A stretch of DNA of 64,000 bases, taken from NCBI RefSeq assembly GCF_004118265.1, contig NZ_SDHW01000006.1, positions 62,001 through 126,000 of the forward strand, in the 5' to 3' direction. The DNA comes from Lacibacter luteus. GTDB lineage: Bacteria; Bacteroidota; Bacteroidia; Chitinophagales; Chitinophagaceae. The notes under the pieces were generated by a model, which did no database searches, was not told the DNA's origin, and saw nothing but the letters and a program-made list of their open reading frames with translations. Positions 1-64,000 of this stretch are shown here, one piece after another. Position 1 is the stretch's first letter; each line of letters begins with the position of its first letter. Position numbers and translations under genes: made by a program.

Positions 1-586
1 ACAACATCAACACACCACAAATGCGGTAAATCGTATTGCGTAGTTTTTTCTTTTGCATTTTCGTTACATCTTTTGGATGAGGAAATAGAAAAAGCGACAT
101 AACTGCAAGGCTGGTTAAAAAAATTGCTGCCGCAACAAGGTGCAGGGTTTCTCTTGCTTCCGGTGCTTTTAATCCATTTACAATAAACTTATGTCCCTGT
201 GTACATTCAGCTGCACGAATATCGCCGGTAGGAAAAAGCAGAACAACCAATGCACTGATGCCTGCAATTGTAGATACCCAAAAATCAATTTCCCTGTTGC
301 CTTTGTAAATGATCAAAAAGAATGCAAGCAGGCTTACAACAATAATAAACACGCTTCCTACCCTGGTAAAATAATAATGACTGATCGACTCAAGTGGTTT
401 ACTATGTCCGCAGTCGATCATTAGACCAAAGTAAATAAGCACAGGTAAAAGCAAACCCAAGATGCCTACTGTATTACGCAGTACATCCTGGTTTTTCCCA
501 AGCCATATCTCATCGTTGTTGGGTTTATAATCCAGGTTCAATGTTTCAGCAACTTTGGTTTGCTGTATCGGGCTTTGCTGTTTCAT
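1..586 (-). CDS. Multi-pass membrane protein, 3' end outside the window
   Basis: The frame is open from an ATG at 586 to the window edge, giving 195 residues without a stop. It reads as an N-terminal soluble stretch of about 38 residues, then hydrophobic helices near residues 39-57, 77-94, 103-119 and 147-168, with a fifth starting near 187. The loop 'ESISHYYFTRVGS' after the first helix is distinctive and resembles uncharacterised bacterial membrane proteins I have no name for. It lies 76 bp downstream of the CHAP gene on the same strand, so it could belong to the injection-system operon. A role as an immunity or anchoring protein is only a guess. Confidence 0.7.
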   Translation of the reverse strand, partial: MKQQSPIQQTKVAETLNLDYKPNNDEIWLGKNQDVLRNTVGILGLLLPVLIYFGLMIDCGHSKPLESISHYYFTRVGSVFIIVVSLLAFFLIIYKGNREIDFWVSTIAGISALVVLLFPTGDIRAAECTQGHKFIVNGLKAPEARETLHLVAAAIFLTSLAVMSLFLFPHPKDVTKMQKKKLRNTIYRICGVLML

Positions 587-662
587 ACATTGTGGGTTTT
601 AAATTATTATTTCTCCGCCCAACGAAGGCGTAAGCCGGAGGATACTCATCACTAATCATGCA

Positions 663-1415
663 TCATTTGTATTCAATAAACCCTCTGTTGATTTTTGCAA
701 TTTTACGTTGCAAACGAAACACGCCAATACCGTTCCTGCTGCCACTGTTATTACTGTTGCCTTCAATGGTATGAATAATACCGCCTTCCACTTTTTCTAC
801 AATACCTGTATGACCTGCACTGCCACCTGTGTTTAAAATAAAAATATGACCGGGCTTTATGAGCGATGGTTTATCTACAGCTTCTGCAGTTGTAATTTTC
901 TTTCCTGCAGTTTTATTCCAATGTGTCATTACATGACCTGTTTTCACCAATGGATTGTTCTTACCAACATTTGCCGCTGCTTTATCGAAGCACCAGTAAA
1001 CAAATGCGGCACACCAAAACAAACCCGGCGGCAAACCAACACTTGCCAGATAAGCATTCACTTCAGGACCTTTGTTACTGCCGGGCGGGTTTTCCATAAT
1101 GCCTAATTGCGTAATGGCTACTTTCAATGTTTCTGTAAGCAGCACATTGGGTGCAGCATCGGTTACAACAATATTTTCTATGCCAAACAAAGCAGCCCAT
1201 GTTAACGAACCTATTTTGCCATCGATCTCCAATGCATTCCCGTTCTGATCCATATGTGTTGCCTGGAACAGTTTAACAGCATTTACTGTTTTTTTACCAT
1301 ACACTCCCGTGCCCTGCAGATCGCCGATGTGCAGTTCCATTAATTTTTTCTGAATAGCTTTTACAATTCTGGCATCCTGTTCGCCTTCTTCAATTAAACG
1401 GTTTGGGTATTTCAT
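663..1415 (-). CDS. Peptidoglycan-binding / CHAP amidase (endolysin-like)
   Basis: The 250-aa protein has a peptidoglycan_binding_1-like domain (about residues 12-76, with 'TVNAVKLFQ' and 'IDGKIGSLTWAAL') followed by a CHAP cysteine hydrolase domain (about 95-245). Catalytic candidates are Cys135 in 'LFWCAAFV', His202 in 'AGHTGIV' and Glu218/Asn220 in 'IEGNSN'. CHAP enzymes cut peptidoglycan as amidases or endopeptidases. There is no signal peptide, so it would need lysis or the injection particle to reach its substrate. It is the last complete gene of the injection-system cluster, 15 bp after the tape measure gene. It may be a particle-release lysin, a tail-associated hydrolase or a cargo effector; the sequence does not decide between these. 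Confidence 0.85.
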   Translation of the reverse strand: MKYPNRLIEEGEQDARIVKAIQKKLMELHIGDLQGTGVYGKKTVNAVKLFQATHMDQNGNALEIDGKIGSLTWAALFGIENIVVTDAAPNVLLTETLKVAITQLGIMENPPGSNKGPEVNAYLASVGLPPGLFWCAAFVYWCFDKAAANVGKNNPLVKTGHVMTHWNKTAGKKITTAEAVDKPSLIKPGHIFILNTGGSAGHTGIVEKVEGGIIHTIEGNSNNSGSRNGIGVFRLQRKIAKINRGFIEYK

Positions 1416-1430
1416 ATGCTTATTTTTAAG

Positions 1431-2879
1431 TTAATAAAACCATTCTGTTTTCAGCATCTGTTTCATCCACGGCAGCTGTATCATTGACATATTCCACGGC
1501 AAATGCTGCAATAACATATCATAGGGTTGCTGTTCCACCTGCAAAATCCACTCACCATTACGTAACAACAATTTTCCGTTTCGCTGTAAAAACGATTCCT
1601 GTAAACCTGCAACAGATGTATCGCCCAATACATTCCAATACTCAATTACAGAAGCAAGCATGTTGTTTATTTCTTCTTTCATTATATCGCTTACTGTAAA
1701 CGCACTTACTTCAAGTGCCTGCGAGGGATGCAGTCCGCACAAAATCTTTGGCAGCACCAACCCTGTTTCGTCTTTTGGTACAGCACCTGTTGCAATTACA
1801 TGCAGCAGACAAACAGCATCTCTTACATGCAACAGTTCGTTCTCTGCTGTAATATTCACTTTTGCAAACAGGACAGGAAGAAAAGCAGCTACCAATACAA
1901 GACCGGCATTGGAAATAAAAATGCCCTCTTCTGCAATGCTTGTTTGCTCATGCTGCTGTTCTTCCTGCAACAATTTGTTTAAAGCAGCCTCATCTGTTAA
2001 TTGTTTACGGGTAAATGAAGACTGCTTTTGTTCATCAATCTGCTGTACATTTTTTTCTGCTCTTGCTATTTGCGATTGCGCTTTTTTAAACAGTTTTGAT
2101 TGAAAAGAAATTATCTGCAAACTTTTGGGCTGTATTGCTGCTGTTTGCTGCAATTGTTGAAACAAAGTAACCGCTGCATATTCTATAAAAGTTTCATCCT
2201 TCCAATTACCGGCAATTTGCAAAGCTGTTTTCAGCAACAGTTCTTTTATTTGTGCGCTGCTGCTGAGGTTTTCAACGAGCAGCTGCAAATCATTTGTATA
2301 CTGTTGATAGTGCTCATCTGTTTTAAACAATGGTTGAAACAAATTCAATTGAACAGCAGCCGGCAACGCTTCTTTTAAACGAACGATTCCATTATCATTT
2401 TGTTTCAGTAGTTGAAGCAGCTGCTGTAAAAACTGAATATCCGGTTGTATGAACAATTGCTCAACTTTTTCAAACCAATTCGCTTTTTGCTCAACACTTG
2501 TTTTCCAGGAAGTAAAGCCGTGCTTTAAGTAAAATAAAAATTCTTCTTCAAAATGTTGTACAACTTTTACTTCTTTATAACCAGCCTTAGCAACAGAGCC
2601 CGAACGGTATAACTGTAACTTGTCTCTCAGCTGAAAAAGCAATTGTTTCGTTGCTTCTTCTTTCCACTGTTTGTTCCGAAGATTTACATTCAGCTGCAGT
2701 TTATCCAGTGTAATTACAGCATCGGCATTGCAATAACTTTCCAGTTCTGTATTGAGTTGATCCATGAACTGCTGCAGCCAATCTTTTACTTCTTTTTGCA
2801 AAGCAAAGCCATCCTCCTTTCCATGATACATGAAATCGAGGCTGGCTTTTTTGATGATATGTGTTTGTTGCTCCTGCAT
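1431..2879 (-). CDS. Contractile injection system tape measure protein (Afp14-like)
   Basis: The 482-aa product carries the conserved C-terminal region of the CIS_TMP family. Around residues 325-345 it has 'ISNAGLVLVAAFLPVLF', then 'ATGAVP', 'LCGLHPSQ', 'ESFLQRNGKLL' and a terminal 'LPWNMSMIQLPWMKQML'. The first 320 residues are rich in Gln, Leu and Lys and look helical. In related particles this protein sets tube length during assembly. It starts 4 bp after the 1485-aa gene stops, inside the tight operon. The protein is short for a ruler, so a short particle is a reasonable inference, though only part of the protein may act as the ruler. Confidence 0.82.
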   Translation of the reverse strand: MQEQQTHIIKKASLDFMYHGKEDGFALQKEVKDWLQQFMDQLNTELESYCNADAVITLDKLQLNVNLRNKQWKEEATKQLLFQLRDKLQLYRSGSVAKAGYKEVKVVQHFEEEFLFYLKHGFTSWKTSVEQKANWFEKVEQLFIQPDIQFLQQLLQLLKQNDNGIVRLKEALPAAVQLNLFQPLFKTDEHYQQYTNDLQLLVENLSSSAQIKELLLKTALQIAGNWKDETFIEYAAVTLFQQLQQTAAIQPKSLQIISFQSKLFKKAQSQIARAEKNVQQIDEQKQSSFTRKQLTDEAALNKLLQEEQQHEQTSIAEEGIFISNAGLVLVAAFLPVLFAKVNITAENELLHVRDAVCLLHVIATGAVPKDETGLVLPKILCGLHPSQALEVSAFTVSDIMKEEINNMLASVIEYWNVLGDTSVAGLQESFLQRNGKLLLRNGEWILQVEQQPYDMLLQHLPWNMSMIQLPWMKQMLKTEWFY

Positions 2880-2883
2880 TTGA

Positions 2884-5800
2884 TTATACCGATTTGATCA
2901 TATCAATGATTGTCTTTAACAATTTCAGATATTTTGGTTTTGTTGCTGCTTCACCGTTTTGTGTTGTGCGGTTAAATTCATTCTCCATGTCGTTACCCAT
3001 TTCTTTTACCATTGCCACATCTTTCGCAGAAAAACTTCCGGCAGCAATCAGGGCTGTCCATTCTTTTACATGTGCCCTTATTGCCGTAAATGTTCTGGCC
3101 ATCGGCACTTTTGCTACATCAAAATCTTCTTTCTGTATACAAACAATGTACATGGCCACTCTGGTTAATACACGATAAAGGAACAGGGCCTGTATGCGTA
3201 ACACTGCACGATCCGGATTAGTGATGATCCCATGCAGTTCTGCTAACCATCTTGCAATGATTGCTTCGCTTTGCTCTGCAGCAAACAACGCAAGCTGATC
3301 GTCGGTTGGTTTATTTACAACAGTGGTTAACAGCTTAAAGAACGATTCAACTGAGGAATATGATTGAAAGACTTCTCTGAACTGACTGAAACGATTCGTA
3401 TCAACGTTTGGCAATGCACGGAACTGTCCGATTATATCCACAAGCGAATCGCATACTTTTTGTTGTGGGATATCCTGCATTTCAACTTTCAACACAACTG
3501 TATCTGTTGCAGAAGCACCTTTATTATCTGTAACTGTTAATCCAAATTCATACGCACCTGGAGCAATACCTTTAACGGTTGGTTTTTCCAGTTTTGCATC
3601 GTTGAACACAGGAGCTGTTGTTCCTGCAGGAAAACTGATTGCCTTCCATTCAAACTGTAATGCTCCACCTTCAGGATCGCTCGACGCACTTCCATCTAAT
3701 GTTGTTGAACGGTTTGTTGCTGTAATGATCACAGCCCTGTCTGCACCTGCATTAGCAACCGGCGGTTTATTTTCCGGAGGCACTACTTCAACTATTACAT
3801 TGTCGATGGCACTATCGCCATCGTTGTCTGTAACCTTTAACTGAAACTCGTACTTACCAACCTGGAATACTTTTACAACAGTTTGTACAAGCGATGCTGT
3901 TTCAATAATTGCATTTGGTCCGCTAACCGGCGACCAGTTGAATGCAACGATACTACCATCTTCATCTTTTGAATTACTTCCATCGAGAATAAAACTTGTA
4001 GCTGTTGCAAATGATAATACAACAGATTGATCAGCCCCTGCATCAGCAACCGGAGGTTTATTCGGTTCCGGTGGTGCCGGTAACACAATTACCAATGCAG
4101 AGTCCCGTGCAATGGATCCTTTATCGTCCGTAACACTTAATTCAAATTCGTAGGTTCCTTCCTGCAGATCGATCACATCGGTTCTTGAACTTGTTGCAGT
4201 AGTAAACGATGGACTTCCCGGTCCTGAAAGTTTAGTCCACTGATAGAAAGTGATTACACCATCCGGATCGGTTGATGCTGTGCCGTCTAATGAAATTTTA
4301 TTTAACGGCGCTACAATTGTTTGATCGGGGCCTGCATTGGCAACCGGTCCTTTATTTGGTGTTTCAGGTGGCGTTGCTGGTTCGTTTACGATGTATTGTA
4401 TCGGCGGGCAATCGGAACAACAGCGATAAGGCAAATAAAAATCGGCAATCACCATTCCTTGTCCTATTTCGCCAAAGCCATCTGCAGTTGCTGCTGTAAG
4501 TACAATACGCATGTTCGTTGCATCATCGTTCATTTCTTCTTCATAAACATCATAACCATGTTCTTCCACCACAATTGTATACGGCACCACACTACTGGTA
4601 AACTTAAACGCACCATTCATACTTGTAACAGTTGCCTCACCGGTTTCTGCAATGCTTACTACTGCACCGGGTATGGGTGTATTACTTTCATCAACTACAA
4701 CACCTGCAACAGCTGTTGTTCTTTCTTTTACTTCGCTTGTTTTATTAAACAATCTGTCGCCCGACTCTGTTTTCATAAAACTTTCTCTTCTCCTGTCTGC
4801 TAATGAATCGCTGACAATAATCCTTCCTCTTCGTTTTGCATGATACACAATAACAAAAGTTCCTCCCATCGGCACGCCTGCTTTGTGTTGCAAGCCGGGA
4901 TGCATTTTGCTGAAGTAACCAAACTGACGCAATCTTGAAACAAGCTGATACCTGCGCAGGTAATCTTTCTTTAACGAACTTAATGCACTGCATTTGCAGT
5001 TGTAGATCAATACATCCAGGTGATCCATTAAATCTTCAATCATAAAAATGAGCAGGAAGATGATGGCTAACCCGTTGTTATTTGCTGCTAACACAGTAAA
5101 CATGTTACGGTTTGCAAGCTTACCGGTATCGTTTGTTGCTGTGCCGGTATCGTTTGTAATATTACCTGCAAGTGAAGTTTTTTCTGTTTCGGCAATAGTT
5201 GTTGCACTGCCAAGTGTAGAACGTTGTGCGTTGGTAAAAATATCAAACATGGCTTTTAAAGCTTTTGCGTACTCGGCAAGTTTGTTACTTGCATCGCAAT
5301 AGGCTTTTACATCAAACTCTGCCAGGTCTTCTGTTAACAATGTTGATAAACGGATAATACCCAAAGGCACTTTAAAAAAGTTGAGTACCGTTAACAGGAT
5401 ATTGCCTTGCGAAATATTCATTCCATCAGGTATATCATCATTGTTTACATCGGGCAGATCGGCTCCAAACAATACTTCCAAAAATGATTCGAGTGTAAGC
5501 GTTTCGTCGGTTAATCCATTGCGATGTAACAGTTCAATCATCAAACCCAACGACTTTTCACGAAGCTTATAACCTTTACTGCATACATCAAATAATTCTA
5601 CCTGTGATACTTCTCCCGCAAGTTTATAACGGTCGAGCATCTTACCCATGAAGTTGATGGAGAAATCATAATAATACTTCAGCTCTTTACACAAGGAGCA
5701 AAGTATTTCCCTGCGCATACTGTCGTACATCGATTCAAGATCCTGGAAATGACAAAGCATTTCAAGCGAACCTGTACGGCTTATTTTATCGCCACGCATT

Positions 5801-7341
5801 TGCAGGCTTGTACTGAATTTCGAACCCGTTTCTGTAGTGAGTGCAATAATATCAACCGGCAGCCTGTTTTTCTGTATCTGTTGTTTTACCTGCTTCAACA
5901 CATGCGTGTAAGGTTTGCCAACGATACCTTCGATGCGTAAAAAATTGTAAGGCTCCAGATCGTAGTTCAATGGCTCCCGCACAAAATCGTTACTGCTGTT
6001 ATATTGCTTTGCATGATAAGAAAGGCTTCTTGTTGCATCATTCAACAAACTGCGACGGTAACTCCAGTTTAGATACAAAGGCGCAGGACCACTGTTTACA
6101 ACATAGTAATAAGGAATTGCTTTTTGCGAAAGCGGAACATCCCACAACATACTTGGTGTAATGCGGAGGTATTCATCTTCTTTGCTGTTTACTCCTGTTA
6201 CCGGCGGGAGGAAAAACTGTTCGGTCAGCAGCACCAGGCGTTTGAACAACAGTTTTAATTCGGCCAGCATATTTTTTTGATCGAATAGCGGCGAATAAAT
6301 AAAATAATGCCTGTATGGTAACAATCCACTTGTAACAGATGGTATTGCTTCGCCTAATAATACATGACGGGGAAATAAACTGCTGTCGGGACAACAGGTG
6401 CTCAATACATGCGTACCTGCTTTTCTAAACTCATCGTAAGCAAGCAACAGATCGCTGAACAGATCATAATGATATTGCAGATGGATGAGTTGATTTTGAT
6501 TGATGCTGCCATTATACAGGTAACTGAATTTTGCTGACAGACCTGCAAACGGATTGGATGCATACCCTTGTGCAACCAACGAACCAAACATGGTATAAAC
6601 AGAACTGAGTGTTGCTTCTGTTTGATCGATAAAATTTTTACTGAGCAGATCGAAGTACGCTTTAAAAATATCATCTGTTCCTACCGGTGAAGTATTGGGT
6701 ACATCCCAACGCTTCATCCGTATTTCGGGCAAGGCAGTAAATGTGTTTACGCCAAAACTTACTGCTGTTGTGCCCATCAGCAATGCAGCATCGGCAATAT
6801 CAACAGCCATTGGCAAAAACGAAACTTCAATATTGATCCCTTTATCATCACAGGAGTTTGGATCGCAGTTCTTGTTTTCCATTTCCTTCAGCTCTACAAA
6901 CAACATGATCACTTTGCCTTTCAAAAAACCGGCATCAATCGTTTGCAAATCGGGATCAACAGCAGCTTTCTTCAGCTCCCATATATCCATGGCAACTTTA
7001 CTGCCGTTTATTGTTTTGTAAAACTTATCGTAGATCTGTGGCGTATCAACTTTGTACTTTTTGTATTGTGTGTAGCTGTTTGTTGGAACAGTAATTAAAT
7101 AACCTTCGGAGGTTACAGCACAACCCTTGGTAATGGTAACAGACGATTGCGCAGCGTTTACCTGTACCTGTAAACCGCAAACTATACCAATACCAATGAG
7201 GTTTGTACGGGTGATCCTGTTCTGTTCATCAAGATATCCAAACAGATCATTCAGGTCTTCAGATGTGAGTAACTGATCAGCAACGAACTTCGGAAATTCA
7301 ACTTGCACCGGAAGCATATGGTTAAAATTTATGTTCCGCAT
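2884..7341 (-). CDS. Large baseplate/tail-fibre candidate with carboxypeptidase-like and PKD domains
   Basis: This 1485-aa protein begins with a conserved-looking head (about residues 10-110: 'FVADQLLTSEDLNDLFGYLD', 'GIGIVCGLQV', 'AVTSEGYLI') seen in uncharacterised proteins near Bacteroidota injection systems. A long middle region follows, with a hydrophobic segment near residue 755 ('GLAIIFLLIFMIEDLM'). Next comes a carboxypeptidase-regulatory-like beta domain (about 875-950, 'GVVVDESNTPIPGAVV'). Three PKD domains follow (about 996-1090, 1097-1185 and 1193-1284), each opening with a 'VA(D/N)AGAD'-type motif, and a helical tail closes the protein. PKD and carboxypeptidase-like modules often mediate surface or carbohydrate binding. 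Its place between the Afp12-like and tape measure genes matches the Afp13 fibre slot. Receptor binding is inference. Confidence 0.65.
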   Translation of the reverse strand: MRNINFNHMLPVQVEFPKFVADQLLTSEDLNDLFGYLDEQNRITRTNLIGIGIVCGLQVQVNAAQSSVTITKGCAVTSEGYLITVPTNSYTQYKKYKVDTPQIYDKFYKTINGSKVAMDIWELKKAAVDPDLQTIDAGFLKGKVIMLFVELKEMENKNCDPNSCDDKGINIEVSFLPMAVDIADAALLMGTTAVSFGVNTFTALPEIRMKRWDVPNTSPVGTDDIFKAYFDLLSKNFIDQTEATLSSVYTMFGSLVAQGYASNPFAGLSAKFSYLYNGSINQNQLIHLQYHYDLFSDLLLAYDEFRKAGTHVLSTCCPDSSLFPRHVLLGEAIPSVTSGLLPYRHYFIYSPLFDQKNMLAELKLLFKRLVLLTEQFFLPPVTGVNSKEDEYLRITPSMLWDVPLSQKAIPYYYVVNSGPAPLYLNWSYRRSLLNDATRSLSYHAKQYNSSNDFVREPLNYDLEPYNFLRIEGIVGKPYTHVLKQVKQQIQKNRLPVDIIALTTETGSKFSTSLQMRGDKISRTGSLEMLCHFQDLESMYDSMRREILCSLCKELKYYYDFSINFMGKMLDRYKLAGEVSQVELFDVCSKGYKLREKSLGLMIELLHRNGLTDETLTLESFLEVLFGADLPDVNNDDIPDGMNISQGNILLTVLNFFKVPLGIIRLSTLLTEDLAEFDVKAYCDASNKLAEYAKALKAMFDIFTNAQRSTLGSATTIAETEKTSLAGNITNDTGTATNDTGKLANRNMFTVLAANNNGLAIIFLLIFMIEDLMDHLDVLIYNCKCSALSSLKKDYLRRYQLVSRLRQFGYFSKMHPGLQHKAGVPMGGTFVIVYHAKRRGRIIVSDSLADRRRESFMKTESGDRLFNKTSEVKERTTAVAGVVVDESNTPIPGAVVSIAETGEATVTSMNGAFKFTSSVVPYTIVVEEHGYDVYEEEMNDDATNMRIVLTAATADGFGEIGQGMVIADFYLPYRCCSDCPPIQYIVNEPATPPETPNKGPVANAGPDQTIVAPLNKISLDGTASTDPDGVITFYQWTKLSGPGSPSFTTATSSRTDVIDLQEGTYEFELSVTDDKGSIARDSALVIVLPAPPEPNKPPVADAGADQSVVLSFATATSFILDGSNSKDEDGSIVAFNWSPVSGPNAIIETASLVQTVVKVFQVGKYEFQLKVTDNDGDSAIDNVIVEVVPPENKPPVANAGADRAVIITATNRSTTLDGSASSDPEGGALQFEWKAISFPAGTTAPVFNDAKLEKPTVKGIAPGAYEFGLTVTDNKGASATDTVVLKVEMQDIPQQKVCDSLVDIIGQFRALPNVDTNRFSQFREVFQSYSSVESFFKLLTTVVNKPTDDQLALFAAEQSEAIIARWLAELHGIITNPDRAVLRIQALFLYRVLTRVAMYIVCIQKEDFDVAKVPMARTFTAIRAHVKEWTALIAAGSFSAKDVAMVKEMGNDMENEFNRTTQNGEAATKPKYLKLLKTIIDMIKSV

Positions 7342-7353
7342 ACTGCGGAATGA

Positions 7354-10300
7354 TTAAATAATGGTATTGTCTAAAAACACCCTGTTACTATCGTCGCCAT
7401 CCACGCAATCGTGTAATCTTGCTTCAGGGTAAACATTTTTCAATTGTTCAAATACAGCCAACAGCGCTGTTAATTTGTTGTGTAACTGTACAGCATCGGG
7501 TTCGGGTTTTGCCAATTCAGCAAGCCATGCACAATAAACAGTTTCAAATTTTTCGAGTTGTTCATTGCTAACCCAGCAAATTTTTACTGCAAGATGTGCG
7601 GGTACTTCCATGCGAATGGTTTGCTCTGCAAAACGTCTGAATTCGATACCGCTGTTGGCAATACCTGTTTCGCCACTCAGTACAACTGTTAAACGGAACG
7701 AATAAGGATCATCTTCGCCACAGGCTTCGCAGTTATCGGGAATGCAAATGCTCAACAATGGATCGCCTGCCGGAAATTTTGCCGAAGGAACATTGCGGGG
7801 CCGCAACAACAAATGTTCTACAACAAAAACTTTATCGGCAAGCAGCAACTGTTTACCAAATGCAAGCAGCTCTTTCACGACTACTTCTGCATCGGCTTTT
7901 TTACTAAAGACCTGTTTGCGTGTTGCAATAATTTCGCCTGTTGGGTCGGTAAGGTTAATGACCCATTTATTTACTTTCTTTATTTGCCAGCGTGTTTCAT
8001 CGGCGATATACTTCTTAACTTCTGCTATTTCTGCAAACGCTTTTGCTTCGGCAACAGCAAGATCTTCGTCGAAGTATTTTGTACTGCTGCTTAATTGTAT
8101 TTTTCCATCAGCATCACGCAAGCGCCAGCGACGTTCGTACAATACTGCATCCGTATCACTTTCTTCATACAATTCAAACTGATTGCCAAAGGCATCTAAC
8201 CCAAGTAAGCGCTGAATGCGCACCTGCAGTCCACTTACATTTTCTGCATTGCAAACATGTGCCGGATCTTTATAGTTAAATGCTTTGCCACGATTGGCAC
8301 TCATAAACGGAAATGCCTTTAAAAAGCCGATCTTATCTTTTATCAATTTATCATCGGCAATGGCTTTGCTGCTGCTGTAGGTATACAGCATTAATGCATA
8401 CTCATTGAAATTTTCGGCAAACCTTGCAAGCAAATGATTGAGGAAACGGTTGCGCCGGTCGAAAAATTCTTCCTGTGTTTCTGCAAGTGTTTGCAGTTTA
8501 CTATCGGTTAATCCATTGTAAAGATCAGCTTCCACAGTGTTTATATCGGCCGATGTAAGCACACGTGTAAAATAAGTTGCTGTAACAGACGGATCAATTG
8601 CAAACAACTCCTGTACATTTTTTAATTGCTCCAGGTAATTCACCAATAGCTGTTCATAAAACAACAGGTAGGCTTTTAGTTGTTTTGCCTGTGCTTTTCG
8701 CTCTGCAGTAGCTGTTTTCGGTAAACCATCGTAACCTGCACCATAAGTTAACGGCAGTGAATATTGCAAGGGCTGATAATCGCCCAACGCATAAAACGTT
8801 CCTGTTGGTACAGGCAAGTCGTTTTCAATAATGGAATATTTTGGTTGCGCATGTTCGCCCTTGATCACTTGCAATGTATCGCTCAGCTCCAGCTTATCGG
8901 GTAAAAACGGAAGACCATTTTTGAACACAAGAATTTTCGATGCTTCAAGATATAAGCGTGGCTGATGATTGTAACTTACTTCCATCACCCATTCCGCATT
9001 CGTAATTAAATTTCCTTCTGCATCAAATTTGGTGAGTACAAAATTCTTAATACTCTTCACGCCTTCAATATCCATCAGCAGATTGATGATATCGGATGTA
9101 TAAATAAATTGTTTGAGGTTGGTTGAGGCAAGCTGATCGTTATTGATAAAGCCGTTGTTGAGTTTGGGGCCATCGAAAATTTCATCTACGGGCACACCTG
9201 CATCCATCAGTTCTTTTAACGAATAGAATTTTATATCCGGACTGAAATACTGATCGATCCTGTAATACGCTTCTGCCAATACAGCTTCAATATCAACAGC
9301 AGGATCAACTTCCATATCAGCACAAATACCAAAATCTTCCACAGCTATTGCGTTGATGCTGCAATAATCCTCACTAAGATTCCGATGCGCATGTAACGAC
9401 TGTTCTGTTTCCTGCATCACCGCTTCTGCTTTATGAATCAATGCCAGGTATTTTGCAAACAAACCGGAAGTAGAACTGTCTGTGATGGATTGTTTGATGG
9501 CATCAAGTTTGATTTGCTTGCGATCACTGTCGCTGCGGAACCAGATCGTTGTAGGCACATCGGCAAACGTAATAGTAAGTGTAGCAGCCTGAGTTTTATC
9601 TGGCTTATAAGTAACATCTACCGTTGTGTAAACAGGTCTGCGCAAAACACTCGCCATCTGATCGGCCGGGATATCGGTGTTATCATTTTTATTACCCGAA
9701 ATAAACTGAACTGTTACTGCGTCTATTTCACTGTTAGGGTTCAACAGATCTTTGTATAAGGTTTTGTTTGCATCGATCAACTGCCATGCAGGTAAACGCA
9801 TTTCGATCATTGCTGTTGAAATGCCATCGGCCACAGCAAAACTGAAATTGTATTTAACTTTTCCGCTGTTGAGATCGCCGGCTGTATCATCGGTTTCAAA
9901 TTCAACCAGTACATCATAAAATCCTTTGATGATGATGGGATGTTCGGTTGGTTGATACTGTAAAGAACTGGTGCTGCATTTGGCATAAATAAGCAAATCG
10001 TTGCAGGCACACTCTTTACACTTCAGCCAGGCATTTTTAATACCGTTGATATCGATAAGCAGTTTGCGATAGTCGGCATTGGTCCAGGGATTAACAGTAA
10101 GAATTTCTCTTGCAGTATAAAAGCCCTGGCGCAATGGATTTTGTTTGGGAAACTTCTCTTCCGGTTCGGCCAACAGATCTTTCATATCAAGATTGGTACG
10201 ATAACCAAGATCTGTAACGGCATAACTCAACAACTCAAGTATTGTAATACCGGGATCGTGAATATTATAATCCGTCCAGATACTGCTACTCAGTTGCTCG

Positions 10301-10389
10301 ATGTATTCAATCCCTTTCTTACGCAGCAATTCGTAATTACTGCTATCGGCCAGCGCAGGATTTTTTTGTATGGAGATGCTTTGTTGCAT
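7354..10389 (-). CDS. Baseplate wedge-type protein (Afp12-like)
   Basis: The 1011-aa product starts with a conserved motif around residues 38-66 ('WTDYNIHDPGITILELLS', 'DLGYRT') that is typical of large baseplate components in Afp-like systems. The remainder has mixed alpha/beta character and a Cys-containing segment near residue 880 ('CIPDNCEACGEDD'). It lies 24 bp after the baseplate J-like gene and 12 bp before the 1485-aa gene. The likely role is to build the baseplate wedge that holds the sheath and tube and opens on contact. The assignment rests on the N-terminal motif and gene order, as most of the sequence is divergent. Confidence 0.72.
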   Translation of the reverse strand: MQQSISIQKNPALADSSNYELLRKKGIEYIEQLSSSIWTDYNIHDPGITILELLSYAVTDLGYRTNLDMKDLLAEPEEKFPKQNPLRQGFYTAREILTVNPWTNADYRKLLIDINGIKNAWLKCKECACNDLLIYAKCSTSSLQYQPTEHPIIIKGFYDVLVEFETDDTAGDLNSGKVKYNFSFAVADGISTAMIEMRLPAWQLIDANKTLYKDLLNPNSEIDAVTVQFISGNKNDNTDIPADQMASVLRRPVYTTVDVTYKPDKTQAATLTITFADVPTTIWFRSDSDRKQIKLDAIKQSITDSSTSGLFAKYLALIHKAEAVMQETEQSLHAHRNLSEDYCSINAIAVEDFGICADMEVDPAVDIEAVLAEAYYRIDQYFSPDIKFYSLKELMDAGVPVDEIFDGPKLNNGFINNDQLASTNLKQFIYTSDIINLLMDIEGVKSIKNFVLTKFDAEGNLITNAEWVMEVSYNHQPRLYLEASKILVFKNGLPFLPDKLELSDTLQVIKGEHAQPKYSIIENDLPVPTGTFYALGDYQPLQYSLPLTYGAGYDGLPKTATAERKAQAKQLKAYLLFYEQLLVNYLEQLKNVQELFAIDPSVTATYFTRVLTSADINTVEADLYNGLTDSKLQTLAETQEEFFDRRNRFLNHLLARFAENFNEYALMLYTYSSSKAIADDKLIKDKIGFLKAFPFMSANRGKAFNYKDPAHVCNAENVSGLQVRIQRLLGLDAFGNQFELYEESDTDAVLYERRWRLRDADGKIQLSSSTKYFDEDLAVAEAKAFAEIAEVKKYIADETRWQIKKVNKWVINLTDPTGEIIATRKQVFSKKADAEVVVKELLAFGKQLLLADKVFVVEHLLLRPRNVPSAKFPAGDPLLSICIPDNCEACGEDDPYSFRLTVVLSGETGIANSGIEFRRFAEQTIRMEVPAHLAVKICWVSNEQLEKFETVYCAWLAELAKPEPDAVQLHNKLTALLAVFEQLKNVYPEARLHDCVDGDDSNRVFLDNTII

Positions 10390-10413
10390 GCTGTTCTTCT
10401 TTTTCAGTTGCGG

Positions 10414-13400
10414 TTAGCTTTGATTGTTCAACGCTTCGATGTATGCACATTCTGCCGGTTCGGTAATAGAGCTTACGGGTATTTCTTCTATTACATGTTT
10501 TGAAGCGGCAACAGACACAAGAATACTTTTACCTGTTGATGCAATAATTTCATCGTTATCTGCTTTTACCAATACATTGTTTGCATCGTAATGCGCCATT
10601 TCAACATCGGTTATAAAATCTACATAAGGCCGCTCTTCAATAAAATTGATGAGTACTGACTTATATACTTTACCGCCAAAATCCAACTCGCCTGCACCAT
10701 AAGCCCAGGGCGATAAAAACGAAGTGATCTCTTCCCGTAGTTTGTTGGAATAAATCGTAAAGTCGTCGTAACCTTTTGCCAGCCGCAGTTTGAATTTGAG
10801 TTGCACTTCTTCAAAATCAGGATTTACTACATGCAGTTGCACATGACAGGAAATGCGTTTGCGTAAGAACGCATCTATCTGCAGCAATACATCCTGGTTG
10901 GTATATGGCCGCAACGGATTAATATCATTGCGATGCTGTACATCAGGAATAGTAATGATAGTTACATGACCCGGTAACACTTCATTAAATTCTGCATCCA
11001 CACTTTTGGTATGGTTTAAACATTTTACTTTATGAATCAACGGAAAGGCTTCAAGTATCAGATGTTCATAATCCCAGATAGTAATTGCTCTTGCCTTATG
11101 CCGAAGCCGTTCGCTTACACGTATATAAAAACTTTCGCTGCCTTCGAGTGCTCTTCCCCCAAAAGAAGAATAGGGCTGCGTAAGTTTTTTAACCGCAGCA
11201 ACAGGCGTTTTTAATTTGCTGATGGTTGATGCCGCCAGTGCCGTATTGAGGAAATCATCAGCATTGTCTTTATCCCTGAACGTTACAACAGCGGCCTGTG
11301 CATCTACCGACAATAATTTACAAACTGCATCGCTTTTTTCTGCAACAGCTGCTTTGATCCATAAGTAATCTGCAGACATTAAGCTGTTAGCTGTTGTAGC
11401 ATCGGCAGGAATAATAAAACTGATGATGCCACTTTGCAGCAATTGTAATGTTGCATCGCTTACCTGCTGTTTTGTAAATGCTTTCCATTGGTTATTACTC
11501 AGGTAACTCCAATGCAAATGTTCAACAGGTTTGGTAATTTTTGGATTGGCTGTGCCATCCATTACCTGGAACAATACATTTACCGATTGCTGTGCGCCTA
11601 ATTTTTCAAACCCGATATAAAATTCGCCTTCATGCAAAACAGGTTTCGATGTTTCATCGGTATGGCGAAACTGCGGTAACAGGTAATGAAATAACTGTTT
11701 GCTTTGAACGTTGTGCTGCTCTGCATCGCCAAAAGGATACAGGTGAAAGAAGCTGATTTGCTTAGCTGAATAATCTGTTTCGTTGCTGCTGTTTAAATCA
11801 ACCACATCGCTGTATGCAGCATAGCTGATGTGCATGGATTGAATGATGGGCGTATAAGGTTCAACAGGGGCATTGCCAGATGCTGTTCCATTTGCTTTTG
11901 CAATTAAATAGTCGGCCATTGAAACAATGAACTGTTTATGACCAAACCCTGCATTCAATGTAAAGCGCATAAAGCCCTGTACTGAATCGGCAGCATAATT
12001 TGTATAAGCTGTTGCATAATCACTCACTGCTTCCTGCGGTATCTGTATGGCAGAAGAAAAGATCTGCACATCGGAAGCATTGCCATTGAACAGATCAACA
12101 GCTGATTCTTTTTTTATCCATTCGCCGCTTTGCAATAAACTAAACCGTGTACTGGGATAATCTTCGTCGGAAGTCCAGCCTGCATCAAAATCAATATCTC
12201 CCGCAAGGAAACCCGAAATACCACCCCATTCGATATTGAGTTTAACGCTTGCATTTTTCTTGGTAAATAATTCTTTGTTACCGATCACCAATGTGGCATC
12301 GGTTCGTGGTTGTGCACCAAAAGGCATAAATGGTTTCGATGCATCAACAGGACCTGCATCGGTACTTATGAGTAACTGTTTTAACCCTTTCTGGTTAAAT
12401 GCAGAGGTGCCCATGCCTACTTCCACTGCTATCTCCACTTTGTTTATCTCCACATCACGCAGAGCAGTGTATTGGTAAGCGCTTGCTTCATCGTTTACCA
12501 ATACAATTTTTAATACAGGCAGTTGAACATTTAATGTACCGCCGTGCAGTGCTGCATTGTAATTACTTATTGGCGGTTCCGATCCATTCAACGTAAACGA
12601 AATTTCTGTACAGGCCTTTGTACCGTTCTCCATTTTATTTGCTGCAGCAACAGTAATAACTGATGCAACTTTATACCAGCCTTTTTCTGTTGTAAGCAAA
12701 CAGGAATATTGCTTGCCCGTTAAAGCATTGTTGTCACTTGTATCTAACCGCAACATGATCTTGCGTTCGCCTTCCTGCAAATAGAGATAATGACTGGCAA
12801 CAGCAAAACCAATTTCTGCCAAAGGCATCTGGACATCGGTTACTTTACCTTCTACATACAAACGATTTGCAATTGGATGCCATTCTTTATTGGTTGATGT
12901 AAGTTCTGCTCCGTTTCCATCTGCAGAATTAATAACCGGTGCAGCAAACAAACGTCCACTGTTTGTAACAGTTACCGCAGGATTACTTTCACTCGCATGA
13001 TCATCTTCTGCCTTACCAAGATAAACCGAACGAAGCGATACAACTTTTGCTTTGTTGAATGTCTCCTCGTCATCAAGTGCATATAACACTTCTTTCCCTT
13101 CACTATCCTTTCCTGCTTTGAACAAGGTATCGTTTGCAAGTATAAATTCATCAACAGGTTTGGCCAACTCTGCAATTACATGCGCACTGTTGGGCAATGC
13201 AGCTTTTGGTTTTAACTGCAGAATTTCTTTATAGTACAGATCAAGATGTCGCCATGTAATGGTATTAAGATCGTTTTGTGCAAAACGGAACAAACGCAGA
13301 AAGGCAAGGAACAAAGCATAATGCGGCGCATGTGTATTTCTGTTCTCGAGGCTCAGCAATAATTCCTTCTCACTATCCTTTACCAGCTTGCTGTATTGCA

Positions 13401-14241
13401 TAAGGTATTGATCGAATACCGAACTGAACAGATTGTGATTAGCTGCATGATTCATTTTCATGTACTGCCGCCATTGCGCCTGTGTATAATCGGTTGTGGC
13501 AATGTAAAGATTGTCGAAATAAAGATCGAGTGCTGCATTACCAAAAATGGTTGCATCGGCAGTTATGGAAGCATAATAAGCAGCCCATGTTGTAAACGGA
13601 GCTGCAGGTGCTTTTGGCTGCATCCACCACAACTCACTCAGGCCATTACCATCGGTAATTAATTTTACATCTTTTACATTCTTTCCCATTACCTGCCAAT
13701 TGCTGAGGTTACCTGCTAAAAGGTAACCTGCTGCATCGGCAGCTTTGTAATAACGCAGTAAACGTTGCAGTGCCGGTGCAAGCAGGTTACGTATGTTGTT
13801 TTCAATGGATGATTTTAGTGCAACATCATCGGGTAACTGCCGGTAATAAATATCCAATGCTTCACTAAAACTTACAATTGCACAAAACAATTCGTTGAGT
13901 TTGCGTTCCGCTTTTGGTAACAGTTCTGCATGATCATCATCTTTCAAAAAATCGAAACGATCTTTGATGCTTCTTCTGTATGCATCTGTATCCTGTAAAG
14001 CAATGGTGCCAAGCACAGCCGATACATCGCTGCTGAAGAAAGGCGTCCAGTCGCCTTCTACAGTATCGCTCAATCCATAATATTGCAGGTATTGTGCAAA
14101 CTCTTTTGCAAATACAATCCAGGCAGCAAAACTGTTTTCATCCACGTTTACATAACCATTGGTCATGCCGGGAAGCAAACGATCGGCTCTTGAAATACCG
14201 TTCCGTTGCAGAGGATTTTTTTGGTCTTTGCAGCCGCTCAT
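10414..14241 (-). CDS. Baseplate J-like protein (Afp11/gp6 type)
   Basis: This is a 1275-aa protein. Its C-terminal quarter has baseplate J/gp47 features: 'RLRHKARAITIWDYEHLILE', 'VKCLNHTK', 'GHVTIITIPD', 'NPLRPYT', and near the end 'WAYGAGELDFGGKVYKS'. This family forms the wedge arms of T4-like and P2-like baseplates. The N-terminal 1000 residues are a large extension that I cannot subdivide. The stop lies 24 bp from the next gene, and the start is 2 bp after the gp25 stop, so the two are probably translationally coupled. Homology is clear for the C-terminus only. Confidence 0.85.
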   Translation of the reverse strand: MSGCKDQKNPLQRNGISRADRLLPGMTNGYVNVDENSFAAWIVFAKEFAQYLQYYGLSDTVEGDWTPFFSSDVSAVLGTIALQDTDAYRRSIKDRFDFLKDDDHAELLPKAERKLNELFCAIVSFSEALDIYYRQLPDDVALKSSIENNIRNLLAPALQRLLRYYKAADAAGYLLAGNLSNWQVMGKNVKDVKLITDGNGLSELWWMQPKAPAAPFTTWAAYYASITADATIFGNAALDLYFDNLYIATTDYTQAQWRQYMKMNHAANHNLFSSVFDQYLMQYSKLVKDSEKELLLSLENRNTHAPHYALFLAFLRLFRFAQNDLNTITWRHLDLYYKEILQLKPKAALPNSAHVIAELAKPVDEFILANDTLFKAGKDSEGKEVLYALDDEETFNKAKVVSLRSVYLGKAEDDHASESNPAVTVTNSGRLFAAPVINSADGNGAELTSTNKEWHPIANRLYVEGKVTDVQMPLAEIGFAVASHYLYLQEGERKIMLRLDTSDNNALTGKQYSCLLTTEKGWYKVASVITVAAANKMENGTKACTEISFTLNGSEPPISNYNAALHGGTLNVQLPVLKIVLVNDEASAYQYTALRDVEINKVEIAVEVGMGTSAFNQKGLKQLLISTDAGPVDASKPFMPFGAQPRTDATLVIGNKELFTKKNASVKLNIEWGGISGFLAGDIDFDAGWTSDEDYPSTRFSLLQSGEWIKKESAVDLFNGNASDVQIFSSAIQIPQEAVSDYATAYTNYAADSVQGFMRFTLNAGFGHKQFIVSMADYLIAKANGTASGNAPVEPYTPIIQSMHISYAAYSDVVDLNSSNETDYSAKQISFFHLYPFGDAEQHNVQSKQLFHYLLPQFRHTDETSKPVLHEGEFYIGFEKLGAQQSVNVLFQVMDGTANPKITKPVEHLHWSYLSNNQWKAFTKQQVSDATLQLLQSGIISFIIPADATTANSLMSADYLWIKAAVAEKSDAVCKLLSVDAQAAVVTFRDKDNADDFLNTALAASTISKLKTPVAAVKKLTQPYSSFGGRALEGSESFYIRVSERLRHKARAITIWDYEHLILEAFPLIHKVKCLNHTKSVDAEFNEVLPGHVTIITIPDVQHRNDINPLRPYTNQDVLLQIDAFLRKRISCHVQLHVVNPDFEEVQLKFKLRLAKGYDDFTIYSNKLREEITSFLSPWAYGAGELDFGGKVYKSVLINFIEERPYVDFITDVEMAHYDANNVLVKADNDEIIASTGKSILVSVAASKHVIEEIPVSSITEPAECAYIEALNNQS

Positions 14242-14243
14242 AA

Positions 14244-14693
14244 TTAATTACCCAACGGATGATTACTGGTTAATAAATCAAGTTCAGTTCCTTCTTTACG
14301 GTAGAAGGGGAATACGAAATTGTAACGGGAGTTGGTAGAGGGAATAATGTATTCGATCTCCACCAGTATTTCACCTTCCAGTTCGTTTTGTGTATTCAGT
14401 TCAATCTTTGTTGCCTTAATGCGTGGTTCAAAAAACAGGATGGCCGTTTGAATACGATCGATGATGATTGTTTTTGTTCCTGTGTCGAGCGATTCAAATA
14501 AAAGATCATTCATATCGCAGCCATAACGTGGTTGCATAATGCGTTCGCCCAAACTTGTAGTAAGCAAAACCTGTAAACTCTTTTCAATGTCTTCCACTTT
14601 CTCGGTCATCTGCACTTCTTTCGATTGCAGATTAAACGTTGGTGGAAAGCTCCAGCCTCTGCCTAAAAAATTATCCTGTTGTTGAAAAGCCAT
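14244..14693 (-). CDS. gp25-like baseplate protein (Afp9-like)
   Basis: The 149-aa protein matches the GPW/gp25 family in size and in the central motif 'LLTTSLGERIMQPRYGCDMN', followed by 'RIQTAILFFEPRIK'. Proteins of this family link the baseplate wedge to the sheath initiation ring in phages, T6SS (TssE) and extracellular injection systems. It lies 6 bp downstream of the PAAR gene and 2 bp upstream of the baseplate J gene. Small size, motif and position agree. Confidence 0.92.
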   Translation of the reverse strand: MAFQQQDNFLGRGWSFPPTFNLQSKEVQMTEKVEDIEKSLQVLLTTSLGERIMQPRYGCDMNDLLFESLDTGTKTIIIDRIQTAILFFEPRIKATKIELNTQNELEGEILVEIEYIIPSTNSRYNFVFPFYRKEGTELDLLTSNHPLGN

Positions 14694-14699
14694 AATGGT

Positions 14700-14987
14700 T
14701 TAATTAATATTTACAGTTGGACATCCGGCGACTATCACCCCGCCATGTGCAGTACTGTCGCCCATACGTGCTGCAGGTTTACCGCCAATCATTACTGTTG
14801 ATGATCCCATCAAAATAGAATCCGGCGGACCTGTACAAGTACACATATCGCCTACTGTTGCTGCAGGCATACCGCCGATCATTACTGTTGGTGCGCCGGG
14901 CGGAAGTATTGGACCACCAACATGTGGCACCGTTCCGTTAACCATCGGACAAACATGCATATCGTTTACTCTTGCTGCTAATGGCAT
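14700..14987 (-). CDS. PAAR-domain spike tip protein (Afp10-like)
   Basis: The 95-aa protein is a complete, stand-alone PAAR domain. It has 'MPLAARVNDMHVCPMV' at the N-terminus, paired 'TVMIGGMPAATVGDMC' and 'TVMIGGKPAARMGDST' repeats, and metal-ligand candidates His11, Cys13, His76 and Cys84. PAAR proteins sharpen the VgrG-type spike and often carry effectors, but this one has no C-terminal extension. It is separated from the spike gene by 276 bp of repeat-like DNA, the only large gap inside the cluster. Confidence 0.95.
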   Translation of the reverse strand: MPLAARVNDMHVCPMVNGTVPHVGGPILPPGAPTVMIGGMPAATVGDMCTCTGPPDSILMGSSTVMIGGKPAARMGDSTAHGGVIVAGCPTVNIN

Positions 14988-15030
14988 GGTTTGTATTTGT
15001 GTTGTTAGCTTTTGTACTACTATATTTCAA

Positions 15031-15190
15031 TTGTTGCGTCGCACGCTTGTACGTTTTATTCAATCCTGAGCGAAGTCGAAGGACTATTCATCCTGATTGA
15101 AACTGAAGAACCCACCCCTTTCAATCGTTCTGCATGTTTAATTTCTGCTACCCCTCCACGGAGCGGATGAACATGCTCATCACTTCAATT
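15031..15190. repeat. Composite interspersed intergenic element (copy 1)
   Basis: This non-coding stretch lies between the spike and PAAR genes. It contains 'TTGCGTCGCACGCTTGT' at about 15034-15050 and the 20-mer TCCTGAGCGAAGTCGAAGGA at 15064-15083. It also has a 'CCCACCCCTTTCAAT' block at about 15111, followed by a pyrimidine-rich 'CCCCTCC...GGAG' hairpin and 'GATGAACA'. Most of these parts recur in the same order at 42200-42320, and the 20-mer recurs inside aroA. No transposase is linked. It looks like a non-autonomous repeat. Confidence 0.6.
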
Positions 15191-15202
15191 CTTATTACTA
15201 CA

Positions 15203-15232
15203 GGTGTCTGACATTTGCAACGTCCTGACACC
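15203..15232. repeat. Palindromic TGTCTGAC/GTCCTGACA element
   Basis: Arms GGTGTC and GACACC enclose an inner GAC/GTC pairing, giving a 30-nt imperfect hairpin. Closely related hairpins occur at 57503-57532 and 58385-58413. It resembles REP-type intergenic palindromes. Here it sits just downstream of the spike gene, where it could shape or end transcripts. Confidence 0.55.
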
Positions 15233-15263
15233 ACTAAACTCATCATTCATCACTCATTACTCA

Positions 15264-17015
15264 TCAATTAATATTCACCATGCTCCCCTTCACTGCTGTT
15301 GTTGCACCACTTGACAATTCTGCTCCGGCACCACCTTCTACTTTTGTTTGTGCCCCGCCTTTTACATTTACATTACTGCCGCCTTCCATTTTTACATCGT
15401 TCGCTGCCTTAATGATGATGTCCTTTATGCTTTCGATGTTGATGCCGTCTTCGTTCATCGTAATTTTATTTCCATTCAAATCTTCGAGATGAATTTTTTT
15501 TGCATCTTCATCGATCTGCACTTTATGTCCGCCCGGTGTTTCAATGTTGATGATCTTTTTTTCATCATTAAAAACCATTTTCATTTTACTTCTGCTCACA
15601 TAACCTTTTTCATGATTATCATCTTTTGCTTCAATGGGTGCAGGATGTTTGCTGCTGTTGAGCATGCCCAGTACAACGCCATGCCGTGGATCGTTGTTAA
15701 TAAAACCAACAATCACTTCATCATTGATCTCTGGTAAAAAAAACATACCCCGTTCCTTTCCTGCATCTAACGAACTTACTCTGCACCAGGCACCTTCATC
15801 ATCTTTATGAATAACCGGTATGCGTACCATAATGCGGTGCTCACCATCCGGGTCTTCTTCGAGTTTTGTTACAATACCAATCTGCAGTCCGTCAATTGCC
15901 GGTAACAATGCTGCTGCCATTGGCTGCTGTACGTTGTAGGTTTCTGCGAACCATTCGGGGTTAATGCCAAACTGAAAACTGGTTTGCCAATCACCATTTT
16001 CGTATTGCTGGCGCACAGCAGTAACAAACAACTTGCCTTCAAAGCGATCGCCTGTACCTTTTAATTCAATGATCTGTCCTGCACTTACATCTGCTGTTCC
16101 ATCAACCGTTACACTGCCACGAATTTTTGCAAGGCGATGCTTCATCATTTTTGCATTTACCCATTGCTGCAGTTCGGGCTCTTCTATTTTACCACTGTGG
16201 TACAGCATAAACGCTTCTTCGCCCAACACATTTGCCAATGCACCTGCATCAAGATTTCCTGCGGTTGGTAATGTTGGATCTTCTGCTTCTACATCATTCA
16301 GCAATTCCTGGTCGGTATAGTTCCACATGGTTCCTTTTACCGATTTGTATTGCAGACGTGCATCAATTTCTGCATCCATTTCATGCACCGTTGCACCATA
16401 CTGAATGGTAAGTGCAGGCTCTGCAGAAAAATCGGGCTTGGCAATTTTCAATTTGCCATCGTTCGCTATACAGAGCAATCCGTTTACATCTGCACGGCAC
16501 AAAACAAAATCCCAATCGGTTGAATTGTATTGTACCAACTGCTTATGATCCACTGTTGTTGCTTCTACATCCTTATCCAAACCATAACTGTCAATGAGCT
16601 CTTCCATCACATCACTATCCTTCACTTCACGGAAGTATTTACTTTTACACGCTGCAGTCATCTTCGCAACTTTATCTCTGCATTCAATTACCAGTACCGA
16701 ATTCTTTTTTCTTGTTTTGATCGAGTGCTTTACAACAACTCCTTTGAACACGGTGTCTTCGCTGCTTTGATAGCCGAGTTTCAGTTCAATTTCTTTTCCC
16801 GGTTCAAAATCGGTTTTGCTGCTTACTTCAAATGTTTGTGCAGCTGCATCACCATCTTTGATAATGATGATTGCCGACGGAATCCTGTTCACTTCTTTGT
16901 TTACAACAATCGACAATACATGCAGCGAATCCGACACTTTGGTTCCTGCTGAAAAAATACTTGCGGTTACAACGGTCTTGGGCCTGTCTGATGGTATCGT
17001 ATTTCCATTCGACAT
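15264..17015 (-). CDS. VgrG/gpV-like central spike protein (Afp8-like)
   Basis: The 583-aa protein has a gp27/gpD-like N-terminal half (about residues 1-330, with 'SLHVLSIVVNKEVNRIPSA' and 'SKYFREVKDSDVMEELIDSY'). An OB-fold region follows at about 375-460 ('MVRIPVIHKDDEGAWCRVSS', 'DEVIVGFINNDPRHGVVLGM'), then a repetitive beta-helical C-terminus ending in 'KVEGGAGAELSSGATTAVKG'. This is the architecture of VgrG and Afp8 spikes, which plug the tube and carry the PAAR tip. Its start is 2 bp after the LysM gene. No extra C-terminal effector domain is present. Confidence 0.92.
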   Translation of the reverse strand: MSNGNTIPSDRPKTVVTASIFSAGTKVSDSLHVLSIVVNKEVNRIPSAIIIIKDGDAAAQTFEVSSKTDFEPGKEIELKLGYQSSEDTVFKGVVVKHSIKTRKKNSVLVIECRDKVAKMTAACKSKYFREVKDSDVMEELIDSYGLDKDVEATTVDHKQLVQYNSTDWDFVLCRADVNGLLCIANDGKLKIAKPDFSAEPALTIQYGATVHEMDAEIDARLQYKSVKGTMWNYTDQELLNDVEAEDPTLPTAGNLDAGALANVLGEEAFMLYHSGKIEEPELQQWVNAKMMKHRLAKIRGSVTVDGTADVSAGQIIELKGTGDRFEGKLFVTAVRQQYENGDWQTSFQFGINPEWFAETYNVQQPMAAALLPAIDGLQIGIVTKLEEDPDGEHRIMVRIPVIHKDDEGAWCRVSSLDAGKERGMFFLPEINDEVIVGFINNDPRHGVVLGMLNSSKHPAPIEAKDDNHEKGYVSRSKMKMVFNDEKKIINIETPGGHKVQIDEDAKKIHLEDLNGNKITMNEDGINIESIKDIIIKAANDVKMEGGSNVNVKGGAQTKVEGGAGAELSSGATTAVKGSMVNIN

Positions 17016-17017
17016 AC

Positions 17018-17698
17018 TTACTGCACAGTTTTATCAATGGGTGGAAAAAAAATTTCGGTGCCGGGTTGCAGATTTCTGAAGTTGCTCAGTCCATTTACTT
17101 TTGCAACCTGCACATAATATTTTGAATGACCGTAAATACGATAGCACATCAGCGGAAGCGTATCGCCTTTTTTTACAGTGCGGTAATGTGTAAGATCGGG
17201 ACTGCTTCTGCGTTCTTCTGCTACACGACGTTCATCATCTTTCATTTCACGAATGGTAACCTTGCACATTGCACGGATAGGTGTGCCATTCGGATTAAAT
17301 AATTTGTAAGCGATGTTGAGTGATGAACAAACGCCTTTCACCAGATCTTTTCCCCATACAAACTTTAAATACTTAGGGCGATGAATTTCTCCATCATATC
17401 CCATCAAAAATTCTTTAAAGGCTTTTAACTCATCTGCAAGATCTGTTCTTGGCCTTCCATCAATGATGCCTGTGTTATCGAATAAAATTTCAAACGCCAG
17501 TTCTTCCGGTGGCTTTACAATAAACTTTGCCGGTGTTGCCGATGTGCCTTGCCCCTGTGCTGCCTGGAATTCCATTTTTGTTTCCAGCGAATAGTTTTCG
17601 GGATTGAGCATAACAGTAAACGGCTCTCCCGATTGCTGTTCGCATGCAGGATCGCTGTACGCAAAAATTTTCAGCTTCTCCATTTTACCTTCACTCAT
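17018..17698 (-). CDS. LysM-containing tube/baseplate adaptor (Afp7, gp53-like)
   Basis: The 226-aa protein has an N-terminal domain shared by injection-system adaptor proteins ('FTVMLNPENYSL', 'LAFEILFDNTG', 'HRPKYLKFVWG') and a C-terminal LysM-like motif at about residues 168-220 ('YRTVKKGDTLPLMCYRIYG', 'VNGLSNFRNLQPGTEIFFPP'). In T4 and Afp-like particles the gp53-type LysM protein joins the baseplate wedge to the hub; the LysM here is probably structural rather than a cell-wall binder. It is flanked by the DUF5908 gene (2 bp gap) and the spike gene (2 bp gap). Confidence 0.88.
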   Translation of the reverse strand: MSEGKMEKLKIFAYSDPACEQQSGEPFTVMLNPENYSLETKMEFQAAQGQGTSATPAKFIVKPPEELAFEILFDNTGIIDGRPRTDLADELKAFKEFLMGYDGEIHRPKYLKFVWGKDLVKGVCSSLNIAYKLFNPNGTPIRAMCKVTIREMKDDERRVAEERRSSPDLTHYRTVKKGDTLPLMCYRIYGHSKYYVQVAKVNGLSNFRNLQPGTEIFFPPIDKTVQ

Positions 17699-17700
17699 AC

Positions 17701-17877
17701 TCAGCGTTCTTTTTTATTATCGATAATGCGTAATACCTGCTCTGCTGCTTCTTTAATGAGTGTTTCTTTTTCATCGCTCTCTTTTGCAGCAGCACCACTA
17801 CCGGCCGAAGGTTTAACTTCGGCCTGGTCTTGGTTTACACTTACTTTAATAACGAGCTCCCGTATTTCAAGCGGCAT
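17701..17877 (-). CDS. Small DUF5908-family injection-system protein (Afp6 position)
   Basis: This short gene encodes 58 residues, starting 'MPLEIRELVIKVSVN' and ending in a charged helix 'EAAEQVLRIIDNKKER'. The opening motif and length fit DUF5908, a family confined to these clusters. It fills the gap between the second tube gene (3 bp away) and the LysM gene (2 bp away), the position of Afp6. Its molecular role is not known; a small chaperone or adaptor is conceivable. Confidence 0.82.
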   Translation of the reverse strand: MPLEIRELVIKVSVNQDQAEVKPSAGSGAAAKESDEKETLIKEAAEQVLRIIDNKKER

Positions 17878-17880
17878 ACA

Positions 17881-18339
17881 TCAACTTTTAACTTTGAAAT
17901 ATTTGTAAGCGAGGTCGAGTGTTTCTACAACAATGCTGTTCTCCTGTGCATTCAAATCGCTCACTGCCCATTTCTTTGGCCATGCATCCACTACTTCCCA
18001 ACGTTTAATGGCTGTATGCTTTTCGTTGAGTAACGAAACATTTACTGTAACAGGTTTAAACTCTCTTGCTTCAAATGCTTTTAAACACCACTCGATCACT
18101 TTCGAATCGGTAAGCATTCCACGCTTGAGTGAGAGATCGGCATACTTTGTACGTACAGGCAGTTTATGTTCGAAACGGTTTTCACCGCCTTCTTTAAAAC
18201 TTTCTGTATCGTACTCAATGGTTAAACCCGATACAGCCTGAAAGCGTATATCGTTATCGTTACCGATACCAACAAACTCCACTTTAAAATGAAAGCCAAC
18301 GGGAGGATAATATCCACCGGGAGAGGCAGCCATATACAT
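17881..18339 (-). CDS. Tail tube protein, gp19-like (Afp5-like)
   Basis: The 152-aa protein belongs to the phage tail tube/gp19 family. It has 'PVGFHFKVEFVG' near the start, 'FQAVSGLTIEYDTESF', 'LPVRTKYADLSLKRGML' and 'LDLAYKYFKVK' at the end. It is probably the tube-initiating subunit contacting the hub, because it lies beside the LysM and spike genes. ATG codons at 18339 and 18333 are both possible starts. Confidence 0.9.
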   Translation of the reverse strand: MYMAASPGGYYPPVGFHFKVEFVGIGNDNDIRFQAVSGLTIEYDTESFKEGGENRFEHKLPVRTKYADLSLKRGMLTDSKVIEWCLKAFEAREFKPVTVNVSLLNEKHTAIKRWEVVDAWPKKWAVSDLNAQENSIVVETLDLAYKYFKVKS

Positions 18340-18445
18340 TCATTTAAACTGTTTACAGAAAAAGTATTGCTTTATCCGTCCAACGATAACGTCGAACGAA
18401 ACACTCATCATTCTCTCCTTCGCAAAATGTTGCGGAGGGCAAGCA

Positions 18446-18874
18446 TCAATTCAGAATATTCAATCCTTCATGCGCCAGCTCCAGTGTTTCAATTGCTACT
18501 TCGTTGCCATCGCTTTTTAAATCGCTCGCCTGCACTTTAACAGGAAATGCATTTTTTGCTTTCCAGGTCATTACCGGTGCATGTGTTTCGTTTAATAAAC
18601 TGATGACGATGTCTCTGCGTTCTGAAACGGTGAGATTGATGGTGTTGATCCATTTATAAAAATCGCTGTCGCCTGCAACGGTGCCACGCTTGAAAGTGAT
18701 ATTGCTGAACTTGTGCATGCCCGGCATTTTGATCTTTGAATATTCGGGACTGCTGCCTTCACGGTATTCAATTGCTTCTACCTGCATATCTAAACCTGTT
18801 ACTTCGGTAAAGCCTATACGTACACCACCCCATTGTACCTGGAAATGAAATTTTGGAAGAGGATATGTTGCCAT
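18446..18874 (-). CDS. Major tail tube protein, gp19-like (Afp1-like)
   Basis: This 142-aa gp19-family protein has 'LPKFHFQVQWGGVRIGFTEV', 'GLDMQVEAIEYREGSSPEY', 'MPGMHKFSNITFKRGT' and a C-terminal 'VAIETLELAHEGL'. It stacks into the inner tube through which cargo is delivered. It follows the sheath gene by 105 bp and precedes the second tube gene by 106 bp; these gaps are larger than elsewhere in the cluster and may set expression levels of the abundant subunits. Confidence 0.92.
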   Translation of the reverse strand: MATYPLPKFHFQVQWGGVRIGFTEVTGLDMQVEAIEYREGSSPEYSKIKMPGMHKFSNITFKRGTVAGDSDFYKWINTINLTVSERRDIVISLLNETHAPVMTWKAKNAFPVKVQASDLKSDGNEVAIETLELAHEGLNILN

Positions 18875-18979
18875 AATTTTAGTTTGATGTTTATTATTTG
18901 ATGTTTATTGTTGACAGCTGTGTAGTTACTGCTGGCCGTTGCAATGAAGCAACCTGAAACCTAAAACCAGTAACCACTA

Positions 18980-20926
18980 CTAACTTTCAGCCATTTTGTG
19001 TGAGAACTGAAGGATGATAAATTCAGCCGGACGAACAACTGCCATTCCTATTTCAACAATCATTCTTCCTTCCAGAATGTCGAGTGGAGTCATTGTTTTG
19101 CCTAAACCAACTGCAACATAAAATGCATGTTCAGGTTTAGCACCTTGCAAAGCACCTTGTCTCCACAATACAGTAAGGAAGTTTTCGATCATGCCCTGCA
19201 CTTTTACCCAGGTGTTGGCATCGTTCGGTTCAAACACAAATGGTTCGGTTGATTTTTTACAACTTTCTTCCACCATGTTAAAGAACCTGCGAACACTGAT
19301 GTAACGCCATTCGTTATCGTTACCTGCAAGTGTGCGGGCACCAAATACGAGTGTACCTTTTCCTGTAAAAGAGCGGATGGCATTTACCGATTTTCCGGCA
19401 ACAGCATCTACATTTAAATTATCAAGTTGTGCTGCAGTAAACACAGCATCCGGAGCAACAACATTATTGAGGCTTACATTGGCCGGCGCTTTCCATACAC
19501 CACGTGTACGATCTACCTGCGCATACACACCTGCAATAGCACCGCTTGGAGGCATCACTGTCATACTGTTGCTTACGCCTGTAACAATTGACTTGTATGC
19601 AGGAAATGCAAGTGCAAGCGAATCATCCAATGTTTTTGTATAAGACGAAGCAGAGTTTACAATTAAGTTGATGTAAGCTGTATTGATTTCGTCGAAGAGC
19701 GGTTGCAATAAGTTTACTGCAGCAATACGCCGATCATTATCATTTGCTTCATCAATAAGACCTGGCACCGGAACAGCTGCACCTGCTGCTGTATTGCTTT
19801 GCGGCCAGTCGGCAGCAGTAATCATGGCAATAAAATCCGTATCAGCATAAGCCGCAATATCATCATCAGCTTCTTTATTTAATGCTACAACTTCAGCAAA
19901 CACCGGATCGAAGTTGGAAAGCACCGCAGCCTCAAGATCGGCTTTAAAATCGGGGTTTGTAATACCATTGGGTGATGCGGCATTGATAAAATCATCAACC
20001 TGGTTACCGATGCTCAGCACAAAATCAAACAGATTTTGCAAGTTACCATCTGTATTACCGGCAGGCGCATTAAACGTTGCAAGCAAAGAAGCAAACTTAT
20101 CACTCAACACACCATTCGGCGGATTGAGCGCTTTTGTTTTAGTTGTTACCAATGTATTGTCGGTATATGACTGTTCTGTTTTACCAATCAATGCCTGTAC
20201 ATCTGCATCGGTAGTTAATGCAGCAAGTGTAACGCTTATACCTGCACGATTAATTACTGTTTGCACATCGGTGTAGCGAATTGTTTTGGGCAACGAAACT
20301 TTTAACCAGGGTGTGTATACTGCACCATAACGCAGGTTGTTAATGCCTACATTATTGCGGAATGTTGCACCCAGTGTATCGGCTTGCTTTACATCAAACA
20401 AACCAAAGCGATCCTGCAGGTTAGCACATTGCAGTAATGCAGCCTGTTGAACAGTGGCAATATCGGTATCGTTTAAAGCAACAGCATCGGGGAAAAGAAT
20501 AATTGTCGGTGCATCTTCTTTTTCCAGTTCGGCCATGCCATCTGTAAAATGTGCAGGCAATACGGTTGTACCCGTTTCGCTTTTACCAACGGAAACAATA
20601 TAACAATCACCACCACCATTTGCATAAAACATCCTTAACGCATCATACATGTAAAACGAGTTGTTCACTTTTGCAGAAACAAAATTGTTGTTGCTGTCAA
20701 CATTCACTTCTGTTACAGTTGGTGCTGCGCCGCCACCAAAATACTGCTCAAACTCTACGAGCGAAGAAATGCGTTTAGGCTTTTTAGTAAGATCAGTTGT
20801 TCCGTCAGTAGCTTTCTTTGTATAGCCGATAAAAGCAGGTAAAGCTGTTTCAACCTGCGCCACCGAAGGCGGAAGTTTTGGTATTTCCTCCACGTATACT
20901 CCGGGAGTTTTGTACACTGTTGCCAT
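18980..20926 (-). CDS. Contractile tail sheath protein (Afp2-4-like)
   Basis: The 648-aa protein has the sheath signature at both ends: 'YKTPGVYVEEIPKLPPSV' and 'ALPAFIGYT' at the N-terminus, and 'RRFFNMVEESCKKSTEPFVF', 'FLTVLWRQGALQGA', 'GRMIVEIGMAVVRPAEFIIL' at the C-terminus. The middle (about residues 200-430) is an Ala/Asn/Asp-rich insertion that is probably surface-exposed. Sheath subunits contract to drive the tube into a target. Only one sheath gene is present, whereas Afp encodes three. Confidence 0.95.
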   Translation of the reverse strand: MATVYKTPGVYVEEIPKLPPSVAQVETALPAFIGYTKKATDGTTDLTKKPKRISSLVEFEQYFGGGAAPTVTEVNVDSNNNFVSAKVNNSFYMYDALRMFYANGGGDCYIVSVGKSETGTTVLPAHFTDGMAELEKEDAPTIILFPDAVALNDTDIATVQQAALLQCANLQDRFGLFDVKQADTLGATFRNNVGINNLRYGAVYTPWLKVSLPKTIRYTDVQTVINRAGISVTLAALTTDADVQALIGKTEQSYTDNTLVTTKTKALNPPNGVLSDKFASLLATFNAPAGNTDGNLQNLFDFVLSIGNQVDDFINAASPNGITNPDFKADLEAAVLSNFDPVFAEVVALNKEADDDIAAYADTDFIAMITAADWPQSNTAAGAAVPVPGLIDEANDNDRRIAAVNLLQPLFDEINTAYINLIVNSASSYTKTLDDSLALAFPAYKSIVTGVSNSMTVMPPSGAIAGVYAQVDRTRGVWKAPANVSLNNVVAPDAVFTAAQLDNLNVDAVAGKSVNAIRSFTGKGTLVFGARTLAGNDNEWRYISVRRFFNMVEESCKKSTEPFVFEPNDANTWVKVQGMIENFLTVLWRQGALQGAKPEHAFYVAVGLGKTMTPLDILEGRMIVEIGMAVVRPAEFIILQFSHKMAES

Positions 20927-20949
20927 AGTTTAATTTTTAAGGTGAATGG

Positions 20950-22149
20950 TTAATAGTTTAAATAAATATTACAGTAATAATCGTTGCCGCTTTTTGTAAG
21001 CATGCCGCTTGCATGTACATCAGGATTTGGTGCAGGCGGTGGCTCGGGGCTTATTGGCTGAAAGAGGGTTAGCTTAAAATCATGCGGCGTTTCCTGTAAG
21101 GGAACAGGAATATTTGACACAAAATAATCTGCCGGATTATCATTGCCTGCAAAAGAATAGGAAGGATTACTGTCGATTGCCTGTATTCCTTTTCTTGTTG
21201 CAATATATTTCCAGAAAGCAAGACGATTTGCAAAACGTACAGAAAAATGAAGCCATACATTTTTTGCTGCAACAATTTTATCCTTCACAAATCCGCCTGC
21301 ATCAAAAAAAGAAAAATCGTTACCATTTGGCAAATGATTATACAGTTCAATTACAGCAAACAGGTTGTTGAACACCGCTTCGTTACTGATGTATACAAAT
21401 TGCTCTGTGCCGTTTACAACTGCTTTGTATTTTGCTTTGGATAAATGCGAAAGATCAACTGCAACTGCTTCTACGTTTGTTTGATAATGAACAGTTTTAT
21501 CAAACACAATTACATCAAACATATTCGTTGCAGTATTTAACGCAAACAACTGTACCTGGATGGATGTTGCCGGCGCTGTTGTAAACGTATGTACAGTTGA
21601 AATAAACTGCAGCATATCCTCTTTTGTTGCATATTGATTTTTATTCCGGCTTACCCAATTAGTTGTATCGGGTGGAGTTACACCTGTTGATGTTTTTATT
21701 GATTCGTAAACTGTACCCGCTTGTGCAGCAAACTCGCCGGGTTTATAATTTACTGCTCCTGCAAATGCAGTTATTGGTTGCGACAGGTAAAGCAATTCAT
21801 TTCCCGGCGCAACAACTGCTTTATTGTTGTACAGGTTAGAAAAATAGAAACGCTTATTTGAAAGCAATGACGCATCGATGTTCGAAACTGTAATGAAGAG
21901 AGGCTTCATTAACTCCATATAAAATGTAAACTTATCTGTAGCCGATGGTTGTATGAACGGCTTACCTGCTGTATCTGTTTTAATTAATACAACCAGTTTG
22001 TTGCCCGTCATTTTATACATGGCTTTGCAGTTGCGTAACAGTGCAGCAGTTTCTGTAGATGGCACAATTCTGAAATCGGTGCACTGCCCATTCCTGTAGA
22101 AATCGTGCAACAACTCAACCATGAATAATATTTTGTAAGTCGTTGTCAT
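20950..22149 (-). CDS. Uncharacterised cluster protein, possible cap adaptor
   Basis: I do not recognise a named family for this 399-aa protein. It overlaps the DUF4255 gene by 4 bp and precedes the sheath gene by 23 bp, so it belongs to the particle. Residues 134-166 ('NYKPGEFAAQAGTVYES', then 'TPPDTTNW') resemble the short CBM5/12-like carbohydrate-binding module. The N-terminus ('YKILFMVELLHDFYRNGQ') and the beta-rich remainder ('FDVIVFDKTVHY') suggest a structural protein. A Pro-rich stretch ('PEPPPAPNP') precedes the last 22 residues. Given the neighbour, a cap or cap-adaptor role at the distal end is plausible but unproven. Confidence 0.6.
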   Translation of the reverse strand: MTTTYKILFMVELLHDFYRNGQCTDFRIVPSTETAALLRNCKAMYKMTGNKLVVLIKTDTAGKPFIQPSATDKFTFYMELMKPLFITVSNIDASLLSNKRFYFSNLYNNKAVVAPGNELLYLSQPITAFAGAVNYKPGEFAAQAGTVYESIKTSTGVTPPDTTNWVSRNKNQYATKEDMLQFISTVHTFTTAPATSIQVQLFALNTATNMFDVIVFDKTVHYQTNVEAVAVDLSHLSKAKYKAVVNGTEQFVYISNEAVFNNLFAVIELYNHLPNGNDFSFFDAGGFVKDKIVAAKNVWLHFSVRFANRLAFWKYIATRKGIQAIDSNPSYSFAGNDNPADYFVSNIPVPLQETPHDFKLTLFQPISPEPPPAPNPDVHASGMLTKSGNDYYCNIYLNY

Positions 22150-22745
22150 GAAACAGGTGCTTTGCTTTTATCAATCAGTTGAATTTCTTTTATGAAGCCG
22201 CTTTCGCTGATCACCACATCTTCATTCATTGTAACCTGGCGCACTTTGTACATTACAGAAGGAAAATATTTACCTCCGAGTACACTCCACAGATGATTGT
22301 TTTGCTCGAAGCTTTGGTTATGCAGATCAACAACCAGCCGATGAATTTTAGCATCGAGCCCGGGATGTGAAACAGGCGTAAACACAAACTGATGTTGAAA
22401 AAACTGAATGATATGGCCAAGAAAACGAAGGCTATCACTGTAACTTGTTCTGTTCATGGCAAACAGAATATAAAAATTAAGATACAGCGGTGGATTCTTG
22501 TAAACAGTTGAGCTATCTGTTTTAGAATAATGTTCCTGCTGCTTTGCAACTTTATCTTCTTCAACATTTACCAATGTAAGCACTGCTCTGTCATCGATCT
22601 TTGGTTCAACAGAAGCGTTTGTATCATTGGCAAAAGCAATATTACTAACCACCAACCTTGGTTGCGTAAGGGTTGGGTTCGGTATTTTCAAATTCAAATA
22701 ACGGTTCACTTCCTCAGCGAGGAATTTCAATGATTCATTTATCAT
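22146..22745 (-). CDS. DUF4255 tail terminator/cap protein (Afp16/Pvc16-like)
   Basis: The 199-aa protein fits DUF4255 (Pvc16 N-terminal domain): 'LKFLAEEVNRYLNLKI', 'DRAVLTLVNVEED', 'PPLYLNFYILFA', and 'LWSVLGGKYFPSVMYKVR'. Members cap the sheath and tube and end their polymerisation. It is the first gene of the cluster, preceded by a 380-bp gap with a perfect inverted repeat close to the start codon. The stop overlaps the next start (ATGA). Confidence 0.9.
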   Translation of the reverse strand: MINESLKFLAEEVNRYLNLKIPNPTLTQPRLVVSNIAFANDTNASVEPKIDDRAVLTLVNVEEDKVAKQQEHYSKTDSSTVYKNPPLYLNFYILFAMNRTSYSDSLRFLGHIIQFFQHQFVFTPVSHPGLDAKIHRLVVDLHNQSFEQNNHLWSVLGGKYFPSVMYKVRQVTMNEDVVISESGFIKEIQLIDKSKAPVS

Positions 22746-23125
22746 TGCACAATAAGATTTAAGGTTAACGGCAACCGTTAACTATGGTAACTGATGATCT
22801 AAAATGTTTTCAGTGGGGGAAATGGTTCGTTACAATGTGTATCTCTCGAGTAGTGCTGCTAAATTGAAAAGAAAAAAAACAAATGTCAATACTACTATCA
22901 GGTATTTTTTTTGAAACAACAATTTAATAATGCACAATGCTGTGTTTACAATGGTTTTGCATGAACAAAAAGAAAAGCAGCAGAAAGTTTACGAATAACA
23001 AACAGTAAAATTACGTTTCAATAACTAATTCAGCATATGCACACTTATGTGCACATATACCCCATTTGTGTAATTGTACGGTTCACTTAAGAGTTGTTTC
23101 TTCGCAGCAACCAAACAAATTAAAT
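22746..23125. other. Divergent intergenic region, injection system / outer-membrane gene
   Basis: This is 380 bp of AT-rich DNA between divergent genes. It holds the GTTAACGG inverted repeat next to the minus-strand gene. Near the plus-strand gene is a small TGCACA/TGTGCA palindrome (23038-23053). Both promoters must lie here, but no exact consensus could be placed. No RNA gene was recognised. Confidence 0.5.
22764..22782. promoter_or_regulatory. Perfect inverted repeat upstream of the injection-system operon
   Basis: Arms GTTAACGG and CCGTTAAC are separated by CAA, 8 bp each and perfectly matched. The element lies 18 bp upstream of the first cluster gene. It could be an operator for a dimeric regulator or a 5'-UTR hairpin. 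No exact TAnnTTTG box was found next to it. Confidence 0.45.
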
Positions 23126-23827
23126 ATGAAAAAGCTATTAACCCTTGTTGCATTTGTAATGCTTATTACATCAGCTAACGCTCAAACAGAAAAAGGAACC
23201 AAACTTGTTGGTGTAGGCCTTGGCAGCATTAGCTTTACATCAAGCGACAGCAAAACAACTTACTCTAACACACCTACTATTTATAATAGTGAAGGAAACA
23301 GTTTCAGCATCAGCGTTAATCCTAATATAGCATGGTTTGTGCAGGACAATCTCGCTATCGGATCATATGTTAGCCTTTCGTTTTACAAAAGCAAAAGCAC
23401 CAGCAGCAATACGTCGAGCAGTACAACATCAGAATCAAACAGCACGCAACCATCTTTCTATATAGGTCCCTGGGCCAGATATTATTTTGGCGGCAGCAAA
23501 AAAGGAATGCCCTTTGCACAACTCAATACCCAATATGGTATTTATGGTGGAAAAAGTAAAAGTAAAAGCAGCTCGGGCAGCAGCAGCGAAACCACAACAA
23601 AACCAAAAGGCGATTGGAACGTAGGTGTTGCTGTTGGTTATGAACATTTCATTAGTCAATATGCGGGTTTTTATGCCAGTATTGGTTTTAACTATGGTAA
23701 ATCAAAAACAATGTATGAGTACAGACCATCATCTGGTACTGGCTATGATTACACAAGTGAATATTCCCGCTTTTATATTCCGGTGAACGTAGGATTCCAA
23801 CTTCACCTCCCAAAAAAGAAAAAATAA
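23126..23827 (+). CDS. Predicted outer-membrane beta-barrel protein
   Basis: The 233-aa precursor starts at the ATG at 23126, which directly precedes a clean signal peptide ('MKKLLTLVAFVMLITSANAQ'); an upstream in-frame start would bury it. The mature part alternates aromatic/glycine strands ('GVGLGSISFTS', 'FYIGPWARYYFGG', 'FYASIGFNYG') and ends 'VNVGFQLHLPKKKK'. Two Ser/Thr/Lys-rich segments ('STSSNTSSSTTSES', 'KSKSSSGSSSE') look like exposed loops. The fold matches small Bacteroidota porin-family barrels. Function is unknown. It is transcribed divergently from the injection system. Confidence 0.75.
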   Translation: MKKLLTLVAFVMLITSANAQTEKGTKLVGVGLGSISFTSSDSKTTYSNTPTIYNSEGNSFSISVNPNIAWFVQDNLAIGSYVSLSFYKSKSTSSNTSSSTTSESNSTQPSFYIGPWARYYFGGSKKGMPFAQLNTQYGIYGGKSKSKSSSGSSSETTTKPKGDWNVGVAVGYEHFISQYAGFYASIGFNYGKSKTMYEYRPSSGTGYDYTSEYSRFYIPVNVGFQLHLPKKKK

Positions 23828-23843
23828 TAACAGCAATTGTTAT

Positions 23844-23873
23844 AAAAAATGCTCCCGAAAAGGAGCATTTTTT
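23844..23873. terminator. Bidirectional intrinsic terminator
   Basis: A GCTCC/GGAGC stem is extended by A-tract/T-tract arms (AAAAAATGCTCC ... GGAGCATTTTTT) between two convergent genes. It can serve both strands. Confidence 0.85.
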
Positions 23874-23889
23874 ATATACCAACTATAAG

Positions 23890-24339
23890 CTATAAACTTA
23901 TTAACTCTTCATACAGTCTGCCCTTTACATCAAATACCAGTTTCTTTTTGTTGATGGCAGATTTTTGTACGATAATAAAATATTCATTTGCATTTTCTCT
24001 TGGCTTTGTAACAGCTACAACATCTTTCACTGCCCAGTCTTTGTATTTGCTGTTTTTAAACCCTTCCTGTACTACTTCGGGTAAAGTTTCCATTTTTACC
24101 TGTTCCTCTGTACTAATCCAATCGCCTTTTGGCGCATAATTAGCTTTGAGCTTTCGCTCACCTAATGTAAAACGTACAGCATGATTATCTAATCCATTCG
24201 TCCATTTCAGATCCTGCGCATCGGGGTATTGTTTATCGAATGTTTGCTTAACAATGTCAGGAACTGAAAACAACTGTTGTGCTTTGGCAGAAAAACTTAC
24301 AACTATGAATGAAAGCACAAATGAAAAAACATATTTCAT
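23890..24339 (-). CDS. Secreted PepSY-like (BLIP-like) protein
   Basis: The 149-aa protein has a signal peptide ('MKYVFSFVLSFIVVSFSAKA') and the features of PepSY-like, BLIP-fold periplasmic proteins of Bacteroidota: 'VKQTFDKQYPDAQDLKW', 'APKGDWISTEEQV' and 'LPEVVQEGFKNSKYKDW', with a closing 'FDVKGRLYEEL'. The role of the family is unclear; periplasmic or membrane-associated protein binding is assumed. It stands alone between a terminator and the rsmI group. Confidence 0.7.
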   Translation of the reverse strand: MKYVFSFVLSFIVVSFSAKAQQLFSVPDIVKQTFDKQYPDAQDLKWTNGLDNHAVRFTLGERKLKANYAPKGDWISTEEQVKMETLPEVVQEGFKNSKYKDWAVKDVVAVTKPRENANEYFIIVQKSAINKKKLVFDVKGRLYEELISL

Positions 24340-24427
24340 AATTCAACTTTTTTGATACTGCAATTTACACAGCTATCATGCCGCAAATTGTTAAGAGTAC
24401 GTTGAATGTAATAGATAAATAAGGAGA

Positions 24428-25093
24428 TTATTCTTTTCCTGCAACAACAAGTACGATTTCACCTTTCACAGCTTTAGCTGCGAAATAATCATGTACTTCT
24501 TTTAAGGTACCCCGTTTGTTTTCTTCAAACTTTTTGGTGAGTTCCCGACTTACCGAGCATAAACGGTCTTCGCCGAAATACTGCATCAGATCGGCCAATG
24601 TTTTTACTAAGCGAAAAGGCGATTCGTAAAAGATCATCGTTCTTTCTTCTTCTGCAAGTTGTTTCAACGCCGTCATGCGGCCTTTCTTTTGCGGAAGAAA
24701 TCCTTCAAACACAAAACGGTTGGTAGGTAAGCCGCTGTTGACCAACGCCGGAACAAATGCGGTTGCACCTGGCAAGGTTTCAACCGGCACCTCGTTTTGT
24801 ACGCAGGCACGCACCAATAAAAAAGCAGGATCGCTAATACCGGGTGTGCCTGCATCGGTAAGCAAGGCCATCTTCTTTCCTTCCTTTAACTGATCGATGA
24901 GGTGTTGCACAATTTTATGTTCGTTGTGCTGGTGGTAAGGCGAAAGCGGCTTTTGAATATTGTAATGATTCAGCAGTACCGAACTGGTACGAGTATCTTC
25001 TGCAAGAATAACATCTACTTCCTGCAATACTTCCAATGCACGGAAAGTGATATCCTTAAGATTACCGATTGGAGTGGGAACAAGAATCAACAT
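24428..25093 (-). CDS. rsmI: 16S rRNA (cytidine(1402)-2'-O)-methyltransferase
   Basis: The 221-aa protein is a tetrapyrrole-methylase-fold enzyme with RsmI signatures: 'LVPTPIGNLKDITFRALEVL', 'LAEDTRTSSVLLNHY', 'LLTDAGTPGISDPAF', 'LPGATAFVPALVNSGLP' and 'FEGFLPQKKGR'. It 2'-O-methylates C1402 in the decoding centre using S-adenosylmethionine. It is downstream of pssA and purS on the same strand. A long AT-rich inverted repeat directly precedes its start codon and may affect translation. Confidence 0.95.
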   Translation of the reverse strand: MLILVPTPIGNLKDITFRALEVLQEVDVILAEDTRTSSVLLNHYNIQKPLSPYHQHNEHKIVQHLIDQLKEGKKMALLTDAGTPGISDPAFLLVRACVQNEVPVETLPGATAFVPALVNSGLPTNRFVFEGFLPQKKGRMTALKQLAEEERTMIFYESPFRLVKTLADLMQYFGEDRLCSVSRELTKKFEENKRGTLKEVHDYFAAKAVKGEIVLVVAGKE

Positions 25094-25166
25094 AATTTGA
25101 AAATTTGAAAATGAACCAATTTGAAAATGAAAACCGAACCAGGTTCAATTTTCAAATTTTCAAATT
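25094..25166. repeat. Long AT-rich inverted repeat in the rsmI 5' region
   Basis: Left arm 25094-25117 (AATTTGAAAATTTGAAAA then TGAACC) pairs with right arm 25142-25166 over about 24 bp with a single indel. In between is another partial unit ('AATTTGAAAATG'). A related TTTTCAAATT-rich tract lies upstream of the aspartokinase gene at about 58517-58554. Confidence 0.75.
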
Positions 25167-25176
25167 CCCAAATTGC

Positions 25177-25422
25177 TTAATTAACTGAAATTTCGTACTG
25201 CTCCATTACCGGGTTGGCAAGGAGTTTTTTTGCTGCTTCTTCAGCAATGGCTTTTGCTTCCTCTGCACTTGCAGCATCGATCTGCATGCTGATGTTTTTT
25301 CCAATGCGCACATCAGCTACACCTTGTAAGCCTAAATTGCTTAATCCGCCCATTACGGCTTTTCCCTGGGGATCTAATAAATCTTTCAGCGGCATTACTT
25401 TTACCTGAACTGTGTACGTCAT
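25177..25422 (-). CDS. purS: Phosphoribosylformylglycinamidine synthase subunit PurS
   Basis: The 81-aa protein matches PurS in size and sequence ('VQVKVMPLKDLLDPQGKAV', 'LGLQGVADVRIGKNI', ending 'NPVMEQYEISV'). PurS bridges PurL and PurQ in the fourth step of purine synthesis in species that do not use one large PurL. purL and purQ are not in the window. It follows pssA by 15 bp. Confidence 0.93.
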   Translation of the reverse strand: MTYTVQVKVMPLKDLLDPQGKAVMGGLSNLGLQGVADVRIGKNISMQIDAASAEEAKAIAEEAAKKLLANPVMEQYEISVN

Positions 25423-25437
25423 TGTTGTATAATTAAA

Positions 25438-26199
25438 TTATGAGATTTGTTTACGAAGCAGCAAAGATAAAACAACGTAGGTTAAATAAATGAGCGGAAT
25501 GGCAGCCCACTGAAAAACAATTGCCAATACAATGGCCAGCACCAGCAATATCACTTTGGGCTGATTGTTTTTAAAACTGAAATCTTTAAACTTCAAACTC
25601 ATGATAGGCATATCGCTTACCATGAGGTAGCTTATGAGCAATGTGAAACTATACAGCACCCAACGATTCAAAATAACATCTGTAAGGTTCCAGCTGTTAT
25701 ACCAGATCACCAACGGCAAGGCAGCAACGGCAAAACCGGTAATGGGAGTAGGTACGCCACGGAACGACAGACTTTGGCGTTCATCGATGTTAAACTTGGC
25801 CAGTCGCCAAACTGCGCAGCAAGCAATAAGCAGTGCGGGTAACAACAGTAAGATAGAAGTTTCCAATGCCGACTCTTCTTTTAAATAGCTCATTCGCAGC
25901 AACTGGTACATAATCATTGCCGGCGCCACACCAAAAGTTACCGCATCGCTCAACGAATCAAGCTGCTTTCCCATTTCGGAAGAGGCCTTCATCAGCCGGG
26001 CAAGAAATCCATCAAGGAAATCGATAATACCTGCAGCAAAAATGAAGAAAGAAGCATACGCAATCTTTTCCGGCATGTTCATTTTAAAAGCGGCACCGTC
26101 AATTGCAACGATCGATTCGCCCGGTTGCAGAATAAGAATAGTTGCAATGCAACCACAAACGAGGTTGAGTAATGTAAAGAGATTGGGGATTTGTTTCAT
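25438..26199 (-). CDS. pssA: CDP-diacylglycerol-serine O-phosphatidyltransferase
   Basis: This integral membrane enzyme makes phosphatidylserine. It carries the CDP-alcohol phosphatidyltransferase signature 'DFLDGFLARLM' followed by the spaced 'GKQLDSLSDAVTFG', and several helices including 'VILLVLAIVLAIVFQW'. I chose the ATG at 26199 ('MKQIPNLFTLLNLVCGC', 253 aa), which is the usual family N-terminus. An upstream ATG at 26217 lies within a long inverted repeat and adds six residues. Confidence 0.93.
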   Translation of the reverse strand: MKQIPNLFTLLNLVCGCIATILILQPGESIVAIDGAAFKMNMPEKIAYASFFIFAAGIIDFLDGFLARLMKASSEMGKQLDSLSDAVTFGVAPAMIMYQLLRMSYLKEESALETSILLLLPALLIACCAVWRLAKFNIDERQSLSFRGVPTPITGFAVAALPLVIWYNSWNLTDVILNRWVLYSFTLLISYLMVSDMPIMSLKFKDFSFKNNQPKVILLVLAIVLAIVFQWAAIPLIYLTYVVLSLLLRKQIS

Positions 26200-26204
26200 G
26201 TAAG

Positions 26205-26269
26205 GTTCATGGTTCATCGTTCATAGTTAATGGATCACAGCTATGAACTATGAACCATCAACCATGAAC
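26205..26269. repeat. 24-bp-arm inverted repeat of GTTCAT units
   Basis: Arms 26205-26228 and 26246-26269 match over 24 bp with two mismatches and enclose a 17-nt loop. Each arm is built of repeated GTTCAT/ATGAAC units. It lies between the pepP stop and the pssA start. It may act as a transcript hairpin or be a mobile repeat. Confidence 0.75.
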
Positions 26270-26276
26270 AGCGTTA

Positions 26277-27563
26277 TTACTTCATCAATGTTTCAATTTC
26301 TTCAACAGTAATCGGAATATTCTTCATCAGATCTTTATTACCGTTTTTGGTGATCCAGAAGTTGTTTTCAATACGCACCCCCATTTGTTCTTCTTCAATG
26401 TAAATACCGGGCTCAATAGTAAATACCATTCCCGCTTTAATGGGCTGTGTCTTTGTTCCTAAATCGTGCACATCAATACCAAGATGATGCGAAATACCAT
26501 GATACAGATATTTACGGTAAGCCCTGTTCTCTGCATCTTCATTCTTTACATCGGCTTTAGAAATCAAACCAATCTTGATGAATTGTTTGGTTGCTTCCTC
26601 ACCTACTTTGTTGGTGTAATCAACAATGGTAATGCCTGGCTTTAAAATACCTGCTGCATACTTATGCAAATGCAAACAGGCATTGTACACTTCTTTCTGG
26701 CGCTTGGTAAACTTACCATTTACCGGAACTGTACGGGTAAGATCGGCATTATAGCCACCATACTCTGCACCAAAATCCATCAAAATCAACTCACCATCTT
26801 TACATTCCTGGTTATTGCTTACATAGTGTAATGTTCTAGCTCTGTCGCCGCTGGCAATAATGCTGCCGTATGCAGGACCCGTTGATCCCTGCGATAAAAA
26901 TGAATGATAGATCTCAGCTTCTATTTCATTTTCCAGTACACCGGGCTTAATAACCTTCAGTAACCGACGGAATGCAACATCTGTTATATCCATTGCCTTT
27001 TGCATAAGCTCCACTTCATCTGCAGTTTTAATTGCACGAAGGCTATTCATAATTTTAGCAGCACGCTGAAAGCTGTGCAACGGATATTTCGCTTTCATTT
27101 CATCAATAAAGCGATAGTCACGGCTACGAATAGGCGAAGCTTTACGATCGTTCTCGTTACTGCTTAAGTACACATGGTCGGCAAGATGAACCCATGTTTG
27201 TAACAACGCTTCAATACTATCTACCCAAACAATGGTTTGAATACCTGAAATTTCTCTTCCTTCGTTTGCACGCAAACGTTTACCATCCCACTTTTCTTTT
27301 AATTCGTTGGGGCGAACAAGTACCAACACTTCCCTGAATTTAGGATCTGGATTATCCGGAAACAAAATCACCATACTATCTTCCTGCATAACGCCGGTAA
27401 GCCAGTACAGATCGCTGTTTTGTTTGTATGCATGCAAGGCATCGCCATTCATTGGCCACTCATCGTTGCTAACGAAAATGGCAATTGAGTTTGGAAGCAT
27501 TGCTTTTATAAAACGTTCACGGTTTTTTGTGAAGAGTTGAGGTTTAACGGGTTGAAATTTCAT
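26277..27563 (-). CDS. pepP: Aminopeptidase P family (Xaa-Pro aminopeptidase)
   Basis: This 428-aa dinuclear metallopeptidase removes N-terminal residues before proline. The N-terminal creatinase-like domain ('SNDEWPMNGDALHAYKQNSD') is followed by the pita-bread domain with metal ligands in 'ILMDFGAEYGGYNADLTRTV', 'HGISHHLGIDVHD', 'FTIEPGIYIEEEQMGVRIEN'. The ATG at 27563 starts 'MKFQPVKPQLF'; the longer frame would start with GTG. It is the upstream gene of the pssA-purS-rsmI run. Confidence 0.92.
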   Translation of the reverse strand: MKFQPVKPQLFTKNRERFIKAMLPNSIAIFVSNDEWPMNGDALHAYKQNSDLYWLTGVMQEDSMVILFPDNPDPKFREVLVLVRPNELKEKWDGKRLRANEGREISGIQTIVWVDSIEALLQTWVHLADHVYLSSNENDRKASPIRSRDYRFIDEMKAKYPLHSFQRAAKIMNSLRAIKTADEVELMQKAMDITDVAFRRLLKVIKPGVLENEIEAEIYHSFLSQGSTGPAYGSIIASGDRARTLHYVSNNQECKDGELILMDFGAEYGGYNADLTRTVPVNGKFTKRQKEVYNACLHLHKYAAGILKPGITIVDYTNKVGEEATKQFIKIGLISKADVKNEDAENRAYRKYLYHGISHHLGIDVHDLGTKTQPIKAGMVFTIEPGIYIEEEQMGVRIENNFWITKNGNKDLMKNIPITVEEIETLMK

Positions 27564-27817
27564 ATACCAATAATTAGGGCTGCAAAATAAGGTATCGGCC
27601 TTGGTCACCCAATTCTAAGCCTTAATAATCCACAGAAAGTGAAAAACTAACACACGTTTGGAATATTTTTATAAAACCTCTACTCTCCCTTGAAAATATT
27701 TTAATATCCTCCATTTTAATTCACTCAAATTAGAAACAATCTAACATTCTGTTATTTTCAGTAGAAATATTAAAAACGGAAACGATTGCGTAATTTTTTT
27801 AGAAATTCCGAACCTGT

Positions 27818-27825
27818 TACTTTTG
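27818..27825 (+). promoter_or_regulatory. Bacteroidota-type -7 box for pckA
   Basis: TACTTTTG matches the TAnnTTTG consensus and lies 28 bp upstream of the pckA ATG. A clear -33 TTTG at the right spacing is not obvious. Confidence 0.6.
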
Positions 27826-27853
27826 TGCGGCCATATAAAGTCAACTATTGATT

Positions 27854-29458
27854 ATGTCTATACCAAGTGTTTATCTGCCCGAGCAGAAATTGCTGCAGCT
27901 CGGCTTAAAGTTATCGAGCAATATCCATTACCAACTCAGTCCGGAAGAATTAACCGAGCAAACGATTAACCGTGGCCAAGGTTATTTAAACAACACCGGC
28001 GCCCTTTGCATCAATACAGGAAAATTCACCGGCCGTTCGCCAAAGGATAAGTTTATTGTACAGGATGAGGTTACAAAAGATACAGTTCATTGGAATGAGT
28101 TTAACCAAGCCATCGATGAAAAATATTTCCATATTCTTTATAAAAAGATGATGGATTATTTAGGCACAAAGGATGAAATATGGGTGCGGGATTCGTATGT
28201 ATGTGCCGATAAAAACTATCGTCTGAATATTCGTGTGGTGAATGAGAACGCATGGAGCAACTTGTTTGCCTATAATTTGTTTTTACGCCCAACTGATGAA
28301 GAGCTTGAAAGCTTTGAACCGGATTGGCATATTATACAAGCTCCTTCCTTTTTTGCAAATCCCGAAACTGATGGAGTAAACAATAGCAACTTTGCAATTG
28401 TAAGCTTTACACATAAAATGATCCTTATTGGCGGAAGCGGTTATACAGGTGAAATGAAGAAAGGCATTTTTACTGTACTGAATTATTTACTGCCGCAACA
28501 AAAGAATGTGTTGAGTATGCATTGCAGTGCCAATGTTGGTGAAGCTGCTGATGTTGCTGTGTTTTTTGGATTGAGCGGAACAGGTAAAACAACACTAAGT
28601 GCAGATCCTTCACGTAAATTAATTGGTGATGATGAGCATGGATGGGATCATGATTCTGTGTTCAACTTCGAAGGTGGTTGTTATGCTAAATGTATTGATC
28701 TTACAGAAGAAAAAGAACCTGAAATATTCCGTGCCATCAAGCCAGGTGCATTAGTTGAAAATGTTGGCTTTTACAACGGAAGCAACGAAATTGATTTTGC
28801 CAATAAAAGCATTACCGAAAACACAAGGGTAAGTTATCCGCTTCACTACATCAGTAATGCATTGGAACCTGCCGTTGCAGGTCTGCCAAAAAATATTTTC
28901 TTTCTTACCTGCGATGCTACGGGTGTGCTGCCTCCTATATCAAGACTTACGAAAGAACAAGCCATGTACCAGTTTATTAGTGGCTATACCGCAAAAGTGG
29001 CGGGTACAGAAGCAGGTGTTACCGAACCTAAGTCAACCTTCAGTGCATGTTTTGGTGCTCCGTTTTTACCATTGCATCCTGCTAAGTATGCAGAGTTGTT
29101 AGGCAAAAAAATGAATGCACACAACGTACATGTTTGGCTGGTTAATACCGGCTGGACAGGTGGTTGCTATGGTGTTGGCAGTCGTATTAAACTGTCGTAC
29201 ACAAGAGCGTTGATAACGGCAGCATTAAATGGTAAATTAAACGATGTTGCTTACGAAAATATGCCTGTGTTTAATCTTGCTATTCCAACAACATGCGAAG
29301 GAATACCTGCTGAAATTTTGAATCCCCGAAATACCTGGACCGATAAAGCTGCATACGATGCTAAGGCAATTGCATTAGCAGAGCAGTTTACAACGAACTT
29401 TAAAAAATATGCTTCCGGCTGTAGTGAGGATATCCTTGCTGCTTCGCCGCAAGTGTAA
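27854..29458 (+). CDS. pckA: Phosphoenolpyruvate carboxykinase (ATP)
   Basis: The 534-aa enzyme converts oxaloacetate and ATP to phosphoenolpyruvate and CO2, the entry step of gluconeogenesis. It shows 'CINTGKFTGRSPKDKFIV', the P-loop 'FFGLSGTGKTTLSADPSRKL', the kinase-2 motif 'LIGDDEHGWD' and 'WLVNTGWTGGCYGVGSRIKL'. The ATG at 27854 ('MSIPSVYLPEQKL') is preferred over an in-frame TTG two codons upstream. It is a single-gene unit with its own promoter and a strong terminator. Confidence 0.97.
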   Translation: MSIPSVYLPEQKLLQLGLKLSSNIHYQLSPEELTEQTINRGQGYLNNTGALCINTGKFTGRSPKDKFIVQDEVTKDTVHWNEFNQAIDEKYFHILYKKMMDYLGTKDEIWVRDSYVCADKNYRLNIRVVNENAWSNLFAYNLFLRPTDEELESFEPDWHIIQAPSFFANPETDGVNNSNFAIVSFTHKMILIGGSGYTGEMKKGIFTVLNYLLPQQKNVLSMHCSANVGEAADVAVFFGLSGTGKTTLSADPSRKLIGDDEHGWDHDSVFNFEGGCYAKCIDLTEEKEPEIFRAIKPGALVENVGFYNGSNEIDFANKSITENTRVSYPLHYISNALEPAVAGLPKNIFFLTCDATGVLPPISRLTKEQAMYQFISGYTAKVAGTEAGVTEPKSTFSACFGAPFLPLHPAKYAELLGKKMNAHNVHVWLVNTGWTGGCYGVGSRIKLSYTRALITAALNGKLNDVAYENMPVFNLAIPTTCEGIPAEILNPRNTWTDKAAYDAKAIALAEQFTTNFKKYASGCSEDILAASPQV

Positions 29459-29487
29459 GTGGTCGTAATCGATTGTTTGCTAAGAAC

Positions 29488-29523
29488 AAAACCCCGCTAT
29501 TCCTGGCGGGGTTTAATTTTTTT
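29488..29523 (+). terminator. Intrinsic terminator of pckA
   Basis: An AACCCCGC/GCGGGGTT stem with an 8-nt loop is followed by TTTAATTTTTTT. Confidence 0.9.
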
Positions 29524-29920
29524 AAGAAAGTTTATTTTGCCATTCAAGCGTTTCTTTCTTTTTCAATGCATATCGCTGTTTAAGATAGGGCGTATATCCA
29601 TTTGCCCAAAAAATTGAAAGAATAACAATTGAATAAATAAGGAGGAAAACAATTATTAAAGAAAATGAGAGTGTAAGAATAAACAGGATATTCATGAGTA
29701 ATACCAATACAGTACTGCCGAATAACAACGGTAATGTAAACCGACTCTTTGCCATAAGGAAGGAATATGCAGTAATGCTGAGTAACTCCACTATCATTAC
29801 AGCCAGTGCCATCCAGTTCTCTGCACCAAAGGCAAACATCTGGAACAATGAAACAACAGACATGAGTACACCAAACAAACCTGCATAAAAACAAAATCCG
29901 TTTTTGCTTTCCTGTTCCAT
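29522..29920 (-). CDS. Hypothetical four-helix membrane protein
   Basis: The 132-aa protein has four hydrophobic segments: 'FCFYAGLFGVLMSVVSLFQM', 'NWMALAVMIVELLSITAYSF', 'LPLLFGSTVLVLLMNILFIL' and 'SLIIVFLLIYSIVILSIFWA'. A basic C-terminus follows. No family is recognised. The ATG at 29920 is chosen; the frame could extend three codons to a TTG. It lies 29 bp downstream of the deoxynucleoside kinase gene and may be co-transcribed with it. Confidence 0.6.
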   Translation of the reverse strand: MEQESKNGFCFYAGLFGVLMSVVSLFQMFAFGAENWMALAVMIVELLSITAYSFLMAKSRFTLPLLFGSTVLVLLMNILFILTLSFSLIIVFLLIYSIVILSIFWANGYTPYLKQRYALKKKETLEWQNKLS

Positions 29921-29949
29921 ATTGTACAACGATTTTTTTGTAAGATGAA

Positions 29950-30585
29950 TCAGAACAAACCGTACAGTTGAGAATCAATTTTATTGATGATCTCACCAAA
30001 ATGCTCCTCGTTTTCGGCAAATTTGTTATGATCTACATCTATTACCAATAAGCTTCCTTCTTTATAATTATCAATCCACTTATTGTAATACTCATTTAAC
30101 TTCTTCAGATAATCGAGACGAATGTTTTCTTCGTATTCTCTGCCCCGTTTCTGTATTTGTGCAACAAGCGTTGGTACAGATGCTTTAAGATAGATCAACA
30201 GATCGGGCGGCGATACCATTGTCTTTAGTGTAGAAAAGAAAGAGTAGTAATTATTAAAATCACGCTTGCCCATTAACCCCATATCGTGAAGGTTGGGAGC
30301 AAAAATATTTGCATCTTCAAAAATGGTACGATCCTGTATAACCGTTTCCGTACCACGCTGAATTTCCAATACCTGGTTCAAACGATTATTTAAAAAGTAG
30401 ATCTGCAGGTTAAAGCTCCACCTGGGCATATCTTCATAAAAATCGTTGAGGTAGGGATTATGGTCCACATCTTCAAACTGGGGAATCCATTTGTAATGCT
30501 TGGCCAGCATTTCTGTTAACGTTGTTTTACCGGCTCCAATATTGCCGGCAATTGCCACATGTTTTGGTTTTTTACTTTTCGCCAT
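29950..30585 (-). CDS. Deoxynucleoside kinase
   Basis: The 211-aa protein phosphorylates deoxynucleosides for dNTP salvage. It has a P-loop ('IAGNIGAGKTTLTEMLA'), the substrate-site motif 'PRWSFNLQIYFLNNRL', the DR motif in 'VIQDRTIFEDANIFA' and the lid-like arginines in 'IQKRGREYEENI'. The ATG at 30585 gives 'MAKSKKPKHVAIAGN'; the longer frame begins at a TTG. Substrate specificity cannot be read from the sequence. Confidence 0.92.
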   Translation of the reverse strand: MAKSKKPKHVAIAGNIGAGKTTLTEMLAKHYKWIPQFEDVDHNPYLNDFYEDMPRWSFNLQIYFLNNRLNQVLEIQRGTETVIQDRTIFEDANIFAPNLHDMGLMGKRDFNNYYSFFSTLKTMVSPPDLLIYLKASVPTLVAQIQKRGREYEENIRLDYLKKLNEYYNKWIDNYKEGSLLVIDVDHNKFAENEEHFGEIINKIDSQLYGLF

Positions 30586-30680
30586 AAACTGTTTAAAATT
30601 CCAAAAAAACAATTACTAAAATCCGTGAATGTTGAATGTATCAAATCTTTTTGGATTTTGGTTTTCGGGGTTTAGATTTT

Positions 30681-31685
30681 TTAGTAATAATTCAATCCCA
30701 TTGCCTGCCTTACCAGCTCTATTGTTTCATGCGCACTTGCCCGGGCTTTTTCAGCACCTTGCTGCATTACTTTTTTCAGGTAATCTTCATCGGCTTGTAT
30801 TGCAGCTGCTTTTTCACGAATAGGAGCTACAAACTTCGCCATATCTTCTCCCAGTTGCTTCTTCATATCGCCATAGCGAATAACACAGTTGTTGAAATCG
30901 TCTTCAAACTTTTGCACAGTATCGGCTGTGCTTACCAAACCCATTAACTGGAAAATGTTTTCAATATAATCCGGCTTTACAGAATTTGGTTCTGTTGGAC
31001 CTGCATCTGTTTTTGCCTTCATAATCTTTTTGCGGATCACATCGTCTTCATCGGCCAGGTAAATAGTTGCGTTCTGGTTTTCGCTCTTACTCATTTTACC
31101 TGTACCATCAAGACTGGGCACTTTTATTAACTCGCCACCAAAATTAAAAGCCAGTGGTTCGGGAAATACATCGCCATAACGATGGTTGAAACGGTTGGCA
31201 AAATTGCGGGACATTTCGAGATGTTGTTCCTGGTCTTTACCAACCGGAACATACTTTGCACGATGCAGAATAATATCGGCCGCCTGCAAAACCGGATACG
31301 TTAACAATCCTGCATTTACATTTTCGGGATGTTGACGAACCTTATCTTTAAACGTTGTAGTTTTTTCCAGTTCGCCTTTATAAGCAAGCATATTTAAATA
31401 CAAATACAGCTCTGCTGTTTCGTAAACATGGCTTTGACAATAGAATGCTACTTTTTCAGGATCTAATCCACAAGCAATATTTTCAGCAAATACACGACGT
31501 ACATTTTCCTTCAACTCTTTTGTATCGGGATGTGTTGTAAGCGAATGCCAATCGGCCACCATAAAATAGCATTCGTATTCATCCTGCATTTTTACATAGT
31601 TGCGCATTGCTCCAAAATAATTCCCAAGGTGCAGGTAACCTGTGGGGCGAAGACCACTCATCACTATCTCTTTCGTAGTACTCAT
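30681..31685 (-). CDS. trpS: Tryptophan-tRNA ligase
   Basis: The 334-aa class Ic synthetase charges tRNA-Trp. Its HIGH-type motif lies in 'GLRPTGYLHLGNYFGA', and its KMSKS motif in 'SLDGTGKMSKSENQ'. 'QAADIILHRAKYVPVGKDQ' contributes to the active site. It stands alone, with a possible TATCTTCG -7 variant 38 bp upstream and the ompA-like gene's terminator before that. No tryptophan leader or T-box was seen. Confidence 0.97.
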   Translation of the reverse strand: MSTTKEIVMSGLRPTGYLHLGNYFGAMRNYVKMQDEYECYFMVADWHSLTTHPDTKELKENVRRVFAENIACGLDPEKVAFYCQSHVYETAELYLYLNMLAYKGELEKTTTFKDKVRQHPENVNAGLLTYPVLQAADIILHRAKYVPVGKDQEQHLEMSRNFANRFNHRYGDVFPEPLAFNFGGELIKVPSLDGTGKMSKSENQNATIYLADEDDVIRKKIMKAKTDAGPTEPNSVKPDYIENIFQLMGLVSTADTVQKFEDDFNNCVIRYGDMKKQLGEDMAKFVAPIREKAAAIQADEDYLKKVMQQGAEKARASAHETIELVRQAMGLNYY

Positions 31686-31747
31686 ATCTGTATTTGACCT
31701 TTTGCTTTTGTAAGTGGGCGAAGATAAAACTTGTTAACGGCAGGGCA

Positions 31748-31781
31748 TAAAAAAATCTCCCTTACAAAGGGAGATTTTTTT
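31748..31781 (-). terminator. Intrinsic terminator after the OmpA-like gene
   Basis: A TCTCCCTT/AAGGGAGA stem is flanked by A- and T-tracts, so it may work on both strands. It lies about 20 bp past the OmpA-like stop. Confidence 0.88.
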
Positions 31782-31798
31782 ACCTGATATTATTGCAA

Positions 31799-33133
31799 TT
31801 AATAGCTTCTTAATTTCAGTTCTACACGGCGGTTTTGAGCCTTACCCGCTGCATTTTTATTATCTGCAACCGGACGATCCTGACCGTAACCTGCCGATGT
31901 TAAGCGACCTTTTTCAATACCCTGTGCCACCAAGTAGGCTTTTACTGCTGCAGCACGGTTTTCAGAAAGCGTTTGGTTTTTGGCAGCATCACCTGTATTG
32001 TCGGTATGGCCTTCAACATCTAACTGAAGTGTTGGGTTATCTTTTAAAATCTGTGCTACTTCATTTAATGGAGCAAACGATTTTTTTGCTAACTGGTAGC
32101 TGCCTGTTGTAAAGAAAATATTACGGGCTGCAAATTCAACCTTTGTTTTAATTTCTTCTTTTACTTCAGGACAACCTGCGTTCGCAACAGTACCTGCAAC
32201 TGAAGGACACTTGTCTTCTTCATCATTTACACCATCTTTATCGCTATCGGGTACAGGGCAACCACTGTAACGGGCTACACCTGCCTGTTGAGGACATTTA
32301 TCTTCTTCATCATTAATACCGTCTTTATCGCTGTCGGGTACAGGGCAACCATTGTAACGAGCTACACCTGCAACATCAACGCACTTATCATCTTTATCGG
32401 CAATACCATCTTTATCTGTATCGGGGCAACCACGTAAAGCGGCTAAACCTGCAACATCAGGACAAGCATCATCTACATCTAACACGCCATCACCATCTTT
32501 ATCTTTTGGAGGTTCAGGTGCAGGAGGAGGTGGTGGCGGAAGAGCTTTGCGTTCGGTGAAAGGAACACTGAATCCGAATGAATGAGCAAGACCATAGTTT
32601 GCTTTAGCTGTAATAGGAACCCTATAGTTTGTATTAAGATGCAAAAACACCTGGCTTCCCAGATTAATTTGAAGTCCGGCACCAAAAGGCATTTGTGCCA
32701 TGTAATTAGTGCGTTCCATTGAAGCCCCAATACCAGCCTGTAAATATGGTACTACCCAATAATTATCTGATAAAAGCTTAAAATTTAGGTTCGCATCAAT
32801 TTCAGAGTAAAACTTGTCACCCTGTGAAATAGTAGTTACACCACGTGTAGGATATTTAAGAAATGAAAAACCAACTCTTGCCATTACATCAATATTGTTC
32901 GTAAGCCCTTGCATATAATTTAATGTAATGCCCGGGCTCATGCGCTGTACTTTGCCAAGTTGTTTTTCTCTTAATACAGCAGCTAACCCTTTGCTTTGAA
33001 TGTCGACACCTGATTTATAATCAAAAAAAGAAAATTGAAAGCCGAAGGATGGCTGTTTCTTAAGATCCGTTTTTTGTGCAAAAGCGGCTGAACAACCACC
33101 CATGACAAAAAGCAATAAAAGCAATTTTTTCAT
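31799..33133 (-). CDS. OmpA-family protein with thrombospondin type 3 repeats
   Basis: The 444-aa envelope protein has a signal peptide ('MKKLLLLLFVMGGCSAAFA'), an N-terminal beta-barrel (about residues 25-205), a Pro linker ('KALPPPPPPAPEPPKDKDGD'), and calcium-binding TSP3-type repeats ('DSDKDGINDEEDKCP', 'DSDKDGVNDEEDKCP'). The C-terminal OmpA domain binds peptidoglycan ('LDVEGHTDNTGDA', 'LSENRAAAVKAYLV'). It tethers the outer membrane to the wall. Near-identical repeats at about 32210-32360 in the DNA are explained by the TSP3 units. Confidence 0.95.
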   Translation of the reverse strand: MKKLLLLLFVMGGCSAAFAQKTDLKKQPSFGFQFSFFDYKSGVDIQSKGLAAVLREKQLGKVQRMSPGITLNYMQGLTNNIDVMARVGFSFLKYPTRGVTTISQGDKFYSEIDANLNFKLLSDNYWVVPYLQAGIGASMERTNYMAQMPFGAGLQINLGSQVFLHLNTNYRVPITAKANYGLAHSFGFSVPFTERKALPPPPPPAPEPPKDKDGDGVLDVDDACPDVAGLAALRGCPDTDKDGIADKDDKCVDVAGVARYNGCPVPDSDKDGINDEEDKCPQQAGVARYSGCPVPDSDKDGVNDEEDKCPSVAGTVANAGCPEVKEEIKTKVEFAARNIFFTTGSYQLAKKSFAPLNEVAQILKDNPTLQLDVEGHTDNTGDAAKNQTLSENRAAAVKAYLVAQGIEKGRLTSAGYGQDRPVADNKNAAGKAQNRRVELKLRSY

Positions 33134-33155
33134 ATATCAATTGTTTTGGATTGAG

Positions 33156-33163
33156 CAAAAATA
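33156..33163 (-). promoter_or_regulatory. -7 box for the OmpA-like gene
   Basis: On the minus strand this reads TATTTTTG, an exact TAnnTTTG match, 22 bp upstream of the ATG. Confidence 0.55.
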
Positions 33164-33223
33164 ACGGTAGGTAGCATAACCGTAAAATAAAATAACCCAC
33201 AAAAAAAAAGTCCCTAGAAAAAC

Positions 33224-33640
33224 TTACCGGGAAACAGGCTTTTTACCCAGAACTTCTATTTTAACCCTTGTAAGACCACTCTTGATAAATCCAAGTTTAG
33301 TAGCAGCAGCCCTTGTAAGATCGATAATGCGTTTATTGCGATGATGTAGCCGGTCGTTTATTTTAACCACAACCGTTTTACCGTTACGTAAATTAGTAAC
33401 ACGCACATAGGTGCCTAGCGGAAGAGTATTATGCGCCGCCGTTAGTTTCTGTTGACTGAATATTTCGCCATTTGCCGTTTTACGGCCATTAAATTTATTT
33501 GAATAAAAGCTGGCTAAGCCGTATTGAATTTTTGACTTGCCTGTTGCTTTTTTTGTGGGTTTGCTGCTGTCTTGCTGTGCAATTGCGGTAACATGAAAAA
33601 ACAAGAAAAACAAACCCACTACGAAAAGAGGTTTTGGCAT
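33224..33640 (-). CDS. RlpA-like septal ring lytic transglycosylase family protein
   Basis: The 138-aa secreted protein has a signal peptide ('PKPLFVVGLFFLFFHVTAIA') and a double-psi beta-barrel RlpA domain ('YGLASFYSNKFNGRKTANGE', 'AAHNTLPLGTYVRVTNLRNG', 'VKINDRLHHRNKRIIDLTRA'). Family members cleave or bind denuded glycan strands. There is no SPOR domain. It begins 6 bp after the L,D-transpeptidase stop, suggesting joint expression of two wall enzymes. The ATG at 33640 is used; the codon before it is TTG. Confidence 0.9.
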   Translation of the reverse strand: MPKPLFVVGLFFLFFHVTAIAQQDSSKPTKKATGKSKIQYGLASFYSNKFNGRKTANGEIFSQQKLTAAHNTLPLGTYVRVTNLRNGKTVVVKINDRLHHRNKRIIDLTRAAATKLGFIKSGLTRVKIEVLGKKPVSR

Positions 33641-33646
33641 CAATCG

Positions 33647-35344
33647 TTATTTTGTTGAAAAATAAGCTTCACGAGCTGTTTTGTCTTCGTTATAGATGTC
33701 TTCAAAGAAAACAAGTTTGCCGTTTTTAACTGCCACGGTAAAATAACGGAAATAAACCGGTAGTTTACTTTTTACTTTTACCACATGCTTTTCCTTCCTG
33801 TCGAGCCATACACGAATAGAGTCGCTTACAACTCTTGATGTATCAAACTCATAATTTGTACTGTCTAATCCTGAAATATAATAAGTAAGTTTTTCCCATT
33901 CCTGCACCCGCACGCACCCATGACTTAAGGCACGCTTATCGTTTTTAAACAAATAACGTTGATTGGTATCGTGCAGGTACACTGAATATTTATTGGGGAA
34001 ATTGAATTTCATAATACCAAGCGCATTGTCATCACCACTGCCCTGCACTATACGAAACGGAATGCCTTTTTTATACTTCGTCCAGTCAATTGTATATGGA
34101 TCTACTTCTTCTCCTTCCCAAGTCATTAATGCATATCCTTTTTTGGCAAGATAGCCGGGATTTTTGCGTAATGCCGGCACAATTTCTTTCATGATAATAC
34201 TGTTGGGAATTGTCCATTGCGGATAAACAACCATATCGCTGATGCGGCTTGTAAGTAACGGAGTGCGTGTAATGGGTTTACCTACCACAACTCTGCTTTC
34301 AAGACGAACAGTATCCTTATCCCATAACTGCAATTGATAAGCCGGTAAATTAACCCATATGTACCGTTCGGGCATTTCAGCAGGAAGTAATTTATAACGG
34401 TCGAGGTTAATGGCAATGCGTTTGAATTTTTCCTGATCGGTATTGTTAAGATAACGTACTACCTGTGCGCCAAACTTACCATCTACAGTAAGTTTTTTAT
34501 TTTTCTGCAATTTAATCAATGCTTCTTTTAACTGCATACTGTCAACTTCTTTTATTTGCCAGCTAAGTACTCCTTCTTCCTGTAAACGTTTGGTAAGCGT
34601 TTCTACAAACTCCAGCGAATCTTTATAAGGATAAGAAACATAGGTGAACGTATGTTGAAAATCTGCACTATCGAGAAATGAATGAATTGCATGCTTTAAT
34701 TCAATATAACCTTCATGCTTAGGTTCGAGTGCATGCAGTATATCAGAAAGTTGTTTCCCTTTTTTTACTTGTTTAATGAGTGCTGCATAAAAATCATCGG
34801 TTACCAACGAATCGGTTCTGGCCGATAAACTATCCGGCTTTAACCGCCCCACGTATAAATGTTTAGCAATGGCAAAAAAAGCATCTGTTAAAAGTACATC
34901 TGCTTTCGCCCATAAACCAGCATCTCTGCGATCGCCTGTTGAAGCCGTATCTGCAACAAACCGATCATTCACTGTTTGCATTACTGCATTGTGGTACATG
35001 TTTGGAAATAACCCATATTGTTTTGCATTTTTAATAAACAATATCAACGAGTCGGCTACCGGCAGAAAAGCTTCGTTATCGCACCAAACAGGTTTATATC
35101 CTGTTTCGGAATAAAAGTTTTTTACATCAGCAATTAAAACAAATGTAGTCGTATCATCCAGCTCACCATCATTTCCAATTGCAGAAAGATATTCGTTGAT
35201 ATTTGTTTCAACACGCTGGTTCATTTGTGCAGGTTCTTCAACAATATCTTTAATCTCTCCGGGTTTTCCTTCCCCACATGAATAGCAGAAAAAGAGAATA
35301 CCGATGCAGACACAACAAAAAGAATAATCGAATGCTTTTCTCAT
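33647..35344 (-). CDS. L,D-transpeptidase lipoprotein (YcbB-like)
   Basis: The 565-aa protein starts 'MRKAFDYSF' and has a lipobox-like 'LFFCYSC', so it is probably lipid-anchored. A scaffold and peptidoglycan-binding-like region ('LQKNKKLTVDGKFGAQVVRY') precedes the YkuD catalytic domain ('VNLPAYQLQLWDKD', 'VVVGKPITRTPLLTS', then the active-site 'ALSHGCVRVQEWEKL'). Such enzymes make 3-3 crosslinks in peptidoglycan. An ATG at 35368 is also possible and would add eight residues. It is divergent from the VanX-like dipeptidase gene with only 38 bp between the chosen starts. Confidence 0.9.
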   Translation of the reverse strand: MRKAFDYSFCCVCIGILFFCYSCGEGKPGEIKDIVEEPAQMNQRVETNINEYLSAIGNDGELDDTTTFVLIADVKNFYSETGYKPVWCDNEAFLPVADSLILFIKNAKQYGLFPNMYHNAVMQTVNDRFVADTASTGDRRDAGLWAKADVLLTDAFFAIAKHLYVGRLKPDSLSARTDSLVTDDFYAALIKQVKKGKQLSDILHALEPKHEGYIELKHAIHSFLDSADFQHTFTYVSYPYKDSLEFVETLTKRLQEEGVLSWQIKEVDSMQLKEALIKLQKNKKLTVDGKFGAQVVRYLNNTDQEKFKRIAINLDRYKLLPAEMPERYIWVNLPAYQLQLWDKDTVRLESRVVVGKPITRTPLLTSRISDMVVYPQWTIPNSIIMKEIVPALRKNPGYLAKKGYALMTWEGEEVDPYTIDWTKYKKGIPFRIVQGSGDDNALGIMKFNFPNKYSVYLHDTNQRYLFKNDKRALSHGCVRVQEWEKLTYYISGLDSTNYEFDTSRVVSDSIRVWLDRKEKHVVKVKSKLPVYFRYFTVAVKNGKLVFFEDIYNEDKTAREAYFSTK

Positions 35345-35382
35345 GTATTTATTACATTTATTTTCCATTAAACAGGTTAGGC

Positions 35383-36135
35383 ATGAATGCTTTTCAGATA
35401 ATTAAAATAACAAAACGGTTGCACATGGCAATCGGGCTTTCTGTCTTTTTTTTATACTGTCCAACACCTGTTACAGCACAGGAATTGAAAACCAGCTCTT
35501 ATGGTGTCTCCTATATAGCATCTGAAAAAAGCTACAAGCATACGTTAAAAAAAGACAATCAAAAACAAATGGTTGAATTAAAAACAAAAATGCCCGGTTT
35601 AGTTTATGATTTACGTTATGCTACTGTAAACAATTTCGTAAAACTACCTCTGTACCCTGTAACAACCACATCTACTTTTTTGCGCCTGCCTGCTGCCAAT
35701 GCTTTACAACAGGTACAACAGGAACTGAAACAAAAAGGGTTGGGCTTAAAAATTTTTGATGCTTATCGCCCGTACTCTGTTACCATTAAATTCTGGGAGC
35801 TGATAAAAGATGAACGTTATGTTGCAAACCCAAGCAAAGGGAGTGGGCATAACCGTGGACTGGCTGTTGACTTAACCATCATTGATTTGAAAACAGGTAT
35901 TGAATTAGATATGGGTACCGGCTTTGATAATTTTTCTGATACTGCCCATCACTCCTTTACACAATTAAGCACAACTGTTTTACAAAACAGGAAAGTTCTG
36001 AAAGAGGTAATGCTGAAACATGGCTTTACTGCACTGGAAACAGAATGGTGGCATTATTACTGGCCGAATAACAGAAACTATGAAGTGCTGGATCTTGATT
36101 TTAAGAAACTTAATAAATTCACACAAAAGAACTAA
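35383..36135 (+). CDS. D-alanyl-D-alanine dipeptidase (VanX/DdpX type)
   Basis: The 250-aa zinc peptidase of family M15D has 'LRYATVNNF', a zinc site in 'GSGHNRGLAVDLTIID' (SxHxxGxAxD) and the 'ETEWWHYYW' (ExxH) motif. It hydrolyses D-Ala-D-Ala, most likely for wall-peptide recycling rather than vancomycin resistance, since no vanH/vanA neighbours are present. The chosen ATG at 35383 gives a signal-like N-terminus ('MAIGLSVFFLYCPTPVTA' after a short basic lead). A longer in-frame extension overlaps the divergent gene and is unlikely. Confidence 0.9.
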   Translation: MNAFQIIKITKRLHMAIGLSVFFLYCPTPVTAQELKTSSYGVSYIASEKSYKHTLKKDNQKQMVELKTKMPGLVYDLRYATVNNFVKLPLYPVTTTSTFLRLPAANALQQVQQELKQKGLGLKIFDAYRPYSVTIKFWELIKDERYVANPSKGSGHNRGLAVDLTIIDLKTGIELDMGTGFDNFSDTAHHSFTQLSTTVLQNRKVLKEVMLKHGFTALETEWWHYYWPNNRNYEVLDLDFKKLNKFTQKN

Positions 36136-36137
36136 TC

Positions 36138-36782
36138 ATGAAAAAACTGCTTGCCTTATTTCTCAGTATATCATTTTCGTTTACGCTTTCAGCCCAAAAA
36201 AATGAACCCGATTTTATTGAAGTTACTGTCATTGATTCTGTGCAGGTTGAACCGGAAACATTTACATTCACTTTGTTTTTTTCACCTATCGAGACGGTAA
36301 TAGAGGATGAATATAAATATGAAGAGAATCCAGCGATTAAATATGTATACAGCTTATTAAAAGAAATGAAATTAGATACCGTTGTTAATGATATTGCGTT
36401 CAATAATATGAACAGAGGTCATCGTCAAATATCAGTATTGTTTAAATCTCTAACCGATTTGAAAGAGTTCAGTAAAAAAATAAGAGCTATACAAAACATT
36501 CAAAGCTTTCTTGTAAACACATACTCTTCAAAAATGAAAGAGGCAGCCAACAAACTCTATGACAAACTGCTTCTGAAAGCAAAAGAAGATGCATTACTGG
36601 TTTCTTCAAAATCGCAACGTGAACTTGACAGGGTTATTCAGATAACAATAAAAGAAGCAGAAGGAACAGGTGGATGGACTGCATACCCACCATTATCAAT
36701 GCTTCGTGATGCCGATGCAGAACCCACAAATCCGAAAGTTATTGTTTCAAAGCAAATTACTGTCCGCTACAGTCTTAAATAA
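36138..36782 (+). CDS. Secreted protein, possible SIMPL/DUF541 domain
   Basis: The 214-aa protein has a signal peptide ('MKKLLALFLSISFSFTLSA') and a pattern like SIMPL proteins: an early 'IEVTVIDSVQVEPETFTFTL' and a central helix rich in Lys/Ala ('ANKLYDKLLLKAKEDALLVS') before 'QITIKEAEG'. It ends 'VSKQITVRYSLK'. The gene starts 2 bp after the dipeptidase stop, so both are probably co-expressed. The family call is tentative and the role unknown. Confidence 0.6.
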   Translation: MKKLLALFLSISFSFTLSAQKNEPDFIEVTVIDSVQVEPETFTFTLFFSPIETVIEDEYKYEENPAIKYVYSLLKEMKLDTVVNDIAFNNMNRGHRQISVLFKSLTDLKEFSKKIRAIQNIQSFLVNTYSSKMKEAANKLYDKLLLKAKEDALLVSSKSQRELDRVIQITIKEAEGTGGWTAYPPLSMLRDADAEPTNPKVIVSKQITVRYSLK

Positions 36783-36784
36783 AC

Positions 36785-37084
36785 TTATAGTTCAATTACG
36801 TCCACCACCACATCCACATTAATTGTTCCATACACATGCGGAAAGGTATCTTCAGTTGAAGGACTCCATTCAAACACAAAGCGGCTCGTGAGCTTATCGG
36901 TATCGATCACCAGTTTTACAAGATCGGCTTTGCCTGTGAAATAACGCTCAAGCACACCCGCCACCTGGTGGTCTTGGGAGCAATGAATAAATCCTTCAGC
37001 TTTTAATGATGGAGATTCGTAATAGCCATTGGCTTTTGCTGCAGTCCATTCAGCAGCAGTAGTAACATGATAAATAATGGGCAT
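36785..37084 (-). CDS. DUF952 family protein
   Basis: The 99-aa cytoplasmic protein fits DUF952: 'IYHVTTAAEWTAAKANGYY', 'SLKAEGFIHCSQDHQV', 'LVIDTDKLTSRFVFEW' and 'FPHVYGTINVDVVVDV'. The biochemical role is not established. It follows the glyoxalase-like gene by 2 bp and ends 2 bp from the convergent SIMPL-like gene. Confidence 0.88.
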   Translation of the reverse strand: MPIIYHVTTAAEWTAAKANGYYESPSLKAEGFIHCSQDHQVAGVLERYFTGKADLVKLVIDTDKLTSRFVFEWSPSTEDTFPHVYGTINVDVVVDVIEL

Positions 37085-37086
37085 CG

Positions 37087-37530
37087 TTAACGTTTTACTT
37101 CGTTCAGTTCAATCAGGTAACCATCCGGATCGGCAACATAGATCTGTACTGCACCATCAAAACGAACCTGTTTGTGAAAGCTCATCTTGTGTTGCGTTAA
37201 ATATTTTTCAACAGCAGTGATCGATATAACAAACAATGCAAAGTGACTACCGTTGCGATCGTTCTTTACTTCAAACTCTCTTCCTGCCAATAAATGTATT
37301 TGCTGATCGGTTCCTAATTTAAACCATGAACGTATTGCTTTGAGTGAATCTGGTACAGCAACCGGCTCCAATCCCATCACTTCTTTGTAAAACTTTGTAC
37401 TGGCTGCAATATCTTTTACATGCAGTGCTACATGATTGTGTTTCACCACTTCAATCTTTGCATCGGTTTGTGCAAATGAAGAGGTTGTAGTAAGCAAGGC
37501 AAAAAAAGCAATCGTTAAGCGTAAAAACAT
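37087..37530 (-). CDS. Secreted VOC (glyoxalase-like) protein
   Basis: The 147-aa protein has a signal peptide ('MFLRLTIAFFALLTTTSSFA') and one VOC half-module set: 'HNHVALHVKDIAASTKFYKE', 'GLEPVAVP', 'GSHFALFVI', and 'YVADPDGYLIELNEV' with candidate metal ligands His and Glu. VOC proteins cover many reactions. An exported form is uncommon, and the substrate is unknown. It starts 10 bp after aroC ends and may be read as part of the same transcript. Confidence 0.82.
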   Translation of the reverse strand: MFLRLTIAFFALLTTTSSFAQTDAKIEVVKHNHVALHVKDIAASTKFYKEVMGLEPVAVPDSLKAIRSWFKLGTDQQIHLLAGREFEVKNDRNGSHFALFVISITAVEKYLTQHKMSFHKQVRFDGAVQIYVADPDGYLIELNEVKR

Positions 37531-37540
37531 AATGAAAAGT

Positions 37541-38536
37541 TTAGGAGACGATACGTTTGATCTGTTGTTCTTGTAACATGAGATCAGCTAATACAATAGC
37601 CGTTGCAGCTTCTACAATAACTGGAGCACGCAAGGCCACACAAAGATCATGACGGCCTTTGATAGAAAATGTTTCCTGTTGTTCCGTATCCCAGTTTAAG
37701 CTTGTTTGTTCTTTTGGTGTTGATGAAGTTGGTTTGATGGCAATACGAAATACCAACTCATTTCCATTGCTGATGCCACCTACCACACCGCCTGCATGAT
37801 TGGTTCTTGTTTTACCCGTCATATCATCAATGGCATCGTTGTGTTGGCTCCCAAACATTTTTGCTGCAGCGAAACCTGTTCCAAACTCCACACCACGTAC
37901 TGCAGGTATAGCAAACATCATCTGCGCCAATACTGATTCAACTGAATCGAAATATGGTTCACCCAAACCAACAGGCAATCCTGTTACTCTGCATTCAAGC
38001 AAACCACCAACAGAATCTTTTGCATCGATCGCATTTTGCAAACCTTTTTCCAGATCCTTCTCTCCTCCTATTTCAATTACCTCAGCATGAATGCCGACGC
38101 CACTCATGAGTTTTTTTGCAATAGCACCGGCCGCTACCAAACCTGTTGTGAGTCGTGCACTGAAGTGACCACCACCACGATAATCTTCATGGCCACCAAA
38201 CTTTTGATGCGCCACCCAATCGGCATGCCCCGGACGTGGAATGCTCCGTTGCTTTGCATAATCTTCGCTGCGGGTATTATTGTTCTCAAAGAAAATAGCA
38301 ATGGGAAAACCTGTGGTCTTATCATTAAACGTTCCGCTTTTGAAAAAAGGAAAATCTGCTTCCTGGCGGGGTGTTGTTCCTTTTTGCTTACCGCCTTTTC
38401 TGCGTTCAAGATCGGGTAACAGATCATCAGCTGTTAATGATAATCCTGCCGGACAACCATCTACCACAATACCTACACTTTCGCCATGCGATTCGCCAAA
38501 GATGGATACACGAAATAATTTACCGAATGAGTTCAA
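37541..38536 (-). CDS. aroC: Chorismate synthase
   Basis: The 331-aa FMN-dependent enzyme turns EPSP into chorismate, the last shikimate step. Signatures include 'RVSIFGESHGESVGIVVDG', 'RSIPRPGHADWVAHQKFG', 'RGGGHFSARLTTGLVAAGA' and 'TRTNHAGGVVGGISNGNEL'. Translation appears to start at TTG (38536, 'MNSFGKLFRVS'), since no in-frame ATG exists between the aroA stop and this conserved N-terminus. It is the last aromatic gene of the operon, 15 bp after aroA. Confidence 0.96.
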   Translation of the reverse strand: MNSFGKLFRVSIFGESHGESVGIVVDGCPAGLSLTADDLLPDLERRKGGKQKGTTPRQEADFPFFKSGTFNDKTTGFPIAIFFENNNTRSEDYAKQRSIPRPGHADWVAHQKFGGHEDYRGGGHFSARLTTGLVAAGAIAKKLMSGVGIHAEVIEIGGEKDLEKGLQNAIDAKDSVGGLLECRVTGLPVGLGEPYFDSVESVLAQMMFAIPAVRGVEFGTGFAAAKMFGSQHNDAIDDMTGKTRTNHAGGVVGGISNGNELVFRIAIKPTSSTPKEQTSLNWDTEQQETFSIKGRHDLCVALRAPVIVEAATAIVLADLMLQEQQIKRIVS

Positions 38537-38551
38537 TGTTGAATGGTTTGA

Positions 38552-39847
38552 TTATAAAGATACGTTTGCACCCAATACTTTCAAGTGCTCATAAAAATCA
38601 GGATACGATTTATTGATCGCTTCTGCTTCTTCAATCGTTACATCACCTGCTGCTTTCAACCCTGCAACAGCACAAGCCATGGCAATACGATGATCGTGAC
38701 GTGAATGTACAGTAGCACCTTTTAATCCGCCACCGCCATGAACGATCATGAGATCATCCTGCAACTCAATCGTTACACCCAGCTTTGCAAATTCTTCCTG
38801 CAGTGTTAATGCCCGGTTGCTTTCTTTATGTGTTAAACGTGTTGTGCCTTCAATTACTGATTTACCGTTGCAATAAGATGCGAGTGCAACCAGTGGTGGA
38901 AACAGATCCGGGCATTCAGTTGCATTGAAATGAAAAGGCTTCAGAGGCGCCGGACCAATTTCAATCTGCTCGGGTTGAATAGAAATTACACAACCACAAT
39001 CCATCAATGCCTGCAACACAGCTTTATCAGCCTGCGGCGAAAACACATCCAATCCTTTTACCACAATATTACCTGCAACAGCGCCTGCAACCAATAAGAA
39101 TGCAGCACCACTCCAATCGCCTTCTACGGTGTAAGTCCTGAGCGAAGTCGAAGGAGTTTCTGCGGAGGATTGAGCGGAGTCGAAATCCGACTTTGAAAAA
39201 TAAAACGATTCGTAATTTTTATTCTCCGGCACTTTCAACCCAAACTGTTTCATTACATCAAGCGTAAGATCAATGTAAGGTTTGCTTTTGAGATTTGTTA
39301 CTGTGATCGATACATCGTTTGCATCACTTGCTGCATACGCCAGCAACATGCCAGTTAAAAACTGTGAGCTGAGTGATCCATCAATCGTAATATTTTTCGG
39401 AACGATCGGCCCCTGGATATTCAACGGCAACTTACCTGCATTACTTTTCACCTGCACACCCAGCTGTGGCAATATCTCATCAAAAAAATCCATTGGGCGT
39501 GTAACCAAACTGCCGCTGCCGTTCACCGTTAGTGCATGATTGCTCAATGCCACCAGTGGTGTAAACATTCGGATGCTCAATCCACTTTCGCCACAATTGA
39601 TCTCGCTGCTCACGGGTTGTACACCATTACTTTCAATGATCAGTTCATTCCCATTGTTTGTAACTGTACCACCTAAGCGTTGCGTAATATCCATCGCCGC
39701 TTTATCGTCGTTACTATGACCGGGATTTTTAATGATGCTTTTTCCTTTCGCCACCAATGCAGCAGCACATGCACGCTGCATCGAACTTTTTGATGCGTTC
39801 GACTGAATAGTTCCTGTGATGGTTGATGGATGTATTGTAACCTTCAT
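38552..39847 (-). CDS. aroA: 3-phosphoshikimate 1-carboxyvinyltransferase (EPSP synthase) with an in-frame repeat insertion
   Basis: The 431-aa enzyme joins phosphoenolpyruvate and shikimate 3-phosphate. It shows 'NASKSSMQRACAAALVAKG', 'CGESGLSIRMFTPL', 'SLSSQFLTGMLLAYA' and 'RHDHRIAMACAVAGL'. Just before the conserved 'YTVEGDWSGAAF' lies an unusual low-complexity stretch 'DSAQSSAETPSTSLR', encoded by two direct copies of a TTCGACTyCGCTCA repeat unit (39137-39187). The ATG at 39847 ('MKVTIHPSTITG') is the natural start; longer frames run into a hairpin. It is downstream of aroB in the operon. Confidence 0.95.
   Translation of the reverse strand: MKVTIHPSTITGTIQSNASKSSMQRACAAALVAKGKSIIKNPGHSNDDKAAMDITQRLGGTVTNNGNELIIESNGVQPVSSEINCGESGLSIRMFTPLVALSNHALTVNGSGSLVTRPMDFFDEILPQLGVQVKSNAGKLPLNIQGPIVPKNITIDGSLSSQFLTGMLLAYAASDANDVSITVTNLKSKPYIDLTLDVMKQFGLKVPENKNYESFYFSKSDFDSAQSSAETPSTSLRTYTVEGDWSGAAFLLVAGAVAGNIVVKGLDVFSPQADKAVLQALMDCGCVISIQPEQIEIGPAPLKPFHFNATECPDLFPPLVALASYCNGKSVIEGTTRLTHKESNRALTLQEEFAKLGVTIELQDDLMIVHGGGGLKGATVHSRHDHRIAMACAVAGLKAAGDVTIEEAEAINKSYPDFYEHLKVLGANVSL
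39137..39187 (-). repeat. Interspersed TTCGACTTCGCTCAG repeat, two direct units inside aroA
   Basis: Two direct copies of the unit (TTCGACTTCGCTCA and TTCGACTCCGCTCA on the minus strand) lie about 32 bp apart. The first, extended to 20 bases, is identical to the sequence at 15064-15083 in the injection-system gap. The reading frame of aroA is kept. Confidence 0.8.
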
Positions 39848-39857
39848 AGCTGTTTGC

Positions 39858-39886
39858 GGTGAGTCACCCCGCAAGGGTGGCTCACC
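39858..39886. repeat. Hairpin between aroB and aroA
   Basis: Arms GGTGAGTCACCC and GGGTGGCTCACC form a 12-bp stem with one wobble and a 5-nt loop, 11 bp upstream of the aroA ATG. Without a T-tract it is unlikely to be a terminator on the minus strand; it may stabilise the mRNA or tune aroA translation. Confidence 0.6.
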
Positions 39887-39899
39887 GGCTTTGCTTTAC

Positions 39900-40925
39900 T
39901 TATAAATTTTCAATTAATTCTTTCAGCTGTACCAAAGGAATATTCATCACTTTGGCTTCGCCTATTTTATTGAGCACAACATATTGCATAACATCCTGTG
40001 CTTTCTTTTTGTCTTTCTTCAGCGTTTCAAATGCTTCGGCTTTATCAAACGCAAAAGAAGAAGTGAGTCCGTATTGTTCAATGAGTTTGGTGAGACGTTG
40101 CTTTTCAGCAGAAGAAAAATTGTTGATCTCTTCCGAAATCTTTGCGGCGGCCACCATGCCAATTGTTACAGCATGACCATGCATCAATTCATATTTGTTC
40201 TCGATAGCATGCCCCAACGTATGACCAAGATTCAGCAGCTTGCGATCTGCTTTTTCAAACTCATCTTCCTGAACCACTTTTGTTTTAATTAAACAGTTAC
40301 GTTCAATTAACTGCTGCAATGCTTCTTTGTTATCCTGGTAGTACGCAATGCTGTGTTGCTCCAGTTCATCAAACATGGCTGCATCTTTAATAGCAGCATG
40401 TTTAATTACTTCAGCAAAACCATTTTCCCATTCTTTTAATGGTAACGACTCCAGCAACGATACATCATACAGCAAAAACGAAGGCTGACGGATAATACCT
40501 ACCATGTTTTTATACACGCCTACATCAATACCATTCTTACCACCAATGCTTGCATCAACCATGGCAAGAATAGTTGTAGGAATAAAACCACAGGCAATAC
40601 CACGCATGTACACTGCAGCAATGTAACCAACCATATCAGTTACCACACCACCACCAACACCAACAACTGTTGATTTACGATCAGCGCCAAGTTCAATCAA
40701 CTGGCGAATCACATCATCAACTGTTGATTGTATTTTATGTGCTTCACCTGCTTTCATTACAATGGTTTTCCAGCCATTGAATTTTGCAGTGTGTGCAGCA
40801 AAAACATTTTCATCGGTAATGAGCACAGTGCTGTTCGTATCTGCAATTGCAGACAGTTGCTCCATACTTCCGTTGAAATAATAATCAACCGATGCTGTAG
40901 AAAATTGATAGGTCTGTTTTACCAT
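39900..40925 (-). CDS. aroB: 3-dehydroquinate synthase
   Basis: The 341-aa NAD-dependent enzyme cyclises DAHP to 3-dehydroquinate. It shows 'VVGVGGGVVTDMVGYIAAVY', 'GIACGFIPTTILAMVDASIG', 'KNGIDVGVYKNMVGII', and the metal-site motif 'LLNLGHTLGHAIENKYEL'. It sits between the DAHP synthase gene (129 bp gap) and aroA in the aromatic operon. Confidence 0.97.
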   Translation of the reverse strand: MVKQTYQFSTASVDYYFNGSMEQLSAIADTNSTVLITDENVFAAHTAKFNGWKTIVMKAGEAHKIQSTVDDVIRQLIELGADRKSTVVGVGGGVVTDMVGYIAAVYMRGIACGFIPTTILAMVDASIGGKNGIDVGVYKNMVGIIRQPSFLLYDVSLLESLPLKEWENGFAEVIKHAAIKDAAMFDELEQHSIAYYQDNKEALQQLIERNCLIKTKVVQEDEFEKADRKLLNLGHTLGHAIENKYELMHGHAVTIGMVAAAKISEEINNFSSAEKQRLTKLIEQYGLTSSFAFDKAEAFETLKKDKKKAQDVMQYVVLNKIGEAKVMNIPLVQLKELIENL

Positions 40926-41054
40926 AATATGATTGCCACAAAGGCACTAAGGCACAAAGAAAAAAGATGAATAGAATTGCTGCAGCACAAGTGAGTGACA
41001 CAACGAAAGCAATATCATTGCTCCGCAGCCCACTCACAACTCACCATTCACCAC

Positions 41055-42143
41055 TCACGAATCAAGCACCTTCTTCTGATGGTTAATGCTTTCCATATGC
41101 ACCGCATCAAAATACTTGGTGATAAATTCTTTGCTCAAACCTTTACGTTCACCTTCTCTGTAAGCACGTTCCAGTATTTCGTTCCAGCGGTTTGTTTGCA
41201 GGATGGTGATGTTGTTATCTTTTTTGTACTGACCAATGCTTTCAGCAATTTTCATACGCTGACCAATGATCTGCATCAATTCATCATCAAGATGATTGAT
41301 CTGCTGACGCAATTTTTCCAATGCAGCATGATATTCTTCCGATGCCACATCTTCTTTACGCCAGATGATGCTGCTGATCATTTCGCCCAAACGTTCAGGA
41401 GTAACCTGCTGTTTCGCATCGCTCCATGCTTTATCGGGATCAATATGACTTTCGATCATCACACCATCAAAGTCGAGGTCAATTGCACGTTGTGCCGTTT
41501 CCTGTAAAATATCTCTGCGTCCGCAGATATGCGAAGGATCATTCACAATCAACATACCCGGGTTACGACGTTTCATTTCAATTGCCAGATGCCACATTGG
41601 TGCATTGCGGTATTCGGTATTACCATACGAAGAAAAACCACGATGGATCAAACCGATTTGTTTAATACCTGCACGAGCAACACGCTCCACTGCACCACTC
41701 CACAATTCGAGGTCGGGGTTAATGGGGTTCTTGATCAACACAGGTACATCCACACCACGTAACGCATCAGCTACTTCCTGTACACTGAAAGGGTTCACGG
41801 TTGTACGTGCACCGATCCATAATACATCCACATCAAACGTTAACGCATCTTCCACCTGCTTGGCAGTTGCTACTTCTGCTGCAGTTGGTAAACCTGTTAA
41901 CTCTTTTGCTTTTTGTAACCAGGGTAAACCTTTTGCACCAATCCCTTCGAACATACCGGGTTTGGTACGGGGTTTCCAAATACCTGCACGCAGAATATCT
42001 ACTTTTCCTGTTGCGGCTAACTGTTGCGCTGTGGCAACCAGTTGCTCTTCTGTTTCGGCGCTGCAAGGACCACTGATCACCAGCGGACGTTTATTCCACG
42101 CAGCCTGCACTTTTTCTTTCATGTTTGCTTCTAATGTTTGCAT
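41055..42143 (-). CDS. Bifunctional DAHP synthase / chorismate mutase (type II AroQ domain)
   Basis: The 362-aa protein has an N-terminal DAHP synthase of the AroA-beta/KDO8P-like type ('KRPLVISGPCSAETEEQLVA', 'GIWKPRTKPGMFEGIG', 'IGARTTVNPFSVQEVADAL', 'LIVNDPSHICGRRDILQETA'). A C-terminal AroQ chorismate mutase helical domain follows (about residues 270-360, 'LRQQINHLDDELMQIIGQRM', 'IGQYKKDNN'). It commits carbon to the shikimate route and sends chorismate to prephenate. In fused enzymes the mutase domain can pass on feedback by prephenate. It is preceded by a 231-bp repeat-rich gap in the operon. Confidence 0.95.
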   Translation of the reverse strand: MQTLEANMKEKVQAAWNKRPLVISGPCSAETEEQLVATAQQLAATGKVDILRAGIWKPRTKPGMFEGIGAKGLPWLQKAKELTGLPTAAEVATAKQVEDALTFDVDVLWIGARTTVNPFSVQEVADALRGVDVPVLIKNPINPDLELWSGAVERVARAGIKQIGLIHRGFSSYGNTEYRNAPMWHLAIEMKRRNPGMLIVNDPSHICGRRDILQETAQRAIDLDFDGVMIESHIDPDKAWSDAKQQVTPERLGEMISSIIWRKEDVASEEYHAALEKLRQQINHLDDELMQIIGQRMKIAESIGQYKKDNNITILQTNRWNEILERAYREGERKGLSKEFITKYFDAVHMESINHQKKVLDS

Positions 42144-42199
42144 TGTTATTGGTTGTAAAGTTAAGTTTTATGTTGCGAACACTTGTTCTGCTATTAAGC

Positions 42200-42320
42200 G
42201 TTCGTTGCGTCGCACTCTTGTGCGTTTTGTAATTCTATTCATCTCACCCACCCCTTTCAATCTCTGTTCATGTTTTGCACTCTGTTGCCCCTCCAGGGAG
42301 GGGATGAACACTCTGCTCAC
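42200..42320. repeat. Composite interspersed intergenic element (copy 2)
   Basis: This gap between the GNAT and DAHP synthase genes repeats the order found at 15031-15190: 'GTTGCGTCGCACTCTTGT' and then 'CCCACCCCTTTCAAT', a 'GCCCCTCCAGGGAGGGGAT' hairpin and 'GATGAACA'. The TCCTGAGCGAAGTCGAAGGA block is absent here. It is followed by TCATCATTCATC-type simple repeats. Confidence 0.6.
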
Positions 42321-42374
42321 TCATTACTGATCGTTCATCATTCATCATTCATATCCTAAATCATACATCCTACA

Positions 42375-42824
42375 TCATAAATCCCTCATCATCGCTTTAA
42401 ATCTTTGTTCCGTCATTTCAAACTTGATCTCTCCTTTTCCATACACACCTGTTTCAATCCATCCTTGCTTACGATAAAATGTTTCTGCTCTTGTACCCGG
42501 ACTTGTACTTAACCAAACCGTTTCATTTGTTTGTTCGAAATACCAATTCATCATCAGCTCATGCAATTGTTTGCCGATGCCTCTTGCTTCCACATCGGGG
42601 TTTACAAACAACGCCCAGATATTATGATCCACTAAATCAGCAATGGCAAAACCAACAACTGAACCACCGATCGTACACACCCATCCTTTCCCACGCTTTG
42701 TAATGTATTTTTCCACATCAGCATCGGTTACCAAAGCCGGGTTACTCAATGTGTTTTCTTTTACAGCATTGCGTACAACCTGCATTTGTTGAATATCCTG
42801 TATGGTTGCTTCACGAAAGATCAT
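42375..42824 (-). CDS. GNAT-family N-acetyltransferase in the aromatic operon
   Basis: The 149-aa protein has the GNAT fold: 'MIFREATIQDIQQMQVVRNA', 'GGSVVGFAIADLVDHNIWAL', the acetyl-CoA loop 'PDVEARGIGKQLHELMMNWY', and 'LSTSPGTRAETFYRKQGWIE'. The acceptor is unknown. Its start overlaps the tyrA stop (ATGA), so the two are translationally coupled and it is a true operon member, though no link to aromatic synthesis is known. Confidence 0.9.
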   Translation of the reverse strand: MIFREATIQDIQQMQVVRNAVKENTLSNPALVTDADVEKYITKRGKGWVCTIGGSVVGFAIADLVDHNIWALFVNPDVEARGIGKQLHELMMNWYFEQTNETVWLSTSPGTRAETFYRKQGWIETGVYGKGEIKFEMTEQRFKAMMRDL

Positions 42825-43669
42825 TTAAGAATCCGTTTGATATTATTCGCATGTTCAATCAATCCTCTCAGCTCAGGTTCATTGCTCTGTTCAATTTTAT
42901 CTCTGAACTTTTTCAGCTGTTCAATGTGCTCATTCAATACATCCAGCACATTTTCTTTGTTCTGCAAAAAGATGGGCACCCACATGGCAGGATTACTTTT
43001 TGCCAAACGCACCGTGCTTTCAAAACCTGCACTCGCCATTTCGAAAATCGCATTGTCTTCTTTCTCTTTTTCCAACACTGTATTTGCTAATGCAAACGAA
43101 GTAATGTGCGAAATATGACTTACATACGCTGCATGCAGATCATGTGCTTTCGCTTCCATACTCAGCAAGTGCATACCTATTTTTTTATACATCGCTTTTG
43201 TCCACTCCAATGCATCAAGATCACTGTCACCTTCATCACAAATGATCACGGCTTTATTTTCATATGCGTTACGTACTGCTGCGGCGGGGCCGCTATACTC
43301 CGTACCCCACATCGGGTGCGTTGCAACATATCGTCCACGTTTTGGATGATTGGCAACAGCTTCCGTTAATTGCGATTTGGTTGAACCCAGATCAATCACA
43401 ATTTGATTTTCTACTTTATCAAGGATCGATGGTAACAGTCCCACCATTTTATCAACGGGAAAAGCCAGTATCACTACTTCGCTTTGTGCAATGGCTTCCT
43501 CCAATGGTAAAACTTCATCTACCAGTTCCAGCTCTATTGCTTTTGTTTCGTGTTCTTTGCTGGCATCTACACCAATCAATCGTGATGAGATCTTTTTCTC
43601 ATGCAGACGAATGGCGAGTGAACCACCAATTAATCCCACACCAATGATTGCAATACGTTTACGTTCCAT
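42821..43669 (-). CDS. tyrA: Prephenate dehydrogenase
   Basis: The 282-aa enzyme oxidatively decarboxylates prephenate to 4-hydroxyphenylpyruvate for tyrosine. It has a Rossmann motif ('IAIIGVGLIGGSLAIRLHEK'), 'VILAFPVDKMV', the substrate-site 'ATHPMWGTEYSGPAAA' and the helical dimer domain ('HDLHAAYVSHISHITSFALA'). The ATG at 43669 follows a TTG that starts the longer frame. No ACT domain is present, so control may rest on the operon leader. Confidence 0.94.
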   Translation of the reverse strand: MERKRIAIIGVGLIGGSLAIRLHEKKISSRLIGVDASKEHETKAIELELVDEVLPLEEAIAQSEVVILAFPVDKMVGLLPSILDKVENQIVIDLGSTKSQLTEAVANHPKRGRYVATHPMWGTEYSGPAAAVRNAYENKAVIICDEGDSDLDALEWTKAMYKKIGMHLLSMEAKAHDLHAAYVSHISHITSFALANTVLEKEKEDNAIFEMASAGFESTVRLAKSNPAMWVPIFLQNKENVLDVLNEHIEQLKKFRDKIEQSNEPELRGLIEHANNIKRILK

Positions 43670-43685
43670 TGTCAATTATCAATTA

Positions 43686-44834
43686 TCATTTTTTAATTCG
43701 GCTGATTGCTTCTTCAAACCGTTCAACCGGTGCACATAAGCTGATGCGGATATACCCATCACCTGCATTACCAAAAATGCCGCCCGGTGTTATAAATACA
43801 TTGCTGCCATACAACACTTCATCGCTCACTTCGTAACCTGTTTTGTACTTCGCAGGAATCTTTGCCCATACAAACATCCCCACCTGCTCGGTTGAATAAG
43901 TACAGTTCAGCAAATCGAGTAATTCAAATACTTTTTTACGACGTTCACGGTAAATTTCATTTACGCCATCGTACCAATCTTTACCAAGGCTCAATGCTTT
44001 TGCTGCAGCTAACTGCAAAGGCAAAAACATACCACTGTCCATATTGCTTTTAAAACGCAGCACTTCATCAATACGTTCCTTTGCTCCACTCAACATACCC
44101 ACTCTCCAGCCGGCCATATTGCTCGATTTACTCAATGAGTTTAATTCAAGTACACAATCTTTTGCACCATCAATGCTTAATAAACTCATCGGGTTTTCAT
44201 TCAAAATAAAACTGTAGGGATTATCATGAATAATGAGGATGCCTGTTTTCTTTCCAAAAGCAACCAATTGTTCAAACAGTTTTTTATCAGATGCTTGTCC
44301 GGTTGGCATTTGCGGATAGTTCACAAACATCAATTTCACTTTTGAAAGATCGCTTGCTTGCAATGCTGCAAAATCAGGAGCATAATTGTTTTCTTCTTTC
44401 AAATCATAATCAACACAAACACCACCAGCTAACTTCACTGCGCTTCTGTATGTTGGATAACCTGGGTTGGGCACCAACACTTCATCAGCTTCGTTCAAAT
44501 ACGTCATACAGATATGCATAATGCCTTCCTTACTTCCAATGAGTGGAAGAATTTCTGTATCAGCATTCAACTCCACATTGTACCAGCGTTTATACCAATC
44601 GCTCATGGCCTTGCGCAACACAAGTGAACCTTTGTACGATTGATAGCCATGTACATTCGGTTTCACACTTTCTTCCTGCAATATTTTAATTACATCAGGA
44701 TGCGGTGGCAGATCAGGACTACCAATACCAAGATTAATGATCTGCTTACCCTGCTTGTTCAGTTCTTCTATTTCACGCAGCTTTTGTGAGAAATAGTATT
44801 CACCAATGCCATCCAATCGTTTTGCTGTTTGCAT
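43686..44834 (-). CDS. PLP-dependent aminotransferase class I/II (probable aromatic aminotransferase)
   Basis: The 382-aa fold-type I enzyme shows 'QIINLGIGSPDLPPHPDVI', 'GYQSYKGSLVLRKAMSDWY', 'LVPNPGYPTYRSAVKLAGG', 'FVNYPQMPTGQASD' and the PLP-lysine region 'LNSLSKSSNMAGWRVGMLSG'. Its place between pheA and tyrA suggests that it converts phenylpyruvate and 4-hydroxyphenylpyruvate to Phe and Tyr, although sequence alone would also allow an aspartate or diaminopimelate-type substrate. Confidence 0.88.
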   Translation of the reverse strand: MQTAKRLDGIGEYYFSQKLREIEELNKQGKQIINLGIGSPDLPPHPDVIKILQEESVKPNVHGYQSYKGSLVLRKAMSDWYKRWYNVELNADTEILPLIGSKEGIMHICMTYLNEADEVLVPNPGYPTYRSAVKLAGGVCVDYDLKEENNYAPDFAALQASDLSKVKLMFVNYPQMPTGQASDKKLFEQLVAFGKKTGILIIHDNPYSFILNENPMSLLSIDGAKDCVLELNSLSKSSNMAGWRVGMLSGAKERIDEVLRFKSNMDSGMFLPLQLAAAKALSLGKDWYDGVNEIYRERRKKVFELLDLLNCTYSTEQVGMFVWAKIPAKYKTGYEVSDEVLYGSNVFITPGGIFGNAGDGYIRISLCAPVERFEEAISRIKK

Positions 44835-44920
44835 ATACTGTTCAACTTTCGTTTATCTTTTATTTAATCAACCTTTTTGTGCCGCTGCCAAGTCTTCCTT
44901 TCAGGGGAGATTTAGAGGGG

Positions 44921-45745
44921 TTAAATTGTTTTTCCGTTTTTATAAACACCATATATCTTCAACTCAACTGTTGAAGGTTTAATTGCTTCAATCACTTTAT
45001 GAAACTGCTCAATGCTGTCAAACTCCATATCAGCATGAAAACTGTATTTGAAATCGGAGCCGGGAATGGGAAAGCTTTGCAGCTTGCTGAGGTTAATACC
45101 GCCATCAGCAATTTTTCCCAACACCCTTGCCAAACTTCCTTTCGAATGATCGGTCACAAAATTCACCGATGCTTTATTCGCCTGTTCAATAGAACCATTT
45201 TGTTCACGTTGCAAAATGAGGAAACGTGTATAGTTGTTCTTCATGGTTTGAATACCGGGAGCAATTACATTCAATCCATATAATTCAGCAGCGAGTTTAC
45301 TTGCAATAGCAGCAATATGTTTGCTCTTGTGCTGGTGAATATGTTTTGCACTCAACGCTGTATCTTCTGTTTCAACCAGCTTCCATTTGTATTTATCCAG
45401 AAAGTCGTAGCACTGCTGCAAAGCCATGGTATGCGAGTGCACTTCTTTAATATCTTCCAGTTTTACACCTTGGTTAACGATGAGGTTTTGCTTGATGTGC
45501 AGGTACACTTCGCCCACAATGACCAGGTTACTTTTCTGTAATAAATTGTAGTTAGGTAAGATGCTGCCGGCAATGGAATTTTCAATCGCCATCACTGCAC
45601 CATCACTTTCTTTTTTGTTAGCGCCGATCTTTACCACTTCCCTGAATGTTGCACAGGGAATTACTTCTACATCCTTTCCAAAGAATTGCCTTGCCGCTTC
45701 CTGGTGAAAACTGCCTTCGTAACCTTGTATTGTAACTTTCGCCAT
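44921..45745 (-). CDS. pheA: Prephenate dehydratase with ACT domain
   Basis: The 274-aa stand-alone enzyme converts prephenate to phenylpyruvate. The catalytic domain holds 'GYEGSFHQEAARQFFG', 'AIENSIAGSILPNYNLL', 'IAAIASKLAAELYGL' and the catalytic 'NNYTRFLIL'. A C-terminal ACT domain follows ('GSLARVLGKIADGGINLSKL'). The Phe-binding motif ESRP of the E. coli enzyme reads QSFP here. There is no fused chorismate mutase; that domain is on the DAHP synthase. It is the first enzyme gene of the operon, preceded by a leader-peptide/hairpin control region. Confidence 0.95.
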   Translation of the reverse strand: MAKVTIQGYEGSFHQEAARQFFGKDVEVIPCATFREVVKIGANKKESDGAVMAIENSIAGSILPNYNLLQKSNLVIVGEVYLHIKQNLIVNQGVKLEDIKEVHSHTMALQQCYDFLDKYKWKLVETEDTALSAKHIHQHKSKHIAAIASKLAAELYGLNVIAPGIQTMKNNYTRFLILQREQNGSIEQANKASVNFVTDHSKGSLARVLGKIADGGINLSKLQSFPIPGSDFKYSFHADMEFDSIEQFHKVIEAIKPSTVELKIYGVYKNGKTI

Positions 45746-45758
45746 AGTCTTAAATGAC

Positions 45759-45784
45759 GAATCCCGGCTTTTGAGCCGGGATTC
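45759..45784 (-). promoter_or_regulatory. Attenuator-type hairpin before pheA
   Basis: A perfect 11-bp stem (GAATCCCGGCT/AGCCGGGATTC) with a 4-nt loop ends 13 nt upstream of the pheA ATG. Its left arm contains CCCGGCT (45774-45780), which can pair instead with AGCCGGG (45832-45838) in the upstream leader-peptide codons. The tract after the stem (GTCATTTAAG) is only weakly U-rich, so it could act by blocking pheA translation rather than by termination alone. Confidence 0.75.
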
Positions 45785-45806
45785 TTTATGTTGTTTTGTT
45801 CTGTTA

Positions 45807-45896
45807 TCAGTTCTGTTTCAACAAAAGGAAGCCCGGCTTCATTCTAAAATAAAAGAAGCTAAAATAAAAGAAACCGTATGCTCTGTTTGTTGTCAT
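45807..45896 (-). CDS. Phe/Tyr-rich leader peptide of the aromatic operon
   Basis: This is a 29-codon reading frame starting at the ATG at 45896. Codons 9-17 read FFYFSFFYF, and in total it has seven Phe and three Tyr codons. It ends in TGA 61 nt before the pheA ATG. The codons right after the run (KPG) form the AGCCGGG segment able to disrupt the downstream hairpin. This is the classic layout of ribosome-mediated attenuation: stalling for lack of charged tRNA-Phe or tRNA-Tyr frees the pheA start or prevents termination. Its ATG is only 7 nt after the -7 box, so the transcript may be almost leaderless. Confidence 0.85.
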   Translation of the reverse strand: MTTNRAYGFFYFSFFYFRMKPGFLLLKQN

Positions 45897-45902
45897 GAGA
45901 GT

Positions 45903-45932
45903 CAAATGTAGACAGGGTTTTCTATAAAACAA
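45903..45932 (-). promoter_or_regulatory. Promoter of the aromatic amino acid operon
   Basis: The minus strand reads TTG (45930-45932), a 19-nt spacer, and TACATTTG (45903-45910). Both elements and the spacing fit the Bacteroidota -33/-7 consensus (TTTG, about 19-21 nt, TAnnTTTG). Confidence 0.8.
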
Positions 45933-46010
45933 GCGTTAGCCGTAAAAAAAATCTGCGCAATCGATCATTCTGTTTCAAAAAGCATGTGTGTTCGATAAGG
46001 TCATAAAACG

Positions 46011-46037
46011 AAAAAAGCCATTCCAGGAATGGAACGG
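46011..46037 (-). terminator. Intrinsic terminator of the small lipoprotein gene
   Basis: On the minus strand a CCATTCC/GGAATGG stem, bounded by GGCC/GGC bases, is followed by TTTTTT. It lies about 100 bp past the lipoprotein stop, upstream of the aromatic-operon promoter. Confidence 0.75.
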
Positions 46038-46136
46038 CCGTTAACGATTGCTTGCCATATGAAAGATTTATTTCGGTCTCATCACTCCCCGGCAAGCTGG
46101 GATTGTTCACTCTTCACGGTGAGCCGAAAGCTGAAA

Positions 46137-46328
46137 TTACTTCTTAGTTGTGTCAGCTTTAGTTGTATCAGCAGCAGGAGCTACAGTTGAATCAGTAGCA
46201 GTTGAATCAGTAGCTGGAGCTACAGCTGGAGTATCTACTGCAGTTGAATCTGTAGTAGCTGCTTTTTCACCTTCATTGTTACAAGCTACAAAACCGAGGA
46301 TAGCGAACGCTAATAAAACCTTTTTCAT
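46137..46328 (-). CDS. Small Ala/Thr/Asp-rich lipoprotein
   Basis: The 63-aa protein begins with a lipoprotein signal ('MKKVLLAFAILGFVACNNEG', lipobox FVAC). The mature part is almost wholly Ala, Thr, Asp, Ser, Val and Pro in loose repeats ('TDSTAVDTPAVAPATDSTA') and ends in KADTTKK. It resembles small surface lipoproteins common in Bacteroidota, with no known role. It has its own terminator and is divergent from the sigma factor gene. Confidence 0.8.
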   Translation of the reverse strand: MKKVLLAFAILGFVACNNEGEKAATTDSTAVDTPAVAPATDSTATDSTVAPAADTTKADTTKK

Positions 46329-46471
46329 TCTTTTTAAATTTTTAAAAGTTTAAGATAATTATCGAGGATTAATACCTGTACCGAAAAAAGGTAACCCGAC
46401 TTTTTTAAAAATTTTTTTTGGCCTTTCTTTGGGTTACAATTTGTCCTTTTTGGTATTAAAACAGAGAAATA

Positions 46472-47038
46472 GTGAAACCTGAGATTAACGAATCGGAATT
46501 ACTGGAAGGCTTGGCCCGGAACGACAGGAAGGCGGTAGAAACCCTTTACAGGCTGAATTACAGCATGGTACAGGCGTTTATCCTGAACAATAATGGTACA
46601 GCAGACGATGCAAGAGATGTTTTTCAGGAAGCCATGATCGTTCTTTATGAAAAGGCCCGGGATGGTTCGCTGGAGCTGAACTGCCAAATTAAAACCTATG
46701 TTTATTCGGTTTGCCGAAGACTTTGGTTAAAGCGTTTACAGCAACTTCAGCGTTTTGGCGCCCCGGTTGAGAGCCTGGAAGAAACTGTTCCGGTGGAAGA
46801 AGAACTGGAGGACCATGAACGGAAGAACGAAGCCTTTGGCGTTATGGAAAAAGCACTCTCCCATTTGGGCGAGCCTTGCAAAAGTTTACTTGAATCCTAC
46901 TATATCCAGAAAAAACAGATGCTTGACATTGCCGCTGAATTTGGTTATACCAATGCCGACAATGCAAAGAACCAGAAGTATAAATGCCTGATGCGGTTAA
47001 AGAAATTATTCTTTGCACAATATAAAAAAGTGGACTGA
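46472..47038 (+). CDS. Sigma-70 family RNA polymerase sigma factor (ECF-like)
   Basis: The 188-aa protein has a region 2 ('ALYRLNYSMVQAFILN'-like helix, 'DDARDVFQEAMIVLYEKARD', 'KTYVYSVCRRLWLKRLQQ') and a region 4 helix-turn-helix ('LGEPCKSLLESYYIQKKQML', 'IAAEFGYTNADNAKNQKYKC'). Translation starts at GTG. A near-consensus -7 (TACAATTTG, one base too long) lies about 35 bp upstream. The next gene begins 1 bp after its stop and encodes a protein with an anti-sigma-like N-terminus, so the pair is probably a signalling unit. Confidence 0.9.
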   Translation: MKPEINESELLEGLARNDRKAVETLYRLNYSMVQAFILNNNGTADDARDVFQEAMIVLYEKARDGSLELNCQIKTYVYSVCRRLWLKRLQQLQRFGAPVESLEETVPVEEELEDHERKNEAFGVMEKALSHLGEPCKSLLESYYIQKKQMLDIAAEFGYTNADNAKNQKYKCLMRLKKLFFAQYKKVD

Positions 47039-47039
47039 G

Positions 47040-48137
47040 ATGGATGAGATTTTACTTTTAGATGCAACGGAACGTTACCTCAACGGCGAAATGAACGCCG
47101 AAGAGAAAGCTATGTTCGAGCAACTCCGCCAAAGCAACCAGGAGGTTGATCAAATGGTGGTGGAGCATACGTTCTTTCTGCAACAGTTTGAGCGCTATGG
47201 TGGTCTTCGTGAAATGAAACATACGCTGCACGATGTGCACAACCAGCTGATGCAGGATGGTGAAATAAAAGAAGAAGTATTATCGGGCAGCGCCAAAGTG
47301 GTAAACTTATGGAAGCGTTACAAACGCACCATTACCATTGCAGCTTCTATTGCTGGTGTTACTGCTCTTTCAATCAGCAGCATGACGCTTTTAGTTGCAC
47401 CAAAAGGCAACGAAAAAGCGCTTACCGAGTTAGGTAAAAAAGTAAATCAACTCGAAACAAAATACCGACAACAGGATCGTAAGCTTGATAATGTTATCAG
47501 CAAAATAAGTCCTGATATCGTTATTACCGGTATTGGTTCTGCATTTTTGGTTGATGGTAAGGGTTACCTGGTTACAAATGCCCATGTGGTAAAAAATGCC
47601 AAAGGTGCTTTCGTATCAAACAACAAAGGAGCAGAGTTTAAAGCGCAGATTGTAAAGATTGACGAGGAACGAGATATTGCTATTTTGAAAATAGAAGATA
47701 AAGATTATAAAGCAACCGCTACGTTACCTTACAGCATCCGCAAATCTTCTACAGCAATAGCTGAACCTATTTTTACATTGGGTTATCCACGTAACGAAAT
47801 TGTTTACGGCGAAGGTTACCTGAGTGCCAAAACAGGCTTCAACGGCGATACGCTCAGCTGCCAGATTGCAGTTGCAGCCAATCCCGGAAATAGCGGTGGG
47901 CCTGTATTTAACCGTTTTGGAGAAGTGATCGGTATCCTCAGTACCAAAGAAACAAAAGCAGATGGCGTTGTTTTTGCCATTCAGTCGAAATATATTATCG
48001 ATGCAGTAAACGAATTGAAGAAAGCAGATTCTACTGTTGATCTGAAGCTTACTTCTAAGTCATCTTTAAAAGGAATGGATCGTACACAACAGGCGAATAA
48101 AGTATTAGAATATGTGTACATGGTGAAAGTGTACTAA
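47040..48137 (+). CDS. Membrane-anchored trypsin-like protease with anti-sigma-like N-terminus
   Basis: The 365-aa protein starts at the ATG at 47040, 1 bp after the sigma gene. Residues 1-50 ('LDATERYLNGEMNAEEKAMF', 'QEVDQMVVEHTFFLQQFE') resemble the cytoplasmic domain of Bacteroidota anti-sigma proteins. One transmembrane segment follows at about 97-117 ('TITIAASIAGVTALSISSMT'), then a coiled stretch ('LGKKVNQLETKYRQQDRKLD'). An S1C/HtrA-type protease domain comes last, with catalytic His ('VTNAHVVKN'), Asp ('EERDIAILKIED') and Ser ('NPGNSGGPVFNRF'). There is no PDZ domain. A sigma-sequestering, envelope-sensing protease is a reasonable inference. Confidence 0.82.
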   Translation: MDEILLLDATERYLNGEMNAEEKAMFEQLRQSNQEVDQMVVEHTFFLQQFERYGGLREMKHTLHDVHNQLMQDGEIKEEVLSGSAKVVNLWKRYKRTITIAASIAGVTALSISSMTLLVAPKGNEKALTELGKKVNQLETKYRQQDRKLDNVISKISPDIVITGIGSAFLVDGKGYLVTNAHVVKNAKGAFVSNNKGAEFKAQIVKIDEERDIAILKIEDKDYKATATLPYSIRKSSTAIAEPIFTLGYPRNEIVYGEGYLSAKTGFNGDTLSCQIAVAANPGNSGGPVFNRFGEVIGILSTKETKADGVVFAIQSKYIIDAVNELKKADSTVDLKLTSKSSLKGMDRTQQANKVLEYVYMVKVY

Positions 48138-48167
48138 TAACTTTTTAGCTGACTTCAACATAAATGA

Positions 48168-48198
48168 AAAGCCCCGCAAATGCGGGGCTTACTTTTTA
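48168..48198. terminator. Bidirectional intrinsic terminator
   Basis: A perfect AAGCCCCGCA/TGCGGGGCTT stem with a 2-nt spacer is followed by ACTTTTTAT. It lies between the protease gene and the convergent DUF3276 gene. Confidence 0.88.
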
Positions 48199-48218
48199 TC
48201 AGTCGGTTTTGATTCTTC

Positions 48219-48677
48219 TTACCATTTGTCAACCTCTTCGTTGGCGAGGTTGTCGCCGCTTGCTGCAGGCACTTCTTCAACTGCGGCAACAGGAGCGGGG
48301 GCTGGTGCAGGAGCTGCTGCTGCAACTGGTGCTGCTACAGTTTCCTGTACATCATTATTATAATCACCATCACCACTTGAAGGAGCATCTTCGTGGTTAA
48401 ATGCATCGAAATCGAAATCGGGCATTAACTCGGTTTTCACATAATCTACTGCCTCATTCAATCCTTTAATAAACTTGTTGAAATCTTCTTTGTAAAGAAA
48501 AATTTTGTGGCGATCGTACCCTTCTCCGGTAAAGCGTTTACGGCTCTCCGTAATTGTGAGGTAGTAATCATTGCCACGGGTTGATCTTACATCAAAGAAA
48601 TACGTTCTTCTCTTTCCGGCACGGATCCGCTTGCTGTAAATACTTTCCATGCGTTTGTCATTGTTTTCGTACGCCAC
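48219..48677 (-). CDS. DUF3276 / PUR-alpha-like nucleic-acid-binding protein
   Basis: The 152-aa protein has the DUF3276 core ('YSKRIRAGKRRTYFFDVRST', 'GNDYYLTITESRKRFTGEGY', 'RHKIFLYKEDFNKFIKGLNE'), a family with the PUR fold that binds single-stranded DNA or RNA. The C-terminus is an Ala/Pro/Val-rich tail ('VAAPVAAAAPAPAPAPVAAV'), which is likely disordered. The frame starts with GTG; an ATG at codon 9 ('MESIYSKRI') is an alternative start. Confidence 0.88.
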   Translation of the reverse strand: MAYENNDKRMESIYSKRIRAGKRRTYFFDVRSTRGNDYYLTITESRKRFTGEGYDRHKIFLYKEDFNKFIKGLNEAVDYVKTELMPDFDFDAFNHEDAPSSGDGDYNNDVQETVAAPVAAAAPAPAPAPVAAVEEVPAASGDNLANEEVDKW

Positions 48678-48787
48678 AGTTTTTAGGTTTTAGTTGTCAA
48701 TGCTTATTTTCAAACAGCGACAAAGATATATTTCTTTTCGATTTGGCAAAATTTTCCAGAAAGCCCTGAAACACTTGATTTTCACTA

Positions 48788-50608
48788 TCAAGAAACCGTT
48801 TCTTCCAGTTGCTGGCGGTTGTATAAATCGGCATACAATCCTTGCTTTTGCAACAGTTCTTCATGGGTTCCCTGTTCGGCTATAAACCCATCATCCATTA
48901 CCAATATTCTATCGAATTGGAGGAGTGAGAAAATGCGATGCGTAATTACGATCGCTGTTTTATCTTCCAGGTAAGTGGCAAGGTGCGTAAGAATTTCTTT
49001 TTCGGTGCGGGCATCTACAGCATTTAAACAGTCGTCGAGTATAATTAAACCCGGATCCTTAATTAATGCACGGGCAATGGAAATACGTTGTTTCTGTCCG
49101 CCGCTTAATGTAACACCCCGCTCTCCCACCATTGTTTGGTATTGTTCGGGAAACGTTTGTATATCCCGATGAACAGATGCTGAAGTTGCTGCATTTCTAA
49201 TCGCTTCTTCATTTTCGTTACCGCCACCGAAAGCGATGTTGTTTGCAATGGTATCACTAAAAAGAAATACTTCCTGTGGTACATAGCTTACCTGTCGTCG
49301 ATAAGCCTGTAAAGCAAGATCTTTTATCTCCGTTCCATCAATACGTATTACACCGGCCACAGGATCGTAAAAGCGTAAAAGCAATTGTGCGATTGTGGAT
49401 TTACCCGAACCTGTTCGGCCAATCAGAGCGATCTTCTCTCCTTTCTTGATTTGTAAATTAAAATTACTCAGCGCTTTTATCCCGGTATGCGGATAAACAA
49501 AGCTTACGTTTTCAAATTCAATATTTCCCTGCAGCTCAATTTCTTTACCTGTTTCAGTAACGGGTATTGTAGATTTCGTTAATAAAAATTCGTTTAACCT
49601 ACGCTGTGAGGCTGCAGCACGCTGGATGGTGCTTGCCACCCAACCAATGGCACTTACCGGAAATGCAAGCATGGTGAGGTACATAATAAATGCGGCCATG
49701 TCGCCAAAGTTGATCTGGCCATTCATATATTTTAAACCGCCTATCAATACCACAAGAATGGTGCTGATGCCGATAATTAAACCCATGATGGGGAAATAGA
49801 TGGCTTCTACTTTATATAAAGCGGTTGCGCTTGTACGGTAGTCTTCACTGTTTTTTTCAAAAAAACGCAGCATGGCTTTTTCCTGTACAAACGATTTTAT
49901 TACACGAATACCTGAATATGATTGCTGAGCATTGGTGGTAAGGTCGGAAAGTTTTGCCTGTACCTCTTCGCTCTTTTTATTAATAATGTTGTTTACATAA
50001 TAAATGGCAATTGCAAGAATGGGCAATGGCGCCAACACGTACAACGAAAGTTCGGGGTTCTTCTTCACCATATAATAAACACTCAGCCAAATGAGTGCAA
50101 TAAGGTTGATGAGGTACATAATAGCCGGACCTGTATACATCCGCACACGGCTTACATCTTCGGCCATACGGTTCATCAGATCGCCTGTTTCGTGTGTTTT
50201 ATAAAAATTGGTGTCGAGCTGCAGGTAATGTTGAAATACTTCGCTTTTCTGATCGTATTCAATATGGCGGCTCATAACAATAATCGTTTGCCGCATCAGA
50301 AACATGAAGAAACCTCGCAGTATGGCAAACAGCAGCAATACCAACCCAAACAAGGCTACAATACCTGTAAATGAAAATTTGAATTGCTCGATCCATGCAA
50401 TGGTGATCGTAACGAGCCAATCGTTCTGCTGTACAATTTTTTCCTGTGCTGCATCGGTTAAATGCGCCTGTACTTTATCAATGATATAACCCGTAACCTG
50501 GGGTGCAAGCACAGCAAAGTAGTTGGATATAAAAATGAAAAGAATGCCCAGTATTAACCGCCACCTGTACTTCCAGAAATATTTATTGAGATGCGAGAGT
50601 TGCTTCAT
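48788..50608 (-). CDS. ABC transporter, fused permease/ATPase (MsbA-like exporter)
   Basis: The 606-aa half-transporter has six N-terminal transmembrane helices (for example 'ILGILFIFISNYFAVLAPQV', 'FSFTGIVALFGLVLLLFAIL', 'MYLINLIALIWLSVYYMV'). Its nucleotide-binding domain has Walker A 'LIGRTGSGKSTIAQLLL', Q-loop 'VSYVPQEVFLFSD', signature 'VTLSGGQKQRISIARAL' and Walker B 'DPGLIILDDCLNAVD'. The residue after Walker B is Asp rather than the usual catalytic Glu, so one site may be degenerate. The substrate (lipid or drug) is unknown. The ATG at 50608 follows an in-frame TTG. Confidence 0.93.
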   Translation of the reverse strand: MKQLSHLNKYFWKYRWRLILGILFIFISNYFAVLAPQVTGYIIDKVQAHLTDAAQEKIVQQNDWLVTITIAWIEQFKFSFTGIVALFGLVLLLFAILRGFFMFLMRQTIIVMSRHIEYDQKSEVFQHYLQLDTNFYKTHETGDLMNRMAEDVSRVRMYTGPAIMYLINLIALIWLSVYYMVKKNPELSLYVLAPLPILAIAIYYVNNIINKKSEEVQAKLSDLTTNAQQSYSGIRVIKSFVQEKAMLRFFEKNSEDYRTSATALYKVEAIYFPIMGLIIGISTILVVLIGGLKYMNGQINFGDMAAFIMYLTMLAFPVSAIGWVASTIQRAAASQRRLNEFLLTKSTIPVTETGKEIELQGNIEFENVSFVYPHTGIKALSNFNLQIKKGEKIALIGRTGSGKSTIAQLLLRFYDPVAGVIRIDGTEIKDLALQAYRRQVSYVPQEVFLFSDTIANNIAFGGGNENEEAIRNAATSASVHRDIQTFPEQYQTMVGERGVTLSGGQKQRISIARALIKDPGLIILDDCLNAVDARTEKEILTHLATYLEDKTAIVITHRIFSLLQFDRILVMDDGFIAEQGTHEELLQKQGLYADLYNRQQLEETVS

Positions 50609-50723
50609 GCGTGGGCAAAGGTACAAAGGGAATATCTACAGCATGGCCGTTCATCAAATGAAAGATGACATTAACAACCAACAACTGTAAACAGTATATG
50701 GCCTGAAACAATCTTAAAGCTTA

Positions 50724-51173
50724 CTACGACTGAATATAATTCTGCAGCTGCTCAATGGTTTCTTTTTGCGACAGAATGGTTTCCGTTACCACATCGGTAA
50801 TTGAAATAATACCGCAAACATGATCGTTATCGAAAACCGGCAGATAGCGGATATTGCTTTCGCTCATAATATGCATACAGGTTTCAATGGAGTTATCGGG
50901 AGTAATGCGTGGCAAGCCTGTACTCATAATATCCTTCACCAGAGTTTCGGCCGATGCTTTTCCTTTAAGAATTACTTTGCGTGCATAATCACGTTCGGTC
51001 ATAACACCTAAGTACTCGTCATTTTCCATCACCATTACCGAACCGATATTTTTATCGGCCATTAATTGCAATGCCTGTAATACCGGTAAGCCGGGTTCAA
51101 CAGAAATAATATTTGCGCCTTTGCGTTGCAGTAAGTGTGCTACTTTTCTCATAGTCCCGGTTTTTGTTTGCAT
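50724..51173 (-). CDS. CBS-domain protein
   Basis: The 149-aa protein consists of two CBS motifs ('ALQLMADKNIGSVMVMENDE' with 'GVMTERDYARKVIL', and 'CMHIMSESNIRYLPVFDNDH' with 'GIISITDVVTETIL'), forming one Bateman module that probably binds an adenosyl ligand. No effector domain is attached. A second ATG at 51152 ('MRKVAHLLQRKG') could be the start. It is separated from the cupin gene by a terminator. Confidence 0.9.
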   Translation of the reverse strand: MQTKTGTMRKVAHLLQRKGANIISVEPGLPVLQALQLMADKNIGSVMVMENDEYLGVMTERDYARKVILKGKASAETLVKDIMSTGLPRITPDNSIETCMHIMSESNIRYLPVFDNDHVCGIISITDVVTETILSQKETIEQLQNYIQS

Positions 51174-51186
51174 TAAATTACTGAAA

Positions 51187-51225
51187 TAAAAAAAGATGTG
51201 CGTTAATGTCGCACATCTTTTTTTA
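51187..51225 (-). terminator. Intrinsic terminator after the cupin gene
   Basis: A GATGTGCG/CGCACATC stem with a 7-nt loop is flanked by A- and T-runs, so it can end minus-strand transcripts. Confidence 0.88.
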
Positions 51226-51244
51226 TTGTAAACACAAAAAATAA

Positions 51245-51739
51245 TTACCGTCCGAAATCGTCCTGCAAACGAACAATATCTTCTTCGTCTGATGGGTTTG
51301 ATGGATCGGTATGTTGCCAGATTTCGGCAATAATACCCCAGCCACTTAATCCAACTAAACGGTGGCGTTGACCTTTGTTTAAAACAATAATATCGCCGGG
51401 TTCGAAATGCTCTACTTCTGTTTGCTCATCTGTTTCGCTCATTACAACACCTACTTCACCTTCTACCACACGCCAGATCTCTGCACGGCGAAAATGATAT
51501 TGCCATGAAAGACGTTGCTCGGGGGCCACACATAAAATTTTTGGGCTTAATTTATTTCCCAGCATCAGGTCTTCTTTCTTGTATGTAGGAAAATATTCCT
51601 CAATAAATTTATCTGCCTGGCTTTCGTCCAGTACAAAAAAACCACCCCATGGGCGTGTAAAGTCGAAGGTATTAATGCGGAAACCGTTGGCTTCGATAAG
51701 TTGTTTCTGTTGTTCTAAAATCGATAGTTTGTCGTTCAT
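51245..51739 (-). CDS. Cupin protein, mannose-6-phosphate isomerase type II-like
   Basis: The 164-aa protein has a single cupin barrel: 'TRPWGGFFVLDES', 'KILCVAPEQRLSWQYHFRRA', 'EIWRVVEGEVGVVMSE', 'FEPGDIIVLNKGQRHRLVGL' and 'IAEIWQHTDPSNPSDEEDIV'. This is the pattern of the type II phosphomannose isomerase domain, but the guanylyltransferase half is missing. The ATG at 51739 ('MNDKLSILEQQKQ') is preferred over one 13 codons upstream. A sugar-phosphate role is plausible. Confidence 0.82.
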   Translation of the reverse strand: MNDKLSILEQQKQLIEANGFRINTFDFTRPWGGFFVLDESQADKFIEEYFPTYKKEDLMLGNKLSPKILCVAPEQRLSWQYHFRRAEIWRVVEGEVGVVMSETDEQTEVEHFEPGDIIVLNKGQRHRLVGLSGWGIIAEIWQHTDPSNPSDEEDIVRLQDDFGR

Positions 51740-51785
51740 TTTTTTCTGATTGGACGTAAAAGTAAAACACGGTTTCATGCAAACA

Positions 51786-51816
51786 AAAAAAAGGCGCTCA
51801 AATTGAGCGCCTTTTA
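51786..51816 (-). terminator. Intrinsic terminator after the small membrane protein gene
   Basis: An AAAAGGCGCTCAA/TTGAGCGCCTTTT palindrome with flanking A-run lies 25 bp past the stop at 51841. Confidence 0.85.
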
Positions 51817-51840
51817 TACAAACTTAATAGAATTCAATCA

Positions 51841-52317
51841 TTACACGACGTAGATTAAAATAGCAACTGCAACCCAAATTCCAAAACCAATCCATGCCGA
51901 TTTTCTTGCTATTTCTTTATCATTTTTAAATGCGAGATAAACAATTAAAACGCCAATCAAACCCAAAAAGAATCCCAAAGCAGCAGCACCCCAGTTAAAT
52001 GAACCGCCAGCTGCTCTTTTTGCCACTTCCATCATATTCACATCATGGCCCTTCTTAAGCTCCTTTTTAACTTCCCGTTGAACAATTTTTAAAGCTATTT
52101 TCTTTGAAAGAGTCATTTTCTGACCTGTTATTTCAGAAAACTTAGCCGGCGTTAGTGCTGCAAACGTTTTTGCATCTATTTGTGCCAGCATTTCTACATT
52201 GGAAGATTTCCCTGCTTTCGCATTATCTGTAACATCAACAGGAACAGAGATAATACCGGCTGCATTAGAAGAGATGCTGATAACTACAGCCAAAAGAACG
52301 ATGATTAACTTTCGCAT
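51841..52317 (-). CDS. Small secreted-type membrane protein, paralogue A
   Basis: The 158-aa protein has a signal peptide ('MRKLIIVLLAVVISISSNAA'), a lysine-rich middle ('MTLSKKIALKIVQREVKKEL') and two C-terminal membrane helices ('GAAALGFFLGLIGVLIVYLA', 'AWIGFGIWVAVAILIYVV'). Its first 28 residues are nearly identical to those of the next gene, but the C-terminus differs. No function is known. Confidence 0.7.
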   Translation of the reverse strand: MRKLIIVLLAVVISISSNAAGIISVPVDVTDNAKAGKSSNVEMLAQIDAKTFAALTPAKFSEITGQKMTLSKKIALKIVQREVKKELKKGHDVNMMEVAKRAAGGSFNWGAAALGFFLGLIGVLIVYLAFKNDKEIARKSAWIGFGIWVAVAILIYVV

Positions 52318-52418
52318 ACTGAGTTTAATTTTTGGTTAATAGATAAACTAAAAATAAGTAATTAATCAGAACAGAACTACCGGGAGTTTGTAAGTTTCGC
52401 TGAGGATGTGTATGCTTA

Positions 52419-52453
52419 AAAAAAAGGCCCTCAGAATTGAGAGCCTTTTTTTT
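52419..52453 (-). terminator. Intrinsic terminator between the two paralogues
   Basis: An AAGGC-CTCA / TGAG-GCCTT stem with one internal mismatch is followed on the minus strand by a T-run. Confidence 0.8.
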
Positions 52454-52466
52454 ATTTATTCGCCGA

Positions 52467-52904
52467 TTAATAATAATTCTTCATTACTACCAATGCATGA
52501 ATAAGACCGGGTAACCAGAAGAGGAATGTAAGTACCAGGTTAATGATCCATGTACTTCCGCTCCAGTTGTCCATTACGCCCATTGCGATCCATGCCAGAC
52601 CAAAAATGGCTAAAACAATGTACAGGCCTTTAGGAATTTCGCCACCTGCACGTTTTGCTTTCTTCTGTGCCATTTTCAAAGCCATTTTTTGAGCAAACGT
52701 CATTTTCTTACCAGTCATTGCTTTTACTTTTTCGGGAGTAAGTGACAGGAAGGCTTCCATGTTAGAAGCTTTTACGTTTGCAATTGTTGCTTCAACACCT
52801 GCTTTCGCATTGTCTGTAGCATCAACAGGAACAGAGATAATACCGGCTGCGTTAGAAGAGATGCTGATAACTACAGCCAGAAGAACGATGATTAACTTTC
52901 TCAT
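52467..52904 (-). CDS. Secreted-type membrane protein with YqaE/Pmp3-like C-terminus, paralogue B
   Basis: The 145-aa product starts at the ATG at 52904, immediately before the signal peptide ('MRKLIIVLLAVVISISSNAA'). The C-terminal 60 residues ('GLYIVLAIFGLAWIAMGVMD', 'WIINLVLTFLFWLPGLIHAL') match the YqaE/Pmp3 (UPF0057) two-helix family, normally a tiny membrane-potential-related protein. The preceding Met/Lys-rich segment ('MTFAQKMALKMAQKKAKRAG') parallels paralogue A. A longer frame beginning with GTG is unlikely. Confidence 0.75.
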   Translation of the reverse strand: MRKLIIVLLAVVISISSNAAGIISVPVDATDNAKAGVEATIANVKASNMEAFLSLTPEKVKAMTGKKMTFAQKMALKMAQKKAKRAGGEIPKGLYIVLAIFGLAWIAMGVMDNWSGSTWIINLVLTFLFWLPGLIHALVVMKNYY

Positions 52905-53086
52905 AGTGAGCTTTAAATTTTTGGTTAATAAGCGGCAAAATAGCAAAAAGCTGCAAATAAAAACAACCACATAAACATGTTGCGTAAAACAGCGGATAAA
53001 CGGTTGTTATTCCTGTATAAATTGATGGCAAGCTTCTGCTTTTCTATTTAGCTTGCTTCCCTTATCTTCGCAAAAATTTTTAACGC

Positions 53087-53248
53087 ATGGAAAAGAAATC
53101 TTCTGCATTAAACTGGATCTGGTTCTTTGTTTCTGTAGCTGCCTGTATTATTATGTATATGGTTCCCGGTTTAGGCCTGGCTAACTACATTACGGCAACA
53201 TTCCCGTTTATCTGCTATTTCTTTGTAAAAGCGTTAGATCTTATTTAA
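53087..53248 (+). CDS. Small two-helix membrane protein
   Basis: This short gene encodes 53 residues ('MEKKSSALNWIWFFVSVAAC ...') with hydrophobic segments at about 9-27 and 34-52. A TATCTTCG -7-type box lies about 16 bp upstream (53063-53070), and a terminator begins 26 bp after the stop, so it looks like a genuine single-gene unit. No family was recognised. Confidence 0.65.
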   Translation: MEKKSSALNWIWFFVSVAACIIMYMVPGLGLANYITATFPFICYFFVKALDLI

Positions 53249-53273
53249 GTTAAGCTTACATTCAATATAGATG

Positions 53274-53302
53274 GCCCGTTACAATTTGTGACGGGCTTTT
53301 TT
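53274..53302 (+). terminator. Intrinsic terminator of the small membrane protein gene
   Basis: A GCCCGT/ACGGGC stem with an 11-nt loop is followed by TTTTTT. Confidence 0.85.
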
Positions 53303-53325
53303 GTAAATTTATACAAACGACTAGT

Positions 53326-53556
53326 ATGCCTACTGTTAAGGAAAAACTCCATTCACTGGTTGATGCCTGCTCCAATGAAGCACTGCTGGAAGAAATAAAA
53401 ACCTTGTTAGAAAGCTCCGGTGCTGAGGATTGGTGGAACGACCTCAGTACTACCGACCAAAATCTGTTGCTGGAAAGCGAAGCGCAATACGAGCGGAAAG
53501 AGTTTACCACACATGCCGAACTGATGAAACGTTTTGAGGAATGGAAAAAGAAATAG
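53326..53556 (+). CDS. Putative type II antitoxin
   Basis: The 76-aa acidic helical protein ('VKEKLHSLVDACSNEALLEE', 'FTTHAELMKRFEEWKKK') is the size and position of a ParD-like antitoxin: it overlaps the ParE-like gene by 16 bp and comes first. No clear DNA-binding fold was recognised, which is common for short Bacteroidota antitoxins. The family call rests mainly on the partner. Confidence 0.72.
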   Translation: MPTVKEKLHSLVDACSNEALLEEIKTLLESSGAEDWWNDLSTTDQNLLLESEAQYERKEFTTHAELMKRFEEWKKK

Positions 53557-53819
53557 TCTGGACCAAACAGGCTGAAGCTGATTTTTGGGATATTGTAACT
53601 TACCTCAAAGAATGTTGGCCACCTGAAGTGCTGACCCGTTTTGAAAAAGCCCTCCTTGTAAAAACGCAACTTCTCCAAAAACAACCATCTATCGGTTTCA
53701 AAAGCCACAAACACTCACGCTTCCGAAAAACCTTTGTTACGAAGTATTACGCCATAATTTATACAGTAAAGAAGGAGCAGCTTGTTATACTAAGAGTTGT
53801 GCATGTACGGATGAAGTGA
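53541..53819 (+). CDS. RelE/ParE-family toxin
   Basis: The 92-aa protein shows the ParE/RelE fold pattern: 'IVWTKQAEADFWDIVTYL', 'LLVKTQLLQKQPSIGFKS', 'HSRFRKTFVTKYYAIIYTV' and 'LVILRVVHVRMK'. ParE toxins act on gyrase, whereas RelE toxins cut mRNA at the ribosome; the sequence does not discriminate. It is encoded in an overlapping pair with the antitoxin inside a small accessory patch. Confidence 0.85.
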   Translation: MEKEIVWTKQAEADFWDIVTYLKECWPPEVLTRFEKALLVKTQLLQKQPSIGFKSHKHSRFRKTFVTKYYAIIYTVKKEQLVILRVVHVRMK

Positions 53820-54161
53820 CGCTGATTTTATCAATTTTAAATATCAGGCACAGGAAGCTTACGCACTTTTTCCAACGCCTCATTCCTGCGCCAGTTTCCT
53901 GAAATTTAAGATGCCGAACACTTGGACTAGTTGTGATTTAACCAGTTTTCATCTCAAGCACAGGAAGCTTACGCAATTTTTTTCAACGCCTCATTCATGC
54001 GCCAGACTTCTGAAATTTTAAGATACCGATGTACTTGGACGATTAGGCGAGTGCCGCAGCCCCTGCACACATATCTATCTGACACTTCGCCTTGGAATGT
54101 ATAGTTAGGTTCACTCGGCTGAGAAGGAAAGTTAGAACAAGACTACGGATAGCTGGGAAAT
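53820..54161. repeat. Intergenic region with two direct repeats of about 80 bp
   Basis: Copy 1 (53848-53927) and copy 2 (53958-54040) share about 85 percent of positions, from 'GCACAGGAAGCTTACGCA' to 'CTTGGAC', spaced 110 bp apart. On the minus strand copy 1 reads as the C-terminus of a protein ('RRNEALEKVRKLPVPDI' then stop); copy 2 is frameshifted. They may be remnants of a duplicated gene end. Positions 54041-54161 hold no recognisable feature. Confidence 0.65.
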
Positions 54162-55142
54162 CTAAAATGGTAGATCATCAGAAATAGTTGGATTCGGCTC
54201 TTCTAAAGGAATAATTTCGTCTTGAATTAATGAAGGATCCCAAGAATCTTCAGTTACAACTTTAAGTTTACCAAATTCGTCAAACAGTGATTTATGAACC
54301 TTAATTATATAATCCTTTTTAAGAGTATGCCGTCTATTTCGCCATAAATAAATATCCAAAATTTCGGTATAATCCTCAATTTTAAACCCTCTTGCATCAA
54401 GCCATGTATTAAGTTCCTGAACATTAGAAAAAATAACTTTATACTTAACGCCTAATATTTTTTTCATCCGCTCGATAGCAGGATGATTACTCAACAAAAT
54501 CTCTTTTATAACACTTTCGTTTCCCTTTTTTTCTTCCGTTATGTAAGTTACAAGTTGATCAAGCGTCTTGGCTGTATTCTCTAATCCTTTAATCAAATTG
54601 ACCTCTGTTACACGTGTTTCTTCCTTTAAAAATCGCTGAAATAATCCAGCCCATTGTTCTCTCAAATAAAGCACAATATCTTGAGCAGTTTCAAATTGAT
54701 GTATGGTGTTGTTTTGCGGTAGTTTCTCTATTTCTTCGATGAACTTGAAAATTTGAATATTGTCAGTAAACCTATATCTAATAGTTTCATTTTCTTTATT
54801 TAACAGGTAAGTTTGATGTTCTGAATAGACATTTTTATCAACAAAAACATATACTTGTTTACCATTTTCTAAAGCTGTTTTAATTTCCATTTGTGTAACT
54901 GAATAATCTCCATGCTGACTGTTAGAGCCAAACCTTCCTCCTATAATTGCAACAAGCATATCTATCACACTAACTTCCCTATAACAATACTCTTCTAATC
55001 CCTCATCCTTCCCATATGGAATATTACCCGTTTCATGACGTACAGATTCATAACCCATTTCTTTGATAAATCGATCCAAATCTGCCCTGATTTGACGTAA
55101 ATCAAAAAATGTAGAACTAATAAAAATTCTTGGTTTAGCCAT
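54162..55142 (-). CDS. DUF4062-domain protein
   Basis: The 326-aa protein begins with a DUF4062 domain (about residues 4-100: 'PRIFISSTFFDLRQIRADLD', 'MGYESVRHETGNIPYG', 'IDMLVAIIGGRFGS', 'YSVTQMEIKTALENGKQVYV'). This is a TIR-like nucleotide-binding fold often fused to defence-type NTPases, though none is present here. The C-terminal half is helical and uncharacterised. The gene is clearly more AT-rich than its neighbours, suggesting transfer. An anti-phage or signalling role is possible but not shown. Confidence 0.8.
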   Translation of the reverse strand: MAKPRIFISSTFFDLRQIRADLDRFIKEMGYESVRHETGNIPYGKDEGLEEYCYREVSVIDMLVAIIGGRFGSNSQHGDYSVTQMEIKTALENGKQVYVFVDKNVYSEHQTYLLNKENETIRYRFTDNIQIFKFIEEIEKLPQNNTIHQFETAQDIVLYLREQWAGLFQRFLKEETRVTEVNLIKGLENTAKTLDQLVTYITEEKKGNESVIKEILLSNHPAIERMKKILGVKYKVIFSNVQELNTWLDARGFKIEDYTEILDIYLWRNRRHTLKKDYIIKVHKSLFDEFGKLKVVTEDSWDPSLIQDEIIPLEEPNPTISDDLPF

Positions 55143-55152
55143 ATTATAAAAT

Positions 55153-55178
55153 TAAAAAAGCCACCTAGAAGGTGGCTT
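55153..55178 (-). terminator. Intrinsic terminator of dnaK
   Basis: An AAGCCACC/GGTGGCTT stem is followed on the minus strand by TTTTTTAAT, 15 bp past the dnaK stop. Confidence 0.88.
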
Positions 55179-55192
55179 AAGATAAAAAATCA

Positions 55193-57097
55193 CTACTTCA
55201 CTTCTTCAAACTGCGCATCTTCCACATTGTCGCCAGCAGCACCGGCGCTTGCTCCGGCTCCTGCATCAGCACCCGGTTGTGCGCCTTGAGCATCCTGTGT
55301 TGCTTTGTACATTTCTTCGCTGGCTGCAGTCCATGCTGTGTTCAACTCAGTCATAGCAGCATCAATACCTGCAAGGTCCTGTGCTTTGTGTGCATCTTTC
55401 AGTTTGGTAAGACCCGCTTCGATCGGTGCTTTTTTATCGGCACCAATTTTATCGCCATATTCTTTCAACTGCTTTTCTGTTTGGAAGATCAAACTATCTG
55501 CCTGGTTGATCTTTTCTACTTTTTCTTTTTCTGCTTTATCTGCAGCTTCGTTGGCCTTCGCTTCGTTCTTCATCTTTTCAATCTCATCTTTGCTTAAACC
55601 ACTACCAGCTTCAATACGGATTTTTTGTTCTTTACCAGTGCCTTTATCTTTTGCACTTACGTGTAAGATACCGTTGGCATCAATATCAAATGTTACTTCA
55701 ATCTGTGGAACACCACGTGGAGCTGGTGGAATACCATCGAGGTTAAACATACCCAAGCTCTTGTTATCCTTACTCATCGGACGCTCACCCTGCAATACAT
55801 GAATTTGTACACCAGGTTGGTTATCGGCCGCTGTTGAAAAGGTTTCACTTTTCTTAGATGGAATGGTTGTGTTACTGCCGATCAGGGTTGTCATAACACC
55901 ACCAAGTGTTTCAATACCGAGGCTCAGTGGAGTAACATCGAGCAGCAATACATCTTTCACTTCACCGGTTAATACCGCACCCTGGATAGCTGCACCTACT
56001 GCCACCACCTCATCAGGATTTACTCCACGATTTGGTTTTTTGCCGAAGAATTTTTCAACAATCTCTTGCACTTTCGGGATACGTGTACTACCACCCACCA
56101 AAATCACTTCATCTATTTCGCTGATGCTCATGCCTGCATCTTTCAATGCTGCTTCGCAAGGACGTAAGCAACGTGCAAACAGGTTATCGGCCAGTTGCTC
56201 AAATTTTGCACGGCTCAGTTTAAGTACAAGGTGTTTGGGAACACCATCCACTGCTGTAATATATGGGAGGTTGATCTCTGTTTCGCTTGAAGAAGACAGT
56301 TCCACTTTTGCTTTTTCAGCAGCTTCTTTCAAACGTTGTAAAGCCATCGGGTCTTTACGCAGATCAATATTTTCCTGCGATTTAAATTCATCAGCCAACC
56401 AGTCGATGATCACTTTATCAAAATCATCACCACCAAGGTGTGTATCACCGTTAGTAGATTTTACTTCAAACACGCCATCGCCCAATTCGAGGATAGAGAT
56501 ATCGAATGTACCACCACCAAGATCGAATACTGCGATCTTCTGGTCCTTGTGTTTTTTATCGAGACCGTAAGCCAACGCTGCAGCTGTAGGTTCGTTCACA
56601 ATACGACGAACATTCAAACCTGCAATTTCACCAGCTTCTTTTGTTGCCTGGCGCTGTGCATCGTTAAAGTAAGCAGGCACGGTAATTACCGCTTCTGTTA
56701 CTTCCTGGCCCAGGTAATCTTCAGCGGTTTTCTTCATTTTCTGAAGCACCATTGCCGAAATTTCCTGTGGCGTGTACAGTCTGCCATCTATGTCAATACG
56801 AACGGTATTATTGTCACCTTGCGATACTTTGTAGCTCCAATGTTTGATCTCTTCGCCCACTTCGTCGAAACGACGACCCATAAAACGCTTTACGGAGTTG
56901 ATGGTGTTGATGGGGTTTGTGATAGCCTGACGCTTTGCAGGATCGCCCACTTTACGCTCGCCGTTTTTCAAAAAAGCCACTACCGACGGGGTTGTACGGC
57001 GTCCCTCGTCGTTTGCAATTACAACAGGCTCGTTTCCTTCCATTACCGAAACGCAGCTGTTTGTTGTTCCTAAGTCGATTCCTATAATCTTGCCCAT
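55193..57097 (-). CDS. dnaK: Chaperone DnaK (Hsp70)
   Basis: The 634-aa chaperone has the ATPase signatures '[16 protein letters not shown]', '[16 protein letters not shown]', '[19 protein letters not shown]' and '[17 protein letters not shown]', the interdomain linker '[19 protein letters not shown]', and a substrate-binding domain ending in a Gly/Ala tail and 'DAQFEEVK'. It folds proteins with DnaJ and GrpE, which are not in this window. The ATG at 57097 ('[10 protein letters not shown]') is the family start; a longer TTG-started frame is rejected. Confidence 0.98.
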
Positions 57098-57725
57098 GAT
57101 ATGGATTGTTTTTAAGTTCTCTAACAATACTCAATGATAATGCCATGAGGGGCTTAGGTGAAAAAATGGCAGAGATTGGGTGTATGGTTGAGGGCTTAAG
57201 GTTAAAGGGAAGAAGCAGATCGACTGCTGTTTTCCCTATGCCTCCCACCTTCTGCCCTACTGCGTTCATTTGTTGGGGCTCTGAATTGTTTGCAGGCTTC
57301 ATCTCCTGTCCGGGCTGCTGCGGGGTTCCGTGCCCCACTTCACCCACCTTCGCTTTCAGCATCGGTGGGGTTCGTTTCGCACCGGGCCCTCCGCATCCCG
57401 CAGCCCTTGAACAGTTGAATCTTTTTTCAGCAATTGCTGACCGATGACTGCTCACCCAACGGGTGACTGCTCATCTCCACACTTGAATCTTTTTTCATCA
57501 AAGCTGTCTGACGTTTTCAACGTCCTGACAGCAACATTGCAATGCAGCAAAACATATCGCCCCTCCGGGGCTCAAACAACAATCATTTAATCAGCTACTA
57601 ACATTTTGCTCCTACGGAGCAAGGCAAACTTCATCACTCTTATTCCTCAATAAGTTAATTTAGTAATGTAGTTTACATTTCAACAATCAGAAATCATACA
57701 CCCGACATCATAAATCAGACATCAC
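57098..57725. other. 628-bp intergenic mosaic upstream of dnaK
   Basis: No convincing gene is present. The region has a GC-rich block at about 57300-57410 with short complementary runs, a CACCCAACGGGTG hairpin at about 57455, the TGTCTGAC-type palindrome at 57503-57532, and 'CCCCTCCGGGG' and 'GCTCCTACGGAGC' mini-palindromes at about 57561 and 57608. It ends in CATCATAAATC-type simple repeats. The dnaK promoter should lie near 57100-57200, but no exact -7 consensus was found. Confidence 0.6.
57503..57532. repeat. Palindromic TGTCTGAC/GTCCTGACA element
   Basis: GCTGTC/GACAGC outer arms and GACGTT/AACGTC inner arms form a long hairpin. It is homologous to the elements at 15203-15232 and 58385-58413. 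Confidence 0.65.
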
Positions 57726-58385
57726 ATGCCGACTTCTCTTGCCCAAAAACTCAGGATCAAAGAAAATTTTTCATTACTCACCATCAATGCCCCAAAAGGT
57801 TTTGAAAAGAGTCTCGGTAAACTACCTGCCGATGTAGCAATCGTCAGCACCGGTAAACAATACAACCAGGTACATTGGTTTGTGCTTAACAGAACACAGA
57901 TGGAAAAAGAAATGAGTAAGGTGATGAAGCTACTGAAACCTGATGTAACGATTTGGGTTTATTATCCCAAAGGCACATCGGGCATACAAACCGATCTTAC
58001 ACGAGACAAAGGCTGGGATTGTTTACTGGCCGAAGGCGATAAGCTGACATGGATCAGTCTCATTTCCTTTGATGATACGTGGAGCACATTTGGCTTCCGC
58101 CCCAAAACCGAAGCTGATAAAAAGAAAGAAGCTGCACCCAAAGTGCGGGAGATATTTAATTGGGTGAACCCAACTACCAAAGAAGTAAAGCTGCCCAATG
58201 ATCTTGCAACAGCTCTAAAGAAAAATAAAAAAGCAACCGAGTTCTTTCAAACGCTTTCGTTCACCAATAAGAAAGAATATATTGAATGGATCGTTACTGC
58301 CAAGCAGGAGAAAACAAGAACTGAACGTGTTGAAGGAACGATTGAACGATTAAGTAAGCAATGGAAGAATCCGAGAAATATTTAG
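57726..58385 (+). CDS. YdeI/OmpD-associated family protein with DUF3052-like N-terminus
   Basis: The 219-aa protein has an N-terminal domain like DUF3052 ('LRIKENFSLLTINAPKGFEK', 'WVYYPKGTSGIQTDLTRDKG') and a C-terminal OmdA/YdeI domain ('LPNDLATALKKNKKATEFFQ', 'LSFTNKKEYIEWIVTAKQEK', 'TRTERVEGTIERLSKQWKNP'). YdeI-type proteins have been linked to bacteriocin or peptide resistance in enterobacteria; the role here is unknown. It is flanked by palindromic repeats on both sides. Confidence 0.8.
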   Translation: MPTSLAQKLRIKENFSLLTINAPKGFEKSLGKLPADVAIVSTGKQYNQVHWFVLNRTQMEKEMSKVMKLLKPDVTIWVYYPKGTSGIQTDLTRDKGWDCLLAEGDKLTWISLISFDDTWSTFGFRPKTEADKKKEAAPKVREIFNWVNPTTKEVKLPNDLATALKKNKKATEFFQTLSFTNKKEYIEWIVTAKQEKTRTERVEGTIERLSKQWKNPRNI

Positions 58386-58413
58386 TGTCAGGACGTCGGC
58401 AGACGTCAGACAC
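58385..58413. repeat. Palindromic element, inverted copy
   Basis: GTGTC/GACAC and GACGTC/GACGTC arms form a hairpin right after the YdeI-family stop, in the opposite orientation to the copies at 15203 and 57503. A second, diverged hairpin (CTGTCAG ... CTGACAG) follows at 58441-58466. Either may end the upstream transcript. Confidence 0.6.
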
Positions 58414-58481
58414 GTTTCAATCATTCTTTTAAATTAACCGCTGTCAGGGTTTACAACCGCTGACAGGGTTCCGTCACTCCC

Positions 58482-58489
58482 TATCTTTG
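58482..58489 (+). promoter_or_regulatory. -7 box for the aspartokinase gene
   Basis: TATCTTTG is an exact TAnnTTTG match 70 bp upstream of the ATG. The predicted 5' UTR contains an AT-rich TTTTCAAATT repeat tract. Confidence 0.6.
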
Positions 58490-58559
58490 TCCCTCATTTG
58501 ATATTGAACGTTCATTCAATTTTCAAATTTTCAAATCAACAAATTTTCAAATTCTCCCC

Positions 58560-59822
58560 ATGCGTGTGTTCAAATTCGGCGGTGCCAGCGTAAGTAACTA
58601 TGAAAAAGTGCAGAACCTTGGCAATATCATCAAACAGTTTCCCGATGAACAATTGATGATCGTTATTTCGGCCATGGGCAAAACCACCAACGCACTGGAG
58701 AAAGTAGCCGAAGCTTTTTTTGCAGGAAAAAAAGAGGAAGCATTACAACTTTTCCGTGCGGTGAAACTGCTGCACCTCGATGAAGCAAAGTATTTGCTGG
58801 TTACACACTTCAATCCATTAATGGAACAATTGAATGATTTCTTTACTGAAGTGGAATGGCTGCTGCACGATCAACCGGTACGTGAATACGATTACTATTA
58901 CGATCAGATCGTTTGCGTGGGTGAATTATTAAGCACGGCAATTGTAAGTGCTTATCTCAACGAAATCGGCATCGCTAATCAATGGATCGATGTGCGTGAT
59001 GTGTTCCGCACCGATGATAATTTTCGTGATGCTGCCATTGATTATTCGTTTACACAGCAGCAAGTAGATGCACAGGTAAAACCACTGTTCAGCAAACAGC
59101 GCATTGTTGTTACGCAGGGCTTTATTGGTTGTACCGATGAAAATGAAAGCACCACGCTTGGTCGTGAAGGAAGTGATTATACTGCAGCCGTGTTTGCTTA
59201 TATGCTCGATGCAGAAAATGTAGCCATCTGGAAAGATGTAAAAGGTGTAATGAATGCTGACCCTAAATTATTTGCCGATGCACAATACATCAGCGAACTG
59301 AATTACGATGAAGTGATTGAAATGGCATTTTACGGTGCACAGGTCATCCATCCAAAAACAATTAAGCCCTTACAGAATAAAAATATTCCGCTGTATGTAA
59401 AGTGCTTTGCTGATGCAAGCTTACCCGGCACCGTTATTCATAACAACCCGGTAAAAAATCTGCCACCGATTATTGTTGTTAAACAAAACCAGGTATTGCT
59501 GGAACTGCACACTAAAGATTTTTCGTTTGTTGGTGAACAACCAATGAGCGATCTGTACGAGATGATGGCTAAGCTCCACATTAAACCCAACCTTATTCAA
59601 ACACATGCAGTGAGTTTGCAGTTGTGTCTGGATGATCGTCCGGATAAAGTAGAGAAATTAGCGTTGGCTGCATCAAACGAATTTGATGTACAGGTGGAGA
59701 AAGGATTGACACTGCTCAGCATTCGTCACTACAATACCGAAACGGTAGAAAAATTAACTGCAGGAAAAACAATTGAACTGAAACAGCAAAGTGCATCAAC
59801 AGTACAGATGCTGTTGTTGTAA
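58560..59822 (+). CDS. lysC: Aspartate kinase
   Basis: The 420-aa protein phosphorylates aspartate, opening the Lys/Thr/Met pathway. It shows 'MRVFKFGGASVSNYEKVQN', 'VISAMGKTTNALEKVAEAFF', 'ESTTLGREGSDYTAAVFAYM' and 'AFYGAQVIHPKTIKPLQNKN'. The C-terminal regulatory part (about 295-420) is ACT-like but divergent. The catalytic Lys motif reads KFGGAS instead of the usual KFGGTS. No homoserine dehydrogenase is fused. The symbol lysC is used loosely, as the isozyme class is not certain. Confidence 0.92.
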   Translation: MRVFKFGGASVSNYEKVQNLGNIIKQFPDEQLMIVISAMGKTTNALEKVAEAFFAGKKEEALQLFRAVKLLHLDEAKYLLVTHFNPLMEQLNDFFTEVEWLLHDQPVREYDYYYDQIVCVGELLSTAIVSAYLNEIGIANQWIDVRDVFRTDDNFRDAAIDYSFTQQQVDAQVKPLFSKQRIVVTQGFIGCTDENESTTLGREGSDYTAAVFAYMLDAENVAIWKDVKGVMNADPKLFADAQYISELNYDEVIEMAFYGAQVIHPKTIKPLQNKNIPLYVKCFADASLPGTVIHNNPVKNLPPIIVVKQNQVLLELHTKDFSFVGEQPMSDLYEMMAKLHIKPNLIQTHAVSLQLCLDDRPDKVEKLALAASNEFDVQVEKGLTLLSIRHYNTETVEKLTAGKTIELKQQSASTVQMLLL

Positions 59823-59824
59823 GG

Positions 59825-61804
59825 TTATTGCCGGATGAGTTTTGCAATAAACTGCTGACCATTGTTTACTAAACGTATTTGATAAATACCTACCGGCAAT
59901 TGTTTCAACGAAAGTTCTAAAATTGTTTGAGAAGGTTGAATAAGTATTTCCTGTTGCAGCAATTGTTTTCCGTTAACATCTGTAATTGCAATAATCGTTT
60001 TCCCTTTTGTGTTCACAGGCAACTGAACAGTTACTTTATCGCTAACAGGATTTGGATAAAGGTTGAATGATGCATTTTTAGCCGCATCAAAAAATAAATG
60101 TTTCGAATACTGGACAGCGCCGTCTGATGCAAAAAGTAATAACCGATATGTAACAGGCGCAGCATTAATTTCATCAACATAAAAACCATTTTCTACCGGC
60201 AACTGTTGTTCAGTAACAGAAATAAATGCCCCATTTCCTGTTTTCTTTTCCAATACCACTTTCTTCACCTGTTCAGCATTTATTAATGACCAGTTCAATT
60301 GAATAAGCTGATTGTTACGCTTACCTGTAAACTGTTTTAGCAGATCAAGCGGAAGAATAGAACAGTTGATGCTGATATTTCCCTGCGGAGCAACATAGCC
60401 CGATTGTATAAGACCGTTTGAACCTGCAACTGCACCATTTGCCGAACCTTCGCAAGGTGGATTGTGCGACGGAGCGTTTTTGATAATACCACTTGCACCA
60501 CCGGTTACATTTGTTGTAACTGTACCGGGTAACGATCCGCTCGACCAAATAACACCACCGCCTCCGCCACCACCGGGACCGGGGCAGGCATTCTGAAATC
60601 CTGCATTACTTCCATTTGCTCCACTTGCCTGTACTGAAAGATTACCCGAAAAGTTGGAGACATTCAGAATTACAACACCACCTGCGCCACCACCTCCGCC
60701 GCCATCACCTGCCGCTTCTGTTTTAACAGGCAAAACAGGATTAACACCCTGGGCTCCGTTTGCAGAAATTGTATATCCGTTTCCGGTTAAAGTGGCCGCT
60801 TTAATAAAAACAATACCTCCCCCGTCACCACCAGGGGTTCCTTCACCTATTCCTGTTGCAACATCATAAATGTTATTCATTTCGCCACTACCGCCGCCGC
60901 CGCCGAGAAAAATTTTATTGGCTGTACTCGTAGCAGTAACCGAAGCAGGGTACCCATAAGAATTAAGAGCAACACCACCTAAACCTACAGTGTTGGCACT
61001 ACACCAAAATGAATTACTTTTTTGTCCTCCATTTCCGCCTGTGCCATAGTTACTTCCTCCACCCCCACCTGTATTATCTACATTCGCTCCTCCTCCTCCA
61101 TTTGATTGTTTGCCCCTTCCGTATTCTCTGCTGGAAATATAATAGGCAATCCCCTCACCTTTTGGAGAGCCACCAAGATTAGAGCCTGATGATTGTGCCA
61201 ATGAATAATAATAGGCTGTTTCTTCTCCGCATCTGTCTGTAGTATTTACAAAAAGTCCACCTCCTTTAAATCCTGCACTATCGGCACTTATTGCTGCATT
61301 GAGTGTAACGGTTCCTGTTGCTTCCAAAGCAATAACACCGCCTGTTTCGGTAGCAGGATCCCATTCGCCTGCTCTTAGTGTACCGGTTACTGTAACATTG
61401 GTATACACAGGCACACGCACAACCTGCACACTTGAAACATCATAAGTATGCAGTAAGTGATTGCTTAAAACAATGGTGTTATTTAAAAAACCGCAGATGG
61501 ATGAAAACTCATATTTGCCTGCATTTCCGATAGATGTAATATTTCCAAAAGAAGAGTTATCGGTTGATGTAATAGAAGCTCCTTTCATTTGAATGATCAA
61601 TACACGATCTCCTGATGCAAGTCCTGCAATACTTTGTAACGTAATTCCGGAATAAGACTGTGAATTGTGAGTGCCGTAATAAATAATGGCTGTTGGCTCG
61701 TAATAACTGTTGATAACACCGGATATAGTTTGCCCTCCGCTTTTTTGTGGGATTAAAAAAACAGTTAGAGATAAGCAAATTAGTATGGGCCAAACGGGTT
61801 TCAC
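59825..61804 (-). CDS. Type IX secreted glycine-rich protein with C-terminal sorting domain
   Basis: The 659-aa precursor starts at GTG with a signal peptide ('PVWPILICLSLTVFLIPQ'). The central region (about 190-450) is extremely Gly-rich with repeated GGGGG blocks ('GGGGSNYGTGGNGGQ', 'GDGGGGGGAGGVV', 'PGPGGGGGGGVIW'), typical of a surface or adhesive fold. The last 80 residues form a T9SS type A sorting domain ('FNLYPNPVSDKVTVQLPVN', 'ITDVNGKQLLQQEI', 'LPVGIYQIRLVNNGQQFIAK'), so it is exported by the type IX system. Cargo function is unknown. Confidence 0.9.
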   Translation of the reverse strand: MKPVWPILICLSLTVFLIPQKSGGQTISGVINSYYEPTAIIYYGTHNSQSYSGITLQSIAGLASGDRVLIIQMKGASITSTDNSSFGNITSIGNAGKYEFSSICGFLNNTIVLSNHLLHTYDVSSVQVVRVPVYTNVTVTGTLRAGEWDPATETGGVIALEATGTVTLNAAISADSAGFKGGGLFVNTTDRCGEETAYYYSLAQSSGSNLGGSPKGEGIAYYISSREYGRGKQSNGGGGANVDNTGGGGGSNYGTGGNGGQKSNSFWCSANTVGLGGVALNSYGYPASVTATSTANKIFLGGGGGSGEMNNIYDVATGIGEGTPGGDGGGIVFIKAATLTGNGYTISANGAQGVNPVLPVKTEAAGDGGGGGGAGGVVILNVSNFSGNLSVQASGANGSNAGFQNACPGPGGGGGGGVIWSSGSLPGTVTTNVTGGASGIIKNAPSHNPPCEGSANGAVAGSNGLIQSGYVAPQGNISINCSILPLDLLKQFTGKRNNQLIQLNWSLINAEQVKKVVLEKKTGNGAFISVTEQQLPVENGFYVDEINAAPVTYRLLLFASDGAVQYSKHLFFDAAKNASFNLYPNPVSDKVTVQLPVNTKGKTIIAITDVNGKQLLQQEILIQPSQTILELSLKQLPVGIYQIRLVNNGQQFIAKLIRQ

Positions 61805-61869
61805 GTGGTTTCGTTATTTCCACAGGGTCCGAGGCTCTACAAAAATGGAGGTAATGGGTACGTAAGATA

Positions 61870-63042
61870 TTACAAATCTTCGGGAGCTACAATATTCAGA
61901 TTCTGTACAAGCTTTGTATTTACAGGTTGATCGCCTTTTAATGCAGGCTGCCATTTTAATTCCTGTTCAAATTTTTGCTTGATCACTCTGTTTAATTCGG
62001 TGTAGCCACCACGGATAACAGTTGCCAATGCAGTGTTACCGTTTTTATCAACAATGAACTCAACCTGTACCGACATGGAGCTATTACCATTCAACATGGG
62101 TACAAGCGATTGACTAAGATTAAATAACCAACGCTGCAAAGCAGCATTGCCATCTTTATAAAAAGGAACACGGTCTACTTTTTCTTCCAATGCCCAGGCA
62201 GCATAAGGATTAACGGGATTATTGGTTTCTATTATTTTTATCCGTTTAACCTTAGGCGTTTCGGGGTTGGTTGAAACAACATATTGCCCGTTTTTAGCAA
62301 TGAGTACTGTTGGCAGCTGATGTGTGTCTTCAAAATACTCATATGCATCCTGTATCTGTGCTGCAAACTTTTGTACTTCTGTTTTATTCTTTGCCCGCTG
62401 CATTACCTGCTCCATTGATTTTTTACTATCGTAACGTGCAGGAAAAATATGAACGGGAATAAAATCCTGACCCTGATCTTTTACAACCGATGCGAGATAG
62501 TACACCTGTTCAATTAAGGAATCGGTAAGTGGTAAACAACCGATGGTTACACAGTTACCATGAATATAAATATCGCCACCCGGTTTGTTTTGATCGCTGA
62601 GAATTGCATCGGAAACATTGGGATAATTTAAGCCAAGTGCCAAATGGTAGTTACTGTTAGGCTTAAACTCATTGATATAATAAAATCCTTCGGGAATCTG
62701 CTTATCGCCTTCTTTACGCTTAGGGCCGTAGGTGCCGGAAGTAGCGCAAACTTTGTACACTTTAAAAAGTTCGAAGGTTTCGCTCCAATCGTTCTTTAAC
62801 CAAACTTCCAATTGCTTTTCGTGTTTGAACGAACGGATGTACATGTATTTCGCCGGCCACTGAAAACCTTTTTCTCTCAGTTCTTTCCGCAGCGAATCTT
62901 CTACACGTGAAAAAATACCTGCGCCTTTAAAATTGCGGGCTGCTGTAACGGTAGCATTGCTACCCTCGTAGGGAGATTGTGCAAAAGCGACTGATAATGC
63001 CGCTGTAAAAGTTACGATTAAAAAGAGGCCTTTGTTGAGCAT
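61870..63042 (-). CDS. L,D-transpeptidase with C-terminal TonB-like domain
   Basis: The 390-aa secreted protein has a signal peptide ('NKGLFLIVTFTAALSVAFA') and a YkuD-type catalytic domain (about 60-200) with the active-site segment 'DIYIHGNCVTIGCLPLTDSL' and 'KQIPEGFYYINEFKPNSNYH'. The C-terminal 80 residues ('MSVQVEFIVDKNGNTALATV', 'GYTELNRVIKQKFEQELKWQ', 'PALKGDQPVNTKLVQNLNIV') match the TonB C-terminal fold. The TonB-like part may dock a partner or the wall. Two TATTTTTG boxes lie just upstream on the minus strand. Confidence 0.85.
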   Translation of the reverse strand: MLNKGLFLIVTFTAALSVAFAQSPYEGSNATVTAARNFKGAGIFSRVEDSLRKELREKGFQWPAKYMYIRSFKHEKQLEVWLKNDWSETFELFKVYKVCATSGTYGPKRKEGDKQIPEGFYYINEFKPNSNYHLALGLNYPNVSDAILSDQNKPGGDIYIHGNCVTIGCLPLTDSLIEQVYYLASVVKDQGQDFIPVHIFPARYDSKKSMEQVMQRAKNKTEVQKFAAQIQDAYEYFEDTHQLPTVLIAKNGQYVVSTNPETPKVKRIKIIETNNPVNPYAAWALEEKVDRVPFYKDGNAALQRWLFNLSQSLVPMLNGNSSMSVQVEFIVDKNGNTALATVIRGGYTELNRVIKQKFEQELKWQPALKGDQPVNTKLVQNLNIVAPEDL

Positions 63043-63070
63043 ACTGGATTTTTAATGAACGTCCGTCACA

Positions 63071-63100
63071 CAAAAATATTTGAAAATGTGCACAAAAATA
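63071..63100 (-). promoter_or_regulatory. Two candidate -7 boxes for the L,D-transpeptidase/TonB-like gene
   Basis: TATTTTTG occurs on the minus strand at 63071-63078 and 63093-63100, 28 and 50 bp upstream of the ATG. Both match TAnnTTTG exactly. Confidence 0.45.
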
Positions 63101-63173
63101 AACGAAATCCCTTGTTAAATAAGGCAGGAAAAACAACAAATATTCTGTCGTAACTATCACATATTGCAAAACG

Positions 63174-63202
63174 AAAAAGGAGCAGTATTTCTGCTCCCTT
63201 TT
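63174..63202 (-). terminator. Intrinsic terminator of hpd
   Basis: An AAAAGGGAGCAG/CTGCTCC-type stem is followed on the minus strand by TTTTTCG, 10 bp past the hpd stop. Confidence 0.8.
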
Positions 63203-63211
63203 GCTATTGAT

Positions 63212-64000
63212 TTACAGGTTTCCTCTTGCTTCCTGCTCTCTTTCTATGGCCTCAAACAAAGCTTTAAAGTTTCCTTTACCAAAACTCTGCGCTCCTTTCC
63301 GCTGAATGATCTCAAAAAACAGCGTAGGACGGTCTTCCACCGGCTTGGTAAATATCTGCAGTAAATATCCTTCATCGTCCCGATCTACCAGGATGCCCAA
63401 TTCTTTTAATGGCTCCAGGTCTTCATCAATATGCCCAACACGATCGAGCAAATCATCATAATAAGTAGTGGGTACACGCAAAAATTCAACACCACGACTG
63501 CGTAAAGCCATGACGGTTTCCACAATATTATTAGTAGCAAGTGCTACATGCTGCACACCTTCGCCTGCATAATAATCGAGGTACTCTTCCACCTGCGACT
63601 TTTTCTTGCCTTCAGCAGGCTCGTTGATGGGAAACTTTACATAACCATTTCCATTACTCATTACCTTACTCATTAGTGCAGAGTACTCAGTTGAAATATC
63701 ATTATCATCAAAGCTGAGGATATTGCGGAAGCCCATTACATTTTCATAAAAGCTTACCCATGGATTCATCTGGTTCCAACCAACATTGCCTACGCAATGA
63801 TCAACATATTGCAATCCGGTTTGCCCGGTTTTGAAATAAGGGTTACTCCACGCACGGTAGCCCGGCATGAACACACCGTTATAATTTTTTCGTTCTATAA
63901 ATAAGTGTACAGTTTCACCATAGGTATGAATACCACTTACTACAACTTCGCCATCATTATCGTTAAGCTTTGTTACTTCTTGGTATTGTTTGGCTCCTCG
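63212..64000 (-). CDS. hpd: 4-hydroxyphenylpyruvate dioxygenase, 5' end outside the window
   Basis: The frame is open to the window edge (262 codons plus stop), so only the C-terminal two thirds is seen. It shows 'ERKNYNGVFMPGYRAW', the first iron ligand in 'GLQYVDHCVGNV', 'WVSFYENVMGFRNILSFDDN', the second ligand in 'EGVQHVALATNNIVETV' and the third in 'RPTLFFEIIQRKGAQSFG'. HPPD turns 4-hydroxyphenylpyruvate into homogentisate in tyrosine breakdown. The other catabolic genes are not visible. Confidence 0.95.
   Translation of the reverse strand, partial: RGAKQYQEVTKLNDNDGEVVVSGIHTYGETVHLFIERKNYNGVFMPGYRAWSNPYFKTGQTGLQYVDHCVGNVGWNQMNPWVSFYENVMGFRNILSFDDNDISTEYSALMSKVMSNGNGYVKFPINEPAEGKKKSQVEEYLDYYAGEGVQHVALATNNIVETVMALRSRGVEFLRVPTTYYDDLLDRVGHIDEDLEPLKELGILVDRDDEGYLLQIFTKPVEDRPTLFFEIIQRKGAQSFGKGNFKALFEAIEREQEARGNL

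What the first reader, a model, noticed from the sequence alone, without database searches (positions are those of the whole stretch)
45759..45932. Phe/Tyr leader-peptide attenuator controlling the aromatic operon
In 174 bp there is a promoter match, a 29-codon frame with an FFYFSFFYF run, a perfect 11-bp hairpin before pheA, and a 7-bp alternative pairing between leader codons 20-22 and the hairpin. This is a full attenuation layout, in a phylum where few such circuits have been studied. I have no record of this one being described.
Basis: partly seen in the sequence, partly recalled or inferred. Interest (0 to 1): 0.85.

Follow-up and report, generated by a model that had tools for sequence, protein, structure and literature searches.

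The report
Phe/Tyr leader-peptide attenuator before pheA
A short gene rich in phenylalanine and tyrosine codons, followed by two RNA hairpins that cannot form together, very probably switches the aromatic amino-acid operon on when those amino acids run short; this is a textbook kind of switch, here conserved in many related bacteria and apparently read almost from the first base of the RNA.

Summary
On the minus strand, a Bacteroidota-type promoter, a 29-codon ORF with FFYFSFFYF, an 11-bp hairpin and a 7-bp alternative pairing precede pheA–aminotransferase–tyrA. All 80 loci examined (window plus 79 relatives) have a Phe/Tyr leader and a hairpin. Terminator (12 pairs) and a longer antiterminator (18 pairs, 5' strand inside the leader) show compensatory changes, several independent on a PheA tree. 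CCGGG lies in three codon phases, so RNA, not peptide, is conserved. Outside the family, 78 of 100 pheA loci carry a Phe/Tyr-rich upstream ORF (reverse-strand control 13 of 118). Most likely: ribosome-mediated transcription attenuation. Caveats: the window's U-tract is among the weakest of the 80; no expression data. Additions: the promoter box ends 4–10 nt before the leader ATG in 75 of 80 loci, so the leader mRNA is probably leaderless or nearly so, though not in most family loci with a diverged element. In two genomes without a pheA match the attenuator precedes tyrA genes and its codons shift to Tyr. A pheA 5' element is already reported in Flavobacterium: a new member of a known kind.

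The parts
45903..45932 (-). Predicted sigma-ABfr-type promoter: TTG (45932-45930), 19-nt spacer, TACATTTG -7 box (45910-45903)
   Evidence: a box at -12 to -5 (PMC9723704 passage) puts the predicted start site at 45898
45807..45896 (-). Leader peptide ORF MTTNRAYGFFYFSFFYFRMKPGFLLLKQN, 29 codons plus TGA; predicted 5'UTR about 2 nt
45846..45872 (-). Regulatory codons 9-17, FFYFSFFYF
   Evidence: Phe/Tyr run in 80 of 80 loci
45832..45838 (-). Antiterminator helix A, 5' strand AGCCGGG inside leader codons 20-22
45819..45827 (-). Antiterminator helix B, 5' strand CTTTTGTTG inside leader codons 24-26
45784..45793 (-). Antiterminator helix B, 3' strand CAACATAAAG just before the hairpin
45774..45780 (-). 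Antiterminator helix A, 3' strand CCCGGCT, which is also part of the 5' arm of the terminator
45759..45784 (-). Terminator hairpin GAATCCCGGCTCAAAAGCCGGGATTC, 11 bp, followed by a weak U-tract
44921..45745 (-). pheA, prephenate dehydratase, 274 aa
43686..44834 (-). PLP-dependent aminotransferase, second gene; a match in 80 of 80 relative loci L002-L081
42821..43675 (-). tyrA, prephenate dehydrogenase; a match in 77 of 80 relative loci within the DNA held
42375..42824 (-). GNAT-type N-acetyltransferase-like gene between tyrA and the DAHP synthase gene (matches below curated cut-offs)
41055..42143 (-). DAHP synthase fused to chorismate mutase

Best explanation
This is a ribosome-mediated transcription attenuator controlling the aromatic operon by the charging of tRNA-Phe and tRNA-Tyr. 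RNA polymerase starts about 2 nt before the leader AUG, and a ribosome loads at the RNA 5' end and follows it. When Phe and Tyr are plentiful, the ribosome runs through the Phe/Tyr codons to the stop and keeps the antiterminator's 5' strand from pairing; the CCCGGC arm then pairs with the downstream GCCGGG and transcription ends before pheA. When either amino acid is short, the ribosome stalls in codons 9-17, leaving AGCCGGG and CTTTTGTTG free to pair with CAACATAAAG...CCCGGCT; the terminator cannot form and the operon is read. Shown by sequence and comparison: leader frame, both alternative structures and their covariation, conserved promoter box, operon content. Inferred: the start site, near-leaderless loading, stalling, termination, and the Phe-or-Tyr response.
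For: 80 of 80 loci have a Phe/Tyr leader (mean 5.7 F, 3.9 Y) and a hairpin 14-43 nt after its stop. Antiterminator: 18 pairs, 89.2% of cells paired, 10 pairs with changes on both sides, 42 such cells against 12.1 in shuffles; slid controls pair at most 50.8%. Terminator: 12 pairs, 93.6% paired, 63 double-change cells against 14.5; slid controls at most 61.1%. On a PheA tree of 80 rows the minimum numbers of Watson-Crick to Watson-Crick changes at eleven chosen pairs were 5, 5, 3, 2 and 0 (antiterminator) and 10, 7, 8, 4, 2 and 2 (terminator). In L077 and L081 all three strands changed together. CCGGG is in codon phase 0 in 68, phase 2 in 5 and phase 1 in 1 of 80, absent in 6. The isolated structures have similar predicted energies, -20.9 and -21.8 kcal/mol. 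In two family genomes without a pheA match, R1 hits precede aminotransferase-tyrA (leader F2 Y5; hit E 3.1e-10) and a tyrA with no aminotransferase gene directly before it (leader F0 Y6; hit E 5.1e-4).
Against: The window's U-tract is weak: 5 T in the 9 nt after CCGGGA, the lowest class, shared by 10 of 80 loci, and it fails the scan on the minus strand. RNAalifold alone predicts only the terminator; the antiterminator is a structure I named from the alignment, which favours it over slid versions, and shuffle counts are not probabilities for related rows. Pair 70-147 is unpaired in 34 of 79 distinct rows. With a footprint of about 15 nt either side of the P site (recalled), a ribosome at the window's stop would cover helix B but not helix A. 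A protector (1:2) hairpin is not consistently supported. Of 100 pheA loci outside the family, 22 lack an ORF with 6 or more F/Y in 12 residues, including 8 of 8 in one family; 4 of 18 family pheA loci without a model hit lack one too. Of 16 tyrA regions outside the family that lie apart from a pheA match, one shows a plausible leader. No expression data.
Confidence: 0.87

Rival explanations
1. Translational attenuation: the hairpin, 13 nt before the pheA start, blocks ribosome access to pheA instead of ending transcription, and the same leader-driven antiterminator opens it.
For: In the window the hairpin ends 13 nt before the pheA ATG and the U-tract is weak. The hairpin lies within 15 nt of the script's pheA start in 36 of 80 loci (counted).
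Against: In the other 44 of 80 the script's pheA start is 20-180 nt away (in some of these an N-terminal extension puts the true start nearer), and T-rich tails follow the hairpin in most loci (6 or more T of 9 in 70 of 80).
Confidence: 0.07
2. Nascent-peptide arrest: the leader peptide itself senses free Phe or Tyr, as TnaC senses tryptophan (recalled), and the conserved RPGMLLLK-like tail is the arrest motif.
For: A PG-containing peptide tail is conserved in most family loci.
Against: The tail changes where the reading phase of CCGGG shifts (6 of 80) and in other families, and the order of F and Y is not conserved, while the pairing strands covary.
Confidence: 0.03
3. A constitutive or protein-controlled terminator; the leader frame is a by-product or a small protein gene.
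For: No functional data link translation to the switch here.
Against: Phe/Tyr richness matches the operon product in 80 of 80 loci and shifts to Tyr in two tyrA loci of genomes without a pheA match; the antiterminator strand inside the leader covaries with the hairpin; no Rfam family, riboswitch or T-box included, reaches threshold.
Confidence: 0.03

Closest known systems
Escherichia coli pheA leader (Rfam RF01859 Phe_leader; its biology recalled)
   Same: Phe-rich leader peptide, mutually exclusive terminator and antiterminator before pheA.
   Different: No significant match: 18.9 bits against a gathering score of 55. Here Phe and Tyr codons are mixed, pheA and tyrA share the operon, and the leader is predicted nearly leaderless with a Bacteroidota promoter.
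Structured 5' elements before pheA and hisG in Flavobacterium psychrophilum (PMC9723704)
   Same: Same phylum and gene; the authors see strong clues of leader-peptide attenuation before amino-acid operons and conservation in other Flavobacteriaceae (passages read).
   Different: The passages seen give no Phe/Tyr peptide, no antiterminator and no covariation (supplements not available); leaderless mRNAs are 5.5% there.
Sinorhizobium meliloti trpL attenuator (PMC7298713)
   Same: The leader RNA begins at the ATG of the leader ORF, so it may act as a leaderless mRNA (passages read).
   Different: Different phylum, Trp leader; its attenuator RNA also acts in trans.
Bacteroid-trp RNA motif RF01692 (PMC2864571)
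   Same: Cis-regulatory candidate in Bacteroidetes (table row seen).
   Different: Not matched at gathering threshold by the window or by 20 relative loci, which included the own-genome his and trp loci.
Computational surveys of amino-acid attenuators (Lopatovskaya 2010, seen only as a reference-list title; Vitreschak 2004, recalled)
   Same: Classical attenuation in many bacterial groups; I recall Bacteroidetes among them.
   Different: Texts not seen here, so overlap with this element is unknown.

Membership tests
Ribosome-mediated (leader-peptide) transcription attenuators | Short leader ORF with clustered codons for the operon's product | tested here: met
   80 of 80 loci; aromatic operon genes identified
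Ribosome-mediated (leader-peptide) transcription attenuators | Mutually exclusive terminator and antiterminator, conserved with compensatory changes | tested here: met
Ribosome-mediated (leader-peptide) transcription attenuators | Antiterminator 5' strand free when the ribosome stalls, covered when it reaches the stop | tested here: inconclusive
   Geometry fits: run at codons 9-17, strands at codons 20-26, stop at codon 30; by a recalled footprint the stopped ribosome covers helix B but not helix A
Ribosome-mediated (leader-peptide) transcription attenuators | Intrinsic terminator with a U-tract | tested here: inconclusive
   Weak in the window (5 T of 9); 70 of 80 loci have 6 or more
Ribosome-mediated (leader-peptide) transcription attenuators | Protector (1:2) hairpin in the untranslated state | tested here: inconclusive
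   Seen in many single-sequence folds, not in the consensus
Ribosome-mediated (leader-peptide) transcription attenuators | Expression responds to charging of the cognate tRNA | not testable with these tools
   Needs an experiment
Rfam RF01859 Phe_leader | Score at or above the gathering threshold | tested here: not met
   18.9 bits against 55
T-box or other known riboswitch | Match to an Rfam family at gathering threshold | tested here: not met
   No match in the window or in 20 relative loci
Leaderless mRNA | Transcription start at or within a few nt of the start codon | tested here: inconclusive
   Predicted from the -7 box 4-10 nt before the ATG in 75 of 80 loci; no start-site mapping

The most novel reading that the evidence does not exclude
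Many Chitinophagaceae control phe/tyr, his and trp operons with a shared compact design: leaderless or nearly leaderless leader peptides, loaded at the RNA 5' end, feeding a two-state switch in which a strand inside or next to the leader's last codons copies the terminator's 3' arm. The aromatic one would read two tRNAs at once (Phe or Tyr), and its codons would be retuned to Tyr when it governs tyrosine genes alone. In a phylum where only about 4-6% of mRNAs are leaderless or nearly so in the two species with data, this would make leaderless initiation a built-in part of amino-acid sensing.
Probability: 0.6. Interest if true: 0.58.

Novelty: new member of a known kind. Interest (0 to 1): 0.45.

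Why it matters
It gives a concrete, comparatively supported regulatory circuit for aromatic amino-acid synthesis in a large and little-studied group, with an RNA element that matched no family in the Rfam release searched. If the near-leaderless start is confirmed, it makes a clean test of how ribosomes load on leaderless mRNAs in bacteria that lack Shine-Dalgarno sites, because the output of the switch depends on that loading.

Tried and rejected
Rfam: no family at gathering threshold; sub-threshold matches (rnk_pseudo 27.7 bits, Phe_leader 18.9 bits and others) were judged chance. Sigma-70 promoter scan: not applicable to this phylum. A conserved protector hairpin: not supported. Codon content strictly tracking the operon's product: only partly borne out. 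Two family genomes without a pheA match (leaders F2 Y5 and F0 Y6; an entry in my notebook wrongly says Y7) and one outside the family (G256, F2 Y3) fit. Against it: of 16 tyrA regions outside the family, picked by eye as lying apart from a pheA match, only G256 shows a plausible leader, and one region was only 289 bases; 7 family tyrA regions gave none, several being cut by contig ends; in 10 of the 80 pheA leaders Tyr outnumbers Phe (counted); and the pheA leaders of family f39 keep Tyr codons although tyrA lies elsewhere in the three f39 genomes where it was detected. Literature: nine searches in the held open-access library listed no paper that I recognised as describing this element in Chitinophagaceae; most subscription papers are not in it.

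Rows dropped: L049 is cut at its contig end just before pheA and was not counted upstream (80 of 81 loci counted). G180 (partial pheA), G309 (partial match) and G217, G213, G441 (weak matches) were not fetched for the pheA upstream counts. G353 (weak tyrA) was not fetched. For trp leaders, one search was given 18 of the 24 trpE loci; the other 6 (weak or partial matches) were seen only. The box search picked the best box within 25 nt of the chosen start; L030's gap of 1 nt comes from a probably wrong upstream start.

Full report
What is there. The feature lies on the minus strand. A TTG and a TACATTTG box spaced 19 nt apart (45932-45903) precede a 29-codon ORF (45896-45807), MTTNRAYGFFYFSFFYFRMKPGFLLLKQN. 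It is followed by a perfect 11-bp hairpin (45784-45759) and, 13 nt later, by pheA. The genes downstream are pheA, a PLP aminotransferase, tyrA, a GNAT-like gene and a DAHP synthase/chorismate mutase.

Conservation in relatives. One genome-contig scan with PheA found 202 relatives and kept the best 80 loci; one (L049) has no upstream DNA, leaving 79 plus the window. All 80 have a Phe/Tyr-rich leader ORF, with 7 to 11 Phe/Tyr in 12 residues, and a best hairpin starting 14-43 nt after its stop. Mean content is 5.7 Phe and 3.9 Tyr codons per leader. A match to the aminotransferase is present in 80 of 80 relative loci, L049 included, and one to tyrA in 77 of 80 within the DNA held.

Two exclusive structures. 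Counted as a named structure of 18 pairs, 89.2% of cells pair; 10 pairs have changes on both sides; 42 cells have such changes against 12.1 in shuffles; slid versions pair at most 50.8%. The terminator (12 pairs) pairs in 93.6% of cells, with 63 double-change cells against 14.5, and at most 61.1% when slid. Shuffle counts are not probabilities for related rows, and naming the structure from the alignment favours it over slid versions. On a quick maximum-likelihood tree of the 80 PheA proteins, the minimum numbers of Watson-Crick to Watson-Crick changes at eleven chosen variable pairs were 5, 5, 3, 2 and 0 (antiterminator) and 10, 7, 8, 4, 2 and 2 (terminator), so most of the covariation is not one inherited event. 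In L077 and L081 all three strands (leader, 5' arm, 3' arm) have changed together. CCGGG lies in codon phase 0 in 68 loci, phase 2 in 5 and phase 1 in 1, and is absent in 6; the RNA, not the peptide, is what is kept there. RNAalifold on its own finds only the terminator, as expected when one strand serves two structures.

Breadth. A covariance model of A1 (R1) has one significant hit in the own genome. It hits 122 of 194 genomes of the family and 39 of 396 of the class, 10 of these in the family; PheA itself, at E 1e-20, is found in 137 of 194 and 115 of 396. I fetched the upstream regions of 18 family pheA loci without a model hit at that place and of 100 of the 104 pheA genomes outside the family. 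An ORF with at least 6 Phe/Tyr in 12 residues occurs in 14 of 18 and 78 of 100 (at least 7: 13 and 68), against 13 and 4 of 118 on the reverse strands. Exceptions cluster: 0 of 8 in family f13 and 4 of 9 in f16, where three best ORFs look like the end of an aroA gene (recalled, not searched). The leader therefore looks old in the class, while the exact RNA motif is narrower.

A near-leaderless leader. A TAnnTTTG-like box (5 or 6 of 6 matches) ends 4-10 nt before the leader ATG in 75 of 80 loci; it is perfect in 73 of 80, and perfect at that distance in 69 (counted); TTG lies 17-21 nt upstream of the box in 66 of 80. Across all ATGs of the 80 relative loci, both strands, a perfect box at that distance occurs in 104 of 14,273, a count that includes the leaders; in the window it is 3 of 2,535. 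In F. psychrophilum the box occupies -12 to -5 (PMC9723704 passage), so these leaders should start 0-6 nt before the ATG, 2 nt in the window. Leaderless mRNAs are 5.5% there, and only about 3.7% of 5'UTRs in Bacteroides thetaiotaomicron are under 10 nt (PMC7366714 passage). Against a uniform rule: of the 18 family loci without a model hit, only 3 have a perfect box within 10 nt of the chosen start. Outside the family it is rare: 6 of 100 best ORFs have a perfect box within 13 nt, three of them in the same-order family f2; otherwise perfect boxes lie mostly 15-50 nt away or were not found within 90 nt. The same design recurs at his and trp in 29 relatives searched: a box with at least 5 of 6 matches lies within 10 nt of the leader in 14 of 19 his loci and 15 of 18 trp loci in which the script found leader and hairpin (one further hisG locus gave none, 6 further trpE loci were not given, and no chance rate was computed for this looser box). 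The own genome has MISNTHTHHHHTCPNR before hisG (box 6 of 6, 4 nt) and MNKTITNTQWWWHTTLKGL before trpE (box 5 of 6, 7 nt). The start sites are inferred, not mapped.

A natural test. Two family genomes with an R1 hit have no PheA match at the threshold used. In G068 (90% complete) the leader, F2 Y5, precedes the aminotransferase and tyrA; in G062 (99% complete; weak hit, E 5.1e-4) a leader with no Phe and six Tyr codons precedes a tyrA without the aminotransferase gene before it, with a TCCCGGC hairpin retained. In the 80 pheA loci the lowest Phe count is 3, though Tyr outnumbers Phe in 10. This fits codon-specific sensing, but it is two cases: of 16 tyrA regions outside the family that lie apart from a pheA match, only one (G256, F2 Y3) has a plausible leader.

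Weak points. The window's own U-tract (GTCATTTAAG after the stem) is among the weakest: 5 T of 9, as in 10 of 80 loci. Three same-genus genomes have TTCTTCATTTT. A ribosome at the window's stop codon would, by a recalled footprint, cover helix B but not helix A. A protector hairpin is not consistently predicted. Nothing here measures expression.

Known or new. Leader-peptide attenuation is textbook. A structured 5' element before pheA, and clues of leader-peptide attenuation at amino-acid operons, are on record for F. psychrophilum (PMC9723704 passages), and an attenuator RNA beginning at its leader ATG is known in S. meliloti (PMC7298713 passages). No Rfam family matches at gathering threshold in the window or 20 relative loci. 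Nine library searches listed no account that I recognised of this element in Chitinophagaceae. I file it as a new member of a known kind; the shared near-leaderless design is the part most worth testing.

Noticed in passing
L002, L003, L004, L005, L006, L013, L021, L030, L036, L039, L051, L053 (between terminator and pheA core): 12 of 80 loci have at least four CCCC/GGGG words between the terminator and the conserved pheA core; in several of them, by eye, a GC-rich inverted-repeat pair frames a new pheA start codon and adds an N-terminal extension (e.g. SPLRGRRG). The window lacks it, and one form of the repeat occurs only twice in the own genome. It looks like a mobile repeat that inserts at gene starts.
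   Followed up: partly
L248 and L277 (own genome, contigs C26 and C11): The own genome has His- and Trp-rich leader peptides with the same two-hairpin layout and a -7-like box 4 and 7 nt before the leader ATG.
   Followed up: yes
L144 (G062) and L145 (G068): In two genomes without a pheA match, the attenuator precedes tyrA or aminotransferase-tyrA, and the leader has Y6 F0 or Y5 F2.
   Followed up: partly
L143 (G130:C75): One genome carries a second pheA copy whose upstream region has no Phe/Tyr leader, besides a copy with an R1 hit on another contig.
   Followed up: no
window 46016-46039, minus strand: A 10-bp terminator-like hairpin with a T-run lies upstream of the leader promoter and may end the preceding transcript, which would fit a separate transcription unit starting at the leader.
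   Followed up: no
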